A DNA stretch of 45,007 nt. Source: a bacterium HR35 (GTDB lineage Bacteria > Patescibacteriota > Minisyncoccia > UBA6257 > HR35). Below are positions 1 through 45,007 of this stretch, one piece after another (position 1 is the stretch's first letter; every line of letters starts with the position of its first letter). The position numbers and the translations under genes were made by a program. The stretch spans positions 80,034 through 125,040 of the forward strand of contig BEIL01000001.1 in the NCBI GenBank assembly GCA_002898235.1, read 5' to 3'. The notes beneath the pieces were generated by a model that was not told where the DNA came from, did no database searches, and worked only from the letters and a program-made list of their open reading frames with translations.

Positions 1-431
1 CAAAGAAAATAACTCTGATCCTTATTTTTATCTTTACCAGCTAAAAGATGGTATCCGTTTTCATCTTTTAAAATTCGAGCATAATGTCCAGTGGCTATTT
101 TTTCAAAATTTAAATTTAAAGCTTTATCTAAAAAAATTCCAAATTTTATTAAATCATTACAAAAAACATCTGGATTAGGAGTTAATCCATTTTCATAACT
201 TTTAACGAAATAATTAATTATTTTTTCTTCAAATTCTTCAGTAATATCAAGACTATAAAATTTAATTCCTAAAATTTCTGCTACTCGACGAGCATCTAGT
301 TCGTCTTGAGGGTTACAATAAGGAGTATAATTTAAGTAAAAACCTGTTATTTCATAACCTTGATTTTTTAAGAGTAAAGCAGCTACTGAAGAATCAACGC
401 CTCCAGACATTAAAACAGCGACTCTTGTCAT
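1..431 (-). CDS. mnmA: tRNA-specific 2-thiouridylase MnmA, N-terminal part (runs off the window edge)
   Basis: Reverse-strand translation begins MTRVAVLMSGGVDSSVAALLLKNQGYEITGFYLNY..., with a PP-loop SGGVDSS motif; overlaps greA stop by 4 nt (ATGA). Confidence 0.9.
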   Translation of the reverse strand, partial: MTRVAVLMSGGVDSSVAALLLKNQGYEITGFYLNYTPYCNPQDELDARRVAEILGIKFYSLDITEEFEEKIINYFVKSYENGLTPNPDVFCNDLIKFGIFLDKALNLNFEKIATGHYARILKDENGYHLLAGKDKNKDQSYFL

Positions 432-901
432 TTTGCTTCTTTGAGAATTTTGGTTATTTTATATTTTATTACTTTCCCATTTATTTCAATTTGAACTTGT
501 TCACCAACTCTTTTTTTGAAAAAAGCTTTTCCTAAAGGAGACTCTATTGAAATTTTACCAGCCAAAGGATCGGCTTCTCCATAAGTCACTAAAGTGAAGA
601 TATATTTTTTATTATCGTTTAAATTCAAAGCTTCAAAACTAGTTCCTGGCAAAATAAAATTTTTATCACTTGTTTTTCGAATAATTACTGCATTTTCCAA
701 GATGTTTTCAATTTCCCTTATTCTTTGTTCTAAATCTGTTTTCATTTGCATAGCTACATCAAATTCGGCATTTTCAGAAATATCACCTAAGCTAACAGCT
801 TCCTTTATTTTTTCTGACACCTCTTTTCTTTTAATAGACTTCAAATATTCCAATTCTTTCTTCAATTTTTCAAAACTTTCTCTTGTTAAATAAATAACCA
901 T
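428..901 (-). CDS. greA: Transcription elongation factor GreA/GreB family
   Basis: 157 aa; N-terminal coiled coil with GDISENAEFDVA motif and C-terminal FKBP-like domain. Confidence 0.93.
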   Translation of the reverse strand: MVIYLTRESFEKLKKELEYLKSIKRKEVSEKIKEAVSLGDISENAEFDVAMQMKTDLEQRIREIENILENAVIIRKTSDKNFILPGTSFEALNLNDNKKYIFTLVTYGEADPLAGKISIESPLGKAFFKKRVGEQVQIEINGKVIKYKITKILKEAK

Positions 902-996
902 TAATAATCTATTATACTCAAAATAACTTTAATGTCAATATTTTTTAATTTTTCGCTTTTTATTTAAAATTTAACTTGAAATTAAATATAAAAATA

Positions 997-1983
997 ATGA
1001 ATTTTAAAATCGGACTTTGTGGTTTGCCAAATAGTGGAAAATCAAGTTTTATAAAATTAACTTCAGAAGCCGATGTTTTAATTGCTAATTATCCATTTAC
1101 TACCTTAAAAGCAGGCGAGTATTCTTTTTTTATTTTTAGCGAAGAACTAAAAAAACTTCACCAAATTACTCAAACACCAGAAGTTATTCCTGATTATTTG
1201 ATTTTAGTAGATGTTCCTGGTTTAATTAGAGGAGCTCATCGAGGAGAAGGTTTGGGAAATGAATTTTTAAGTTATTTGAGAAAAGGGAATGTTGTTTTAG
1301 AAATAGTGAGAAATTTTGAAAATAAAGAAGTACCCCATCCAGAAGGAAAAGTTGATCCTTTAAGAGATATTTTAATTATTGAGGAAGAAATTATTCAAGC
1401 AGAAAAAGAAATTTTAGAAAGAAATCTTAAAGTTTTAAAGAAAACAAACCAGAAAGAAAAAATAGAAGCTATGGAAAAAATTTTAATTCAGTTAGAGCCA
1501 TTTAAAAGAATGCCTGAATTTGATGAAATTTTAAAAGAGTATAATCTTTTAATCACTAAACCGTGGTATCTTTTAGTTAATGGTGAAGAATGTGATTTAC
1601 CTTCAGAAGTTTTAAAAACCTTTCAATCTGTTTATTTTCTTGATGTTAAATGGGAAATTGAAGCTAAAGAGATTAAAGATTTACCAAAAAAATTTAATGA
1701 ATTTTCAAATAAATTTCGCTTAGATCTAAATCTTATTCAATTTTTTACTTTCACTAAAGAAATCACTCAAGAATGGTTTATTAAAAGAGGTAGCAGTTAT
1801 TTAGAAGCAGCTGAACTTATTCATTCTGACTTTGCTCAAAAGTTTAAAGAGGCCCAAACTTTAAGCTTAGAAGAATTTTTGGAGTTAAAAGACTGGGAAT
1901 TAGCAAAAAAATTGGGTAAAATTAAAATTAAAGGAAAGAAAGATAAAGTAGAGGAAAACGAGATTATTTGGTTTAAAATTTGA
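997..1983 (+). CDS. ychF: Redox-regulated ATPase/GTPase YchF (Obg family); ATG at 997 preferred over the TTG at 976
   Basis: GLPNSGKSS P-loop, DVPGLIRGAHRGEGLGNEFL, and C-terminal TGS-like domain. Confidence 0.92.
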   Translation: MNFKIGLCGLPNSGKSSFIKLTSEADVLIANYPFTTLKAGEYSFFIFSEELKKLHQITQTPEVIPDYLILVDVPGLIRGAHRGEGLGNEFLSYLRKGNVVLEIVRNFENKEVPHPEGKVDPLRDILIIEEEIIQAEKEILERNLKVLKKTNQKEKIEAMEKILIQLEPFKRMPEFDEILKEYNLLITKPWYLLVNGEECDLPSEVLKTFQSVYFLDVKWEIEAKEIKDLPKKFNEFSNKFRLDLNLIQFFTFTKEITQEWFIKRGSSYLEAAELIHSDFAQKFKEAQTLSLEEFLELKDWELAKKLGKIKIKGKKDKVEENEIIWFKI

Positions 1984-2006
1984 CTTAGAATATAATATTA
2001 ATAATA

Positions 2007-2369
2007 ATGGAGAAAAAACTTTATGATTTAACCTTTTGGATAAATATCAATTCAGAACCGCAAGTTGTTGAAAATAAAGTTAAAGATATAATTGAAAAGG
2101 AGGGAGGCGAGATAGCTTTAATTGTTGGGGCTAAAAAAAGAAATTTAGCTTATCCAATAAACAAAGAAATTGTTGGCTATCTGGATACTATTTATTTCTA
2201 TGGCTCAAGCGAATTAGCTATAAAATTAAATTCCGAACTTAAAAAAAATCAAGAAATTTTAAGATTTTTAATTGTGAAAAGAAAAAATTTACCTAAACTT
2301 GTTTCAACTCTTAAAGAACAAAATCAGGATGAATTAAAAGCAGAAGCTATTTTAGCTAATGAATCTTAA
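2007..2369 (+). CDS. rpsF: 30S ribosomal protein bS6
   Basis: Size, fold-typical sequence, and synteny with ssb. Confidence 0.9.
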   Translation: MEKKLYDLTFWININSEPQVVENKVKDIIEKEGGEIALIVGAKKRNLAYPINKEIVGYLDTIYFYGSSELAIKLNSELKKNQEILRFLIVKRKNLPKLVSTLKEQNQDELKAEAILANES

Positions 2370-2790
2370 TAAAGTTTTTCTAATTGGCAGATTAACTCAA
2401 GAAGTAGATTTTCGTTATTTGCCCTCAGGAACTCCTTTGGCTGTTTTAAATATAGCTACTAATCGGGTTTATAAAGATAAATCAGGAAATTTAAAGGAAG
2501 AAACTGAATATCATCGAGTAGTAACTTGGGGAAAGCTAGCGGAAATTTGTCGACAGCATCTTAATAAAGGAAGATTAGTATTTGTTGAAGGAAGAATAAA
2601 ATCTCGCAATTGGATTGATGCTCAAGGAAATAAGAAAACAAGTTATGAAATTATTGCTGAAAATATTAAATTCGGTCCTAAACCAGGAACTGATCTTACT
2701 GAAAAAGGATTAGAACAATTAGAAGCTGAATTAGAAGATTATAAACTTGATACTCCTGAAGAATTCGGAGTTTTAGATATTCCTTTTTAA
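2359..2790 (+). CDS. ssb: Single-stranded DNA-binding protein
   Basis: [38 protein letters not shown]-fold signature; acidic C-terminus ending in DIPF. Confidence 0.95.
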
Positions 2791-2792
2791 AA

Positions 2793-2999
2793 ATGAAAAA
2801 AGAAGTTTATCAGGGTACAATTATCGAATCTTTACCGGATGCTACTTTCAGGGTCGAATTAGAAAACGGAGAAATTGTTTTAGCTTATGTTTCTGGTAAA
2901 ATGAGATTAAATCTTATTAAAGTTATTCCTGGGGATAAAGTTTTAGTTGAGCTTTCTCCTTATGATAAAAAAAGAGGAAGAATAATTAGAAGATTATAA
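2793..2999 (+). CDS. infA: Translation initiation factor IF-1
   Basis: 68 aa; [31 protein letters not shown]...[13 protein letters not shown]. Confidence 0.95.
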
Positions 3000-3002
3000 T
3001 TA

Positions 3003-3527
3003 ATGCCCTATTTTACTGCTAAAGGTGATAAAGGTTACAGTATAATTGGAGGAAAAAAATTTCCAAAAGACAATATTTATTTTGAAATTTTAGGAAATCT
3101 TGACGAGTTTAATAGCCTCTTAGGATTTGTTAAGAATTTTCTAAAAGATAAAAAACTAAAAGCCGAAATTTTAGAGATTCAAAATGATTTTTTTATTATT
3201 CAAGCAAATGTTGCTTGGTTATTTTATCCGAATTTTAAAAAACCGGAATTAGGAAAGGAAAGAATAGAAAAAATAGAGAAAAAGATAAAAGATATCGAAA
3301 AGAAAAAACCAGCTCCAAGTCATTTTGTAATTCCAGGCAGCAATTTAGAATCAGGAATATTTGACTATTTAAGAACAAAAGTAAGAAACCTTGAAAGACA
3401 AATGGTTAAATTTTATAAAAAACGGAGGTTTAATGAAGATATTTTAGTTTATTTAAATAGGCTTTCAAGTTATTTTTATGCTTTAGCTAGATTAAAATCA
3501 AAAAAGGATGTTAAACCTTGGTATTAA
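3003..3527 (+). CDS. PduO-type cob(I)alamin adenosyltransferase-like protein
   Basis: TAKGDKGYS...LGNLDEFNSLLGFVKN...ILVYLNRLSSYFYALARL. Confidence 0.8.
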   Translation: MPYFTAKGDKGYSIIGGKKFPKDNIYFEILGNLDEFNSLLGFVKNFLKDKKLKAEILEIQNDFFIIQANVAWLFYPNFKKPELGKERIEKIEKKIKDIEKKKPAPSHFVIPGSNLESGIFDYLRTKVRNLERQMVKFYKKRRFNEDILVYLNRLSSYFYALARLKSKKDVKPWY

Positions 3528-4854
3528 AGAAAATCCAAAAATTACTAGAAGGAATTTTTTAAAAATGTTAGCTGGTTTTTTAGTTGGTGCTTGTACGAGA
3601 AAACTAAATTTACCAAAAGAGAAAGAAGAAAAAATTGAAAAGGAAAGATTTTCTGATCAAATGCGAAAACAAGAAACGATTCCTAGCGAAACTTCCATCG
3701 AATTGGGTAAGAGTTATGTTATTAGAAGATTTAATTTAGAATCTCCAGATTTCGCTGAAAAGTTTTTTGATTTTATCAAAGAGGTTGATGGCCTTTATTG
3801 GGAATATTTAGGATTAGATAATAATAGTTTTAAAGTTCACCGAGTTTTTCTACATCAAGACAAAATCGCAGATAACAGGAATTACCTTATTTTTGTAACC
3901 AATAAATATATTTATATAAGAGCAAATTTCTATGAAATTTTAAAAAAATTATTAAACGAAAAAAATGTAGAAGATGGTGTAATTAGAAATTATTGGGAGC
4001 AATTTAAAGAAATAAGATTAGAAGCCTACGGAAATCATCGACCTTCAAGAATGGATTTAAGAGAGTTTTTAAATGTAATCGACGCAATTTTAAATGTTAT
4101 TCGAAGTTCTTTTAAAAACTTGGATGAAAAGGATGGAGATTTTCGAATAAAAAGTTTGTGTTCTGAATTTATAAATGTTATTAATAGTAGAATGCTTGTT
4201 AGTTTAATTATCGGGGAAATTCTTCCGCCTCCGAAAGAATTCGGTAAATATTCTCATAAAGATGTAGTTAATTTCAATATTATATTTTTTTCAATGCTCT
4301 TATATTCAGCTGGAACTCAATTTATTGAACATATACCTGCTTTACATGATACAACATTTTCTTTTGGGCCATTCCAAATGACTAATATAGTAGAAGAAAG
4401 CGTTAAAAGTGGATATAATAATTTTATTGATGACGAGAAATTTAAAGTAAATTTTGCTAATCTTTGGGGAATAAACAAAGAAGAGGTTAATATTCCTTTT
4501 AATATTACTGGCTTAGAAGGTAGTTGGCATTATGTTTGGTTTGTTTTAAATGTAATCAATAACATATATGGAATACTCCTAGCAAATAAAGAAAACGATG
4601 AGTTTTTGAATTTTTTTAAAGAAATAATTATTAAAAATCAATGGCTAGTTTTGGCTATTTCTGCATTTATTCACCACCAGCCAGCTTTAGCGGTTAATTT
4701 TATAAATTTTCTTTTTAATCAATACAAACAGAAAAAGGGAAAGTTAAATTTAAATAATTTAGAACAAATTAAAGAAAAGATAAGTCAACAAACTCCAAAT
4801 TTGGAAAGTTATATTATTCCCATTCTTGATTATTTTGAAAATTTAAAAATTTGA
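3508..4854 (+). CDS. Uncharacterised exported protein with Tat-like signal and lipobox-like LVGAC
   Basis: N-terminus ITRRNFLKMLAGFLVGAC; no recognised domain in the remaining ~400 aa. Confidence 0.7.
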   Translation: MLNLGIKENPKITRRNFLKMLAGFLVGACTRKLNLPKEKEEKIEKERFSDQMRKQETIPSETSIELGKSYVIRRFNLESPDFAEKFFDFIKEVDGLYWEYLGLDNNSFKVHRVFLHQDKIADNRNYLIFVTNKYIYIRANFYEILKKLLNEKNVEDGVIRNYWEQFKEIRLEAYGNHRPSRMDLREFLNVIDAILNVIRSSFKNLDEKDGDFRIKSLCSEFINVINSRMLVSLIIGEILPPPKEFGKYSHKDVVNFNIIFFSMLLYSAGTQFIEHIPALHDTTFSFGPFQMTNIVEESVKSGYNNFIDDEKFKVNFANLWGINKEEVNIPFNITGLEGSWHYVWFVLNVINNIYGILLANKENDEFLNFFKEIIIKNQWLVLAISAFIHHQPALAVNFINFLFNQYKQKKGKLNLNNLEQIKEKISQQTPNLESYIIPILDYFENLKI

Positions 4855-4901
4855 GAGAAAATTAAAATAGGTCGGTATTAGTTTAATTTAGTATAAGCAA
4901 A

Positions 4902-5468
4902 ATGAATTTAGCCCTAATTTTAGTTGTAGGCTTACCGCTTCTTTTAGTTATCTATTTAGTTAGTACTTATAATAACCTTGTTTCTAAAAGAGAAAAAGTA
5001 AACGAAGCTTCTTCGGATATTGAAGTCCAACTTAAAAGAAGAGCTGATTTAATTCCCAATTTAGTTGAAGTAGTTAAAGGGTATGCTGCTCATGAAAAAG
5101 AAGTTTTAGAAAAAGTAACTGAAGCAAGAAATAGATTAATTTCAGCTAAAACTGTTAAAGAGGGATTAGAAGCAGATAATATGCTTACTGAAGCTTTAAA
5201 AACTTTATTTGCAGTCGCTGAAAATTATCCAGATTTAAAAGCTAATCAAAATTTTCTTCAACTTCAAGAAGAATTAGTAGATACTGAAGACAAAATCCAA
5301 GCTTCAAGAAGATTTTATAATTCAGTAGCTCAAGAATATAATACAAATCTGAAAATTTTTCCTAATAGTTTAATAGCTTCAATTTTTGGTTTTAAGCCAG
5401 CTGAATATTTTGAACTTTCTTATGAAGAAAAAGAATCAGCCCAAAAACCTCCAGAGATTAAATTTTAA
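4902..5468 (+). CDS. lemA: LemA family protein
   Basis: N-terminal TM, then [48 protein letters not shown]; typical LemA C-terminus. Confidence 0.95.
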
Positions 5469-5513
5469 CATTTATATTGACAAAAAAACAAAAATAATTT
5501 AAAATTTAAAAAA

Positions 5514-6317
5514 ATGAGATTTAAAAGAGAAGGACCGCAAAAGCTGGAAGTGCAAAGTAGCAATATTGAAGAAACTGCTCAAGAAATAGAAAGTAATTTA
5601 ATTGAACTTTTTAGTCGTGTTAGAGGATTTTTCCCGAGAGATAAGATAGAAATTATAGAAAAATTAAGTAATGAACAATTAACGGCATTAATAGACCATT
5701 TAAATGGAGTAAAGAAAAATGTAGAAGAATCATTAAATAAATTATTTTCAAATCTAAAGGAAATAATTTTAAATGAAAGAGGAGAAATTAAAATAAAACA
5801 TGTTATTTTCTTTTTTTTAGGTCTTTTCGCGGCTTCTACAGGTCTCTTTAGTCAAGTAGTTGAAACTGCAGCAGATATTTCAGAGTTTATTCAAAAACTG
5901 CTAATGGGTTTCCCCTTTATTTCTTATCCTCTCATAGATTTGATTCTTTTAGGTATTTTAACTATTAGAACAGTTACTAATTCATATTTTCAAAGAATTA
6001 TTCGGTACCATCATATTCCCAATCTTAGCAGGATTCAAAATTCAGCAGAAAGAAGAAGTCTTGAAGATGCAAGAGATTCTCTTATTAGAGATGTTATAAT
6101 AACTATAGTATTTATACTTGCTTTACCTATTGTTGATCAAATTCTTGAAAGTTTTTCTGAAGGAGTTTTGAAAGGAATTACAGAATTCCTTAGAAGTGCA
6201 GTGCCACAAACAGGTATCGCTCAACATCCTTTTGCAAGATTCTTTTACAATTTCACTCAGGTTTTAGAAAAACTAAATTCTATATTAAGTCACTTGATTA
6301 GCAAAATTCCTGAATGA
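5514..6317 (+). CDS. Uncharacterised multi-pass membrane protein
   Basis: 267 aa ORF with three or more hydrophobic segments and N-terminal helical region; no family recognised. Confidence 0.7.
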   Translation: MRFKREGPQKLEVQSSNIEETAQEIESNLIELFSRVRGFFPRDKIEIIEKLSNEQLTALIDHLNGVKKNVEESLNKLFSNLKEIILNERGEIKIKHVIFFFLGLFAASTGLFSQVVETAADISEFIQKLLMGFPFISYPLIDLILLGILTIRTVTNSYFQRIIRYHHIPNLSRIQNSAERRSLEDARDSLIRDVIITIVFILALPIVDQILESFSEGVLKGITEFLRSAVPQTGIAQHPFARFFYNFTQVLEKLNSILSHLISKIPE

Positions 6318-6337
6318 CCTTTTTAAAATTAAAAAAA

Positions 6338-6661
6338 ATGACTAATAGACAAGAATTAATTCAAAATTTTTACAAAATTTACTTAGAACTCTTTTTTGAT
6401 TTTTTAGTTTTAGAGTTAGCAAAAAAAATTGGCGAAGAAAATCTCAAAGCAATTGTTGATTATCTATTAGAAAATATTCCTGAAGATATAGAATTAAAAG
6501 ATGAAAAAGAGATAATAGAGTTAATTTCAAAGATAAGCAATAATTTGAGAAATAGATTTCATCTTAATGAGGAAGTCTTAAAAGAATCTATATCTATTGC
6601 CAAATCAAAAGTAGATTCAGAAGTCGAAAAATTTTTAAAAGAAAACAAAAATGATATTTAA
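6338..6661 (+). CDS. Small uncharacterised acidic helical protein (internal ATG at 6338 preferred; ORF opens at 6314)
   Basis: ORF in a tightly packed + strand gene cluster. Confidence 0.65.
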   Translation: MTNRQELIQNFYKIYLELFFDFLVLELAKKIGEENLKAIVDYLLENIPEDIELKDEKEIIELISKISNNLRNRFHLNEEVLKESISIAKSKVDSEVEKFLKENKNDI

Positions 6662-8198
6662 AATTTTTAAAGAAAGATTAACAAGTCCAAAAATTTCATT
6701 TCCAGAAAGATTCGAGGGAGATATAATTGACTTTTGGGATCAATTTTTTGCCAGAAAAAATAAAGGATTGCGGGGGATTATCAGTAGACCTAGAATTGAA
6801 GTAGAAGGTGGAAGATACGAAGAATTAATAGATTTCCTTTTTTCTTTTTTAGTCTCACTTAATTTAAGCGGAGCTGAAAGGAGACCAGCTTTACCCGAAG
6901 AGATTAGAAATAGTTTACAAGAACAATTAAATAATATTGAAAAGAATATTAAGAACTTATCTGAGTTATCAAGACAACAAAATAAAAGATTACCGAGAGG
7001 ATTAGTTACACCAATAAGAGAAGCAATTCAGAATTTACTCAAACTAATTCAACAACCATCACCTCAAGTAAATATAGCCCAAGTATCACAGGGGATCACC
7101 AATTTGCTAGGAATTTTGCAGGGCCATCAATGGAAACAACAACTTGAACAATATATTAGCGAATTACAAGGAATTCAAAAAGAGATTTCTGAAATTTTAG
7201 AAAAATCTATTCCCGAAGAATTAAAAAAACTTTCAATTTTTTATACAAGCGGAGATTTTTGGCAAGCGCTAATAGAGGGGAGTAAGGATGATAGATTAAG
7301 GGTTGCTTTGGGCGAGGGAATTAATGAAATTAAAAAACATCTTAGAGAAGGAGGGGAAATTAGGATAACTTTTACAGACCAGGATTTTCAGGCTTTAAGA
7401 GAAAGAATGGAAAGAAAAGGAATTCGTTTAGATAACGAAGAGACTCAGCGACTTTTGGGTATTACTCAAGAAAACAATAATTATATATTAACAATAAATC
7501 CTCTTTCAATTTTTCCTCAAGGAATAGCCACTTTAGAAAAATTGGAAAGAAGTTTAGATGAGGGCGATTTTTCAGAAGAAAGCATTGATAAGAGAATAAA
7601 AAATTTAGAAGAAGCAAGAGAACAAGTCCAAAAACAACATGAGAAAGAAAAGCAAGAAAAAGGGGAGAGAAATCTACGAGCAGAAATATTAGATGTTTAT
7701 GGAAGAATTCTCCAGAAAGAAATAGAAATAGAAAATTTATGGAAAGAGATAAGACCAAAATTATTATCAAACCTATCATCAAAGAATCCAATGAAAAGAG
7801 ATATTTTACTTATGCTTAACTGGTGGTTGCAAATGAGAAAAGTAATGGATGAAATGAGAAACAGCATTAATAGTGAAATAATAAATAAAAATCTTAAAGA
7901 TGAAGGCAGATTAATTAAAATACTTAATGATTTAAAAAGGATAGAAGAAGAAATGGAGAGCATCGCAAGAGCTTTGAGAGGATATAAAGAGAAACAATCT
8001 CCCCAACCGGGATCTTTAAGTTCATTAGCTAAAAAAATAGAAAAAAGCTCTAAAACGATTTTGGGATTATTATCTGGAGTTGGATTAGTATCTGCATTAG
8101 TCGTAGCTCCCTGGTTAGGTGCCTTTGCTATTTTGCCTTATGGTTTAATTGCTTGGGCTTGGAAACAAATTGAAGAGAGAATGGGCGGGAAAAAATAA
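6651..8198 (+). CDS. Uncharacterised coiled-coil protein with C-terminal hydrophobic hairpin
   Basis: 515 aa; long charged helices, then SSKTILGLLSGVGLVSALVVAPWLGAFAILPYGLIAWAW. Confidence 0.75.
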   Translation: MIFKIFKERLTSPKISFPERFEGDIIDFWDQFFARKNKGLRGIISRPRIEVEGGRYEELIDFLFSFLVSLNLSGAERRPALPEEIRNSLQEQLNNIEKNIKNLSELSRQQNKRLPRGLVTPIREAIQNLLKLIQQPSPQVNIAQVSQGITNLLGILQGHQWKQQLEQYISELQGIQKEISEILEKSIPEELKKLSIFYTSGDFWQALIEGSKDDRLRVALGEGINEIKKHLREGGEIRITFTDQDFQALRERMERKGIRLDNEETQRLLGITQENNNYILTINPLSIFPQGIATLEKLERSLDEGDFSEESIDKRIKNLEEAREQVQKQHEKEKQEKGERNLRAEILDVYGRILQKEIEIENLWKEIRPKLLSNLSSKNPMKRDILLMLNWWLQMRKVMDEMRNSINSEIINKNLKDEGRLIKILNDLKRIEEEMESIARALRGYKEKQSPQPGSLSSLAKKIEKSSKTILGLLSGVGLVSALVVAPWLGAFAILPYGLIAWAWKQIEERMGGKK

Positions 8199-8240
8199 GT
8201 AATTAGAACTAAAAATTTTTGTTATATAATATTTTTAAAG

Positions 8241-8313
8241 CGGGGTGTGGCGCAATGGTTAGCGCGCTGGCTTTGGGAGCCAGAGGTTGCGGGTTCGAGT
8301 CCCGCCACCCCGA
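8241..8313 (+). tRNA. tRNA-Pro (anticodon UGG)
   Basis: CGGGGTG/CACCCCG acceptor, CTGGC-TTTGGGA-GCCAG anticodon arm, GGTTCGAGT T loop; CCA not encoded. Confidence 0.95.
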
Positions 8314-8322
8314 AAGTTTAAG

Positions 8323-9420
8323 ATGAAAACTGCTTATTCGGTTTTAGATGAAAATAATTTAAAAACAACTTTTGTTTTTTTCTTTTATTATTTAGTTTTT
8401 GCCTTAATTGGATTAGTTTCTTATATTCTTTTAAAAAATATTTATGTTGTTTTATCTTTAATTATTTTTGCCTTTTTATACAATTTGTTTTTTCTCTTTA
8501 AGGGAGATAAAATAACTGCTTTCATTTTTAAAGCTAAAGAAATAAAAAAAGAAGATAATCCTGAAATTTATAATCTGGTTGAAAATGTTTCAATTACTGC
8601 TGGTTTGCCAAAAACTCCTAAAATTTATCTTATTGATACTAAAGAAATGAATGCTTTTGCTTATGGAACAAGTTATAAAAATTACCTAATTTGTTTGACA
8701 ACAGGATTAATAGAAAAATTAGACAAAAAAGAATTGGAGGCAGTTATTGCTCATGAAATCTCTCATATAAAGAATAAAGATACAAGAACAATGACTGTAG
8801 CTGTTTTTTTAGCTGGAGTAATTTATCTTATCTCTGATATTATTATTCGGGCTTTAGGAGAATCTTCTTCAAAAAATGACGAAAATAAAAACAGCAGTAA
8901 TTTGTATATCTTAGTTGGCGCTTTATTAATTTTAGCTCCAATCTTTGCTAGTATAATTACTTTTGCTATTTCTAGGAAAAGAGAATTTGCTGCCGATGCT
9001 TCAGCTGCTTTACTTACTCGGGATCCTTTAGCTCTGGCTTCAGCTTTAAAAAAAATAGCTACTTCTGATCATAACCTTTTTAAAAGTGAATCATCTCAAG
9101 CTTCTTTAGCTTATACTCCTCTTTTTATTGTCGATCCTAATAAAGAATTTCCCAAACCTTTATCACAAAATTTTTCTGATAATCAAAAAATAAAGAAAGA
9201 AAAATGGAATATGAAAAAACTTAATGAGTTTATAGAATGGTTAGTATTGTTTTCCTTATGTATTTTAACACCGCTTATTATTTTAATTGCAGAAAAAGAC
9301 TATTTGATTTTAGGTATCTTAATTGGCATATTTATTTCTGCATTTATTTCTTCTAAATTATATGATACTCATCCACCTATTGAAGAAAGAATCGAGATTT
9401 TAGAAAAAATGGTGATTTAA
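8323..9420 (+). CDS. htpX: HtpX-like M48 zinc metalloprotease
   Basis: VIAHEISHIKNKDT zinc-binding HExxH, TM segments, REFAADASAA; ATG at 8323 chosen because the ORF-track start lies inside tRNA-Pro. Confidence 0.93.
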   Translation: MKTAYSVLDENNLKTTFVFFFYYLVFALIGLVSYILLKNIYVVLSLIIFAFLYNLFFLFKGDKITAFIFKAKEIKKEDNPEIYNLVENVSITAGLPKTPKIYLIDTKEMNAFAYGTSYKNYLICLTTGLIEKLDKKELEAVIAHEISHIKNKDTRTMTVAVFLAGVIYLISDIIIRALGESSSKNDENKNSSNLYILVGALLILAPIFASIITFAISRKREFAADASAALLTRDPLALASALKKIATSDHNLFKSESSQASLAYTPLFIVDPNKEFPKPLSQNFSDNQKIKKEKWNMKKLNEFIEWLVLFSLCILTPLIILIAEKDYLILGILIGIFISAFISSKLYDTHPPIEERIEILEKMVI

Positions 9421-9478
9421 TTTGAAATTTCTTAAAAATTGATTTAAAATAAATAAAAATTCAATAAAGTTAGCAAAA

Positions 9479-12400
9479 ATGATAAGGTTTCCAACAATTC
9501 CCGAAATAGAAAAATTGATTATTAGATTTTGGAAATCACAAAAAATTTTTCTTAAATCTTTAGAACAAAATAAAAACAAAAAAAGATTTAATTGGTATGA
9601 AGGACCGCCTTATGCCAATGCTGCTCCTCATGTTGGCCATTTTTTAACAAGGATTTATAAAGATACAACTATGAGATTTTTTACAATGAGAGGCTATTAT
9701 GTTCCTCGAGTTGCTGGTTGGGATACTCATGGTTTGCCAATTGAAGTAGTAACAGAAAAAGAGCTTGGTTTTAAAAACAAAAAAGATATTTATGATTATG
9801 GAATAGAAAATTTTAATTTGAAATGTAAAGAATTGGTGATGAAATACAAAAATGTTTGGGAAGAAACTGATGAACGGATGGGGTTTTGGATTGATCACAG
9901 GAATGCTTATGTTACTTATGATCCTTTTTATATTGAATCGACTTGGTGGATTTTAAGCGAAATTTATAAAAAAGGTTTATTAGTTCAGGAATACCGAATT
10001 TTTCCTTATTGCCCTCGATGCGAAACTATACTTTCTAAAGCTGAATTGGGAATGCCTGATGCTTATAAAAAAGTTAAAGACCCTGATGTTTATGTTATGT
10101 TTAAAGTCAAAAATAAAGATGAATATCTTTTAGCTTGGACAACTACACCCTGGACATTACCAGGTAATTTGGCTTTAGCTGTTAATCCTGATTTTGATTA
10201 TTATCTTTATGAAACTGACAAAGGAAAAATTTGGACTCATCAAAAATTAGAAGGATTTAAAATCTTAAAAACAGTAAAAGGAAAAGAACTTGAGGGTTTA
10301 AAATATGAGCCTTTATTTAAGATTGAAAAATTTGAAATTAAAGATAATCATTATAAAGTCTATTTAGCAGATTTTGTTAAAGAAGAAGAGGGAACTGGAA
10401 TAGTTCATATTGCTCCAGCCTTTGGTGAGGATGACTTTAAATTAGGAGAAAAAAATAAGTTAGGGGTTTTAAATTATTTAGATGCTCAAGGTAGGTTTAT
10501 TTCTGGTTATCTTAAGGATTTAGAAGGAGAAATAGAAGGAAAATATTTTAAAGAAGCTGATGAATTAATTTTTAATTATTTGAATGAAAAAGGGTTAATC
10601 TTTAAAGGTGATTTAAAAGGATATGAACATGATTATCCTCATTGTTGGCGTTGTAAAAATCCTTTGATTTATTTTGCTAACAAAGCTTGGGTAATAAAAA
10701 TTTCTAAAATTAAAGATAAATTAATTGAAGCTCATAAAAAAGTTAGATGGATTCCTGAAGAAACTGGAAATAGATTTTATGAATGGATCAAAGAAGGTGT
10801 TGATTGGAATCTTTCAAGAACAAGATTTTGGGGAATACCTCTACCTTTGTGGATTTGTGAAAGATGTGGTTATACCGAAAGTATTAGTTCAGTCGAAGAA
10901 TTAGCTAAACATTTTAAAGCTAATAATGAGTACATTTTGATGAGACATGAAGAAGCTTTAAGTAATAAGAAAAACTTTTTATCCTCCTATCCAGAGGAAA
11001 AATTCAATCCATTAACTAGGAAAGGAGTCTTAGAAGCTAAAAGAAAAGCTAATTCTCTAAAGAAATTTAAAATTGATTTAATTTTTTCTTCTCCTTTAAC
11101 ACGTTGTAAGCAAACGGCTGAAATTATTGCTGAAAGATTAAAAGTTCCAGTAATTTTTGACCATCGTCTTAGAGAAATAGATTTGGGTGAATTAAATGGT
11201 AAAGCCTATGAAGAATTTGATAAAGTTTATTATGATGAATTTACAGGCAAAAGAGATCTTAACAAAAAACCAATTAATGCTGAAAGTTTAAATGAAGTAA
11301 GAAAAAGAGTAATTGATTTTCTTCTTGATTTAGAAAAAATTTATAAAGGAAAAAATATTTTAATTGTTTCTCATGGAGCACCACTCTGGATGTTAGAAGC
11401 AGAAATGCAAGCTATTAATGATAAAGACCTTTTAGATTTTAAAATTAAACCTTATAAATTAGGAGAATTTAGAAAAGTTGAATTTAAAATAGTTCCTCGA
11501 AACTCTGAAGGATTAATTGATCTTCACAAACCATTTGTTGATAATTTTTCTTGGCTTTGTCCTAAATGTAAAGGCTTAATGAAAAGAACACCAGAAATCG
11601 CTGATATTTGGTTTGATTCAGGTTGCGTTCCTTTTGCTTCTAATTACTATCCGAAGAGAAATAAAAAAGAAATAGATAAAAAAATAATTTTCCCAGCAGA
11701 TTTTTTAGCTGAAGCAATAGATCAAACTCGTGGGTGGTTTTATACTTTACTAGCTGTTAGTGTTTTAGTTAAAAATGAAGTTCCTTATAAAAACATTATT
11801 TGTATGGGATTAGTTTTAGATGCTCAAGGAAAGAAAATGTCAAAATCAATTGGTAATGTTATTGACCCTCAAGAGATAATGGAAAAAGAAGGAGCTGATG
11901 TTTTAAGAACCTATCTTTTCTATTTAAATGAAGCCGGAGATAATAAACTTTTTAAAGAAGATGAGTTTAAAACTTTTAAAAATGAATTTTATAACCTCCT
12001 TTTTAATATTTTGAAATTTTATAAATTCTATTATGACCCTTCAATAAGAAGTTATAAGAGTAATAAAGAAATGACAACCATTGATATCTGGTTTAATGCT
12101 CGCTTTAAAGAAACTTATCAAAATTACTTAAAATATATGGAAAATTTTAATTATCATAAAGCATTTAGATTACTATTTGACCTTTTGGGAGATTTTTCTC
12201 GCTGGTGGTTAAGGCGCTCAAGAGAAAGATTTCAAAACCCTAAAGACAAAAAAGAGTTTATCAATGCTTATCTAAATTTTCAAGATTTTCTCTATGAATT
12301 CATTAAAATGTTAGCTCCATTATCTCCTTTTGTTAGTGAATATATTTATCAGGAAATAAAGGAAGACCTCCAAATAAGAAGATATACTAAAGAGAGCATT

Positions 12401-12970
12401 CATTTAGAGAAATTAGGAGAACCAATAAAACTTTCACTTAAAGAAAAGCTTTTACTTACAGAAGTAGAAAAGATTAAAAAATTAGCTTCAACAATCCATC
12501 GCTTAAGAAAAGAAAACAATCTTAAAATCAGAATACCACTTCGTTCTCTTTATCTTAAGACAAAATATTCACCTGAAGTTTTGGAACTTTTGAAAGAAGA
12601 AACAAATATTTTAGAAGTCATTTATGGTGAACCTAAAGAAAAGGAAGATTATCTTTATGTTAATGAACCAGAGGAATTATGGTTAAATGTTAAAATTGAT
12701 GAGGAATTAGGAAAAATTGGATTAGTAAGAGAGTTTATTAGACTAGTTCAAGATTTAAGACAGAAAGCTAATCTTCTTCCCAAAGAAACTGTTGGTTTAA
12801 AAATTGAAACCCAAAATAAAGCTTTAGCTAATTTATTAAGAAGTGAATTAAAAACTATTTCTCAAATTACTAAGACCAAATTATTAAATAAAGGAAAAAC
12901 AATTTTAGCTGAAAAAGAAGAAGATTTTGAAAATTTTGGGAAATTAAAAGTAACTTTGTTTAAAATTTAA
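9479..12970 (+). CDS. ileS: Isoleucyl-tRNA synthetase with an inserted histidine-phosphatase-like domain
   Basis: HVGHFL (HIGH-like) and KMSKSIGN motifs, AWTTTPWTLPGN editing domain, WFDSGCVPFA; insertion ~10919-11505 carries LMRHEEA...SSPLTRCKQTAEII...IVSHGAPLWML. Confidence 0.95.
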   Translation: MIRFPTIPEIEKLIIRFWKSQKIFLKSLEQNKNKKRFNWYEGPPYANAAPHVGHFLTRIYKDTTMRFFTMRGYYVPRVAGWDTHGLPIEVVTEKELGFKNKKDIYDYGIENFNLKCKELVMKYKNVWEETDERMGFWIDHRNAYVTYDPFYIESTWWILSEIYKKGLLVQEYRIFPYCPRCETILSKAELGMPDAYKKVKDPDVYVMFKVKNKDEYLLAWTTTPWTLPGNLALAVNPDFDYYLYETDKGKIWTHQKLEGFKILKTVKGKELEGLKYEPLFKIEKFEIKDNHYKVYLADFVKEEEGTGIVHIAPAFGEDDFKLGEKNKLGVLNYLDAQGRFISGYLKDLEGEIEGKYFKEADELIFNYLNEKGLIFKGDLKGYEHDYPHCWRCKNPLIYFANKAWVIKISKIKDKLIEAHKKVRWIPEETGNRFYEWIKEGVDWNLSRTRFWGIPLPLWICERCGYTESISSVEELAKHFKANNEYILMRHEEALSNKKNFLSSYPEEKFNPLTRKGVLEAKRKANSLKKFKIDLIFSSPLTRCKQTAEIIAERLKVPVIFDHRLREIDLGELNGKAYEEFDKVYYDEFTGKRDLNKKPINAESLNEVRKRVIDFLLDLEKIYKGKNILIVSHGAPLWMLEAEMQAINDKDLLDFKIKPYKLGEFRKVEFKIVPRNSEGLIDLHKPFVDNFSWLCPKCKGLMKRTPEIADIWFDSGCVPFASNYYPKRNKKEIDKKIIFPADFLAEAIDQTRGWFYTLLAVSVLVKNEVPYKNIICMGLVLDAQGKKMSKSIGNVIDPQEIMEKEGADVLRTYLFYLNEAGDNKLFKEDEFKTFKNEFYNLLFNILKFYKFYYDPSIRSYKSNKEMTTIDIWFNARFKETYQNYLKYMENFNYHKAFRLLFDLLGDFSRWWLRRSRERFQNPKDKKEFINAYLNFQDFLYEFIKMLAPLSPFVSEYIYQEIKEDLQIRRYTKESIHLEKLGEPIKLSLKEKLLLTEVEKIKKLASTIHRLRKENNLKIRIPLRSLYLKTKYSPEVLELLKEETNILEVIYGEPKEKEDYLYVNEPEELWLNVKIDEELGKIGLVREFIRLVQDLRQKANLLPKETVGLKIETQNKALANLLRSELKTISQITKTKLLNKGKTILAEKEEDFENFGKLKVTLFKI

Positions 12971-12972
12971 TG

Positions 12973-13302
12973 ATGGAAAAAATAAGTTTAACCGATTTTC
13001 AAAAAATAGATTTGAGGGTAGGGAAAATAATTAATGTTGAAAAAATTGAAAACACGGATAAACTTTATAAAATCTTAGTCGATTTAGGAAATGAAAAAAG
13101 AACAATAGTTTCGGGAATAGCTGATAAATACAGCCCAGAAGAATTAAACGGACAACTTATTATTGTTGTTGCTAATCTTGAAGAAAAAGTAATCAAAGGA
13201 GTTAAAAGCGAAGGAATGCTTTTAGCAGTCGATGATGAAGAAATTGGACCGGTTTTAATAGTTCCACTTTCCCAAGTAAAAGTTGGTTCTAAAGTAAGAT
13301 AA
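12973..13302 (+). CDS. Stand-alone tRNA-binding domain protein (MetRS C-terminal/Trbp111-like)
   Basis: LRVGKIINVEKIENTDKLYKILVDLG...IVSGIADKY...GMLLAVDDE OB-fold signature. Confidence 0.9.
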   Translation: MEKISLTDFQKIDLRVGKIINVEKIENTDKLYKILVDLGNEKRTIVSGIADKYSPEELNGQLIIVVANLEEKVIKGVKSEGMLLAVDDEEIGPVLIVPLSQVKVGSKVR

Positions 13303-14061
13303 ATGGATTTTGACGAAAAGTATAATTTAATGAAAGAAGGAGGGAAGATTTTAGCAAGAATTATTAATGAGCTAAAAGCTGAAGTTAAAGAAGGCAGAAG
13401 TTTAAAAGACTTAGATAATTTAGCCGAAAAACTTATCTTAGATTCTGGAGCTAGGCCTGCTTTTAAAAATTATAAAGCACCCTTTGCTACTAAACCCTAT
13501 CCTTATACTCTTTGCACTTCCTTAAATGAAATTATAGTTCATGGTTATCCAAAAGAAAATGTTTATCTTAAAAATGGTGATATTTTGAAAATTGATTTGG
13601 GTCTTAATTATAAAGGCTATTTTGTTGATGCAGCAATTACTTTAGGCGTGGGAAAAATTAGCGAAGAAGCAAAATATTTGATTGAATTTACTAAAAGGGC
13701 TTTGATTGAAGCAATAAAAATAATTAAGCCAGGAATAAGAACCGGAGATATTGGTTGGAAAATAGAATCAGTAATTGAAGATGCAGAACTTTCAGTGATT
13801 AAAGATTTTTGTGGCCATGATATAGGTGAATATCTTCATGGTAATTTAGAAATTAGAAATTTTGGAAATCCAGGAGAAGGGAAATTAATAACCGAAGGTA
13901 TGTTTTTTACTATTGAACCAATGGCTTCCTTGGGTAGCGGTGAAGTTGAAAGAATTGATGATTATGTATTTAAAACTAAAGATAATGCACTTTCAAGCCA
14001 CTTTGAAGTAACCCTTGTTGTTTTAAAAAATAAAGCTGAAATTTTAACTCCGATTTTTTAG
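13303..14061 (+). CDS. map: Methionine aminopeptidase
   Basis: NEIIVHGYP, GDILKIDLGLNYKGYFVDAAITLGVG, CGHDIGEYLHG, GMFFTIEPMA, SSHFEVTLVV metal-ligand motifs. Confidence 0.9.
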   Translation: MDFDEKYNLMKEGGKILARIINELKAEVKEGRSLKDLDNLAEKLILDSGARPAFKNYKAPFATKPYPYTLCTSLNEIIVHGYPKENVYLKNGDILKIDLGLNYKGYFVDAAITLGVGKISEEAKYLIEFTKRALIEAIKIIKPGIRTGDIGWKIESVIEDAELSVIKDFCGHDIGEYLHGNLEIRNFGNPGEGKLITEGMFFTIEPMASLGSGEVERIDDYVFKTKDNALSSHFEVTLVVLKNKAEILTPIF

Positions 14062-14113
14062 ATTTTTATAATAAAATTAAAACAATGGTCAGTAATTAAT
14101 TTAAAAAAAACTA

Positions 14114-14320
14114 ATGAGCTTAGAAGAAGAATACAAAAAGTTTATTCAATTTTTAGTTGAATCTTTACCCGAAGATAAAAGGACAAGATTTATTGAAGAA
14201 GTGAACAAAATTTCCTCAAAATATGATGAGCTATATAAAAAAGAATTTTCTGAAGAAGAAGCAAATAAATTTTTCTCTAATTTTTTAATGGAAATTTTAG
14301 AAGTTTATACAAAAATTTAA
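14114..14320 (+). CDS. Small uncharacterised acidic helical protein
   Basis: 68 aa ORF in operon-like context. Confidence 0.55.
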   Translation: MSLEEEYKKFIQFLVESLPEDKRTRFIEEVNKISSKYDELYKKEFSEEEANKFFSNFLMEILEVYTKI

Positions 14321-14339
14321 ATTTTAGTCGCAATTAAAA

Positions 14340-14873
14340 TTGTTAAAAATTAAAATGATAAACTTCGAATCTTTCAGATCACCCAAACCACCAGAATTAA
14401 ACATAAGAATACCGAATTTTATTAAAGAATTAGGTAAAAACATTGAACATTTACAAGAAAATTTTAGTTTAATTAACCAATTGTTAGATCAATTAAAATT
14501 ATTAGGAGCTCTAAATCAAGATTTTATAAGAATAATTGTTGAATTTTCAAAATCAGCTGGAGCAGAATTACAGGGATTTGATTTTAATCAAATTCTTTTA
14601 AAACCTTATGGTCTTATTGAAGAAGCTAAAGCTGATATTCAGGCAAGTATTGAAAAATTTTTAAATAGTCATCCAACTTTACAATCCCTATTTGATAAGA
14701 TAAAAAATGTTGTTAAACAGCAACGTGGAGAAATTTCTGTCGGGCTTGCACTTTTATTATTTTTTATAGGATTATTTATAATAGCTGCTTTAGTAGTTGG
14801 CACTGGTAATATTGCTATCGGTCAGGTTCTTAAATTAGACACATTAAAACAAGTTTTTGGTGGTCAAAAATAA
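14340..14873 (+). CDS. Uncharacterised protein with helical N-terminus and single C-terminal TM segment
   Basis: GEISVGLALLLFFIGLFIIAALVVG TM; likely ATG at 14355 (MINFESF). Confidence 0.6.
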   Translation: MLKIKMINFESFRSPKPPELNIRIPNFIKELGKNIEHLQENFSLINQLLDQLKLLGALNQDFIRIIVEFSKSAGAELQGFDFNQILLKPYGLIEEAKADIQASIEKFLNSHPTLQSLFDKIKNVVKQQRGEISVGLALLLFFIGLFIIAALVVGTGNIAIGQVLKLDTLKQVFGGQK

Positions 14874-14885
14874 AGTTATATTTTG

Positions 14886-14970
14886 TCCAGGGGGCAGGAT
14901 TCGAACCTGCGCAGCCACGAAGGGCGCCTGGTTTACAGCCAGGTGCGTTTGACCGCTCCGCCACCCCTGG
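14886..14970 (-). tRNA. tRNA-Tyr (anticodon GUA)
   Basis: Reverse complement CCAGGGGTGGCGGAGCGGTCAAACGCACCTGGCTGTAAACCAGG...GGTTCGAATCCTGCCCCCTGG; class II long variable arm. Confidence 0.94.
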
Positions 14971-15012
14971 TTTTTATATTTTTTATTATACCATAAACTA
15001 AAATATTAATTA

Positions 15013-16293
15013 ATGCTAATTAAAAATTTTCAAGAACTAAATTTATCTTCTCAAAGAAAAATAGCTCTTGAAGCTTTAGAAAAAGGACTTTTAGCTCTTC
15101 AACCAGAAAGCTATCTTCAAAGACAAATTACTATTGAAGATAGCCTTTTAAAAATTCAAAATTCTATTTATGATTTAAAAAGTTATAAAAATGTTTATTT
15201 AATTGGTTTTGGCAAGGGAGCAAGTAAGGTAGCTAAATACTTAGAAGATAAATTAGAACAATTTTTAAAAGAAGGATATGTTATTGATTTAATTACTCAA
15301 GAATTCAAAAAAATTGAATTTACTTTTGGCTCCCATCCTTTACCTTCTCTTGATAATTTATCTTTTACTCAAAAAATAATTAAGAGATTTGAAAATAATC
15401 TAACAGAAAAGGATTTAGTAATTGTAATTACTTGCGGTGGAGGTTCAGCAATGCTTGAACTGCCTGCCAAAATAGATTTAGAAAAAATAAAGGAAATCAA
15501 TGAAGAACTTTTAAAATCGGGCGCTAATATTTATCAAATGAATACTATAAGAAAACACCTTTCGTTAGTTAAAGGCGGCGGATTAGCCAAGATTCTTTAT
15601 CCAACCAAAGTTATTTCTCTGATTCTTTCAGATGTTCCAGGTGATGATGTTGGTTTTGTTGCTTCAGGCCCAACCGTTCAAGATGAAACAACTTTAACTG
15701 ATGCTATCGAAATTATTAAAAAATTTAATCTTCAAGAAAAAATAAAAATAGACTGGCTAATAGAAACGCCCAAAGAAGATATTTATTTCAAAAAAATTGA
15801 CTATTTTGTAATTTTAAGTAATAAATTAGCTTTAGAAGAAATGAAAAATTACTTAGAAAATAATGGTTATTTTGTTGAAATCTTAAATTATCAGCTTCAA
15901 GGCAGAGTTGAGGAAATAGCTAAAGATTTTTTTAATTTAAATAATAAAAAAGGAGTTTTTTTAGCAGGAGGTGAAACAACCGTTGAAGTCAAGGGTCAAG
16001 GAAAAGGAGGCAGAAATCAAGAATTGGTTTTATGGTTTTTAAAATATTTAGAAGAAAATCCAAGAAATGGTCTTTTTGTTTCTTTTAATTCTGATGGTTA
16101 TGATAACACTGAATTTGGAGGAGCTATTGGTGATTTAATTTCTTTAAAAAAAGCTAAAGATTTAAATCTTGATTTGAATGAATTTTTGAGCAATAATGAT
16201 AGTTTTAACTTTTTTAAACTTATTGGCGATGGAATTATAACTGGAAGGTTGGAATCAAATGTAGCTGATTTAATGATTTTAGTTAATTTTTAA
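15013..16293 (+). CDS. Glycerate 2-kinase (MOFRL family)
   Basis: FGKGASKVAKYLEDKL, CGGGSAMLELPA, SDVPGDDVGFVASGPTVQD, AGGETTVEVKGQGKGGRNQELVL. Confidence 0.92.
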   Translation: MLIKNFQELNLSSQRKIALEALEKGLLALQPESYLQRQITIEDSLLKIQNSIYDLKSYKNVYLIGFGKGASKVAKYLEDKLEQFLKEGYVIDLITQEFKKIEFTFGSHPLPSLDNLSFTQKIIKRFENNLTEKDLVIVITCGGGSAMLELPAKIDLEKIKEINEELLKSGANIYQMNTIRKHLSLVKGGGLAKILYPTKVISLILSDVPGDDVGFVASGPTVQDETTLTDAIEIIKKFNLQEKIKIDWLIETPKEDIYFKKIDYFVILSNKLALEEMKNYLENNGYFVEILNYQLQGRVEEIAKDFFNLNNKKGVFLAGGETTVEVKGQGKGGRNQELVLWFLKYLEENPRNGLFVSFNSDGYDNTEFGGAIGDLISLKKAKDLNLDLNEFLSNNDSFNFFKLIGDGIITGRLESNVADLMILVNF

Positions 16294-17893
16294 TTTTACT
16301 TTTGACATAATTTAAATCAACTTCTATTTTTTTACCTTTATTAAAAATATTATCGGGATCAAAAATTCTTTTAATTTTTAAAAAGAGATTATAAATTTCC
16401 TCGCCAAAAAGTTTTTTAAGATAATATCCTCTAATTAAACCATCATTATGTTCAGCTGTAAATGAACCTTTATATTCTAAAACCAAATTGTAAACTTTTT
16501 CCATTAAGGGAAAAATAATTTCCTTTTCTTTTTTCATATCTAAAAGAGGGATAATATGAAGATTGCCATCTCCCAAATGGCCAGATATGGTATAAATTAT
16601 TTTTGTTTCATCTAAAATTTTAGTAAGCTTGGGTAAAAATTCTGGAAAAAATTCTGGATTAACTATAATATCATCAATAAAAGGAGCAGCTAACCTATTT
16701 TTAATTTTTTCTCTTAAAAGTTTAAAGGTATCTCTTCTTAATTTCCAATATTTTTTGATTTCTATTTCTTTTTGACAAAGAAGATATTTAATTTTTAACT
16801 CTTGAAGAACTTTTTCATAATTTTTTATTTTTTCGTTCAAAGCTTCTTCATTATTATCTTCAAATTCAGCTAAAATAATAAGCTTTGGCATCCCAAAAGT
16901 TAAAATAAGTTTTATCTCTGGCAAAAACATTTTTAAAGTCGAAAACAAATTTTTAGCTCCCAAAACTTCAGCCATTTCTTTAGCAAAGCGAAGGTAAATT
17001 TTAAAAGTATGATCATCGGTTATTTCTAAACTTGATGGTTCAAAACTTAAAGTTTTTTGAAGAAACTCAGGAATAATTTTTAAATCTTTAAGAAAAATAA
17101 CTACTAATTTAGAAAAAGCTAATTTCTCAACTAACTTCAGTTTTGCTTGAGTAATTATGCCTAATGTTCCCTGAGAACCAACAAATAATTTACTTAAATC
17201 AAATGTTTCCCCATCATAAACTTTCCAAATATTATAACCAGCGGAATTTTTCTTTACTTGGGGTTTGGATTTTTGTATCAACTCAAAATTTTCTTTAAAG
17301 AGAGGAAAAAGCTGACGATAAATTTCTCCTTCAAAGTTATTTTGGGAAATTTTTTCATTTAATTCAGTTAAAGTTAATTTTTTAAAAAGATATTGATTGC
17401 CATCACTTAAAACTGCTTTTATTTCTAAAACATAATCTTCAGTTTTTCCATATTTTAAAGTTTTTTCTCCTCCAGAATTATTAGCAATCATTCCTCCCAA
17501 AGCACAAAGCTCTTTAGAAGCAGGATAAGAAGGCAGCATTAAATTATACTTTTCTAACTCTTTTTCAAAATCACGAAAATAAACACCTGGTTCCACTTCA
17601 GCAATTTTTTCTTGAGGATTAAGATGAAAATTATTAAAATATTTAGTAAAAACTAAAAGAATCTCTTCAGTAATTGCTCCACCAGACATATCTGTTCCTG
17701 CTGATCTAGCTGTAAGGGAAAATTTGTTTTCTTTAGCAAATTTAACTAAATAACTTAAATCTTTTAAAGATTTTGGGAAAACAACTGCTTTGGGTAAAAG
17801 TTTAAAAATACTTTTATCTTCTGAATAATTTTCTAAAGTTTGAGGATCGCTTAAAACCTCGCCTTCTAAAATATTTTTTAACTCTTCAAACAT
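16283..17893 (-). CDS. FAD-binding oxidase, GlcD / D-lactate dehydrogenase-like
   Basis: SLTARSAGTDMSGGAI, GGMIANNSGGEKTLKYG, VGSQGTLGIITQAKLKL, GHLGDGNLHIIPL. Confidence 0.9.
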   Translation of the reverse strand: MFEELKNILEGEVLSDPQTLENYSEDKSIFKLLPKAVVFPKSLKDLSYLVKFAKENKFSLTARSAGTDMSGGAITEEILLVFTKYFNNFHLNPQEKIAEVEPGVYFRDFEKELEKYNLMLPSYPASKELCALGGMIANNSGGEKTLKYGKTEDYVLEIKAVLSDGNQYLFKKLTLTELNEKISQNNFEGEIYRQLFPLFKENFELIQKSKPQVKKNSAGYNIWKVYDGETFDLSKLFVGSQGTLGIITQAKLKLVEKLAFSKLVVIFLKDLKIIPEFLQKTLSFEPSSLEITDDHTFKIYLRFAKEMAEVLGAKNLFSTLKMFLPEIKLILTFGMPKLIILAEFEDNNEEALNEKIKNYEKVLQELKIKYLLCQKEIEIKKYWKLRRDTFKLLREKIKNRLAAPFIDDIIVNPEFFPEFLPKLTKILDETKIIYTISGHLGDGNLHIIPLLDMKKEKEIIFPLMEKVYNLVLEYKGSFTAEHNDGLIRGYYLKKLFGEEIYNLFLKIKRIFDPDNIFNKGKKIEVDLNYVKSKIKN

Positions 17894-17925
17894 TTGCTTT
17901 AATTTTATATAATTTTTTATGAAAA

Positions 17926-18993
17926 ATGAAAACTGGAATAGCTACTTTTAGTTTAGATACAGGAAGATGCCCTCGGTGGCTTTTTGAGAGAATGAAAGCA
18001 TTAGCAGGAATTATGAGTGAGATTATTATTGAAGAATTTGGAGAAGAAGAATTTTTAAGAAAATTGAGCGATCCTTATTGGTTTCAAGCTTTTGGTTGTG
18101 CTTTAGCTTTTGATTGGAATTCTTCTGGATTAACAGTAACAACAACGGCTGCTTTAAAAGAAGCTTTGAAGGAAAAAAATTTAGGAATTTATGTGTGTGG
18201 TGGTAAAGGAAAAACATCAAGAAAAACACCTAATGAACTTTTAGCTTTAGGAGATAAATTAGGTCTTGATTTCCAAAAATATATTAACTATTCTCGCTTA
18301 ATTGCTAAAATAGACAATAACTTAATTCAGGATGGTTTTACGCTTTATCATCATGCTTTTATAATTACTCAAAAAGGAAGTTTTGCTGTTATTCAGCAAG
18401 GAATGAATACTTATTATTCTTTAGCTAGGAGATATCATTGGTGGAGTGGAAATTTAAAAAAAGAGATTAGTTTAGAACCTCATACAGGAATTGTTTCTCA
18501 AAAAATTTTAAAAAATGTTTTAAATTTAACAGCCAAAGAAAGTTCAGAAAATAAAAAACTAATTGTAGAATTAATAAATACTCCCCAAGAACTTTTGAAA
18601 GATTTAAAATTTTTAGAAAAACCGCAAAAATCTCTTTTTCTGCCAAATATCGAATTTAATTACCATCCAGTTTTAAAAGAAAAATTCGATATTCCGAGGT
18701 TAAAGAAAATTATTTTAAAAGCTAAAATTTTTGAACCACAAACAATAGAAGAGCTTCTTTTAGTTGAAGGCGTTGGACCAAAAACAATCAGAGCTTTATC
18801 TTTGATCGGAGAATTAATTTATAAAAAACCAGTTTCCAAAATCGATCCAGCTCGTTATACCTTTACTCATGGAGGCAAAGATGGCACTCCTTATCCTGTA
18901 GATAAAAAAACATATGACGAAACTATTAGAATTTTAAATAAAGCTTTAACTATTTATAAACAGAAAAAACTCTTTTTTAGAAGTAAAAACTAA
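17926..18993 (+). CDS. DUF763 family protein
   Basis: GIATFSLDTGRCPRWLFERMKALA N-terminus; C-terminal HhH-like VEGVGPKTIRAL and GGKDGTPYPVDKKTYDETI. Confidence 0.85.
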   Translation: MKTGIATFSLDTGRCPRWLFERMKALAGIMSEIIIEEFGEEEFLRKLSDPYWFQAFGCALAFDWNSSGLTVTTTAALKEALKEKNLGIYVCGGKGKTSRKTPNELLALGDKLGLDFQKYINYSRLIAKIDNNLIQDGFTLYHHAFIITQKGSFAVIQQGMNTYYSLARRYHWWSGNLKKEISLEPHTGIVSQKILKNVLNLTAKESSENKKLIVELINTPQELLKDLKFLEKPQKSLFLPNIEFNYHPVLKEKFDIPRLKKIILKAKIFEPQTIEELLLVEGVGPKTIRALSLIGELIYKKPVSKIDPARYTFTHGGKDGTPYPVDKKTYDETIRILNKALTIYKQKKLFFRSKN

Positions 18994-19006
18994 AAATTTT
19001 GAATTT

Positions 19007-19678
19007 ATGAAGTTAGACAGAAATTTTTTTCTTAGACCAACTTTAAAAGTAGCCCAAGAACTTTTAGGTAAATTAATAATTAGAAAATATAAAAATAAAC
19101 TTTTGATCGGTAAAATCGTTGAAACAGAAGCTTATATTGGACCAAAAGATAAAGCTTCTCATGCTTATGCTAAAAGAGAACAACCAAAAAAAGAAAAATT
19201 AAAAATTATTCATCAAAATTGGCACAGAATTGAAAAATATGTTGAAAATAAAGAAAAATTTATTAAAAGAATTTTAAAACTTAAAAATGCGAAAGTAACA
19301 AAAAGAAATTTGGCTGAATATTTAAAAGGAGGTCATATTTATATTTATTTAGTTTATGGCAATTATTATCAATTAAATATTACAACTTATAAAGAGGGTT
19401 ATCCTGAGTGTGTTTTAATTAGAAGTTTAGAACCCATAACCACGGATAACATTATACCCAATGGACCTGGTAAATTATGTCAATATCTAAAGTTAGACTC
19501 TTCTTTTTGGGGATATGACTTGGTTGATGGAGATAAAATCTGGCTAGAAAACGGAGAAAGTTATAATTCTTCTGATATAATTAAAACAACTAGAATAGGA
19601 ATTGATTATGCAGAAGAAGACGCTTTTCTTCCTTGGAGATTTTATATCAAAAATAATAAATGGGTATCGAAAAAATAA
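19007..19678 (+). CDS. 3-methyladenine DNA glycosylase (AAG/MPG family) with a lysine-rich insertion
   Basis: FFLRPTLKVAQELLGKLIIR, GKIVETEAYIGPKDKASHA, YIYLVYGNYYQLNITT, NGPGKLCQYL. Confidence 0.88.
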   Translation: MKLDRNFFLRPTLKVAQELLGKLIIRKYKNKLLIGKIVETEAYIGPKDKASHAYAKREQPKKEKLKIIHQNWHRIEKYVENKEKFIKRILKLKNAKVTKRNLAEYLKGGHIYIYLVYGNYYQLNITTYKEGYPECVLIRSLEPITTDNIIPNGPGKLCQYLKLDSSFWGYDLVDGDKIWLENGESYNSSDIIKTTRIGIDYAEEDAFLPWRFYIKNNKWVSKK

Positions 19679-20604
19679 AAGAATTAATAAAAATTCTAAA
19701 AGAAAAAGATAATTTTTTAGTTGCTACTCATATTAATTATGATCCTGATGCTTTATCAAGTTTAATTGCTACGGGAATTATTTTAAAAAATCTTAATAAA
19801 AATTTTTCTCTTTATTTAGATGAAGAATTAAAAGAAGAATATTCCTGGGTGCCTCTTAAAGAAAAAATCATTAAAGAAATTAATGGTGATTATGAAAACT
19901 TTATTCTAGTTGATTGTGAAAGTTATCGGCGAATTTCAGAAAAAATTCAAAAAGTTTTTAATGATAAATTTAAAATCTTTATTGACCATCATCAAACCAA
20001 CAAACTTGAAGGCGATTTTAATTTAGTTGCTGATGCTATTTCAACAACAGAAATAATTTTTTATCTAGCTAAAGAATTGAAAATTCAATCCGCTGAATTG
20101 GCTACTCTTCTTTTATTAGGAATAATGGGCGATTCTTCAAATTTAACCGTTGAGCTTTCTCAAGAAAAACTTATTAAAATTTTTGAAATGGTTACTGATC
20201 TTATTAAATTAGGAGGAGATCTCAATTTAGTTAATCAAACTTTGCTTTTAAAACCCTTCGCTGAATTTAAAAAATTAGCCGAAATTTTTAATCAAGTTAA
20301 TCAAGAGGATGGTATTTTTTGGGTAGTTATTGAAGGAAGGGAAGTTCAAAGTGGTGCTTTAGCAAATAATTTAAATAAAATTAGAGAAGCAAAAGTTATC
20401 ATCGTAATTGAAGATTTTGAAAATTATTTAAGAATTCATTTCAGATCTAAGGGAAATATTGATGTAGCTGAATTAGCCCAGAGATATTTTAATGGTGGAG
20501 GACATAAAAATGCTAGTGGAGGAAGATTAGAAATGAATCTAGAAGAGGGAGTGGCTTATATTTTAAAGATAGTCAAAGATTATTTAAAAGAAAATGCTTT
20601 TTGA
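19660..20604 (+). CDS. DHH/DHHA1 phosphoesterase (NrnA-like)
   Basis: ATHINYDPDALSSLIATG, FIDHHQT, C-terminal NGGGHKNASGGRL. Confidence 0.9.
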   Translation: MGIEKIKELIKILKEKDNFLVATHINYDPDALSSLIATGIILKNLNKNFSLYLDEELKEEYSWVPLKEKIIKEINGDYENFILVDCESYRRISEKIQKVFNDKFKIFIDHHQTNKLEGDFNLVADAISTTEIIFYLAKELKIQSAELATLLLLGIMGDSSNLTVELSQEKLIKIFEMVTDLIKLGGDLNLVNQTLLLKPFAEFKKLAEIFNQVNQEDGIFWVVIEGREVQSGALANNLNKIREAKVIIVIEDFENYLRIHFRSKGNIDVAELAQRYFNGGGHKNASGGRLEMNLEEGVAYILKIVKDYLKENAF

Positions 20605-21367
20605 TACTCACGCTCATTTAAATTTGCCTCATTTCGAAAAGAATCTAGAAAAGATTATAGAAGAAGCTAAAAAAAATCAGGTTAATTATATTTTAGTTCC
20701 AGGAATAAATTATCAAACTTCAGTTAAAGCTTTGGAAATTTCTAAAAAATTTGAAAATATTTATTCTGCTTGTGGTTTTCATCCTTCAGAAATAGAAGAT
20801 TTTGATTTAGAAAAAATTAAAAAGCTTTTAAAAGAGGAAAAAATATTAGCTGTAGGAGAAATTGGAATTGATAAGTTAAAAGCTAATAATTTAGAAAAAC
20901 AAAAATTTGTTTTTGAAGAACAAGTTAAATTAGCTTTAGAATTTAATAAACCTATAATTATTCATAACAGAAAAGGAACAGATGAGATTTTAGAAATTTT
21001 AAGTAAATATCAAAACGAAATAAAAGAGAAAGTTATCTTTCATTGCACAGAACCAGAAGAAAAAATCTTAAACTTTGCTATTGAATATCGCTGTTTTTTA
21101 GGTTTTGATGGTGATTTGACTTATTTAGAAGAAAAACAAAATTTTGTTAAAAAAGTTCCTTTAAATCTTATTCTTTTAGAAACCGACTCTCCTTTTTTAG
21201 TACCTGAACCATTAAAATCACAAAAAATTTTTCCTAATAAACCTTCAAATTTGCCTTTAATTCTTAATTTTCTTAGTCAGCTTTTAAAAATAGAAAACAA
21301 AACTTTAGAAAAAATAATTTTTGAAAATTCTCTTCGCGCTTTTAAAATACTAAAAAATGGTAATTAA
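20594..21367 (+). CDS. TatD family metal-dependent hydrolase
   Basis: LFDTHAHLNLPHF, CGFHPSEIEDFD, VGEIGID, PIIIHNRKGTDEI, LLETDSPFLVPEP. Confidence 0.93.
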   Translation: MLFDTHAHLNLPHFEKNLEKIIEEAKKNQVNYILVPGINYQTSVKALEISKKFENIYSACGFHPSEIEDFDLEKIKKLLKEEKILAVGEIGIDKLKANNLEKQKFVFEEQVKLALEFNKPIIIHNRKGTDEILEILSKYQNEIKEKVIFHCTEPEEKILNFAIEYRCFLGFDGDLTYLEEKQNFVKKVPLNLILLETDSPFLVPEPLKSQKIFPNKPSNLPLILNFLSQLLKIENKTLEKIIFENSLRAFKILKNGN

Positions 21368-22388
21368 CATTGGAGGTCCACCCGAAGGATTTGAAAGAGA
21401 AAGAAGCATAGAAGAAGAGCCTCAAATTTGTCCTTTTTGTAATGAAGAGATAACAGAAAGAAATCCCTGGATTCATTTTAGAAAAAAAGAGCATGATTTA
21501 GCATGTAGAAATTTTATAGATAGATTAAAAGATGGAATTAGAAAAAGACTCCGGGTAATAGACCTAAATAATCTGAAAGAAGAGGAAATTGTTAGATTAG
21601 TTTTAGAAGAATTACAAAATTCTATTAACCATGATCCATTAACTTATTTATTTCTTTTGAATAATTTTGATAAAGAATTCTTACTAAAAAATTTTTTAGT
21701 AATAGAATTAATTCATACAGAAGTAGAAGAAGGTTATGAAGAAGTTCATTATATTTATCTATATTTTGATTATAGGATCGATGAAACAGGATTTAATATA
21801 TTCTTAATAGCCGAAGACAGTAAAGGAAGAAAATCTGAATACTCTGTTGATATTAAAAAAACTCAATCTATTTTAACCTACTATTGTCGAGATTGTACAG
21901 GTTGGATGAGATATAACTTTTCTAATCGGCAACTTGAACATTTACAAGTTAAGAAGTCTCAGAAAGAACAAGAAATTGAAAAAATATTCAAAGAAAAATA
22001 TGAAATTTTACAAGGTGATTTAAATAATTTAGAAAAAGAAATTGAAGAAGAAATTAAAAATCAAATTAATCAAAACAAAGAAGACAATAAAATTTTAGTA
22101 AGGAAATTTTTAGATGAAATATTTTCTATAATAACTAAAATTTTAATGAATGACTCACGGCTGTATTTCTTGTTATATACACGTTTAAGAGAAATTAAAT
22201 TAAAATTCAATGAGTTTTTTGGTGATAGTTTAAGATTGGCCGGTTGTCCTCTATGTGATGTTTATTCAATTTATATTGATGGTAAAACACCAGTAACTTT
22301 TGAATTCATTGAAGAAGAAGAACTATTTCCACGTTTTAAACAACTTACAAAATGCCCAAGATGCAACACGGATCTTGTTTATTTTTAA
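21357..22388 (+). CDS. Uncharacterised protein with several Cys-pair (zinc-ribbon-like) motifs
   Basis: CPFCNEE...IHFRKKEHDLAC, YYCRDCTGW, CPLCDVY, CPRCNTDLVYF. Confidence 0.7.
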   Translation: MVINIGGPPEGFERERSIEEEPQICPFCNEEITERNPWIHFRKKEHDLACRNFIDRLKDGIRKRLRVIDLNNLKEEEIVRLVLEELQNSINHDPLTYLFLLNNFDKEFLLKNFLVIELIHTEVEEGYEEVHYIYLYFDYRIDETGFNIFLIAEDSKGRKSEYSVDIKKTQSILTYYCRDCTGWMRYNFSNRQLEHLQVKKSQKEQEIEKIFKEKYEILQGDLNNLEKEIEEEIKNQINQNKEDNKILVRKFLDEIFSIITKILMNDSRLYFLLYTRLREIKLKFNEFFGDSLRLAGCPLCDVYSIYIDGKTPVTFEFIEEEELFPRFKQLTKCPRCNTDLVYF

Positions 22389-23452
22389 TTTCTGATAAAG
22401 GGAATTCTAAAACCATCTTCATAAAAATCTAATTTCCACAAAGATATAGGATTACCTTTAACAGCTTCTATTAAAGCCTTTGCGATTTGTCTTTCAAGGG
22501 GATTATGAAGGTTAAAAATTCTATAAGGTACTCCTAATTCTTGAATATAAATATTTGGATATTTTTTAAGCCAACTTTCTAATGTTGAAGGCGAAAATTC
22601 AAAAGGATAGAGATGAAGAGTAGGAGTAATTCCTTGATTATAAATATCCGGCGAAAGAAAATCAGGATTTTTAACTCCGGCTACTAATTTCCATTTATCG
22701 CTAAGGATACCTTTAATATTATTTAATACAAATTGATACCACTCATTTAAAATTCTCCTTTTTTCCTCTAAATTTTCAACCGGAGGTTCTGGTTCATTAG
22801 CAATACTAATTATCAGTTCTTTATCTTCAAAATGCTGCTTTAAAAAAGATAAAATTGCTTTAGCTCTAGAGATAAATCTTTCTTTTAACTCATCATTAAT
22901 AAAAAATTGATGATATCCCTCTAAATCCTTAGTAGGGTTATAGGAAGAAGTGGGTGGATTTGTACCATAAACTAAATTAGGCTTTAAAGAATTTCCTATA
23001 GAATAACAATCAATTAAATCTATTTCTAAAACAAAATCAATATCCTTTTGCTTTAAAAAATTATAAAAATTTAAAATTTTCTCAAGAATTTCTTGATTAT
23101 ACTCACCTAAGCCTTTTTCAAAATCATCACTTATAAATAATCTTATTCTGAATCTTTCTATCTTAAACATCTCTTTTAATTTTTTTAAAATATCAACATA
23201 TTCTTCCCATTCCTTTTCCGATCTTAGATAAATAAAAGGTGAATTAATTCCTAATTCTTCAAATTGTAAATTTTCTTTTTTTATCACATTTTTCGCTGAT
23301 TCATAAATAAAATAATTTAACCATTCAAGAAAATTTAAAACTTCTTTATTAAAAAACATAGTTCCTCCTAGAACTAAAAATAACAATTTCAAAAATTCTC
23401 TTCTTGTTAATCTAGTTTCTTTTAAAACTTCTATTAAATGGCGTTCTTTCAT
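22385..23452 (-). CDS. Tat-signal glycoside hydrolase-like protein (TIM-barrel GH-A type)
   Basis: LTRREFLKLLFLVLGG Tat-like N-terminus; ISIANEPEP (candidate acid/base Glu) and YIQELGVPYR (candidate nucleophile Glu). Confidence 0.65.
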   Translation of the reverse strand: MKERHLIEVLKETRLTRREFLKLLFLVLGGTMFFNKEVLNFLEWLNYFIYESAKNVIKKENLQFEELGINSPFIYLRSEKEWEEYVDILKKLKEMFKIERFRIRLFISDDFEKGLGEYNQEILEKILNFYNFLKQKDIDFVLEIDLIDCYSIGNSLKPNLVYGTNPPTSSYNPTKDLEGYHQFFINDELKERFISRAKAILSFLKQHFEDKELIISIANEPEPPVENLEEKRRILNEWYQFVLNNIKGILSDKWKLVAGVKNPDFLSPDIYNQGITPTLHLYPFEFSPSTLESWLKKYPNIYIQELGVPYRIFNLHNPLERQIAKALIEAVKGNPISLWKLDFYEDGFRIPFIRN

Positions 23453-23530
23453 TTCTTAAGATTTATTTTTTCATTTTTAACTTTTTAGTATTATAATAAT
23501 TTTAAGGTCGAAAAAATAAGATTAACAAAA

Positions 23531-23836
23531 ATGCCATCAGTGGTTACTAAAAGATATAATCCTCAAAAAAGACAAAATTTAACCGAAGAATTCCAAGAAG
23601 AAAAATTGAAAAATTCAATTAAAGCAGCTGCTCTTCAAGCAGGTAGGGATGAAGAAACTGTCTTTAGTTTAGTTGAGGATGTAGCTGGTTTTGTTATAGA
23701 ACATTTAGGTGATCGCGAGGAAGTTGATTCTCAAGAAATTAGAGAATTAGTTTTGGGTTATTTAAAAGAAAACTATCCTGATGTTTATCAAGCTTGGGTC
23801 GAATATGATAAAACCGTTAAAGGCAGAGAAGATTAA
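23531..23836 (+). CDS. Stand-alone ATP-cone domain protein
   Basis: Resembles the ATP-cone of NrdR/ribonucleotide reductases: VTKRYNPQKRQN...EEFQEEKLKNSIKAAALQAG...VDSQEIRELVLGYLKENYPDVYQAWVEYDK. Confidence 0.7.
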   Translation: MPSVVTKRYNPQKRQNLTEEFQEEKLKNSIKAAALQAGRDEETVFSLVEDVAGFVIEHLGDREEVDSQEIRELVLGYLKENYPDVYQAWVEYDKTVKGRED

Positions 23837-23838
23837 AA

Positions 23839-26268
23839 ATGGAAGTTAAGAAATATTATTTAGATTATGACTTTGATTTAAATAAAAAAATTTTTAAAGG
23901 AAAAGTAAAAATTGATTTGAATCTTGAGAAAAAGATTAAAATTTTAGAATTAGATTCAGAAGATTTAACAATCAATCAGGTTAAATTAAATGATAAAAAA
24001 GTAAAATTCAGTCTAACTAAAGATAAGTTAAAAATATTCGGTTCATTTCAACAAAAAAATACAATCGAAATTGAATTTGAAGGTAAATTGATTGAGGGGT
24101 TATCAGGAATTTATTTAAGTAGATATAAAGAAGGAAGTAAAGAAAAATTTTTAATTACTACTCAATTTGAGCCAATCGAAGCTAGAAAAGCTTTTCCTTG
24201 TATTGATCATCCTGCTTATAAAGCTGTTTTTGAATTAAGCTTAGCTTTTGATAAAAATCTTATAGCTATTTCTAATACTTTACCTCAGAAAGAAGAAATC
24301 ATAGGAAATAAAAAAAGAGTAATTTTCAAGGAGACGCCAAGAATGTCGACTTATCTTCTTTATATTGGAATAGGAGAGTTTGAATTTCTTCAAGATAAAT
24401 ATAGAGATGTCCTTATAAGAGTAGCTACTACTAAAGGAAAATCAAAAGGAGGTAAATTTGCTCTAGAAGTAGCAAAAAAATGTTTGGAATATTTCGAAAA
24501 AGTTTTTGGCGAAAAATATCCTTTAGAAAAGCTAGATATGATTGCTTTACCTGATTTTTCTGATGGTGCTATGGAAAATTGGGGAGCTATTACTTTTCGT
24601 GAAGAGCTTCTTTTAGTTTTTAAAGGAATTACTCCGGAATTAAGAAAAAAAATTATTGCTGAAGTAATAGCTCATGAAATTTCTCATATGTGGTTTGGTA
24701 ATTTAGTAACAATGAAGTGGTGGGATGATTTATGGTTAAATGAAAGTTTTGCTACTTACTTAGCCTATAGAGCGATAGATAAATATTATCCGCAATTTGA
24801 GAAAATGAAAGATTTCATAATTAATGAAGTATTAGGTGCTGTTTCTAGAGATGTTTATAAGAGCACTCATCCTATAAAAGTAAAAGTAAGAGACCCTAAA
24901 GAAATTGAGGATATTTTTGATGCTATTTCCTATAATAAAGGAGGAAGTATTTTAAGAAGTCTTAATCTTTTTTTAGGAGATAAATTATTTTTTGGTGGAT
25001 TAAGAGATTATATCAAAAAGTTTAAATATCAAAATGCCGAAGCTTCTGATTTATGGGATTCACTTCAAAAATTTTCTAAAATCCAAGTTAAAAAAATAAT
25101 GAATGACTATATAACTAAACCAGGAACTCCTATTGTTTATTTAACTCAAAAGAATAACAAAATAGAATTTAGACAAGCTAGATTTACTTTGGAAAAAGAT
25201 TTGCCTCAAATTTGGTATTTGCCATTGTTTCTTAAAATAGGAAAAAAAGAAAATAATTTAATCTTAAAAAATAAAAAATTAGATTTATCAATTAAAAATC
25301 CAAATGAAGTTATTACTTTAAATAGCAATTTTTCTGGTTACTATTTAACCTTTTATCCCTTGGAAAAAGTAAATGAAGTAATTCAGAAAGCTAATGAAAA
25401 TGAAATTTTAAATATTTTAACCTCTTATCGGCTCTTAACTATAAGAGGGGATTTAAGTTTAGAAGATTATTATCAGATTTTTCGAGATTTAAAAAATAAA
25501 AACTTCGAGAAATATTCTCGAGCTATTTTTTTGTATTTAAATTTTTTAAGGGAAGACTTTCTCAATTTTAACAAACCAGAAATTGCTGAAGAATTAAAAA
25601 TTCTTTCTCAAAAAATTATTACTACTTTTGGAATAAAAATTAAAAAAAATGAACCTTTAAAAATCAAAGAACTTAAAATTCCTGCTTTACTTAATCTCGC
25701 TTACCATTTTGAAGAGCCTAAAATAGTTAAGCTCTTTTTAAATGAATTTGAAAAAAATAAAAAAAATTTAGAAAATTTAAATCCTGAATTGAAAGTTATT
25801 ATTTTTTCTTTAGCGGTTAATTTTGACTGGCAGACTCTTTTGGATTATTATGAAAAAACAAATTTAATAGAAGAGAAAAGAAAAGTCTTAATAGCTTTAG
25901 CTCGAGTTAAAGATAATAAACTTTTTAATCAATTTTTAGATTTCGTTTTATCAAAAAATGTTAGATTTAATCAGACTTTTAATTTTTTCATAGGCGTAAA
26001 TCAAAATAAGGGCAAGGAGGAGATAGTTTTTGAATGGTTAAGAAGAAATTATAAAAAATTAAAAGAAAAAGGAGGTAAAAGAAAAGAACTTTCGGTTATT
26101 AGAAACATATTAACTTCAGCTTTTTCTTATTTTGGCCCTAAAGTCAAAGAAGAAAAACTCAATAAATTTGTTAGTGAAAATAATCTAAAAGAAGATTTTC
26201 CTCAAACAATTCCTTTTCTTTTGGAAAAAATAAAAATTGAAAGGAAATTTATTGACAGAAACAAATAA
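23839..26268 (+). CDS. M1 family aminopeptidase
   Basis: GAMENWGAITFRE and VIAHEISHMWFGNLVTMKWWDDLWLNESFATYLAY. Confidence 0.95.
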   Translation: MEVKKYYLDYDFDLNKKIFKGKVKIDLNLEKKIKILELDSEDLTINQVKLNDKKVKFSLTKDKLKIFGSFQQKNTIEIEFEGKLIEGLSGIYLSRYKEGSKEKFLITTQFEPIEARKAFPCIDHPAYKAVFELSLAFDKNLIAISNTLPQKEEIIGNKKRVIFKETPRMSTYLLYIGIGEFEFLQDKYRDVLIRVATTKGKSKGGKFALEVAKKCLEYFEKVFGEKYPLEKLDMIALPDFSDGAMENWGAITFREELLLVFKGITPELRKKIIAEVIAHEISHMWFGNLVTMKWWDDLWLNESFATYLAYRAIDKYYPQFEKMKDFIINEVLGAVSRDVYKSTHPIKVKVRDPKEIEDIFDAISYNKGGSILRSLNLFLGDKLFFGGLRDYIKKFKYQNAEASDLWDSLQKFSKIQVKKIMNDYITKPGTPIVYLTQKNNKIEFRQARFTLEKDLPQIWYLPLFLKIGKKENNLILKNKKLDLSIKNPNEVITLNSNFSGYYLTFYPLEKVNEVIQKANENEILNILTSYRLLTIRGDLSLEDYYQIFRDLKNKNFEKYSRAIFLYLNFLREDFLNFNKPEIAEELKILSQKIITTFGIKIKKNEPLKIKELKIPALLNLAYHFEEPKIVKLFLNEFEKNKKNLENLNPELKVIIFSLAVNFDWQTLLDYYEKTNLIEEKRKVLIALARVKDNKLFNQFLDFVLSKNVRFNQTFNFFIGVNQNKGKEEIVFEWLRRNYKKLKEKGGKRKELSVIRNILTSAFSYFGPKVKEEKLNKFVSENNLKEDFPQTIPFLLEKIKIERKFIDRNK

Positions 26269-26640
26269 ATGAAATTTAATCCTTTTGAAAATCCACAATC
26301 GCTACTTTTTAATTTAAAACCAGAGGATTTAAATCCTAATAATCCAGAAAAATTAATAAATATTTTTGCTGTCCTTTTATTTCTTGCCTTTTTAATTTTT
26401 TCTTATATTTATTTAAGATTAAAACCGGAAAATAAAGAATCTATTAAAAAAATATCTAAATCTATATTATCTTTATTTCTAGGAATTTTTGGTTTTTGGG
26501 TTTTTTTGAGAGCTTCAGAATCAATTTTTAAAACTCCAGAACAATCACTTCTTTTTTCTTGTTTATCTATTCTTATTATTTCTTCATTGATTAAATTAAT
26601 CGAAGAAAGTAAAAAATTAAAAGTAAGAAAAGATGAATAG
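26269..26640 (+). CDS. Uncharacterised small membrane protein
   Basis: Three hydrophobic segments; operon context. Confidence 0.6.
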   Translation: MKFNPFENPQSLLFNLKPEDLNPNNPEKLINIFAVLLFLAFLIFSYIYLRLKPENKESIKKISKSILSLFLGIFGFWVFLRASESIFKTPEQSLLFSCLSILIISSLIKLIEESKKLKVRKDE

Positions 26641-26914
26641 GGAGGAAATTTTTAAATTGATAAATGAAACTTTTTATCAAGATTTAGAAAATTTTTTCAG
26701 AAAAATTAAAGAGAAATATCCGGAAAAACAAGAATTAATAGAAAAAATGGAAAAAGATTTTAAGGCAATTTTAGAATCAGACGAACCGTTAGTTGCTTTT
26801 GATTTATTAAAAAAAATTTACCAAGAATTAAGTAATGAATTTCCTGAAGTAAGCGAAGATTTAGCAGAATTTATTCAAGTTTTTTTAAATAAAATCATAA
26901 AAAAATTATGGTGA
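26633..26914 (+). CDS. Uncharacterised small acidic helical protein
   Basis: 93 aa ORF overlapping neighbours on both sides. Confidence 0.6.
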   Translation: MNREEIFKLINETFYQDLENFFRKIKEKYPEKQELIEKMEKDFKAILESDEPLVAFDLLKKIYQELSNEFPEVSEDLAEFIQVFLNKIIKKLW

Positions 26915-27852
26915 TTGAAAAAAACAAAATTTTAGCTCCTTTGACTAATTTTAAAATTGGGGGTGAGGCTTTATTTTTTGTTAGCATCAATAATTTAAAT
27001 GACTTGGAAGAATTTTTAGAATTAAAAAATAAATATAATTTGCCAACATTTATTTTGGGTGGGGGAACTAATATTTTATTTAACAAATTTAATGGTTTTG
27101 TAATCAAAACAAATTTTAAGGACTTTGAAGTTATAGAAGAAAATAAAAGTGAGACAATTATAAAAATAGGAGCTAATCTATTAGTAAGTGAAGTTTTAGA
27201 AAAATTAGTAAATTTAAGTTTAGCTAATTTTGAATGGGCTGGCGGTTTGCCAGGTGAAATTGGAGGAGCTATCAGAGGAAATGCTGGTTGTTTTGGAAGA
27301 GAAATAAAAGATATTTTAATTAGTGCTGAAGCTTTTAATTTAGAAACAGGAGAAAGGAAATATTTTGAAAATAAAGAAATAAATTTTAATTATCGAGATT
27401 CATTTTTTAAAAGAAATAAAAATTGGTTAATTTTAAATGGATTTTTTAGATTTGAGAAGGGCAATCCGGAAGAAATTAGAAAAATAATTGAAGAAAAAAT
27501 TAATTACCGAAAAGAAAAACATCCAATAGAATATCCAAATGCTGGCAGTATTTTTAAAAACATTAAATTAGAAACAGCTTCGGAAAAATTAAAAGCATTA
27601 GCTTTAGAAAAAAATAAAATCAAAAATGACCCCTTCCCTGTTATTCCTGCAGCTTTCGTTATTTCTGAATCAGGACTAAAAGGATTTCAGATTGGTCAAG
27701 CTAAAATTTCTGAAAAGCATTCTAATTTTATTATTAATCTTGGAGGAGCTACTTTTGAAGAAGTTTATAAATTAATAGATTATATTAAAAAAAGAGTTGC
27801 TGATGAATTTGAAGTTTTACTGGAAGAAGAAATAGAGATTGTAAGTTATTAA
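26908..27852 (+). CDS. murB: UDP-N-acetylmuramate dehydrogenase
   Basis: LGGGTNILF, WAGGLPGEIGGAIRGNAGCFGREI, YPNAGSIFKN, AAFVISESGLKGFQIGQAKIS...FIINLGGAT. Confidence 0.93.
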   Translation: MVIEKNKILAPLTNFKIGGEALFFVSINNLNDLEEFLELKNKYNLPTFILGGGTNILFNKFNGFVIKTNFKDFEVIEENKSETIIKIGANLLVSEVLEKLVNLSLANFEWAGGLPGEIGGAIRGNAGCFGREIKDILISAEAFNLETGERKYFENKEINFNYRDSFFKRNKNWLILNGFFRFEKGNPEEIRKIIEEKINYRKEKHPIEYPNAGSIFKNIKLETASEKLKALALEKNKIKNDPFPVIPAAFVISESGLKGFQIGQAKISEKHSNFIINLGGATFEEVYKLIDYIKKRVADEFEVLLEEEIEIVSY

Positions 27853-27861
27853 CATTTTAGT

Positions 27862-27889
27862 TTGATTTTTAAAAAAGATTGTTTAAAAT
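27862..27889 (+). promoter_or_regulatory. Candidate sigma70-like promoter for the 27.9-28.05 kb locus
   Basis: TTGATT (27862-27867), 16 bp spacer, TAAAAT (27884-27889); such matches are common in AT-rich DNA. Confidence 0.35.
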
Positions 27890-27932
27890 TATTTTTAATT
27901 AATGAGATAAAAGAGCGAAAAAGAAGAGGGGT

Positions 27933-28001
27933 ATGGTCGGCCCCATAAAAACAAAAACAAGAAATGGCAGCAAGAAGAAGTTCAAAAAAGAGCAAGCCTA
28001 G
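27933..28001 (+). CDS. Candidate 22-aa basic micro-ORF MVGPIKTKTRNGSKKKFKKEQA (an alternative frame, 27964-28008, encodes MAARRSSKKSKPRK)
   Basis: GAGGGG a few nt upstream of ATG; followed by a strong terminator; locally raised GC. Confidence 0.3.
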   Translation: MVGPIKTKTRNGSKKKFKKEQA

Positions 28002-28031
28002 AAAGTAAAAAAACCGCTGAGGTAAGTTCGG

Positions 28032-28065
28032 CCCGGCTCCTTTAGGAGCCGGGTTTTTATTTTTA
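28032..28065 (+). terminator. Rho-independent terminator
   Basis: CCCGGCTCC-TTTA-GGAGCCGGG hairpin followed by a T-rich run. Confidence 0.92.
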
Positions 28066-28185
28066 ATAAAAATTTCAATGTTAATAAACTGTTAATTCAA
28101 AATAAAAAAACGTTTTATAAAAAGAATTTTTTTAAATAGCTACCTTCATTACAAATTAAAAGAAAATTTAATATCATTTAATTAA

Positions 28186-28229
28186 GTGGTAAAAAGTGGT
28201 AAGTTGTGGAGAAGATGTGGAAATTGTGG
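28186..28229 (+). promoter_or_regulatory. Five phased GTGG direct repeats upstream of mraZ (candidate MraZ box)
   Basis: GTGG at 28186, 28196, 28206, 28217 and 28226 (steps 10, 10, 11, 9), ending 14 nt before the ATG. Confidence 0.7.
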
Positions 28230-28243
28230 AAAACTAAAATACC

Positions 28244-28675
28244 ATGCTTATAGGCGAATTCCATTACAACATTGACCAAAAAGGAAGATTGATGATACCA
28301 GCAAAATTCAGACAAAGATTTGGTTTAGAAGCTATTGTTACTCGAGGAATAGATAAATGTTTATTTGTCTTTCCTAAGGATGAGTGGGAGAAAGTGGTAG
28401 ATAAACTTCTGAAATTACCTCTAAGTCAGGCAAATTCTCGAGCTTTTACTCGATTGATGTTAGCTGGAGCTCATCAAGCTGAAATTGATAACCAAGGTCG
28501 AATATTAATACCAGAAAACCTAAGAAAATACGCAGAAATCAGCAAAAGAGTTGTTGTTTTAGGATTGTATTCCCGTTTAGAAGTTTGGGATGAAAAAATC
28601 TGGGAAGAATATAAAAAGAATAGTGAATCTCAATCTGAGGAAATTGCTGAAAAATTAAGTGAATTAGGAATTTAA
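28244..28675 (+). CDS. mraZ: Transcriptional regulator MraZ
   Basis: GEFHYNIDQKGRLMIPAKFR and DNQGRILIPENLR AbrB-like repeats; upstream of rsmH. Confidence 0.95.
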   Translation: MLIGEFHYNIDQKGRLMIPAKFRQRFGLEAIVTRGIDKCLFVFPKDEWEKVVDKLLKLPLSQANSRAFTRLMLAGAHQAEIDNQGRILIPENLRKYAEISKRVVVLGLYSRLEVWDEKIWEEYKKNSESQSEEIAEKLSELGI

Positions 28676-28686
28676 AGATTTAAAGA

Positions 28687-29583
28687 ATGACTGATTGGCA
28701 ATCAGTTCATCGGCCAGTACTCTTAAAAGAAACTCTAGAAATACTTAATCCTCAACCAAATGAAAATTATATTGATGCTACTTTTGGAGAAGGGAATTTC
28801 AGTTTTCAATTAATTAACTATATAAGACCTAATGGAAAAGTATTAGCTTTTGAATGGGATCCTGAACTTTATCGCTTAGGTTTAGAAAAAATAAAAAAAA
28901 TGAAAGAAAAAAACATCAAATTAGTTAATGAAAATTTCAAAAAAATAAAGAAAGTGGTTAAGAAAGAAAAATTTTGGGAAATAAAAGGAATAGTTTTTGA
29001 TTTAGGCGTTTCAAGATGGCATTATGAAAAATCAAAACGAGGCTTTGCTTTTAAAAAAGACGAGCCTCTTGATATGAGAATCAATCCTCAAGAAATTAAG
29101 ATTACTGCTTTTGATATTATTAATTATTTTGGTTATGAAGAATTAATAAAAATTTTAAAAGATTATGGAGAAGAAGAAAAAGCTGAAATGATTGCTAAAG
29201 AGATAGTCGAGAGGCGAAAGGTTAAAAAGATTGAAACTACAAAAGAGTTAGCTGAAATTGTAGCTCAAGTAAAAAGAGGTTTTAAAAAAATTCATCCAGC
29301 TACTAAAACTTTTATGGCTTTAAGAATTTTTATTAATAAAGAATTAGAAAATCTTAAACTTGGTCTTGAAGAAGCTTTTGATATTTTAACTAAAGGAGGA
29401 AAAATTGTTATCATTAGTTTCCACGGTTTAGAAAATAAAGTAATCAAAAGTTTTATCAAAAAATATAAAAACCAAAAACAGATAGAGGTTTTAACTAAAA
29501 AAGCAATTAAGCCTAGTCTCGAAGAAAAAAAATCTAATCCAAGTTCAAGGTCGGCAATTTTAAGAGCAATTAAAAAAATATGA
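28687..29583 (+). CDS. rsmH: 16S rRNA m4C1402 methyltransferase RsmH
   Basis: HRPVLLKETLEIL, DATFGEGNFS, FDLGVSRWHYE, RGFAFKKDEPLDMR. Confidence 0.95.
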   Translation: MTDWQSVHRPVLLKETLEILNPQPNENYIDATFGEGNFSFQLINYIRPNGKVLAFEWDPELYRLGLEKIKKMKEKNIKLVNENFKKIKKVVKKEKFWEIKGIVFDLGVSRWHYEKSKRGFAFKKDEPLDMRINPQEIKITAFDIINYFGYEELIKILKDYGEEEKAEMIAKEIVERRKVKKIETTKELAEIVAQVKRGFKKIHPATKTFMALRIFINKELENLKLGLEEAFDILTKGGKIVIISFHGLENKVIKSFIKKYKNQKQIEVLTKKAIKPSLEEKKSNPSSRSAILRAIKKI

Positions 29584-29876
29584 GAAAAAAACAACGCCAA
29601 GCCTTATCTCCACCAGTTTTTGCTTTTAGACTATTAAATAGTTTAATATTTTTAGGTATTATCATTCTTATTTTTCTTATTATCCATGAAAGAACTTACC
29701 TCGAACAAAATAAAGTTTTGTTAAATAAATACCGAACTTACCTCAGCTCAATTTTTAATAATAATAGCAAAAATCTTAATTCAGCAGAAAAAAAGCCGAT
29801 CAACCCCTCTTCTTCAACTAATTTCATCTACATCAATCCGAATTTTTACTCCTATCTTGAAAAACTAAATCAATAA
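29580..29876 (+). CDS. FtsL-like small single-pass membrane protein
   Basis: Short, one N-terminal TM, located between rsmH and a PBP in a dcw-type cluster. Confidence 0.55.
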   Translation: MRKKQRQALSPPVFAFRLLNSLIFLGIIILIFLIIHERTYLEQNKVLLNKYRTYLSSIFNNNSKNLNSAEKKPINPSSSTNFIYINPNFYSYLEKLNQ

Positions 29877-29892
29877 CTTTTTAAATTAGTAA

Positions 29893-31557
29893 ATGAACAA
29901 AAGAAACAAATTGAATTTTCTTATCTATTTTTATTTGATAATTTTATTCAGTTTGACAAGTATAACCTTATTAGAACTTTATAAAATTCAATTAGTTAAA
30001 GCTAATGAAATAAAAAGTTCCTTTTTTAATAATTTAAAATATATTCCTTCTCTTAGGGGAAATATTTATCTTAAAACAAAAAACAAGGAACTAATTCCGG
30101 TAGCTATTTCTTATTATGCTTATGACCTATATTACAATCCTCAAAAGGCTAAAAATAAAGAAGATGAAATTAAAAAAATCGCTGAACTTTTAAATGAAAA
30201 ACCCGAAGAGTTACTTAAAAAAATTAATGGCGAAAAAAGTGTTATTCTCAGTAAAAATCTTGAAGAAAAACTAAAAAATAAAATTGCTCAATTAAGATTT
30301 GATAGTGTTTTTTTTGAGGAAAAGGTTATTAGAAGCTATCCATTTAAAAATTTACTTTCTTCAATTATCGGCTTTGCTATTTATGATGAAGAGAATAAAA
30401 CAACCAAAGGGCTTTATGGCTTAGAAAAATACTATGATGAGTATTTAAGAGGAGAAAATGGTTTTGTTACTACTTATGGTAGTTTTAAACCCCCAACTAA
30501 AGGCGCTGATATTGTCTTAAATATCGATTATTATATAGCTTTAAAGTTTGATTCTATTTTAGAAGAAGCTCTGGTTAATTTTAAAGCTAAAGGAGGTTTA
30601 ATTATAGCGATGGAAGCTGATTCTGGAAATATTATCGGGATAGCCGAAAAACCGGATTACGACCTGAACAATTATTCAAAAGTTAATGACTATTCAATTT
30701 ATCTTAGTAGATTAAGCTACCCTTATGAACCAGGATCAGTGATGAAACCATTTTTTTATGCTGGTGCTTTTGAAGAAAAAATTCTTAGTCCAACTTCAAC
30801 TTATATTGATAAAGGTTATGTTATTTTGAATAACAAAACTATTTATAATTTTGACAAAAAGGGGAGGGGAGAAACTGATTTAAAAACTGCTCTTGTTCAC
30901 TCTTTAAATACTGGCTCTGTGTATGTCAGTCAAGAATTAGGGAAAACAAGGTTTTTAAAATATGTAGATAAATTTAGGTTTAACAAAAGGCCTGAGGTTG
31001 ATTTTCCGATTTTAGTTGATAACAATTTAAAAACTCTTTATCCTCCATTTGGAAGAGAGGTTAATTTTGGAACAGCCAGTTTTGGTCAAGGAATTTCTAT
31101 TTCGCCTTTATCTCTTTTAAATGCTTATCAAGCTCTTTTTTCAAACAAAATAACTACTATCAATTTTGCTTCAGAAATAATTTTAGATGATGGTAAAAAA
31201 TATGAAAATACCTCTAAAACTTTAGTAGAAAATATTATTTCTCCAGAAACAAGTAGAGAAATAAAAGAAATTTTAGAAGAAGTAGTAGAAAATCAAGCTA
31301 AAAAAGCGCAAATAAAAGGATATCGAATAGGAGGCAAAACTGGTTCGGCTCAAATTCCCGAAAAAGATGGTTATAGTAATGATGTTATTACTACCTTTAT
31401 CGGAGTTTTTCCTTTAACTAATCCGAAATTTATTGTCTTAGTAAGACTCGATAAACCAGAACCAGGACTTTTAGCTTTTGGAACAGCTGCTCCGACATTT
31501 AAAAAAGTTGCCGAATTTTTAATTAATTATTACAATATTGAGCCAGATAAATTATAA
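29893..31557 (+). CDS. Penicillin-binding protein, FtsI/class B transpeptidase
   Basis: EPGSVMKPF (SxxK), HSLNTGSV (SxN), GGKTGSAQIP (KTG). Confidence 0.92.
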   Translation: MNKRNKLNFLIYFYLIILFSLTSITLLELYKIQLVKANEIKSSFFNNLKYIPSLRGNIYLKTKNKELIPVAISYYAYDLYYNPQKAKNKEDEIKKIAELLNEKPEELLKKINGEKSVILSKNLEEKLKNKIAQLRFDSVFFEEKVIRSYPFKNLLSSIIGFAIYDEENKTTKGLYGLEKYYDEYLRGENGFVTTYGSFKPPTKGADIVLNIDYYIALKFDSILEEALVNFKAKGGLIIAMEADSGNIIGIAEKPDYDLNNYSKVNDYSIYLSRLSYPYEPGSVMKPFFYAGAFEEKILSPTSTYIDKGYVILNNKTIYNFDKKGRGETDLKTALVHSLNTGSVYVSQELGKTRFLKYVDKFRFNKRPEVDFPILVDNNLKTLYPPFGREVNFGTASFGQGISISPLSLLNAYQALFSNKITTINFASEIILDDGKKYENTSKTLVENIISPETSREIKEILEEVVENQAKKAQIKGYRIGGKTGSAQIPEKDGYSNDVITTFIGVFPLTNPKFIVLVRLDKPEPGLLAFGTAAPTFKKVAEFLINYYNIEPDKL

Positions 31558-31559
31558 TT

Positions 31560-32009
31560 ATGATAATGAAAATCTATATCGGAGCTGATCATCGAGGATT
31601 TGAGTTAAAGGAATATTTGAAAGAAAAATTTAAGGAAAATAATTTTGAATTTGAAGATTGTGGTAATTTTGTTTATGACCCTCAAGATGATTATTCTGAT
31701 TTTGCTTTTAAGGTTGGAGAAAGAGTAAGTTCAGAAAAGGGAAGTGTTGGAATTTTAATTTGCGGTTCAGGTGCTGGTGTTTGTTTTGCTGTCAATAAAG
31801 TAAAAGGCATAAGGGGAGCATTAGCATTTGATCCTCAAATGGCAAAAATGATAAAAGCTGATGATGATATTAATGTTTTATGTTTAGCAAGTGATTTTAC
31901 TGACAAAGAAACTGCTTGGCAAATTGTTAAAACTTTTTTAGAAACAAACTTTAAAAATGAAGAAAAATATTTAAGAAGAATCAAAAAAGTTGAGGAATAT
32001 GAAAAATAG
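31560..32009 (+). CDS. rpiB: Ribose-5-phosphate isomerase B
   Basis: IYIGADHRGFELKEYLKEKF, DCGNFVYDPQDDYSDFA, GILICGSGAGVCFAVNKVKGIRGAL. Confidence 0.95.
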   Translation: MIMKIYIGADHRGFELKEYLKEKFKENNFEFEDCGNFVYDPQDDYSDFAFKVGERVSSEKGSVGILICGSGAGVCFAVNKVKGIRGALAFDPQMAKMIKADDDINVLCLASDFTDKETAWQIVKTFLETNFKNEEKYLRRIKKVEEYEK

Positions 32010-32012
32010 CCT

Positions 32013-32055
32013 AAAGGTACGTTTTCAACGCTATAGCGTTTTATACGTATCTTTA
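32013..32055 (+). repeat. GCTATAGC palindromic repeat, copy 1
   Basis: AAAGGTACGTTTTCAACGCTATAGCGTTTTATACGTATCTTTA. Confidence 0.85.
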
Positions 32056-32077
32056 CGTAATTGTTTTTAAAATAAAA

Positions 32078-32110
32078 GACCGTTTAAAGTGCTATAGCGT
32101 GTTAGACGGT
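32078..32110. repeat. GCTATAGC palindromic repeat, copy 2 (divergent arms)
   Basis: GACCGTTTAAAGTGCTATAGCGTGTTAGACGGT; outer arms ACCGT/ACGGT still pair. Confidence 0.75.
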
Positions 32111-32170
32111 TATTAAAATTTATTGGGAAAATTGATTTTGTTTTTTTAAAAATTTTGTATAGAATAAAAA

Positions 32171-32176
32171 TATAAT
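32171..32176 (+). promoter_or_regulatory. -10 element TATAAT, 8 nt upstream of the ATG at 32185
   Basis: Exact TATAAT match. Confidence 0.5.
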
Positions 32177-32184
32177 ATTCAAAA

Positions 32185-35181
32185 ATGGGTAAAGACAAAA
32201 GTTTTATAAAAAGACAAATAATTAGCGGGATTTTAATAGGGCTTCTAATTAATGCTTTAATTTTAGTTATTTCTTTAGCAGCACCACCAACATCTCCTTA
32301 TCAACCTGGGGAAACTTTAAATCCTAATTGTTCTCCTGGAGACCCAAATTGTACTGTTTTACCTCCAATCACTTCTTTAAATGGTTTAACAACAACTACT
32401 CAAACTTTTTCTGTTGGCACTTCAGGCAATGACTTTAATATTGTCTCAACTGGTTCAGTTCATACTTTCAATCTTCCTGATGCCTCTACTTCTTCTCGAG
32501 GTTTAGTTTCAACAGGAACTCAAACTTTTGCTGGCGATAAAACTTTTACAGGTAATGTCGGTGTTTCTGGAAATAATAATTTATTTTTTGTAAATAAAGG
32601 AAAAAGAGAATCTCCACAAGGTGGACCATATGATTGGTATAGAGGTTTTGTTTATTTAGGAAAAGATTTAAATCCTGATGAGTGGCAAACTTCTACAATG
32701 GATCCAGTTTATAACTCCGCTTATTTAGTTCTTGGAGTAGATACAGATATAGGAGCGTTTATGCCCGCTATTTACAATCCAAATGATTTAAGTTATCTTA
32801 GAGCTGCTAATATTGAAGGAGCTTCTGGTGTTTTTCAGGGTGATATCTATCTTCAAAAAACAGAAGGTTCATCAATTTTTTTCAAACCTAGCGGCGGGAG
32901 TATCGAAAGCGAAATTAGGTATGATAGTTTAAATAAAAAGATTTTTTTGATTGGTTATAATAGAGATTTTTCTTTTCAAATAAAGACAGAAACTCCTATA
33001 ATTAATGAAATTTTTTCTATTTATAATTCTTCAACCCCTCTTCTTTCTTTGGGTCCTTCTGGAGATTTAACAGTTAATGGTTTTATTATTGCTACTTCAG
33101 GTATTGCTTGCAATGACCCAGATGCTGGTTGTGGATGGTATTTCAGAAATAAAGATATCACTGATTGGTATTTAAAATATGATAGCTATGGTGGTCCTAG
33201 TTTAAATTTATCTTTAGGCAATTCTAATAATACCGATTACTCTTTTAAGATAGGATTTGATGACGGAACCAATTTTGTTCCAGGTATTATTTTTTCAAAT
33301 TCAGGAAATATCAAGTTTAATAATCCTTGGTCTAATATTTATGGAGAAAATCTTAAAATTTGGGGAAGTTCGAACTCAAATTTACTTTTGCAACCACCGG
33401 ATAGTTCTTCTGGTAATATTGGCATAGGAACAACAACACCGACTGAAAAATTGGATGTAGTTGGTAATATAAAAGCAAGTGGTTCATTAATTTCATCTTC
33501 CTTAACTCCTGGTTCAATCTTATTTGCTGGAACAGGAGGAGTAATTTCACAAGATAATGCTAATTTATTCTGGGATAATACAAATAAAAGACTAGGAATA
33601 GGAACAACAACGCCAGCAGGAATTTTACATGTTGCTACAGGAACAACTAATGCTTTAGTAGTGAATAATGTTGGCAACGTCGGTATCGGGACGACAAATC
33701 CAGCTTATAAATTAGATGTTGCTGGAAATATAAGGGGGCAAAATAATTTATATGTTTCAGGCTATGTCGGCATCGGGACGACGAGCCCATCAGCGGCTTT
33801 AGAAATTTACAGAACTAATACATCATCAATTTTAACAATTACCTCTGCTACTTCAACTACTTATTCCCCACAAATCCAATTTAGAACAGGAAATCCTCCA
33901 ACTGTAAATTATTCTATAGGAGTAGAAAGAAATTTTAATAATCTTGTGATTACAAGCGGTAACGATGTAAATAATTTTGATAACGGAATAACAATAACTC
34001 CTTATAATGTAGGAATCGGAACTAATTCTCCATCTACTAAATTACATGTATTTTCTAATACTTCAGCTATTTTGTTTTTAGAAGGATATTCTGGAAGCTC
34101 TTTCAGATATTCTATAAGTTCTTTAAGTAATACGGGCAAATGGAGTCTTTTTGTTGATCCATCAGATTTTGGAAATACAGGAGCTTTCATGATAGCAAGT
34201 GCTAATGATGCTTTTAATAGCTTTAATCCTAGGCTCGCAATTTCCCATTCTTCTGGCAACGTCGGCATCGGGACGACTACTCCAGCTTACAAATTACATG
34301 TTATTGGTTCAATTGCTCAAACAAATGCTGTAAATTGTGCTTTATCTTCTGATTCTAATGGTCAAATTATTTGTACTCCATCTTCATTAAAGTATAAAGA
34401 AAACATACAGGATTTAATGTTTGATAAAGAGAAATTTTTATCACTTCAGCCAAGAACTTTTGAATTTAAAAAGGATTTGCCATTTAAGATTGAAGGCAAA
34501 CAAGTTGGCTTTATTGCTGAAGAAGTACAATCTGTCTTTCCTGAGCTTGTAAGATACAATCAAAATAATGAACCTGAAGGATTAAAATATGAACAGATTC
34601 CTGTTTATCTTTATGCTATTGTTAAAGATTTAATTATAAATTTTTCAAATTATGTTAAAGATGCTTTGAGTCAATTAGGAGTAATTGTCGAGCAGGGAGT
34701 TGTTAAAATTGAAAAAATGTTTGTTAAGGAGGTGGTAATTAATTTTGCAGAAATTGATGAAGCAAAAATTAATAAAGCAACAGTTAATCAACTTTGTTTT
34801 GAAGATGAAAATGGAACAGTTTGTATTAATAAGCAAGATTTGAAAAATATTTTAGAAAGAACAGGAGGTGGCGGTCAATTCTATACTCAAAATGGAGCAA
34901 ATTCACCTTCAGGAACTAATATCACTTCCTCCGGCACTTCAACACCAACAACAACCCCAACTTCTACTCCATCAACAATTCCTTCAAATGATTCTTCTAA
35001 CGCTTCATCAACACCGCCATCTTTAGATAACGCAAATCAAACTCAAGGGAATAATACTGGACAAATACAAGATTCTCAAAATAATCAACAAAATAGTCCA
35101 CCGGGTGCTCCTCAAAATTCAGATAATAATCAACAACAACCAAGTAATAATCAACCATCAAACAATGAATCTCAACAATGA
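32185..35181 (+). CDS. Large secreted surface protein with VGIGTTxP repeats and an S74-type intramolecular chaperone domain
   Basis: N-terminal signal/TM; six (V/I/L)GIGT(T/N)xP motifs; SSLKYKENIQDL...LQPRTFEFKKD...VGFIAEEVQSVFPELV...LKYEQIPVYLYAIVKDL; Ser/Thr/Asn/Gln/Pro-rich C-terminus. Confidence 0.85.
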   Translation: MGKDKSFIKRQIISGILIGLLINALILVISLAAPPTSPYQPGETLNPNCSPGDPNCTVLPPITSLNGLTTTTQTFSVGTSGNDFNIVSTGSVHTFNLPDASTSSRGLVSTGTQTFAGDKTFTGNVGVSGNNNLFFVNKGKRESPQGGPYDWYRGFVYLGKDLNPDEWQTSTMDPVYNSAYLVLGVDTDIGAFMPAIYNPNDLSYLRAANIEGASGVFQGDIYLQKTEGSSIFFKPSGGSIESEIRYDSLNKKIFLIGYNRDFSFQIKTETPIINEIFSIYNSSTPLLSLGPSGDLTVNGFIIATSGIACNDPDAGCGWYFRNKDITDWYLKYDSYGGPSLNLSLGNSNNTDYSFKIGFDDGTNFVPGIIFSNSGNIKFNNPWSNIYGENLKIWGSSNSNLLLQPPDSSSGNIGIGTTTPTEKLDVVGNIKASGSLISSSLTPGSILFAGTGGVISQDNANLFWDNTNKRLGIGTTTPAGILHVATGTTNALVVNNVGNVGIGTTNPAYKLDVAGNIRGQNNLYVSGYVGIGTTSPSAALEIYRTNTSSILTITSATSTTYSPQIQFRTGNPPTVNYSIGVERNFNNLVITSGNDVNNFDNGITITPYNVGIGTNSPSTKLHVFSNTSAILFLEGYSGSSFRYSISSLSNTGKWSLFVDPSDFGNTGAFMIASANDAFNSFNPRLAISHSSGNVGIGTTTPAYKLHVIGSIAQTNAVNCALSSDSNGQIICTPSSLKYKENIQDLMFDKEKFLSLQPRTFEFKKDLPFKIEGKQVGFIAEEVQSVFPELVRYNQNNEPEGLKYEQIPVYLYAIVKDLIINFSNYVKDALSQLGVIVEQGVVKIEKMFVKEVVINFAEIDEAKINKATVNQLCFEDENGTVCINKQDLKNILERTGGGGQFYTQNGANSPSGTNITSSGTSTPTTTPTSTPSTIPSNDSSNASSTPPSLDNANQTQGNNTGQIQDSQNNQQNSPPGAPQNSDNNQQQPSNNQPSNNESQQ

Positions 35182-36917
35182 AAAATTTTCTAATTTTAAT
35201 TATTTTTCTTTTGCCAATTTTAGTAGTTTTTTCTGCTTCAATTGATTCAACTTATAAATTTGCTTGGGGAGAAAATATTGGTTGGGTAAATTTTAATCCT
35301 ACTAATGGTAATGTTCAAGTTTTTGATGATAAATTAACTGGTTATGCTTGGAGTGCCAATTATGGTTGGATAAATTTAAGTCCAACAAATGGAGGAGTTC
35401 ATAATGATGGTAATGGCAATTTATCTGGTTATGCTTGGGGAGAACATTTAGGCTGGATTGATTTTAGTAATGTCAAAATTGATCCTAATACTGGTGAATT
35501 TTCTGGTTATGCTGTTATTTTAAGAGATGGAAGTAAAATAAATTTTGATTGCACTAATTGTAAAGTAAAAACTGATTGGAGAAAAAGTATTCCATCGCAA
35601 CCTTCGGCTGGAGGAGGAGCATTTTATAGTGGTCGCGAAATCAAAAAACGAGAAGTTTCACCTGAGGATATTGTCCAGTTAATTTCACAGTTATTACAAT
35701 TTTTAGTCCAAAAGCCAAAAGAAATTGTTAAAGAGATTACAAAACCAAAAATCCCAACTGTTAGTAAAAAAATCACTCCCTCCAAGCCAAAACTATTAAT
35801 TTTAACCTATACTCAGCAAAATAAACCATTATCTGAATTTACTCAAACTTATTTTCCCGAAGAAATCAAAATTTTAGTTGAAAAAATTCCTAAACTTGGA
35901 GAGATTTTTAATAAAATTGGTTTGAATAACTTAGTTAATTTAGAGAAATTAAAAGTAACTAATATTTTTGTTCCTTCATTAACTGAAATTGTTGGTTTAA
36001 AGGTGCCTGTTTTATCAATCCCCAAATTTATTAAAGAAAAAATTCCCGAAGATATTGTGTTTATCAAAACAGCTAAAGGTAATTTAGATTTGAGGCCGAA
36101 AATTACTTTAGATGAAGAAGGAAATATTGTTCAAAAAATTAATTTAGTTGCTGGACAGGAATTTATTTTAATGATTAAGCCTTCAGAAAAAGTAAAAAGT
36201 ATTAAAGGCTATTTAGTTTATCGAGGAAGCTCAAAATCATTTTTAGAAAAAATTTTAGGATTTGTTTCAGCTAAGACGCAGCCTGACGCAGAAAATAATA
36301 TCCGCTTAAATCCGTTCAATAATCCGCGTAAATCCGCGTTTAATAAAGAAATTGAAGAAAGATTAAAAATTTATGAATTTGAATATCAAGATAAAGATGG
36401 TGATGGCGTTTATACTGCTGAAGTCTCGATACCAAAAATTGTTGGTGAGTTTGAAATTAAAACAATTATTGAATACGAAAGAGTTGATTTAGGTAAAAAG
36501 GAATTAAGACTTATTACTGCTATTGATCCTGAAGGTTATGTTTATGAAAAAATTTTTGGTAAAGAAGCAAGAATTGAAGGAGCTAAGGTTTATTTATATT
36601 GGTTTAATCCTGAAACTAAAAAATTTGAACTTTGGCCAGCAAGTAAATTTAGTCAAATTAATCCACAAATTACTGATAAATCAGGAAATTATGTATTTTT
36701 GGTTCCTGAAGGAAGGTATTATTTGAAAGTTGAAAAAGAAGGTTATTTTCCATTTCAATCTGATGAATTTTATGCTTTAGAAGGAGGTTCGGTCCATCAA
36801 AATATTGAACTTAAACCTAAATATTGGTTTCTTTTTGCTATTGATTGGAAGTTTATTGTTATTATAGTTTTGCTTTTATTATTAATTTTTAGAGGCCGAA
36901 GTTTAAAGAATAAATAA
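35178..36917 (+). CDS. Secreted/membrane-anchored surface protein with AWGENIGW repeats and a carboxypeptidase-regulatory-like domain
   Basis: Signal peptide; AWGENIGWVNFNPTNG / AWSANYGWINLSPTNG / AWGEHLGWIDFSN; DKSGNYVFLVPEGRYYLKVEKEGYFPF; C-terminal TM. Confidence 0.8.
   Translation: MKNFLILIIFLLPILVVFSASIDSTYKFAWGENIGWVNFNPTNGNVQVFDDKLTGYAWSANYGWINLSPTNGGVHNDGNGNLSGYAWGEHLGWIDFSNVKIDPNTGEFSGYAVILRDGSKINFDCTNCKVKTDWRKSIPSQPSAGGGAFYSGREIKKREVSPEDIVQLISQLLQFLVQKPKEIVKEITKPKIPTVSKKITPSKPKLLILTYTQQNKPLSEFTQTYFPEEIKILVEKIPKLGEIFNKIGLNNLVNLEKLKVTNIFVPSLTEIVGLKVPVLSIPKFIKEKIPEDIVFIKTAKGNLDLRPKITLDEEGNIVQKINLVAGQEFILMIKPSEKVKSIKGYLVYRGSSKSFLEKILGFVSAKTQPDAENNIRLNPFNNPRKSAFNKEIEERLKIYEFEYQDKDGDGVYTAEVSIPKIVGEFEIKTIIEYERVDLGKKELRLITAIDPEGYVYEKIFGKEARIEGAKVYLYWFNPETKKFELWPASKFSQINPQITDKSGNYVFLVPEGRYYLKVEKEGYFPFQSDEFYALEGGSVHQNIELKPKYWFLFAIDWKFIVIIVLLLLLIFRGRSLKNK
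36275..36341 (+). repeat. In-frame coding palindromic repeat, copy A
   Basis: GACGCAGCCTGACGCAGAAAATAATATCCGCTTAAATCCGTTCAATAATCCGCGTAAATCCGCGTTT; 49/57 nt identical by eye to the copy in the epimerase gene. Confidence 0.85.
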
Positions 36918-36918
36918 A

Positions 36919-37281
36919 ATGAGAAAAGAAATTTTAGTCGGAATAATTTTTTTATTGATTGTCATTAATCTTTATCTTTTATTTAATCTTTATAAACTCC
37001 AAACCCAAATAAATCTTTTAAAAGAAAAACAAAGTAATGTAATCCAACCAATCAATCGGAAGACTCTTGAATTTTTAGATTTATTTGTTAAAAAAGTTTT
37101 AAAAGCAGATAAAGAAGTTGATTTTGAAACAAGGCTTTTGCTAGAGAATAAAGTGAGAGAATTACAGGATAAAGAAATTTTAGATACCTGGAATAAATTT
37201 GTAAATAGTAAAAACGAAACTGAAGCCCAAAATAATGTTAAAGATTTACTCGAAATCCTCATCGAAAAATCCTTAAAATAA
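36919..37281 (+). CDS. Small protein with N-terminal TM, uncharacterised
   Basis: ILVGIIFLLIVINLYLLFNLYKLQ then a helical region. Confidence 0.65.
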   Translation: MRKEILVGIIFLLIVINLYLLFNLYKLQTQINLLKEKQSNVIQPINRKTLEFLDLFVKKVLKADKEVDFETRLLLENKVRELQDKEILDTWNKFVNSKNETEAQNNVKDLLEILIEKSLK

Positions 37282-37324
37282 TTTATATTCAAAAAATAAA
37301 AATTAAATTCCACAGAATTTCACT

Positions 37325-37365
37325 AAGGTACGTATAACACGCTATAGCGATTTAAACGTCCCCTT
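37325..37365 (+). repeat. GCTATAGC palindromic repeat, copy 3
   Basis: AAGGTACGTATAACACGCTATAGCGATTTAAACGTCCCCTT. Confidence 0.85.
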
Positions 37366-37381
37366 GTGTAATTAAAATGAT

Positions 37382-37423
37382 ATTTAAATAAATCATTTAA
37401 AATCATTAATCATTTAAATAAAT
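37382..37423. repeat. AT-rich direct repeats between palindrome copies 3 and 4
   Basis: ATTTAAATAAAT at both ends (37382-37393, 37412-37423); ATCATT at 37392, 37402 and 37409. Confidence 0.6.
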
Positions 37424-37442
37424 ATAGGATGTGATATAATAG

Positions 37443-37485
37443 AGGGGACGTATAAAACGCTATAGCGTTAAAAACGTACCTTTAG
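37443..37485 (-). repeat. GCTATAGC palindromic repeat, copy 4 (inverted relative to copies 1 and 3)
   Basis: AGGGGACGTATAAAACGCTATAGCGTTAAAAACGTACCTTTAG. Confidence 0.87.
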
Positions 37486-37510
37486 TAAAAATTCAATAAT
37501 CAATAAAAAA

Positions 37511-38080
37511 ATGAAAATAGAAGAGAAAAGATTAAAAGTTGGTATTTTAGGAAGGCAGATTTTAATCCTTTTAATGGCTGGAGTGGCTTTAGGTTTAACG
37601 AGTAGTTATAAAAAACATAGATGGATTTTAAAAAGCGTTCCTAAAGAACTTAAAAAAGTTAAACTTAAACTAATTAATCGTGCAATTAAAAGACTTTATC
37701 AATCTAAATTAATTGATTTTAAAGAAACTCCTGATGGTGAAACTATTATTACTCTAAGCGAAAATGGTAAAAAATATGTTCTCAAATATAAAATTGACGA
37801 AATAAAATTGAGAAGACAAAACAAATGGGATGGTTATTGGAGAGCAATAATTTTTGATATTCCAGAAAAATTAAAAAAAGAAAGAGATGTTTTTGCTAAA
37901 AAATTAAAAGAAATAGGAATGGTGCCACTTCAAAAAAGTGTTTTTGTTTATCCATTTGAGTGTCGAGATGAATTAGAATTTATTATCGAGTATTTCAATC
38001 TTAGACCATATATTCGTTTTGGTTTATTAAAAGAAATCGATAATGAATTACATTTAAAAAAGATTTTTGATTTAATTTAA
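37511..38080 (+). CDS. PaaX-like / Cas2-fold protein
   Basis: N-terminal winged-helix-like region; WDGYWRAIIFDIPEKLKKERDVFAKKLKEIGMVPLQKSVFVYPFECRDELEFIIEYF matches the Cas2-like ferredoxin domain pattern seen in PaaX proteins. Confidence 0.75.
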   Translation: MKIEEKRLKVGILGRQILILLMAGVALGLTSSYKKHRWILKSVPKELKKVKLKLINRAIKRLYQSKLIDFKETPDGETIITLSENGKKYVLKYKIDEIKLRRQNKWDGYWRAIIFDIPEKLKKERDVFAKKLKEIGMVPLQKSVFVYPFECRDELEFIIEYFNLRPYIRFGLLKEIDNELHLKKIFDLI

Positions 38081-38105
38081 TTATTTTTTTTAATTTAATT
38101 ATTTT
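38071..38105. repeat. Short tandem repeat TTTAATTTAATTATTTT x2 at the end of the PaaX/Cas2-like gene
   Basis: Two near-identical 17-nt units separated by one T. Confidence 0.7.
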
Positions 38106-38126
38106 AAAAATGAAATTAAATTTTTG

Positions 38127-38167
38127 TAGGGGACGTATAAAACGCTATAGCGTGGAAAACGTACCTT
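38127..38167 (-). repeat. GCTATAGC palindromic repeat, copy 5 (same orientation as copy 4)
   Basis: GTAGGGGACGTATAAAACGCTATAGCGTGGAAAACGTACCT. Confidence 0.87.
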
Positions 38168-38283
38168 TGAAAGGGGCACAACGATATATATTTTAAACTT
38201 AATTTTTTCAAGGTATTATCAGTTCCATTTGTTATAATGATAAAATGAATTTGTTAAATAAAAAGGGATAAAATTATAAAAGG

Positions 38284-39027
38284 ATGAAAACGAAAATTAT
38301 TCCGGCAATTAATGCTCAGAGTTTTGAGGAAATAAAAGAAAAAATAAGTTTATTAAAAGATTTGGTTAAGCATTTTCATTTGGATGTTGCGAGTTTGGAA
38401 TTTACAGGTTATCAAACTTGGCAGAATCCTGAAGATTTGGATAAAATGCAGACTAACGCAGACTCTACGCAGACCGATGCAGAAAATGATATCCGCGTAA
38501 ATCCGTTTAATAATCCGCGTTTATCTGCGTATAAAAATAAGATCAGCTTTGATCTTCATTTGATGCTATCCTTAAAACCTCAAGAAATTTTAAAGTGGAA
38601 TAAAGAAAATGTAAAAACTTTTATTTTGCATTTAGAAGCAAGTCCTAATCCTGATGGTTTGTTAAATATGGCAAAAAAAACAAGAAAGAAAATTTTTATT
38701 GCTTGGTCACCCAAAGTTGAATTTGAATTTATAAAAAAATATTTAAATTATGTTGATGGAGTTTTAATTTTAGGAGTTAATCCCGGCAAAGCAGGCCAAA
38801 AATTTTTAGAAGAAACCTATAAAAAAGTTGAAAATTTAAAATCAAAAATCCAAAATAAAGAAATAAAAAAAATTAAGTTAATGATTGATGGTGGAGTTAA
38901 TGAAGAAAATTTTGATAAAATTTTAAATTATAAACCTAATTTTATTGTTATGGCAAGTGCTATTTACAAATCTAACAATCCTCGCGAAACTTATTTAAAA
39001 TTTTTAAAAAAAACTCAAAATGTTTGA
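38284..39027 (+). CDS. Ribulose-phosphate 3-epimerase-like protein carrying an in-frame repeat insertion
   Basis: KIIPAINAQSFEEI, FHLDVASLEF, FDLHLMLSLKP, GVLILGVNPGKAGQKFLEETYKKV, LMIDGGVNEENF. Confidence 0.85.
   Translation: MKTKIIPAINAQSFEEIKEKISLLKDLVKHFHLDVASLEFTGYQTWQNPEDLDKMQTNADSTQTDAENDIRVNPFNNPRLSAYKNKISFDLHLMLSLKPQEILKWNKENVKTFILHLEASPNPDGLLNMAKKTRKKIFIAWSPKVEFEFIKKYLNYVDGVLILGVNPGKAGQKFLEETYKKVENLKSKIQNKEIKKIKLMIDGGVNEENFDKILNYKPNFIVMASAIYKSNNPRETYLKFLKKTQNV
38446..38532 (+). repeat. In-frame coding palindromic repeat, copy B (inside the epimerase gene)
   Basis: ATGCAGACTAACGCAGACTCTACGCAGACCGATGCAGAAAATGATATCCGCGTAAATCCGTTTAATAATCCGCGTTTATCTGCGTAT. Confidence 0.9.
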
Positions 39028-39676
39028 ACTTACTCCTCATTTTGAAACATATAATGAACTTCTTGATTATCTAGAAAAAGTTGGTGTTTTGAAAACAAAA
39101 ATAATTAAAGAAGCATTTAAAAAATTTGACCGAAAAGATTTTTTACCAGAAGAAGTAAAAGAATTTGCTTACTACGATTCACCTATTCCTGTAGGAGAAG
39201 AAGTCGGACAAACTTCTTCTCAACCTTATGTAACAGCTTTTCTAATTGAACTTCTTCAACCAAAAGAAGGAAATAAAATCTTAGAAGTAGGATTTGGTTC
39301 GGGTTGGACAACTGCTATTTTAGCTGAACTTGTTGGAGAAAAAGGAAAAATATTTGCTTTTGAAATTGATGAAAAAATTTTTAATCTAGGTAAACAAAAT
39401 TTGGAAAGATATAATTTTTTAGAGAAGGGAAGAGTGATACTTATTTTAGGTGATGGTAGCAAAGGTTTAAAAGAAGAATCACCTTTTGATAGAATTTTAG
39501 TAAGTGCTTTTTCTCCAGAAATTCCTAATGAATTTTTGGAACAATTAAAAGATGGCGGGATTTTAGTTATTCCTGATTTTGAAGGTATTTGGCAAGTTAT
39601 TAAAGAAAAAGGAGATTTAATTAAAAATTATCATCCTGGATATGTTTTCGGTCCATTAAGAACAACTTCAAAATGA
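39020..39676 (+). CDS. pcm: Protein-L-isoaspartate O-methyltransferase-like
   Basis: RKDFLPEEVKEFAYYDSPIPVGEEVGQTSSQPYVTAFLIELLQ, ILEVGFGSGWTTAILAEL. Confidence 0.88.
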   Translation: MFELTPHFETYNELLDYLEKVGVLKTKIIKEAFKKFDRKDFLPEEVKEFAYYDSPIPVGEEVGQTSSQPYVTAFLIELLQPKEGNKILEVGFGSGWTTAILAELVGEKGKIFAFEIDEKIFNLGKQNLERYNFLEKGRVILILGDGSKGLKEESPFDRILVSAFSPEIPNEFLEQLKDGGILVIPDFEGIWQVIKEKGDLIKNYHPGYVFGPLRTTSK

Positions 39677-41268
39677 CTATTGAAAAATTAGGATTAATTT
39701 TTATTTTTCTTTTTTTATTTTCATCAATTTTTTATTTTTTACAACAACCATTGCTTATTTCTTATCTTCTTTCTGGAATGCTGGCTTCTCATCTATTTCC
39801 TTTGAACTCTTTAGAAATAAATTTTTTAGAATCATTTTCCAATTTAGGCTTGGTATTTCTTCTTTTTTTAGTCGGCCTTCAGCTTAATTGGATGCTTCTT
39901 AAAGAAATAAGTCGTTTAGCTTTGTTCATAGGCGTTCTTCAGGAAGTTTTAACAATAATTCTTGGCATAATTTTTATTCTGTTTTTAGGCTTTGATTTAA
40001 AAACATCAATTTTATTTTCAATAGCTTTTTCTTTTTCGAGTACAGCCATTGTTTTAAAAATTTTAAGTGACAAAAGGGAGATTGAAACTTTTCATGGAAG
40101 ATTAATAATTGGTTTTATGCTTGTTCAGGATATCATTTCTTTAATCGCTTTTGCTATAATAGACATTTTGAAGGAACAAAGCTTAGCTTCTTCTTTAAAA
40201 ACGATAACATTTTTCCCAATTTTTATCTTTTTAGCTATTTTTAACAATCTAATTCTAAAAAAACTTGAAAATGAAATAGCCAAAAACTTAGAATATTTAT
40301 TTATATTTTCTTTAAGTTATGCTTTAGGAATGATTGCTTTGGGAGATTATTTAAATATAGGCAAAGAGATTTCTGCTTTGATTGCTGGGTTGTCTTTAGC
40401 TAATTTAAAAATAAGTCAGGAAATTATTTCTCGATTAAAGTCATTAAGAGATTTTTTTCTTATTCTCTTTTTCATTAAAATAGGATTAAATTTTTCTTTT
40501 AGTGATTTGAATTTAAATTTCCTTTTCAAAGTAATTTGCTTATCAATTTTCGTAATTATTTTTAATCCTCTAATTGTTATGGTAATAATGAGGATTTTTC
40601 GCTTTCCTTTAAGGGTTAATTTTATAGTCAGTTTAAGTTCTGGACAAGTAAGCGAATTTTCTTTTGTATTTCTTGATCTTTTAAAGGATTTTAATTATTT
40701 AAAGAAAGATTTGATCTCTCTTAGTTCTTTGGTTGGCTTCTTAACCATCTTTATTTCAACTTATCTTTTAACTTATTATGAAAAAGTTTATGAAAAAATT
40801 AAAAAATATTTAAAGATTTTTGAAGTTAAAGAAAGGATTATTGAAATTAAAAACAAAAATTATGAGATTCTTCTTCTCGGTTGTGATCGAATTGGAAGTA
40901 TTATTTTAAAAAACTTTGAATATCTAAAAGACAAAATTTTAATAATTGATTTTAATCCTGAGATTATTAAAAACTTAAAGGAGCAAGGGTTTGGGGCAAT
41001 TTATGGGGATGCTAGTGAGGTTGATCTATTAGAAGAACTTGATGTCAAAAAAATAAAATGGATTATTTCTACTATTCCTGATTTTCAAACTAATCTTTTT
41101 CTAATAAAATACTTTAAAGATAAAAACAAAAATCTTAAAATTTATTCAGTTGCTTCACGAGAAGAAGAAAGAAATGAACTTGAAAAAAGTGGAGCTGATT
41201 TCGTTTTTATTCCTTATACACTAGGAGGAGAGTATTTAGCTAATATTCTAAAGCAGGAAGTGAAATAA
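39673..41268 (+). CDS. CPA2/Kef-type cation:proton antiporter with TrkA-N domain
   Basis: About 12 TM segments; FSSTAIVLKIL; C-terminal ILLLGCDRIGSIILKNFE Rossmann domain. Confidence 0.9.
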   Translation: MTIEKLGLIFIFLFLFSSIFYFLQQPLLISYLLSGMLASHLFPLNSLEINFLESFSNLGLVFLLFLVGLQLNWMLLKEISRLALFIGVLQEVLTIILGIIFILFLGFDLKTSILFSIAFSFSSTAIVLKILSDKREIETFHGRLIIGFMLVQDIISLIAFAIIDILKEQSLASSLKTITFFPIFIFLAIFNNLILKKLENEIAKNLEYLFIFSLSYALGMIALGDYLNIGKEISALIAGLSLANLKISQEIISRLKSLRDFFLILFFIKIGLNFSFSDLNLNFLFKVICLSIFVIIFNPLIVMVIMRIFRFPLRVNFIVSLSSGQVSEFSFVFLDLLKDFNYLKKDLISLSSLVGFLTIFISTYLLTYYEKVYEKIKKYLKIFEVKERIIEIKNKNYEILLLGCDRIGSIILKNFEYLKDKILIIDFNPEIIKNLKEQGFGAIYGDASEVDLLEELDVKKIKWIISTIPDFQTNLFLIKYFKDKNKNLKIYSVASREEERNELEKSGADFVFIPYTLGGEYLANILKQEVK

Positions 41269-41269
41269 G

Positions 41270-41358
41270 CGGAGGGGGTGGGATTCGAACCCACGAGCCC
41301 AGCTCATCGCCGGGCAGGTCTTAGCAGGACCTTGCCTTAACCACTCGGCCACCCCTCC
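41270..41358 (-). tRNA. tRNA-Ser (anticodon GCU)
   Basis: Reverse complement GGAGGGGTGGCCGAGTGGTTAAGGC...AGGTCCTGCTAAGACCT...GGTTCGAATCCCACCCCCTCC; long variable arm, G73. Confidence 0.94.
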
Positions 41359-41364
41359 TTTTTG

Positions 41365-41438
41365 TGGACCCGAGGGGACTTGAACCCCTGACCTCCGCCA
41401 TGCCATAGCGGCGCTCTAGCCAACTGAGCTACGGGCCC
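41365..41438 (-). tRNA. tRNA-Ala (anticodon GGC)
   Basis: Reverse complement GGGCCCGTAGCTCAGTTGGCTAGAGCGCCGCTATGGCATGGCGG...TCGGGTCCA; G3-U70 Ala identity pair. Confidence 0.94.
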
Positions 41439-41457
41439 TTAGGTTCACTAATTAAAA

Positions 41458-43173
41458 TTATACAACATCTACTGTAACTTCTAAAATTTCTTTAAATTTA
41501 TTTTTTAAGTTAAAAGCAAGAGTTTCTGCTTCTTTTTTATCAGCTAATTTTACTTTAATTTTGATTATTTGCAAACCTTCTTTATTTGTATTTCTGCTAT
41601 CTATAATTTCGATATTTTTTTCCTTTAAAAAATTTAAAATTCCTTGAAAAAGTAAAGGTTCATTTTTCGTTTTTATTAAAACCAAAAATTCTAAAGGTTT
41701 AGAAATTTGGATTTTCTTTCTCAAAAATGCTTTTATTCTTTTTTTAGCTTCCTTGGTTTTAACGAAATTAAGCCAATCAACTGATGGGGTTTTATTTTTA
41801 TTAACAATTATCTCGACTACATCTCCATTGTTTAGTTCATAGTCTAAGGGAACAATTTTGCCATTAACACGAGCACCAGCAGCATGATTCCCTATATCAG
41901 TATGAATTTTATAAGCAAAATCTATCGGTGTTGCTCCTTTAACCAATTCAATTATTTTACCTTTTGGAGTTAAAACATAAATTTTTTCTTGCAGGAATTC
42001 CAATTTTAAAGATTTTATTAAGTTAGAAGAAATTTGAGCTGTTTCTTTGATTTTTTTAATTTCTTCTAAAAATTTTTTATCTTCTGGTGAAGTAAAAATT
42101 GATAAATTTTTCTGATAGGTTTTAGTTGTTTTTGATTGAGAATAAGAAAAATAAGAAGCAGTACCAAATTCGTTAAAATTATGCATTTCTAAGGTTCTAA
42201 TTTGAAATTCAACAAAAAACTCATAAGGAGTCAAAACAACTGTGTGGAGGCTTCGATAACCATTGGGTTTTGGTTTAGAAATATAATCATCAAACTCAGA
42301 TTCAAGAGGATAAAAAAGAGAATGGATTATTCCTAAACTTAAATAACACTCTTCAACTTTATCAACAATAACTCTAATTCCAAATAAGTCAAAAATAAGT
42401 TCTGGATCAAAATTTTTTTTAACTAATTTTTTATAAATACTCGAAAAGGTTTTAATCCGATAGTTAAGCTGATGGATTTTAATTTCATTTTTTATTAAAT
42501 TTTCTTCGGTTGTTTTTAGAATCTCGGCTAAATATTTTTGTCCTTTTTCTATTCTAGGCAAGAAGATGCTTTTAACCCACTCGTATTTTTCTGGTTCTAA
42601 AAATTTAAAACTCAATTCATCTAATTCTGTAGCCCAAACATAAATTCCCAATTTAGCAGCTAAAGGAACAAAAATATCTCTAGTTTCTAAAGCGATTTTT
42701 TTAATTTTTTCCGGCGGTAAAAACTCTAATGTTCTCATATTGTCTAAACGATCAGCCAATTTTATAATTGCTACCCTTAAATCTTGAGAAATAGCTAAAA
42801 TTAAATTTACTAAATTCATTGCTTGTTCTTGGTCTTGAGTCAAATAACGGTAATGTCCCAGTTTACTTACATTTTTAACTAATTGAGTTATTTCTTCGCC
42901 AAAATTTTTTTTAAGGTCTTCTTCTTTAGTTGGAGTATCTTCTAAAACATCATGAAGTAAACCAGCTGAAATTATTTGAGCATCAGATTTTAAAAAGGCT
43001 AAATTAAGAGCTGTCCTAGCGCAATGATTAAAATAATCTTCGCCGCTTTTTCTTTTTTGTCCTAAATGTGCTTGATAAGCAAAATTAAAAGCTTTTTTAA
43101 TTAAATCTAAATCAATATCAGCTAAATTAAGGTATTTAAAAAGTTCTTGTTGAAATTCTTGCCAAGTTATCAT
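41458..43173 (-). CDS. RelA/SpoT family (p)ppGpp synthetase/hydrolase
   Basis: HD domain (SAGLLHDVLEDTPT), synthetase region (LFGIRVIVDKVEECYLSLGIIHSLFYPL...KPNGYRSLHTVV), TGS (VLTPKGKIIELVKGATPIDFAYKIHTDIG) and ACT. Confidence 0.95.
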   Translation of the reverse strand: MITWQEFQQELFKYLNLADIDLDLIKKAFNFAYQAHLGQKRKSGEDYFNHCARTALNLAFLKSDAQIISAGLLHDVLEDTPTKEEDLKKNFGEEITQLVKNVSKLGHYRYLTQDQEQAMNLVNLILAISQDLRVAIIKLADRLDNMRTLEFLPPEKIKKIALETRDIFVPLAAKLGIYVWATELDELSFKFLEPEKYEWVKSIFLPRIEKGQKYLAEILKTTEENLIKNEIKIHQLNYRIKTFSSIYKKLVKKNFDPELIFDLFGIRVIVDKVEECYLSLGIIHSLFYPLESEFDDYISKPKPNGYRSLHTVVLTPYEFFVEFQIRTLEMHNFNEFGTASYFSYSQSKTTKTYQKNLSIFTSPEDKKFLEEIKKIKETAQISSNLIKSLKLEFLQEKIYVLTPKGKIIELVKGATPIDFAYKIHTDIGNHAAGARVNGKIVPLDYELNNGDVVEIIVNKNKTPSVDWLNFVKTKEAKKRIKAFLRKKIQISKPLEFLVLIKTKNEPLLFQGILNFLKEKNIEIIDSRNTNKEGLQIIKIKVKLADKKEAETLAFNLKNKFKEILEVTVDVV

Positions 43174-43970
43174 TTTGTTTTAAAAAGATTAAAGAAGAAA
43201 AGAAGGAAAAAAACAGAAGCACTAAAGGCAATGATTGAAGCACTAAGTGGCAAATTAAAACCAAAAGAAAGCAAAAAACCAGAAATTATATTTAAACAAC
43301 CAAGGAGGGGGCTAAAGACAAGCAGCTCTTTAAAATTTTTACTAATAAAAGAAGCCGACATTGGTGGAAGAATTAAAAGAGCAGTAATTAACACCACTCC
43401 AGTAATTTTTATACCTAAAATAGTAGCTATAGCTAAAATAAGATAAAAAATAAATTCATATAAATTAACATTAAAACCTCTCAAAATTGCTTCTGTTCTA
43501 TCTAGAAAAACTAAAATAAAAATTTGGAAAAACTTAATTAAAACTAAGAAAATAACTAAGCTAAAAAACAAAATTAAATAAAAATCAAAGCTACTCAAGG
43601 TTAAAATGTTACCAATAAAGAAATTCAAAAGTTCAGGCTGATAACCTCTTTTAAAGCTCATTAAAATTATTCCTAAGGAAAGAAAAGTTACAAAAATTAA
43701 ACCGATTAAAGCATCAGCGTGAAGCTTCGTTTTTCTTTCCAAAAAAAATATAAGCGAGGAGAAGAAAATAGCTCCGATAATTCCTAAAAGAACTAAATCT
43801 AAATTTAAAAAATAAGCTAAAGCTAAAGAAAATATAGAAGCATGAGCTATTCCATCGCTAAAAAAAGATAATTTTTTAAGAATTACAAAAATACCTAAAA
43901 TTGAATAAAGAAAACTTAAAACCAAAACAGCAATAAAAGGTTTAAGAAGAAAATAATAATTCTCAATCAT
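43170..43970 (-). CDS. Zinc/manganese ABC transporter permease (ZnuB-like)
   Basis: ABC-3 type multi-TM: FFSDGIAHASIFSLALAYFL. Confidence 0.9.
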   Translation of the reverse strand: MIENYYFLLKPFIAVLVLSFLYSILGIFVILKKLSFFSDGIAHASIFSLALAYFLNLDLVLLGIIGAIFFSSLIFFLERKTKLHADALIGLIFVTFLSLGIILMSFKRGYQPELLNFFIGNILTLSSFDFYLILFFSLVIFLVLIKFFQIFILVFLDRTEAILRGFNVNLYEFIFYLILAIATILGIKITGVVLITALLILPPMSASFISKNFKELLVFSPLLGCLNIISGFLLSFGFNLPLSASIIAFSASVFFLLFFFNLFKTK

Positions 43971-44698
43971 TTTTGAATTGGTGGTTTATTAAATGGATAA
44001 ACGAAAATTTCTCTACCATAAAGTTCTTTTAAAATTTCTTCTTTAAAAAGCAAATTTACTGGTCCGTTGCAAATTAATTTTTTATTTAAACAAAGAACAT
44101 GATTAGCAAAATGATGAACAATAGTGATTTCATGGGTCACCATTAAAATAGTTAACCGATGATGAGTATTAAGAAAATGAATAATTTCATAAAATTCCCT
44201 TTGACCAACCAAATCTATACCACTTGTAGGTTCATCTAATAAAAGAATTTTAGGGTCATTAACTAAAGCTCGACAAAAAAGAACTCTTTGGAGCTGACCG
44301 CCAGACAAATCCTTTAGTTGTTTATTTTCAAATTGAACAATATCCATTTCTTTAAGATGATGATTGAGATGCTCTTTTTTGGGAAAAGTTTCTTTAGTAA
44401 GATTAAATTCTAAAAATTCTTTCACTGTCATTGGCAAAAATTTATCAATTTCATAACTTTGAGGTACATAACCTAAAATTTTTCTTTGCTCAAAATTAGG
44501 TTTTCCGTAAATTAAAATTTCTCCTTGAAAAGGAATTAAGCCAATAATTGCTTTTAAAAGAGTAGATTTCCCAGAACCATTAGGACCGATGATAGCTGTA
44601 ATTGATCCTTCTTCAATTTCAAAATTTAAATTATCTAAAACTAAGTTGTTTCCCAATCTAACCGATAAGTTTTTTACTTCAAGAGCAAAAGGTTTCAT
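43967..44698 (-). CDS. Metal ABC transporter ATP-binding protein (ZnuC-like)
   Basis: Walker A GPNGSGKSTLLKAI, signature LSGGQLQRVLFCRAL, Walker B ILLLDEPTSGID. Confidence 0.94.
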   Translation of the reverse strand: MKPFALEVKNLSVRLGNNLVLDNLNFEIEEGSITAIIGPNGSGKSTLLKAIIGLIPFQGEILIYGKPNFEQRKILGYVPQSYEIDKFLPMTVKEFLEFNLTKETFPKKEHLNHHLKEMDIVQFENKQLKDLSGGQLQRVLFCRALVNDPKILLLDEPTSGIDLVGQREFYEIIHFLNTHHRLTILMVTHEITIVHHFANHVLCLNKKLICNGPVNLLFKEEILKELYGREIFVYPFNKPPIQK

Positions 44699-45007
44699 TT
44701 TACTGACAATGCTTCTTTAATAATTTTAATATTTTCTTGATATCTTTCAAAAAAATCACCCTCTCCAGTCTCTAAGTTATCTAAATAATAAACTTTTAAA
44801 TTCAAATCTTTAGCAAAATTTTCTACTTTTCCTTCGGTTTTGAACTTCTCTCCAAAAATTACTTTTATTTTATTTTTTTTAATTTCTTCAATCAAATTTT
44901 TAATTTCTTGGGGCGTTAAATCACCATTTTCCTTTTCTAAAACTCCCAAAATTTGAAAGTTATAATCTCTAGCAAAATAATTAAGAAAGTTGTGTTCTAA
45001 AACTAAC
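44695..45007 (-). CDS. Metal ABC transporter substrate-binding protein (ZnuA-like), C-terminal part (runs off the window edge)
   Basis: Open frame to the edge: LVLEHNFLNYFARDYNFQILGVLEKENGDLTPQEI...; the TTG start in the ORF track is internal. Confidence 0.88.
   Translation of the reverse strand, partial: LVLEHNFLNYFARDYNFQILGVLEKENGDLTPQEIKNLIEEIKKNKIKVIFGEKFKTEGKVENFAKDLNLKVYYLDNLETGEGDFFERYQENIKIIKEALSVK

Follow-up and report, generated by a model that had tools for sequence, protein, structure and literature searches.

The stretch of DNA analyzed herein (45,007 nucleotides of the genome of the patescibacterium HR35; hereafter, the window) holds two unrelated genes that carry copies of the same palindromic repeat in frame. 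The first (35178–36917, + strand) encodes a 579-aa surface-type protein with a signal-like N-terminus and a hydrophobic segment at its C-terminus, which matches CarboxypepD_reg weakly; this gene contains copy A, an in-frame insertion of 72 nt (24 codons) at 36272–36343 (+). The second (38284–39027, +) encodes a 247-aa ribulose-phosphate 3-epimerase (PF00834, E = 7.6e-31) and contains copy B at 38446–38538 (+). Read in frame, copy A yields KTQPDAENNIRLNPFNNPRKSAFNKE within the 579-aa ORF, and copy B yields MQTNADSTQTDAENDIRVNPFNNPRLSAYKNK within the epimerase ORF. In a BLAST search of the whole genome with copy B as the query, positions 38467–38537 aligned to 36276–36346 of copy A without gaps (85% identity over 71 nt, E = 6.7e-17), and seven further, weaker places were matched. 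The GC content of copies A and B is 41.7% and 43.7%, versus 27.5% in the flanks, and a pattern of two repeat units matched the window 10 times, where shuffled sequences gave an expectation of 0.75. An Rfam scan of the window returned tRNAs only. The epimerase is 29 residues longer at the copy B site than its insert-free counterpart in the related genome G013, and 17 residues longer than that in G002. Our results confirm the central observation of a first-pass annotation made from the sequence alone, which had placed both copies here, had read each of them in frame, had noted their CCGCG-rich composition relative to the AT-rich surroundings, and had estimated some 30 extra epimerase residues just 5' of the FDLHLML motif.

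Between the two host genes lies a gene for a PaaX-type protein with a Cas2-like central domain (37511–38077). The window also contains a second, unrelated intergenic palindrome of the ACGTATAAAACGCTATAGCGTTAAAAACGT type (32019–32048, 37330–37359, 37448–37477 and 38133–38152), the 20-nt core of which has seven matches in the window versus none expected; three of its copies flank the gene between copies A and B.

The repeat is assembled from a 10-nt unit that recurs as ACGCAGACNN in the left arm and as ATCCGCGTNN in the right arm, with consensus arms of repeated ACGCRGANNN and repeated ATCYGCGTNN, respectively; in copy B, these correspond to ACGCAGA units on the left and ATCCGCGT units on the right. 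Neighboring units are most often spaced by exactly 10 nt, both in the window genome (12 cases) and in G002 (35 cases) and G009 (48 cases), and the middle of the right arm is occupied by a 12-nt step, which reads ATCCGCGTNNATCCGTTTAATAATCCGCGTNNATCCGYGG in the best copies. The roughly 10-nt periodicity proposed earlier holds as a rule, with this step as the departure from it. Because 47 of the 50 adjacent, oppositely oriented unit pairs from the window genome, G002, G009 and loci of other phyla are arranged minus-then-plus, these genomes share a common hairpin polarity. The RNA fold of copy B reached −22.1 kcal/mol (z = −2.47), versus a z of −0.97 when the same copy was folded as DNA, and the RNA fold of copy A was weak (z = −0.53). 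The palindrome is, hence, imperfect.

Elements are about 70–135 nt long, add about 6–45 residues to unrelated enzymes, and have clear inverted arms in the intergenic copies. Specifically, the NDH-2 copy consists of a single arm, those in glutamate dehydrogenase (GDH) and a beta-CASP nuclease of two units only, and the copy in a Ca-type ATPase has its 42-nt right arm present twice in tandem, which lends some support to the earlier suggestion that the repeat is expanding. We also considered whether the 10-nt period renders the element free of stop codons in every frame and rejected this idea: intergenic copies in G009 contain 5.08 stops per 100 codons, versus 5.15 in shuffles. Given this shuffle-like rate, the open frames inside genes are attributable to selection rather than to design.

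Across the window genome (G000; 596 kb, a draft of five contigs with a completeness of 100, from a phylum whose 380 sampled members span about 0.4–2.0 Mb), the two-unit pattern had 56 matches with up to two mismatches, versus one for a reversed control pattern. A three-unit pattern was too strict (no matches in this genome, and matches in 2 of the 380 phylum genomes), so the two-unit pattern was used instead. At least twelve host genes, mostly core and mutually unrelated, carry copies, and every one of these is in frame. They encode the epimerase, a ROK kinase, MurD (in four places), GDH, NDH-2, a transketolase half, the beta-CASP nuclease, Cu-type and Ca-type P-ATPases, cysteinyl-tRNA synthetase, PEP synthase, a DUF protein (function not known) and two surface-type proteins; these were identified by Pfam, except for PEP synthase and the second surface-type protein, which we named from their sequences. 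A few clusters are intergenic (e.g., C4:9014-9107 and C1:147733-147825). A peptide core, IRxNPFNNPRxS, is recognizable across hosts, and copies share specific sequence that extends beyond the unit (NNIRLNPFNNPRKS, NDIRVNPFNNPRLS, NNIRVNPYNNPRTS, NIRENPFNDPS and ISVYPFNNPYES), which favors copying over separate origins. The same genome contains intein-like insertions in dCTP deaminase and PEP synthase (L009:2665-4497 and L080:2-2845, both on the − strand), and PEP synthase has a repeat copy besides.

The first-pass annotation would have been contradicted by a segment conserved in all epimerase orthologs with no copies elsewhere. This is clearly not the case: the genome has many further copies, and both host genes have relatives in which the segment is missing, shorter or different. 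At the copy A site, three related genomes (G007, G001 and G008) are without exactly 72 nt, i.e., copy A is a clean insertion. TAA stands on either side of its other 69 nt and, judging from this single case, may represent a target duplication; no such duplication was suggested at the other sites, where the flanks were too diverged or the sites were not empty. The transketolase insert measures 135 nt and adjoins an older ACGCAGA pair that is also present in G002, the NDH-2 protein is 12 residues longer than that in G002, and the MurD inserts are missing from G011 (68% identical). In all, about ten host genes have relatives with empty, shorter or differently filled sites, and at every site compared the net length change preserves the frame, as expected from selection. 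Epimerase relatives were also sought in viral contigs for alignment, and none were found.

To map the epimerase insert, the G013 protein, which has none, was aligned with its human counterpart (ribulose-phosphate epimerase, 3qc3; E = 1.8e-18); the insertion point falls after helix 2 and before strand 3. We take this to be the end of the TIM barrel opposite the metal site. The H-x-D, DLHLM and MIDGG motifs, which lie on both sides of the insert, are intact in the sequence. An AlphaFold model of the epimerase, built from the single sequence, reached a pLDDT of only 54 and was set aside for its poor quality.

Several of these sites are occupied by other repeat families in related genera. At the epimerase site, G001 and G013 have no insert and G002 has a short one, whereas G008 and G016 carry a segment of AGTTCGCR units, a family with 82 matches in G014, 17 in G008, 12 in G016 and none in the window genome. 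The GDH site in G002 holds a TCCGG-type palindrome, and other repeats are found at the Ca-type ATPase site and at both CopB sites in other genera. Such sites could be insertion hot spots, or one family could have replaced another in place. A similar pattern has been reported for the Rickettsia palindromic elements (RPEs) RPE-4, RPE-6 and RPE-7, for which orthologs lack the typical element or have a different RPE nearby (PMC3767692). The additional families (AGTTCGCR, TCCGG and TCCGCT types) likewise have a spacing of about 10 nt and lie in frame at the GDH, ATPase and epimerase loops of related genera (G014, G008 and G016, and loci L217 and L246 in G002). In the Paceibacterota genome RSWP11 (L154, about 1900–2030), GTTCG-type units sit beside ATCCGCGT-type units in one intergenic stretch, suggesting that the families use common machinery or insert within one another. 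A further family in the window genome, of the GTCCGTGTNN type, forms two near-identical long copies side by side (L011:23-384, i.e., C4:7522-7884), and the 135-nt transketolase insert is formed by a related family.

Beyond the genus, the two-unit pattern (one mismatch) varied within the taxonomic family from zero (G001, G003, G005, G006, G011 and G013) to 211 matches in G009. A 21-base pattern derived from the window genome's own copies matched 82 DNA stretches among GTDB genomes from about eighteen other phylum-level groups, including Chloroflexota, Bacteroidota, Spirochaetota, Cyanobacteria, Acidobacteria, Planctomycetota, Cloacimonetes and Poribacteria. About four chance matches are expected (our estimate, which assumes even base composition over all bases searched), and a few of the 82 may be of this kind, e.g., one in Paenibacillus inside a long ORF. 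Counts over whole genomes, with no mismatch, reached 192 in Anaerolineae SJ142, 101 in Treponema RGIG4505, 70 in Paceibacterota RSWP11 and 67 in Anabaena CRKS33, and a control pattern had no matches in any of these four. Outside the lineage, 12 of 71 repeats (17%) fell inside an ORF of at least 150 aa, versus 295 of 400 random positions (74%), and in G009 the corresponding values were 3 of 27 clusters versus 183 of 300 positions. In the window genome, 11 of 14 (79%) were inside ORFs, versus 247 of 320 random positions (77%). Hence, the unit is widely distributed as a hairpin between genes, which it avoids elsewhere, and in this genus it occurs inside genes at chance frequency. It is too short a sequence for homology across phyla to be proven. 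The open-access literature searched yielded no description of the repeat strings and no report of coding palindromes in Patescibacteria.

Among known elements, the closest parallels are the RPEs and the Wolbachia palindromic elements, short palindromes found in frame in unrelated conserved genes and also between genes, with one peptide recurring in different hosts (PMC3767692, PMC2229807, PMC10969869). The repeat described here does the same, so that the RPE-like character proposed in the first-pass annotation is supported with regard to behavior; the likeness would be one of behavior, and we do not claim membership by sequence. It differs in belonging to another phylum, in its 10-nt units, variable length and solo arms, and in sharing its unit with intergenic repeats of many other phyla. 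RPEs are palindromes of 100–150 bp with a stable stem-loop; the elements here measure about 70–135 nt, with RNA z-scores of −2.47 (B) and −0.53 (A). RPE inserts lie in solvent-exposed loops distant from the active site; the epimerase insert maps between a helix and a strand, as noted above. Palindromic in-frame coding insertions have also been described in Methanocaldococcus jannaschii (Suyama 2005, as cited in PMC2229807 and PMC2996958), and, as far as those citing descriptions go, they resemble ours but are archaeal. REP palindromes tagged GTAG or CGTC are stem-loops of 20–40 bp in many species, some of them intragenic, with dimers coding for 20–30 residues, and the CGTC type lacks a dedicated transposase (PMC3733652). 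Our repeat is like them in being a short stem-loop that is sometimes inside genes, and in lacking a dedicated transposase like the CGTC type, but its arms are arrays of 10-nt units rather than single stem-loops with end tags, and, unlike in the REP/RAYT system (REPtron), no Y1 (HUH) tyrosine transposase was found in its own genome. PARCELs (palindromic amphipathic repeat coding elements) are likewise palindromic DNA with coding capacity, but encode amphipathic repeats of 25 residues that follow one another in tandem, in ORFs whose function is unknown (PMC2996958), in contrast to the 10-nt unit and the short inserts in housekeeping enzymes seen here. Relative to MITEs, inverted arms are present, a possible TAA duplication occurs at copy A only, and lengths vary.

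Taken as a whole, we favor, with a probability of roughly 0.78, an RPE-like family of non-autonomous palindromes of 10-nt units that has been copied to many sites, inside genes included. This reading starts from what is directly observed, namely copies that stand in frame, relatives whose corresponding sites are empty, shorter or differently filled, and a hairpin layout in common with intergenic copies in other phyla. Short palindromic elements unable to move on their own would have been copied to many places, including gene interiors; we infer this dispersed copying, and with it the mobility proposed earlier, from dispersal and presence/absence patterns, with neither a transposase nor an insertion event seen. 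Within genes, a copy would survive if its net length was a multiple of three, if it contained no stop and if it entered a tolerant loop, a selective filter that the data support. The surviving element would then be translated as extra loop residues with the predicted core IRxNPFNNPRxS, presumably with a near-neutral effect on the host protein. Later, copies would grow, shrink or be overtaken in place by other repeat families, and this drift, growth and replacement is partly supported. The Y1/RAYT transposase (PF01797) was not found in the window genome, G002 or G009, occurring only in G011, which has no repeat matches. We therefore rejected mobilization by RAYT, given that the many-copy genomes lack PF01797; spread would have depended on trans-acting machinery and on a copying process resembling transposition. 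Against the favored reading stand the missing transposase, a target duplication suggested at one site only, and lengths that vary down to a single arm or two units, unlike a MITE of fixed length.

The main rival holds that the repeats arose in place, through hairpin-primed template switching and slippage of units, with similarity between sites reflecting gene conversion. The variable lengths and single arms fit such in-place rewriting, as do the doubled 42-nt arm, the different families found by genus at the GDH, Ca-type ATPase, CopB and epimerase sites, and the missing transposase. However, unrelated genes hold copies whose similarity extends for tens of nucleotides past the unit (85% over 71 nt), and three relatives have a repeat-free site where copy A has been cleanly inserted; we regard in-place origin as unlikely. 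That so reduced a genome keeps the segments in its conserved genes, with a peptide core recognizable across hosts, could instead suggest loops selected for function (e.g., as interaction or stability modules), to which the DNA palindrome would be incidental. Against this, the same DNA is coding in either orientation and yields different peptides elsewhere (TDLHG, RINAD, PRKSV in G002), the repeat also lies between genes, and relatives manage without the segment, making selected function very improbable. An assembly or binning artefact is scarcely credible: although the assembly is a five-contig draft, independent genomes of the family (G002, G007, G008 and G016) have repeats at the same gene sites, and the inserts preserve the frame everywhere. 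More speculatively, decamer-unit palindromes could constitute one cross-phylum class of mobile or self-rewriting DNA with a shared mechanism, with the loops of core enzymes in this lineage continually rewritten as each genus's active family replaces the previous one, a proposal that we consider doubtful.

Previous examples of in-frame coding palindromes came chiefly from Rickettsia and Wolbachia, with one archaeon besides. Their presence in a reduced genome from a different phylum means that the long-standing question of how such elements spread, and of how proteins accommodate them, can be tested by comparing related genomes. Further, that the unit recurs between genes in many phyla suggests that these repeats have their source, or their mechanism, in common.
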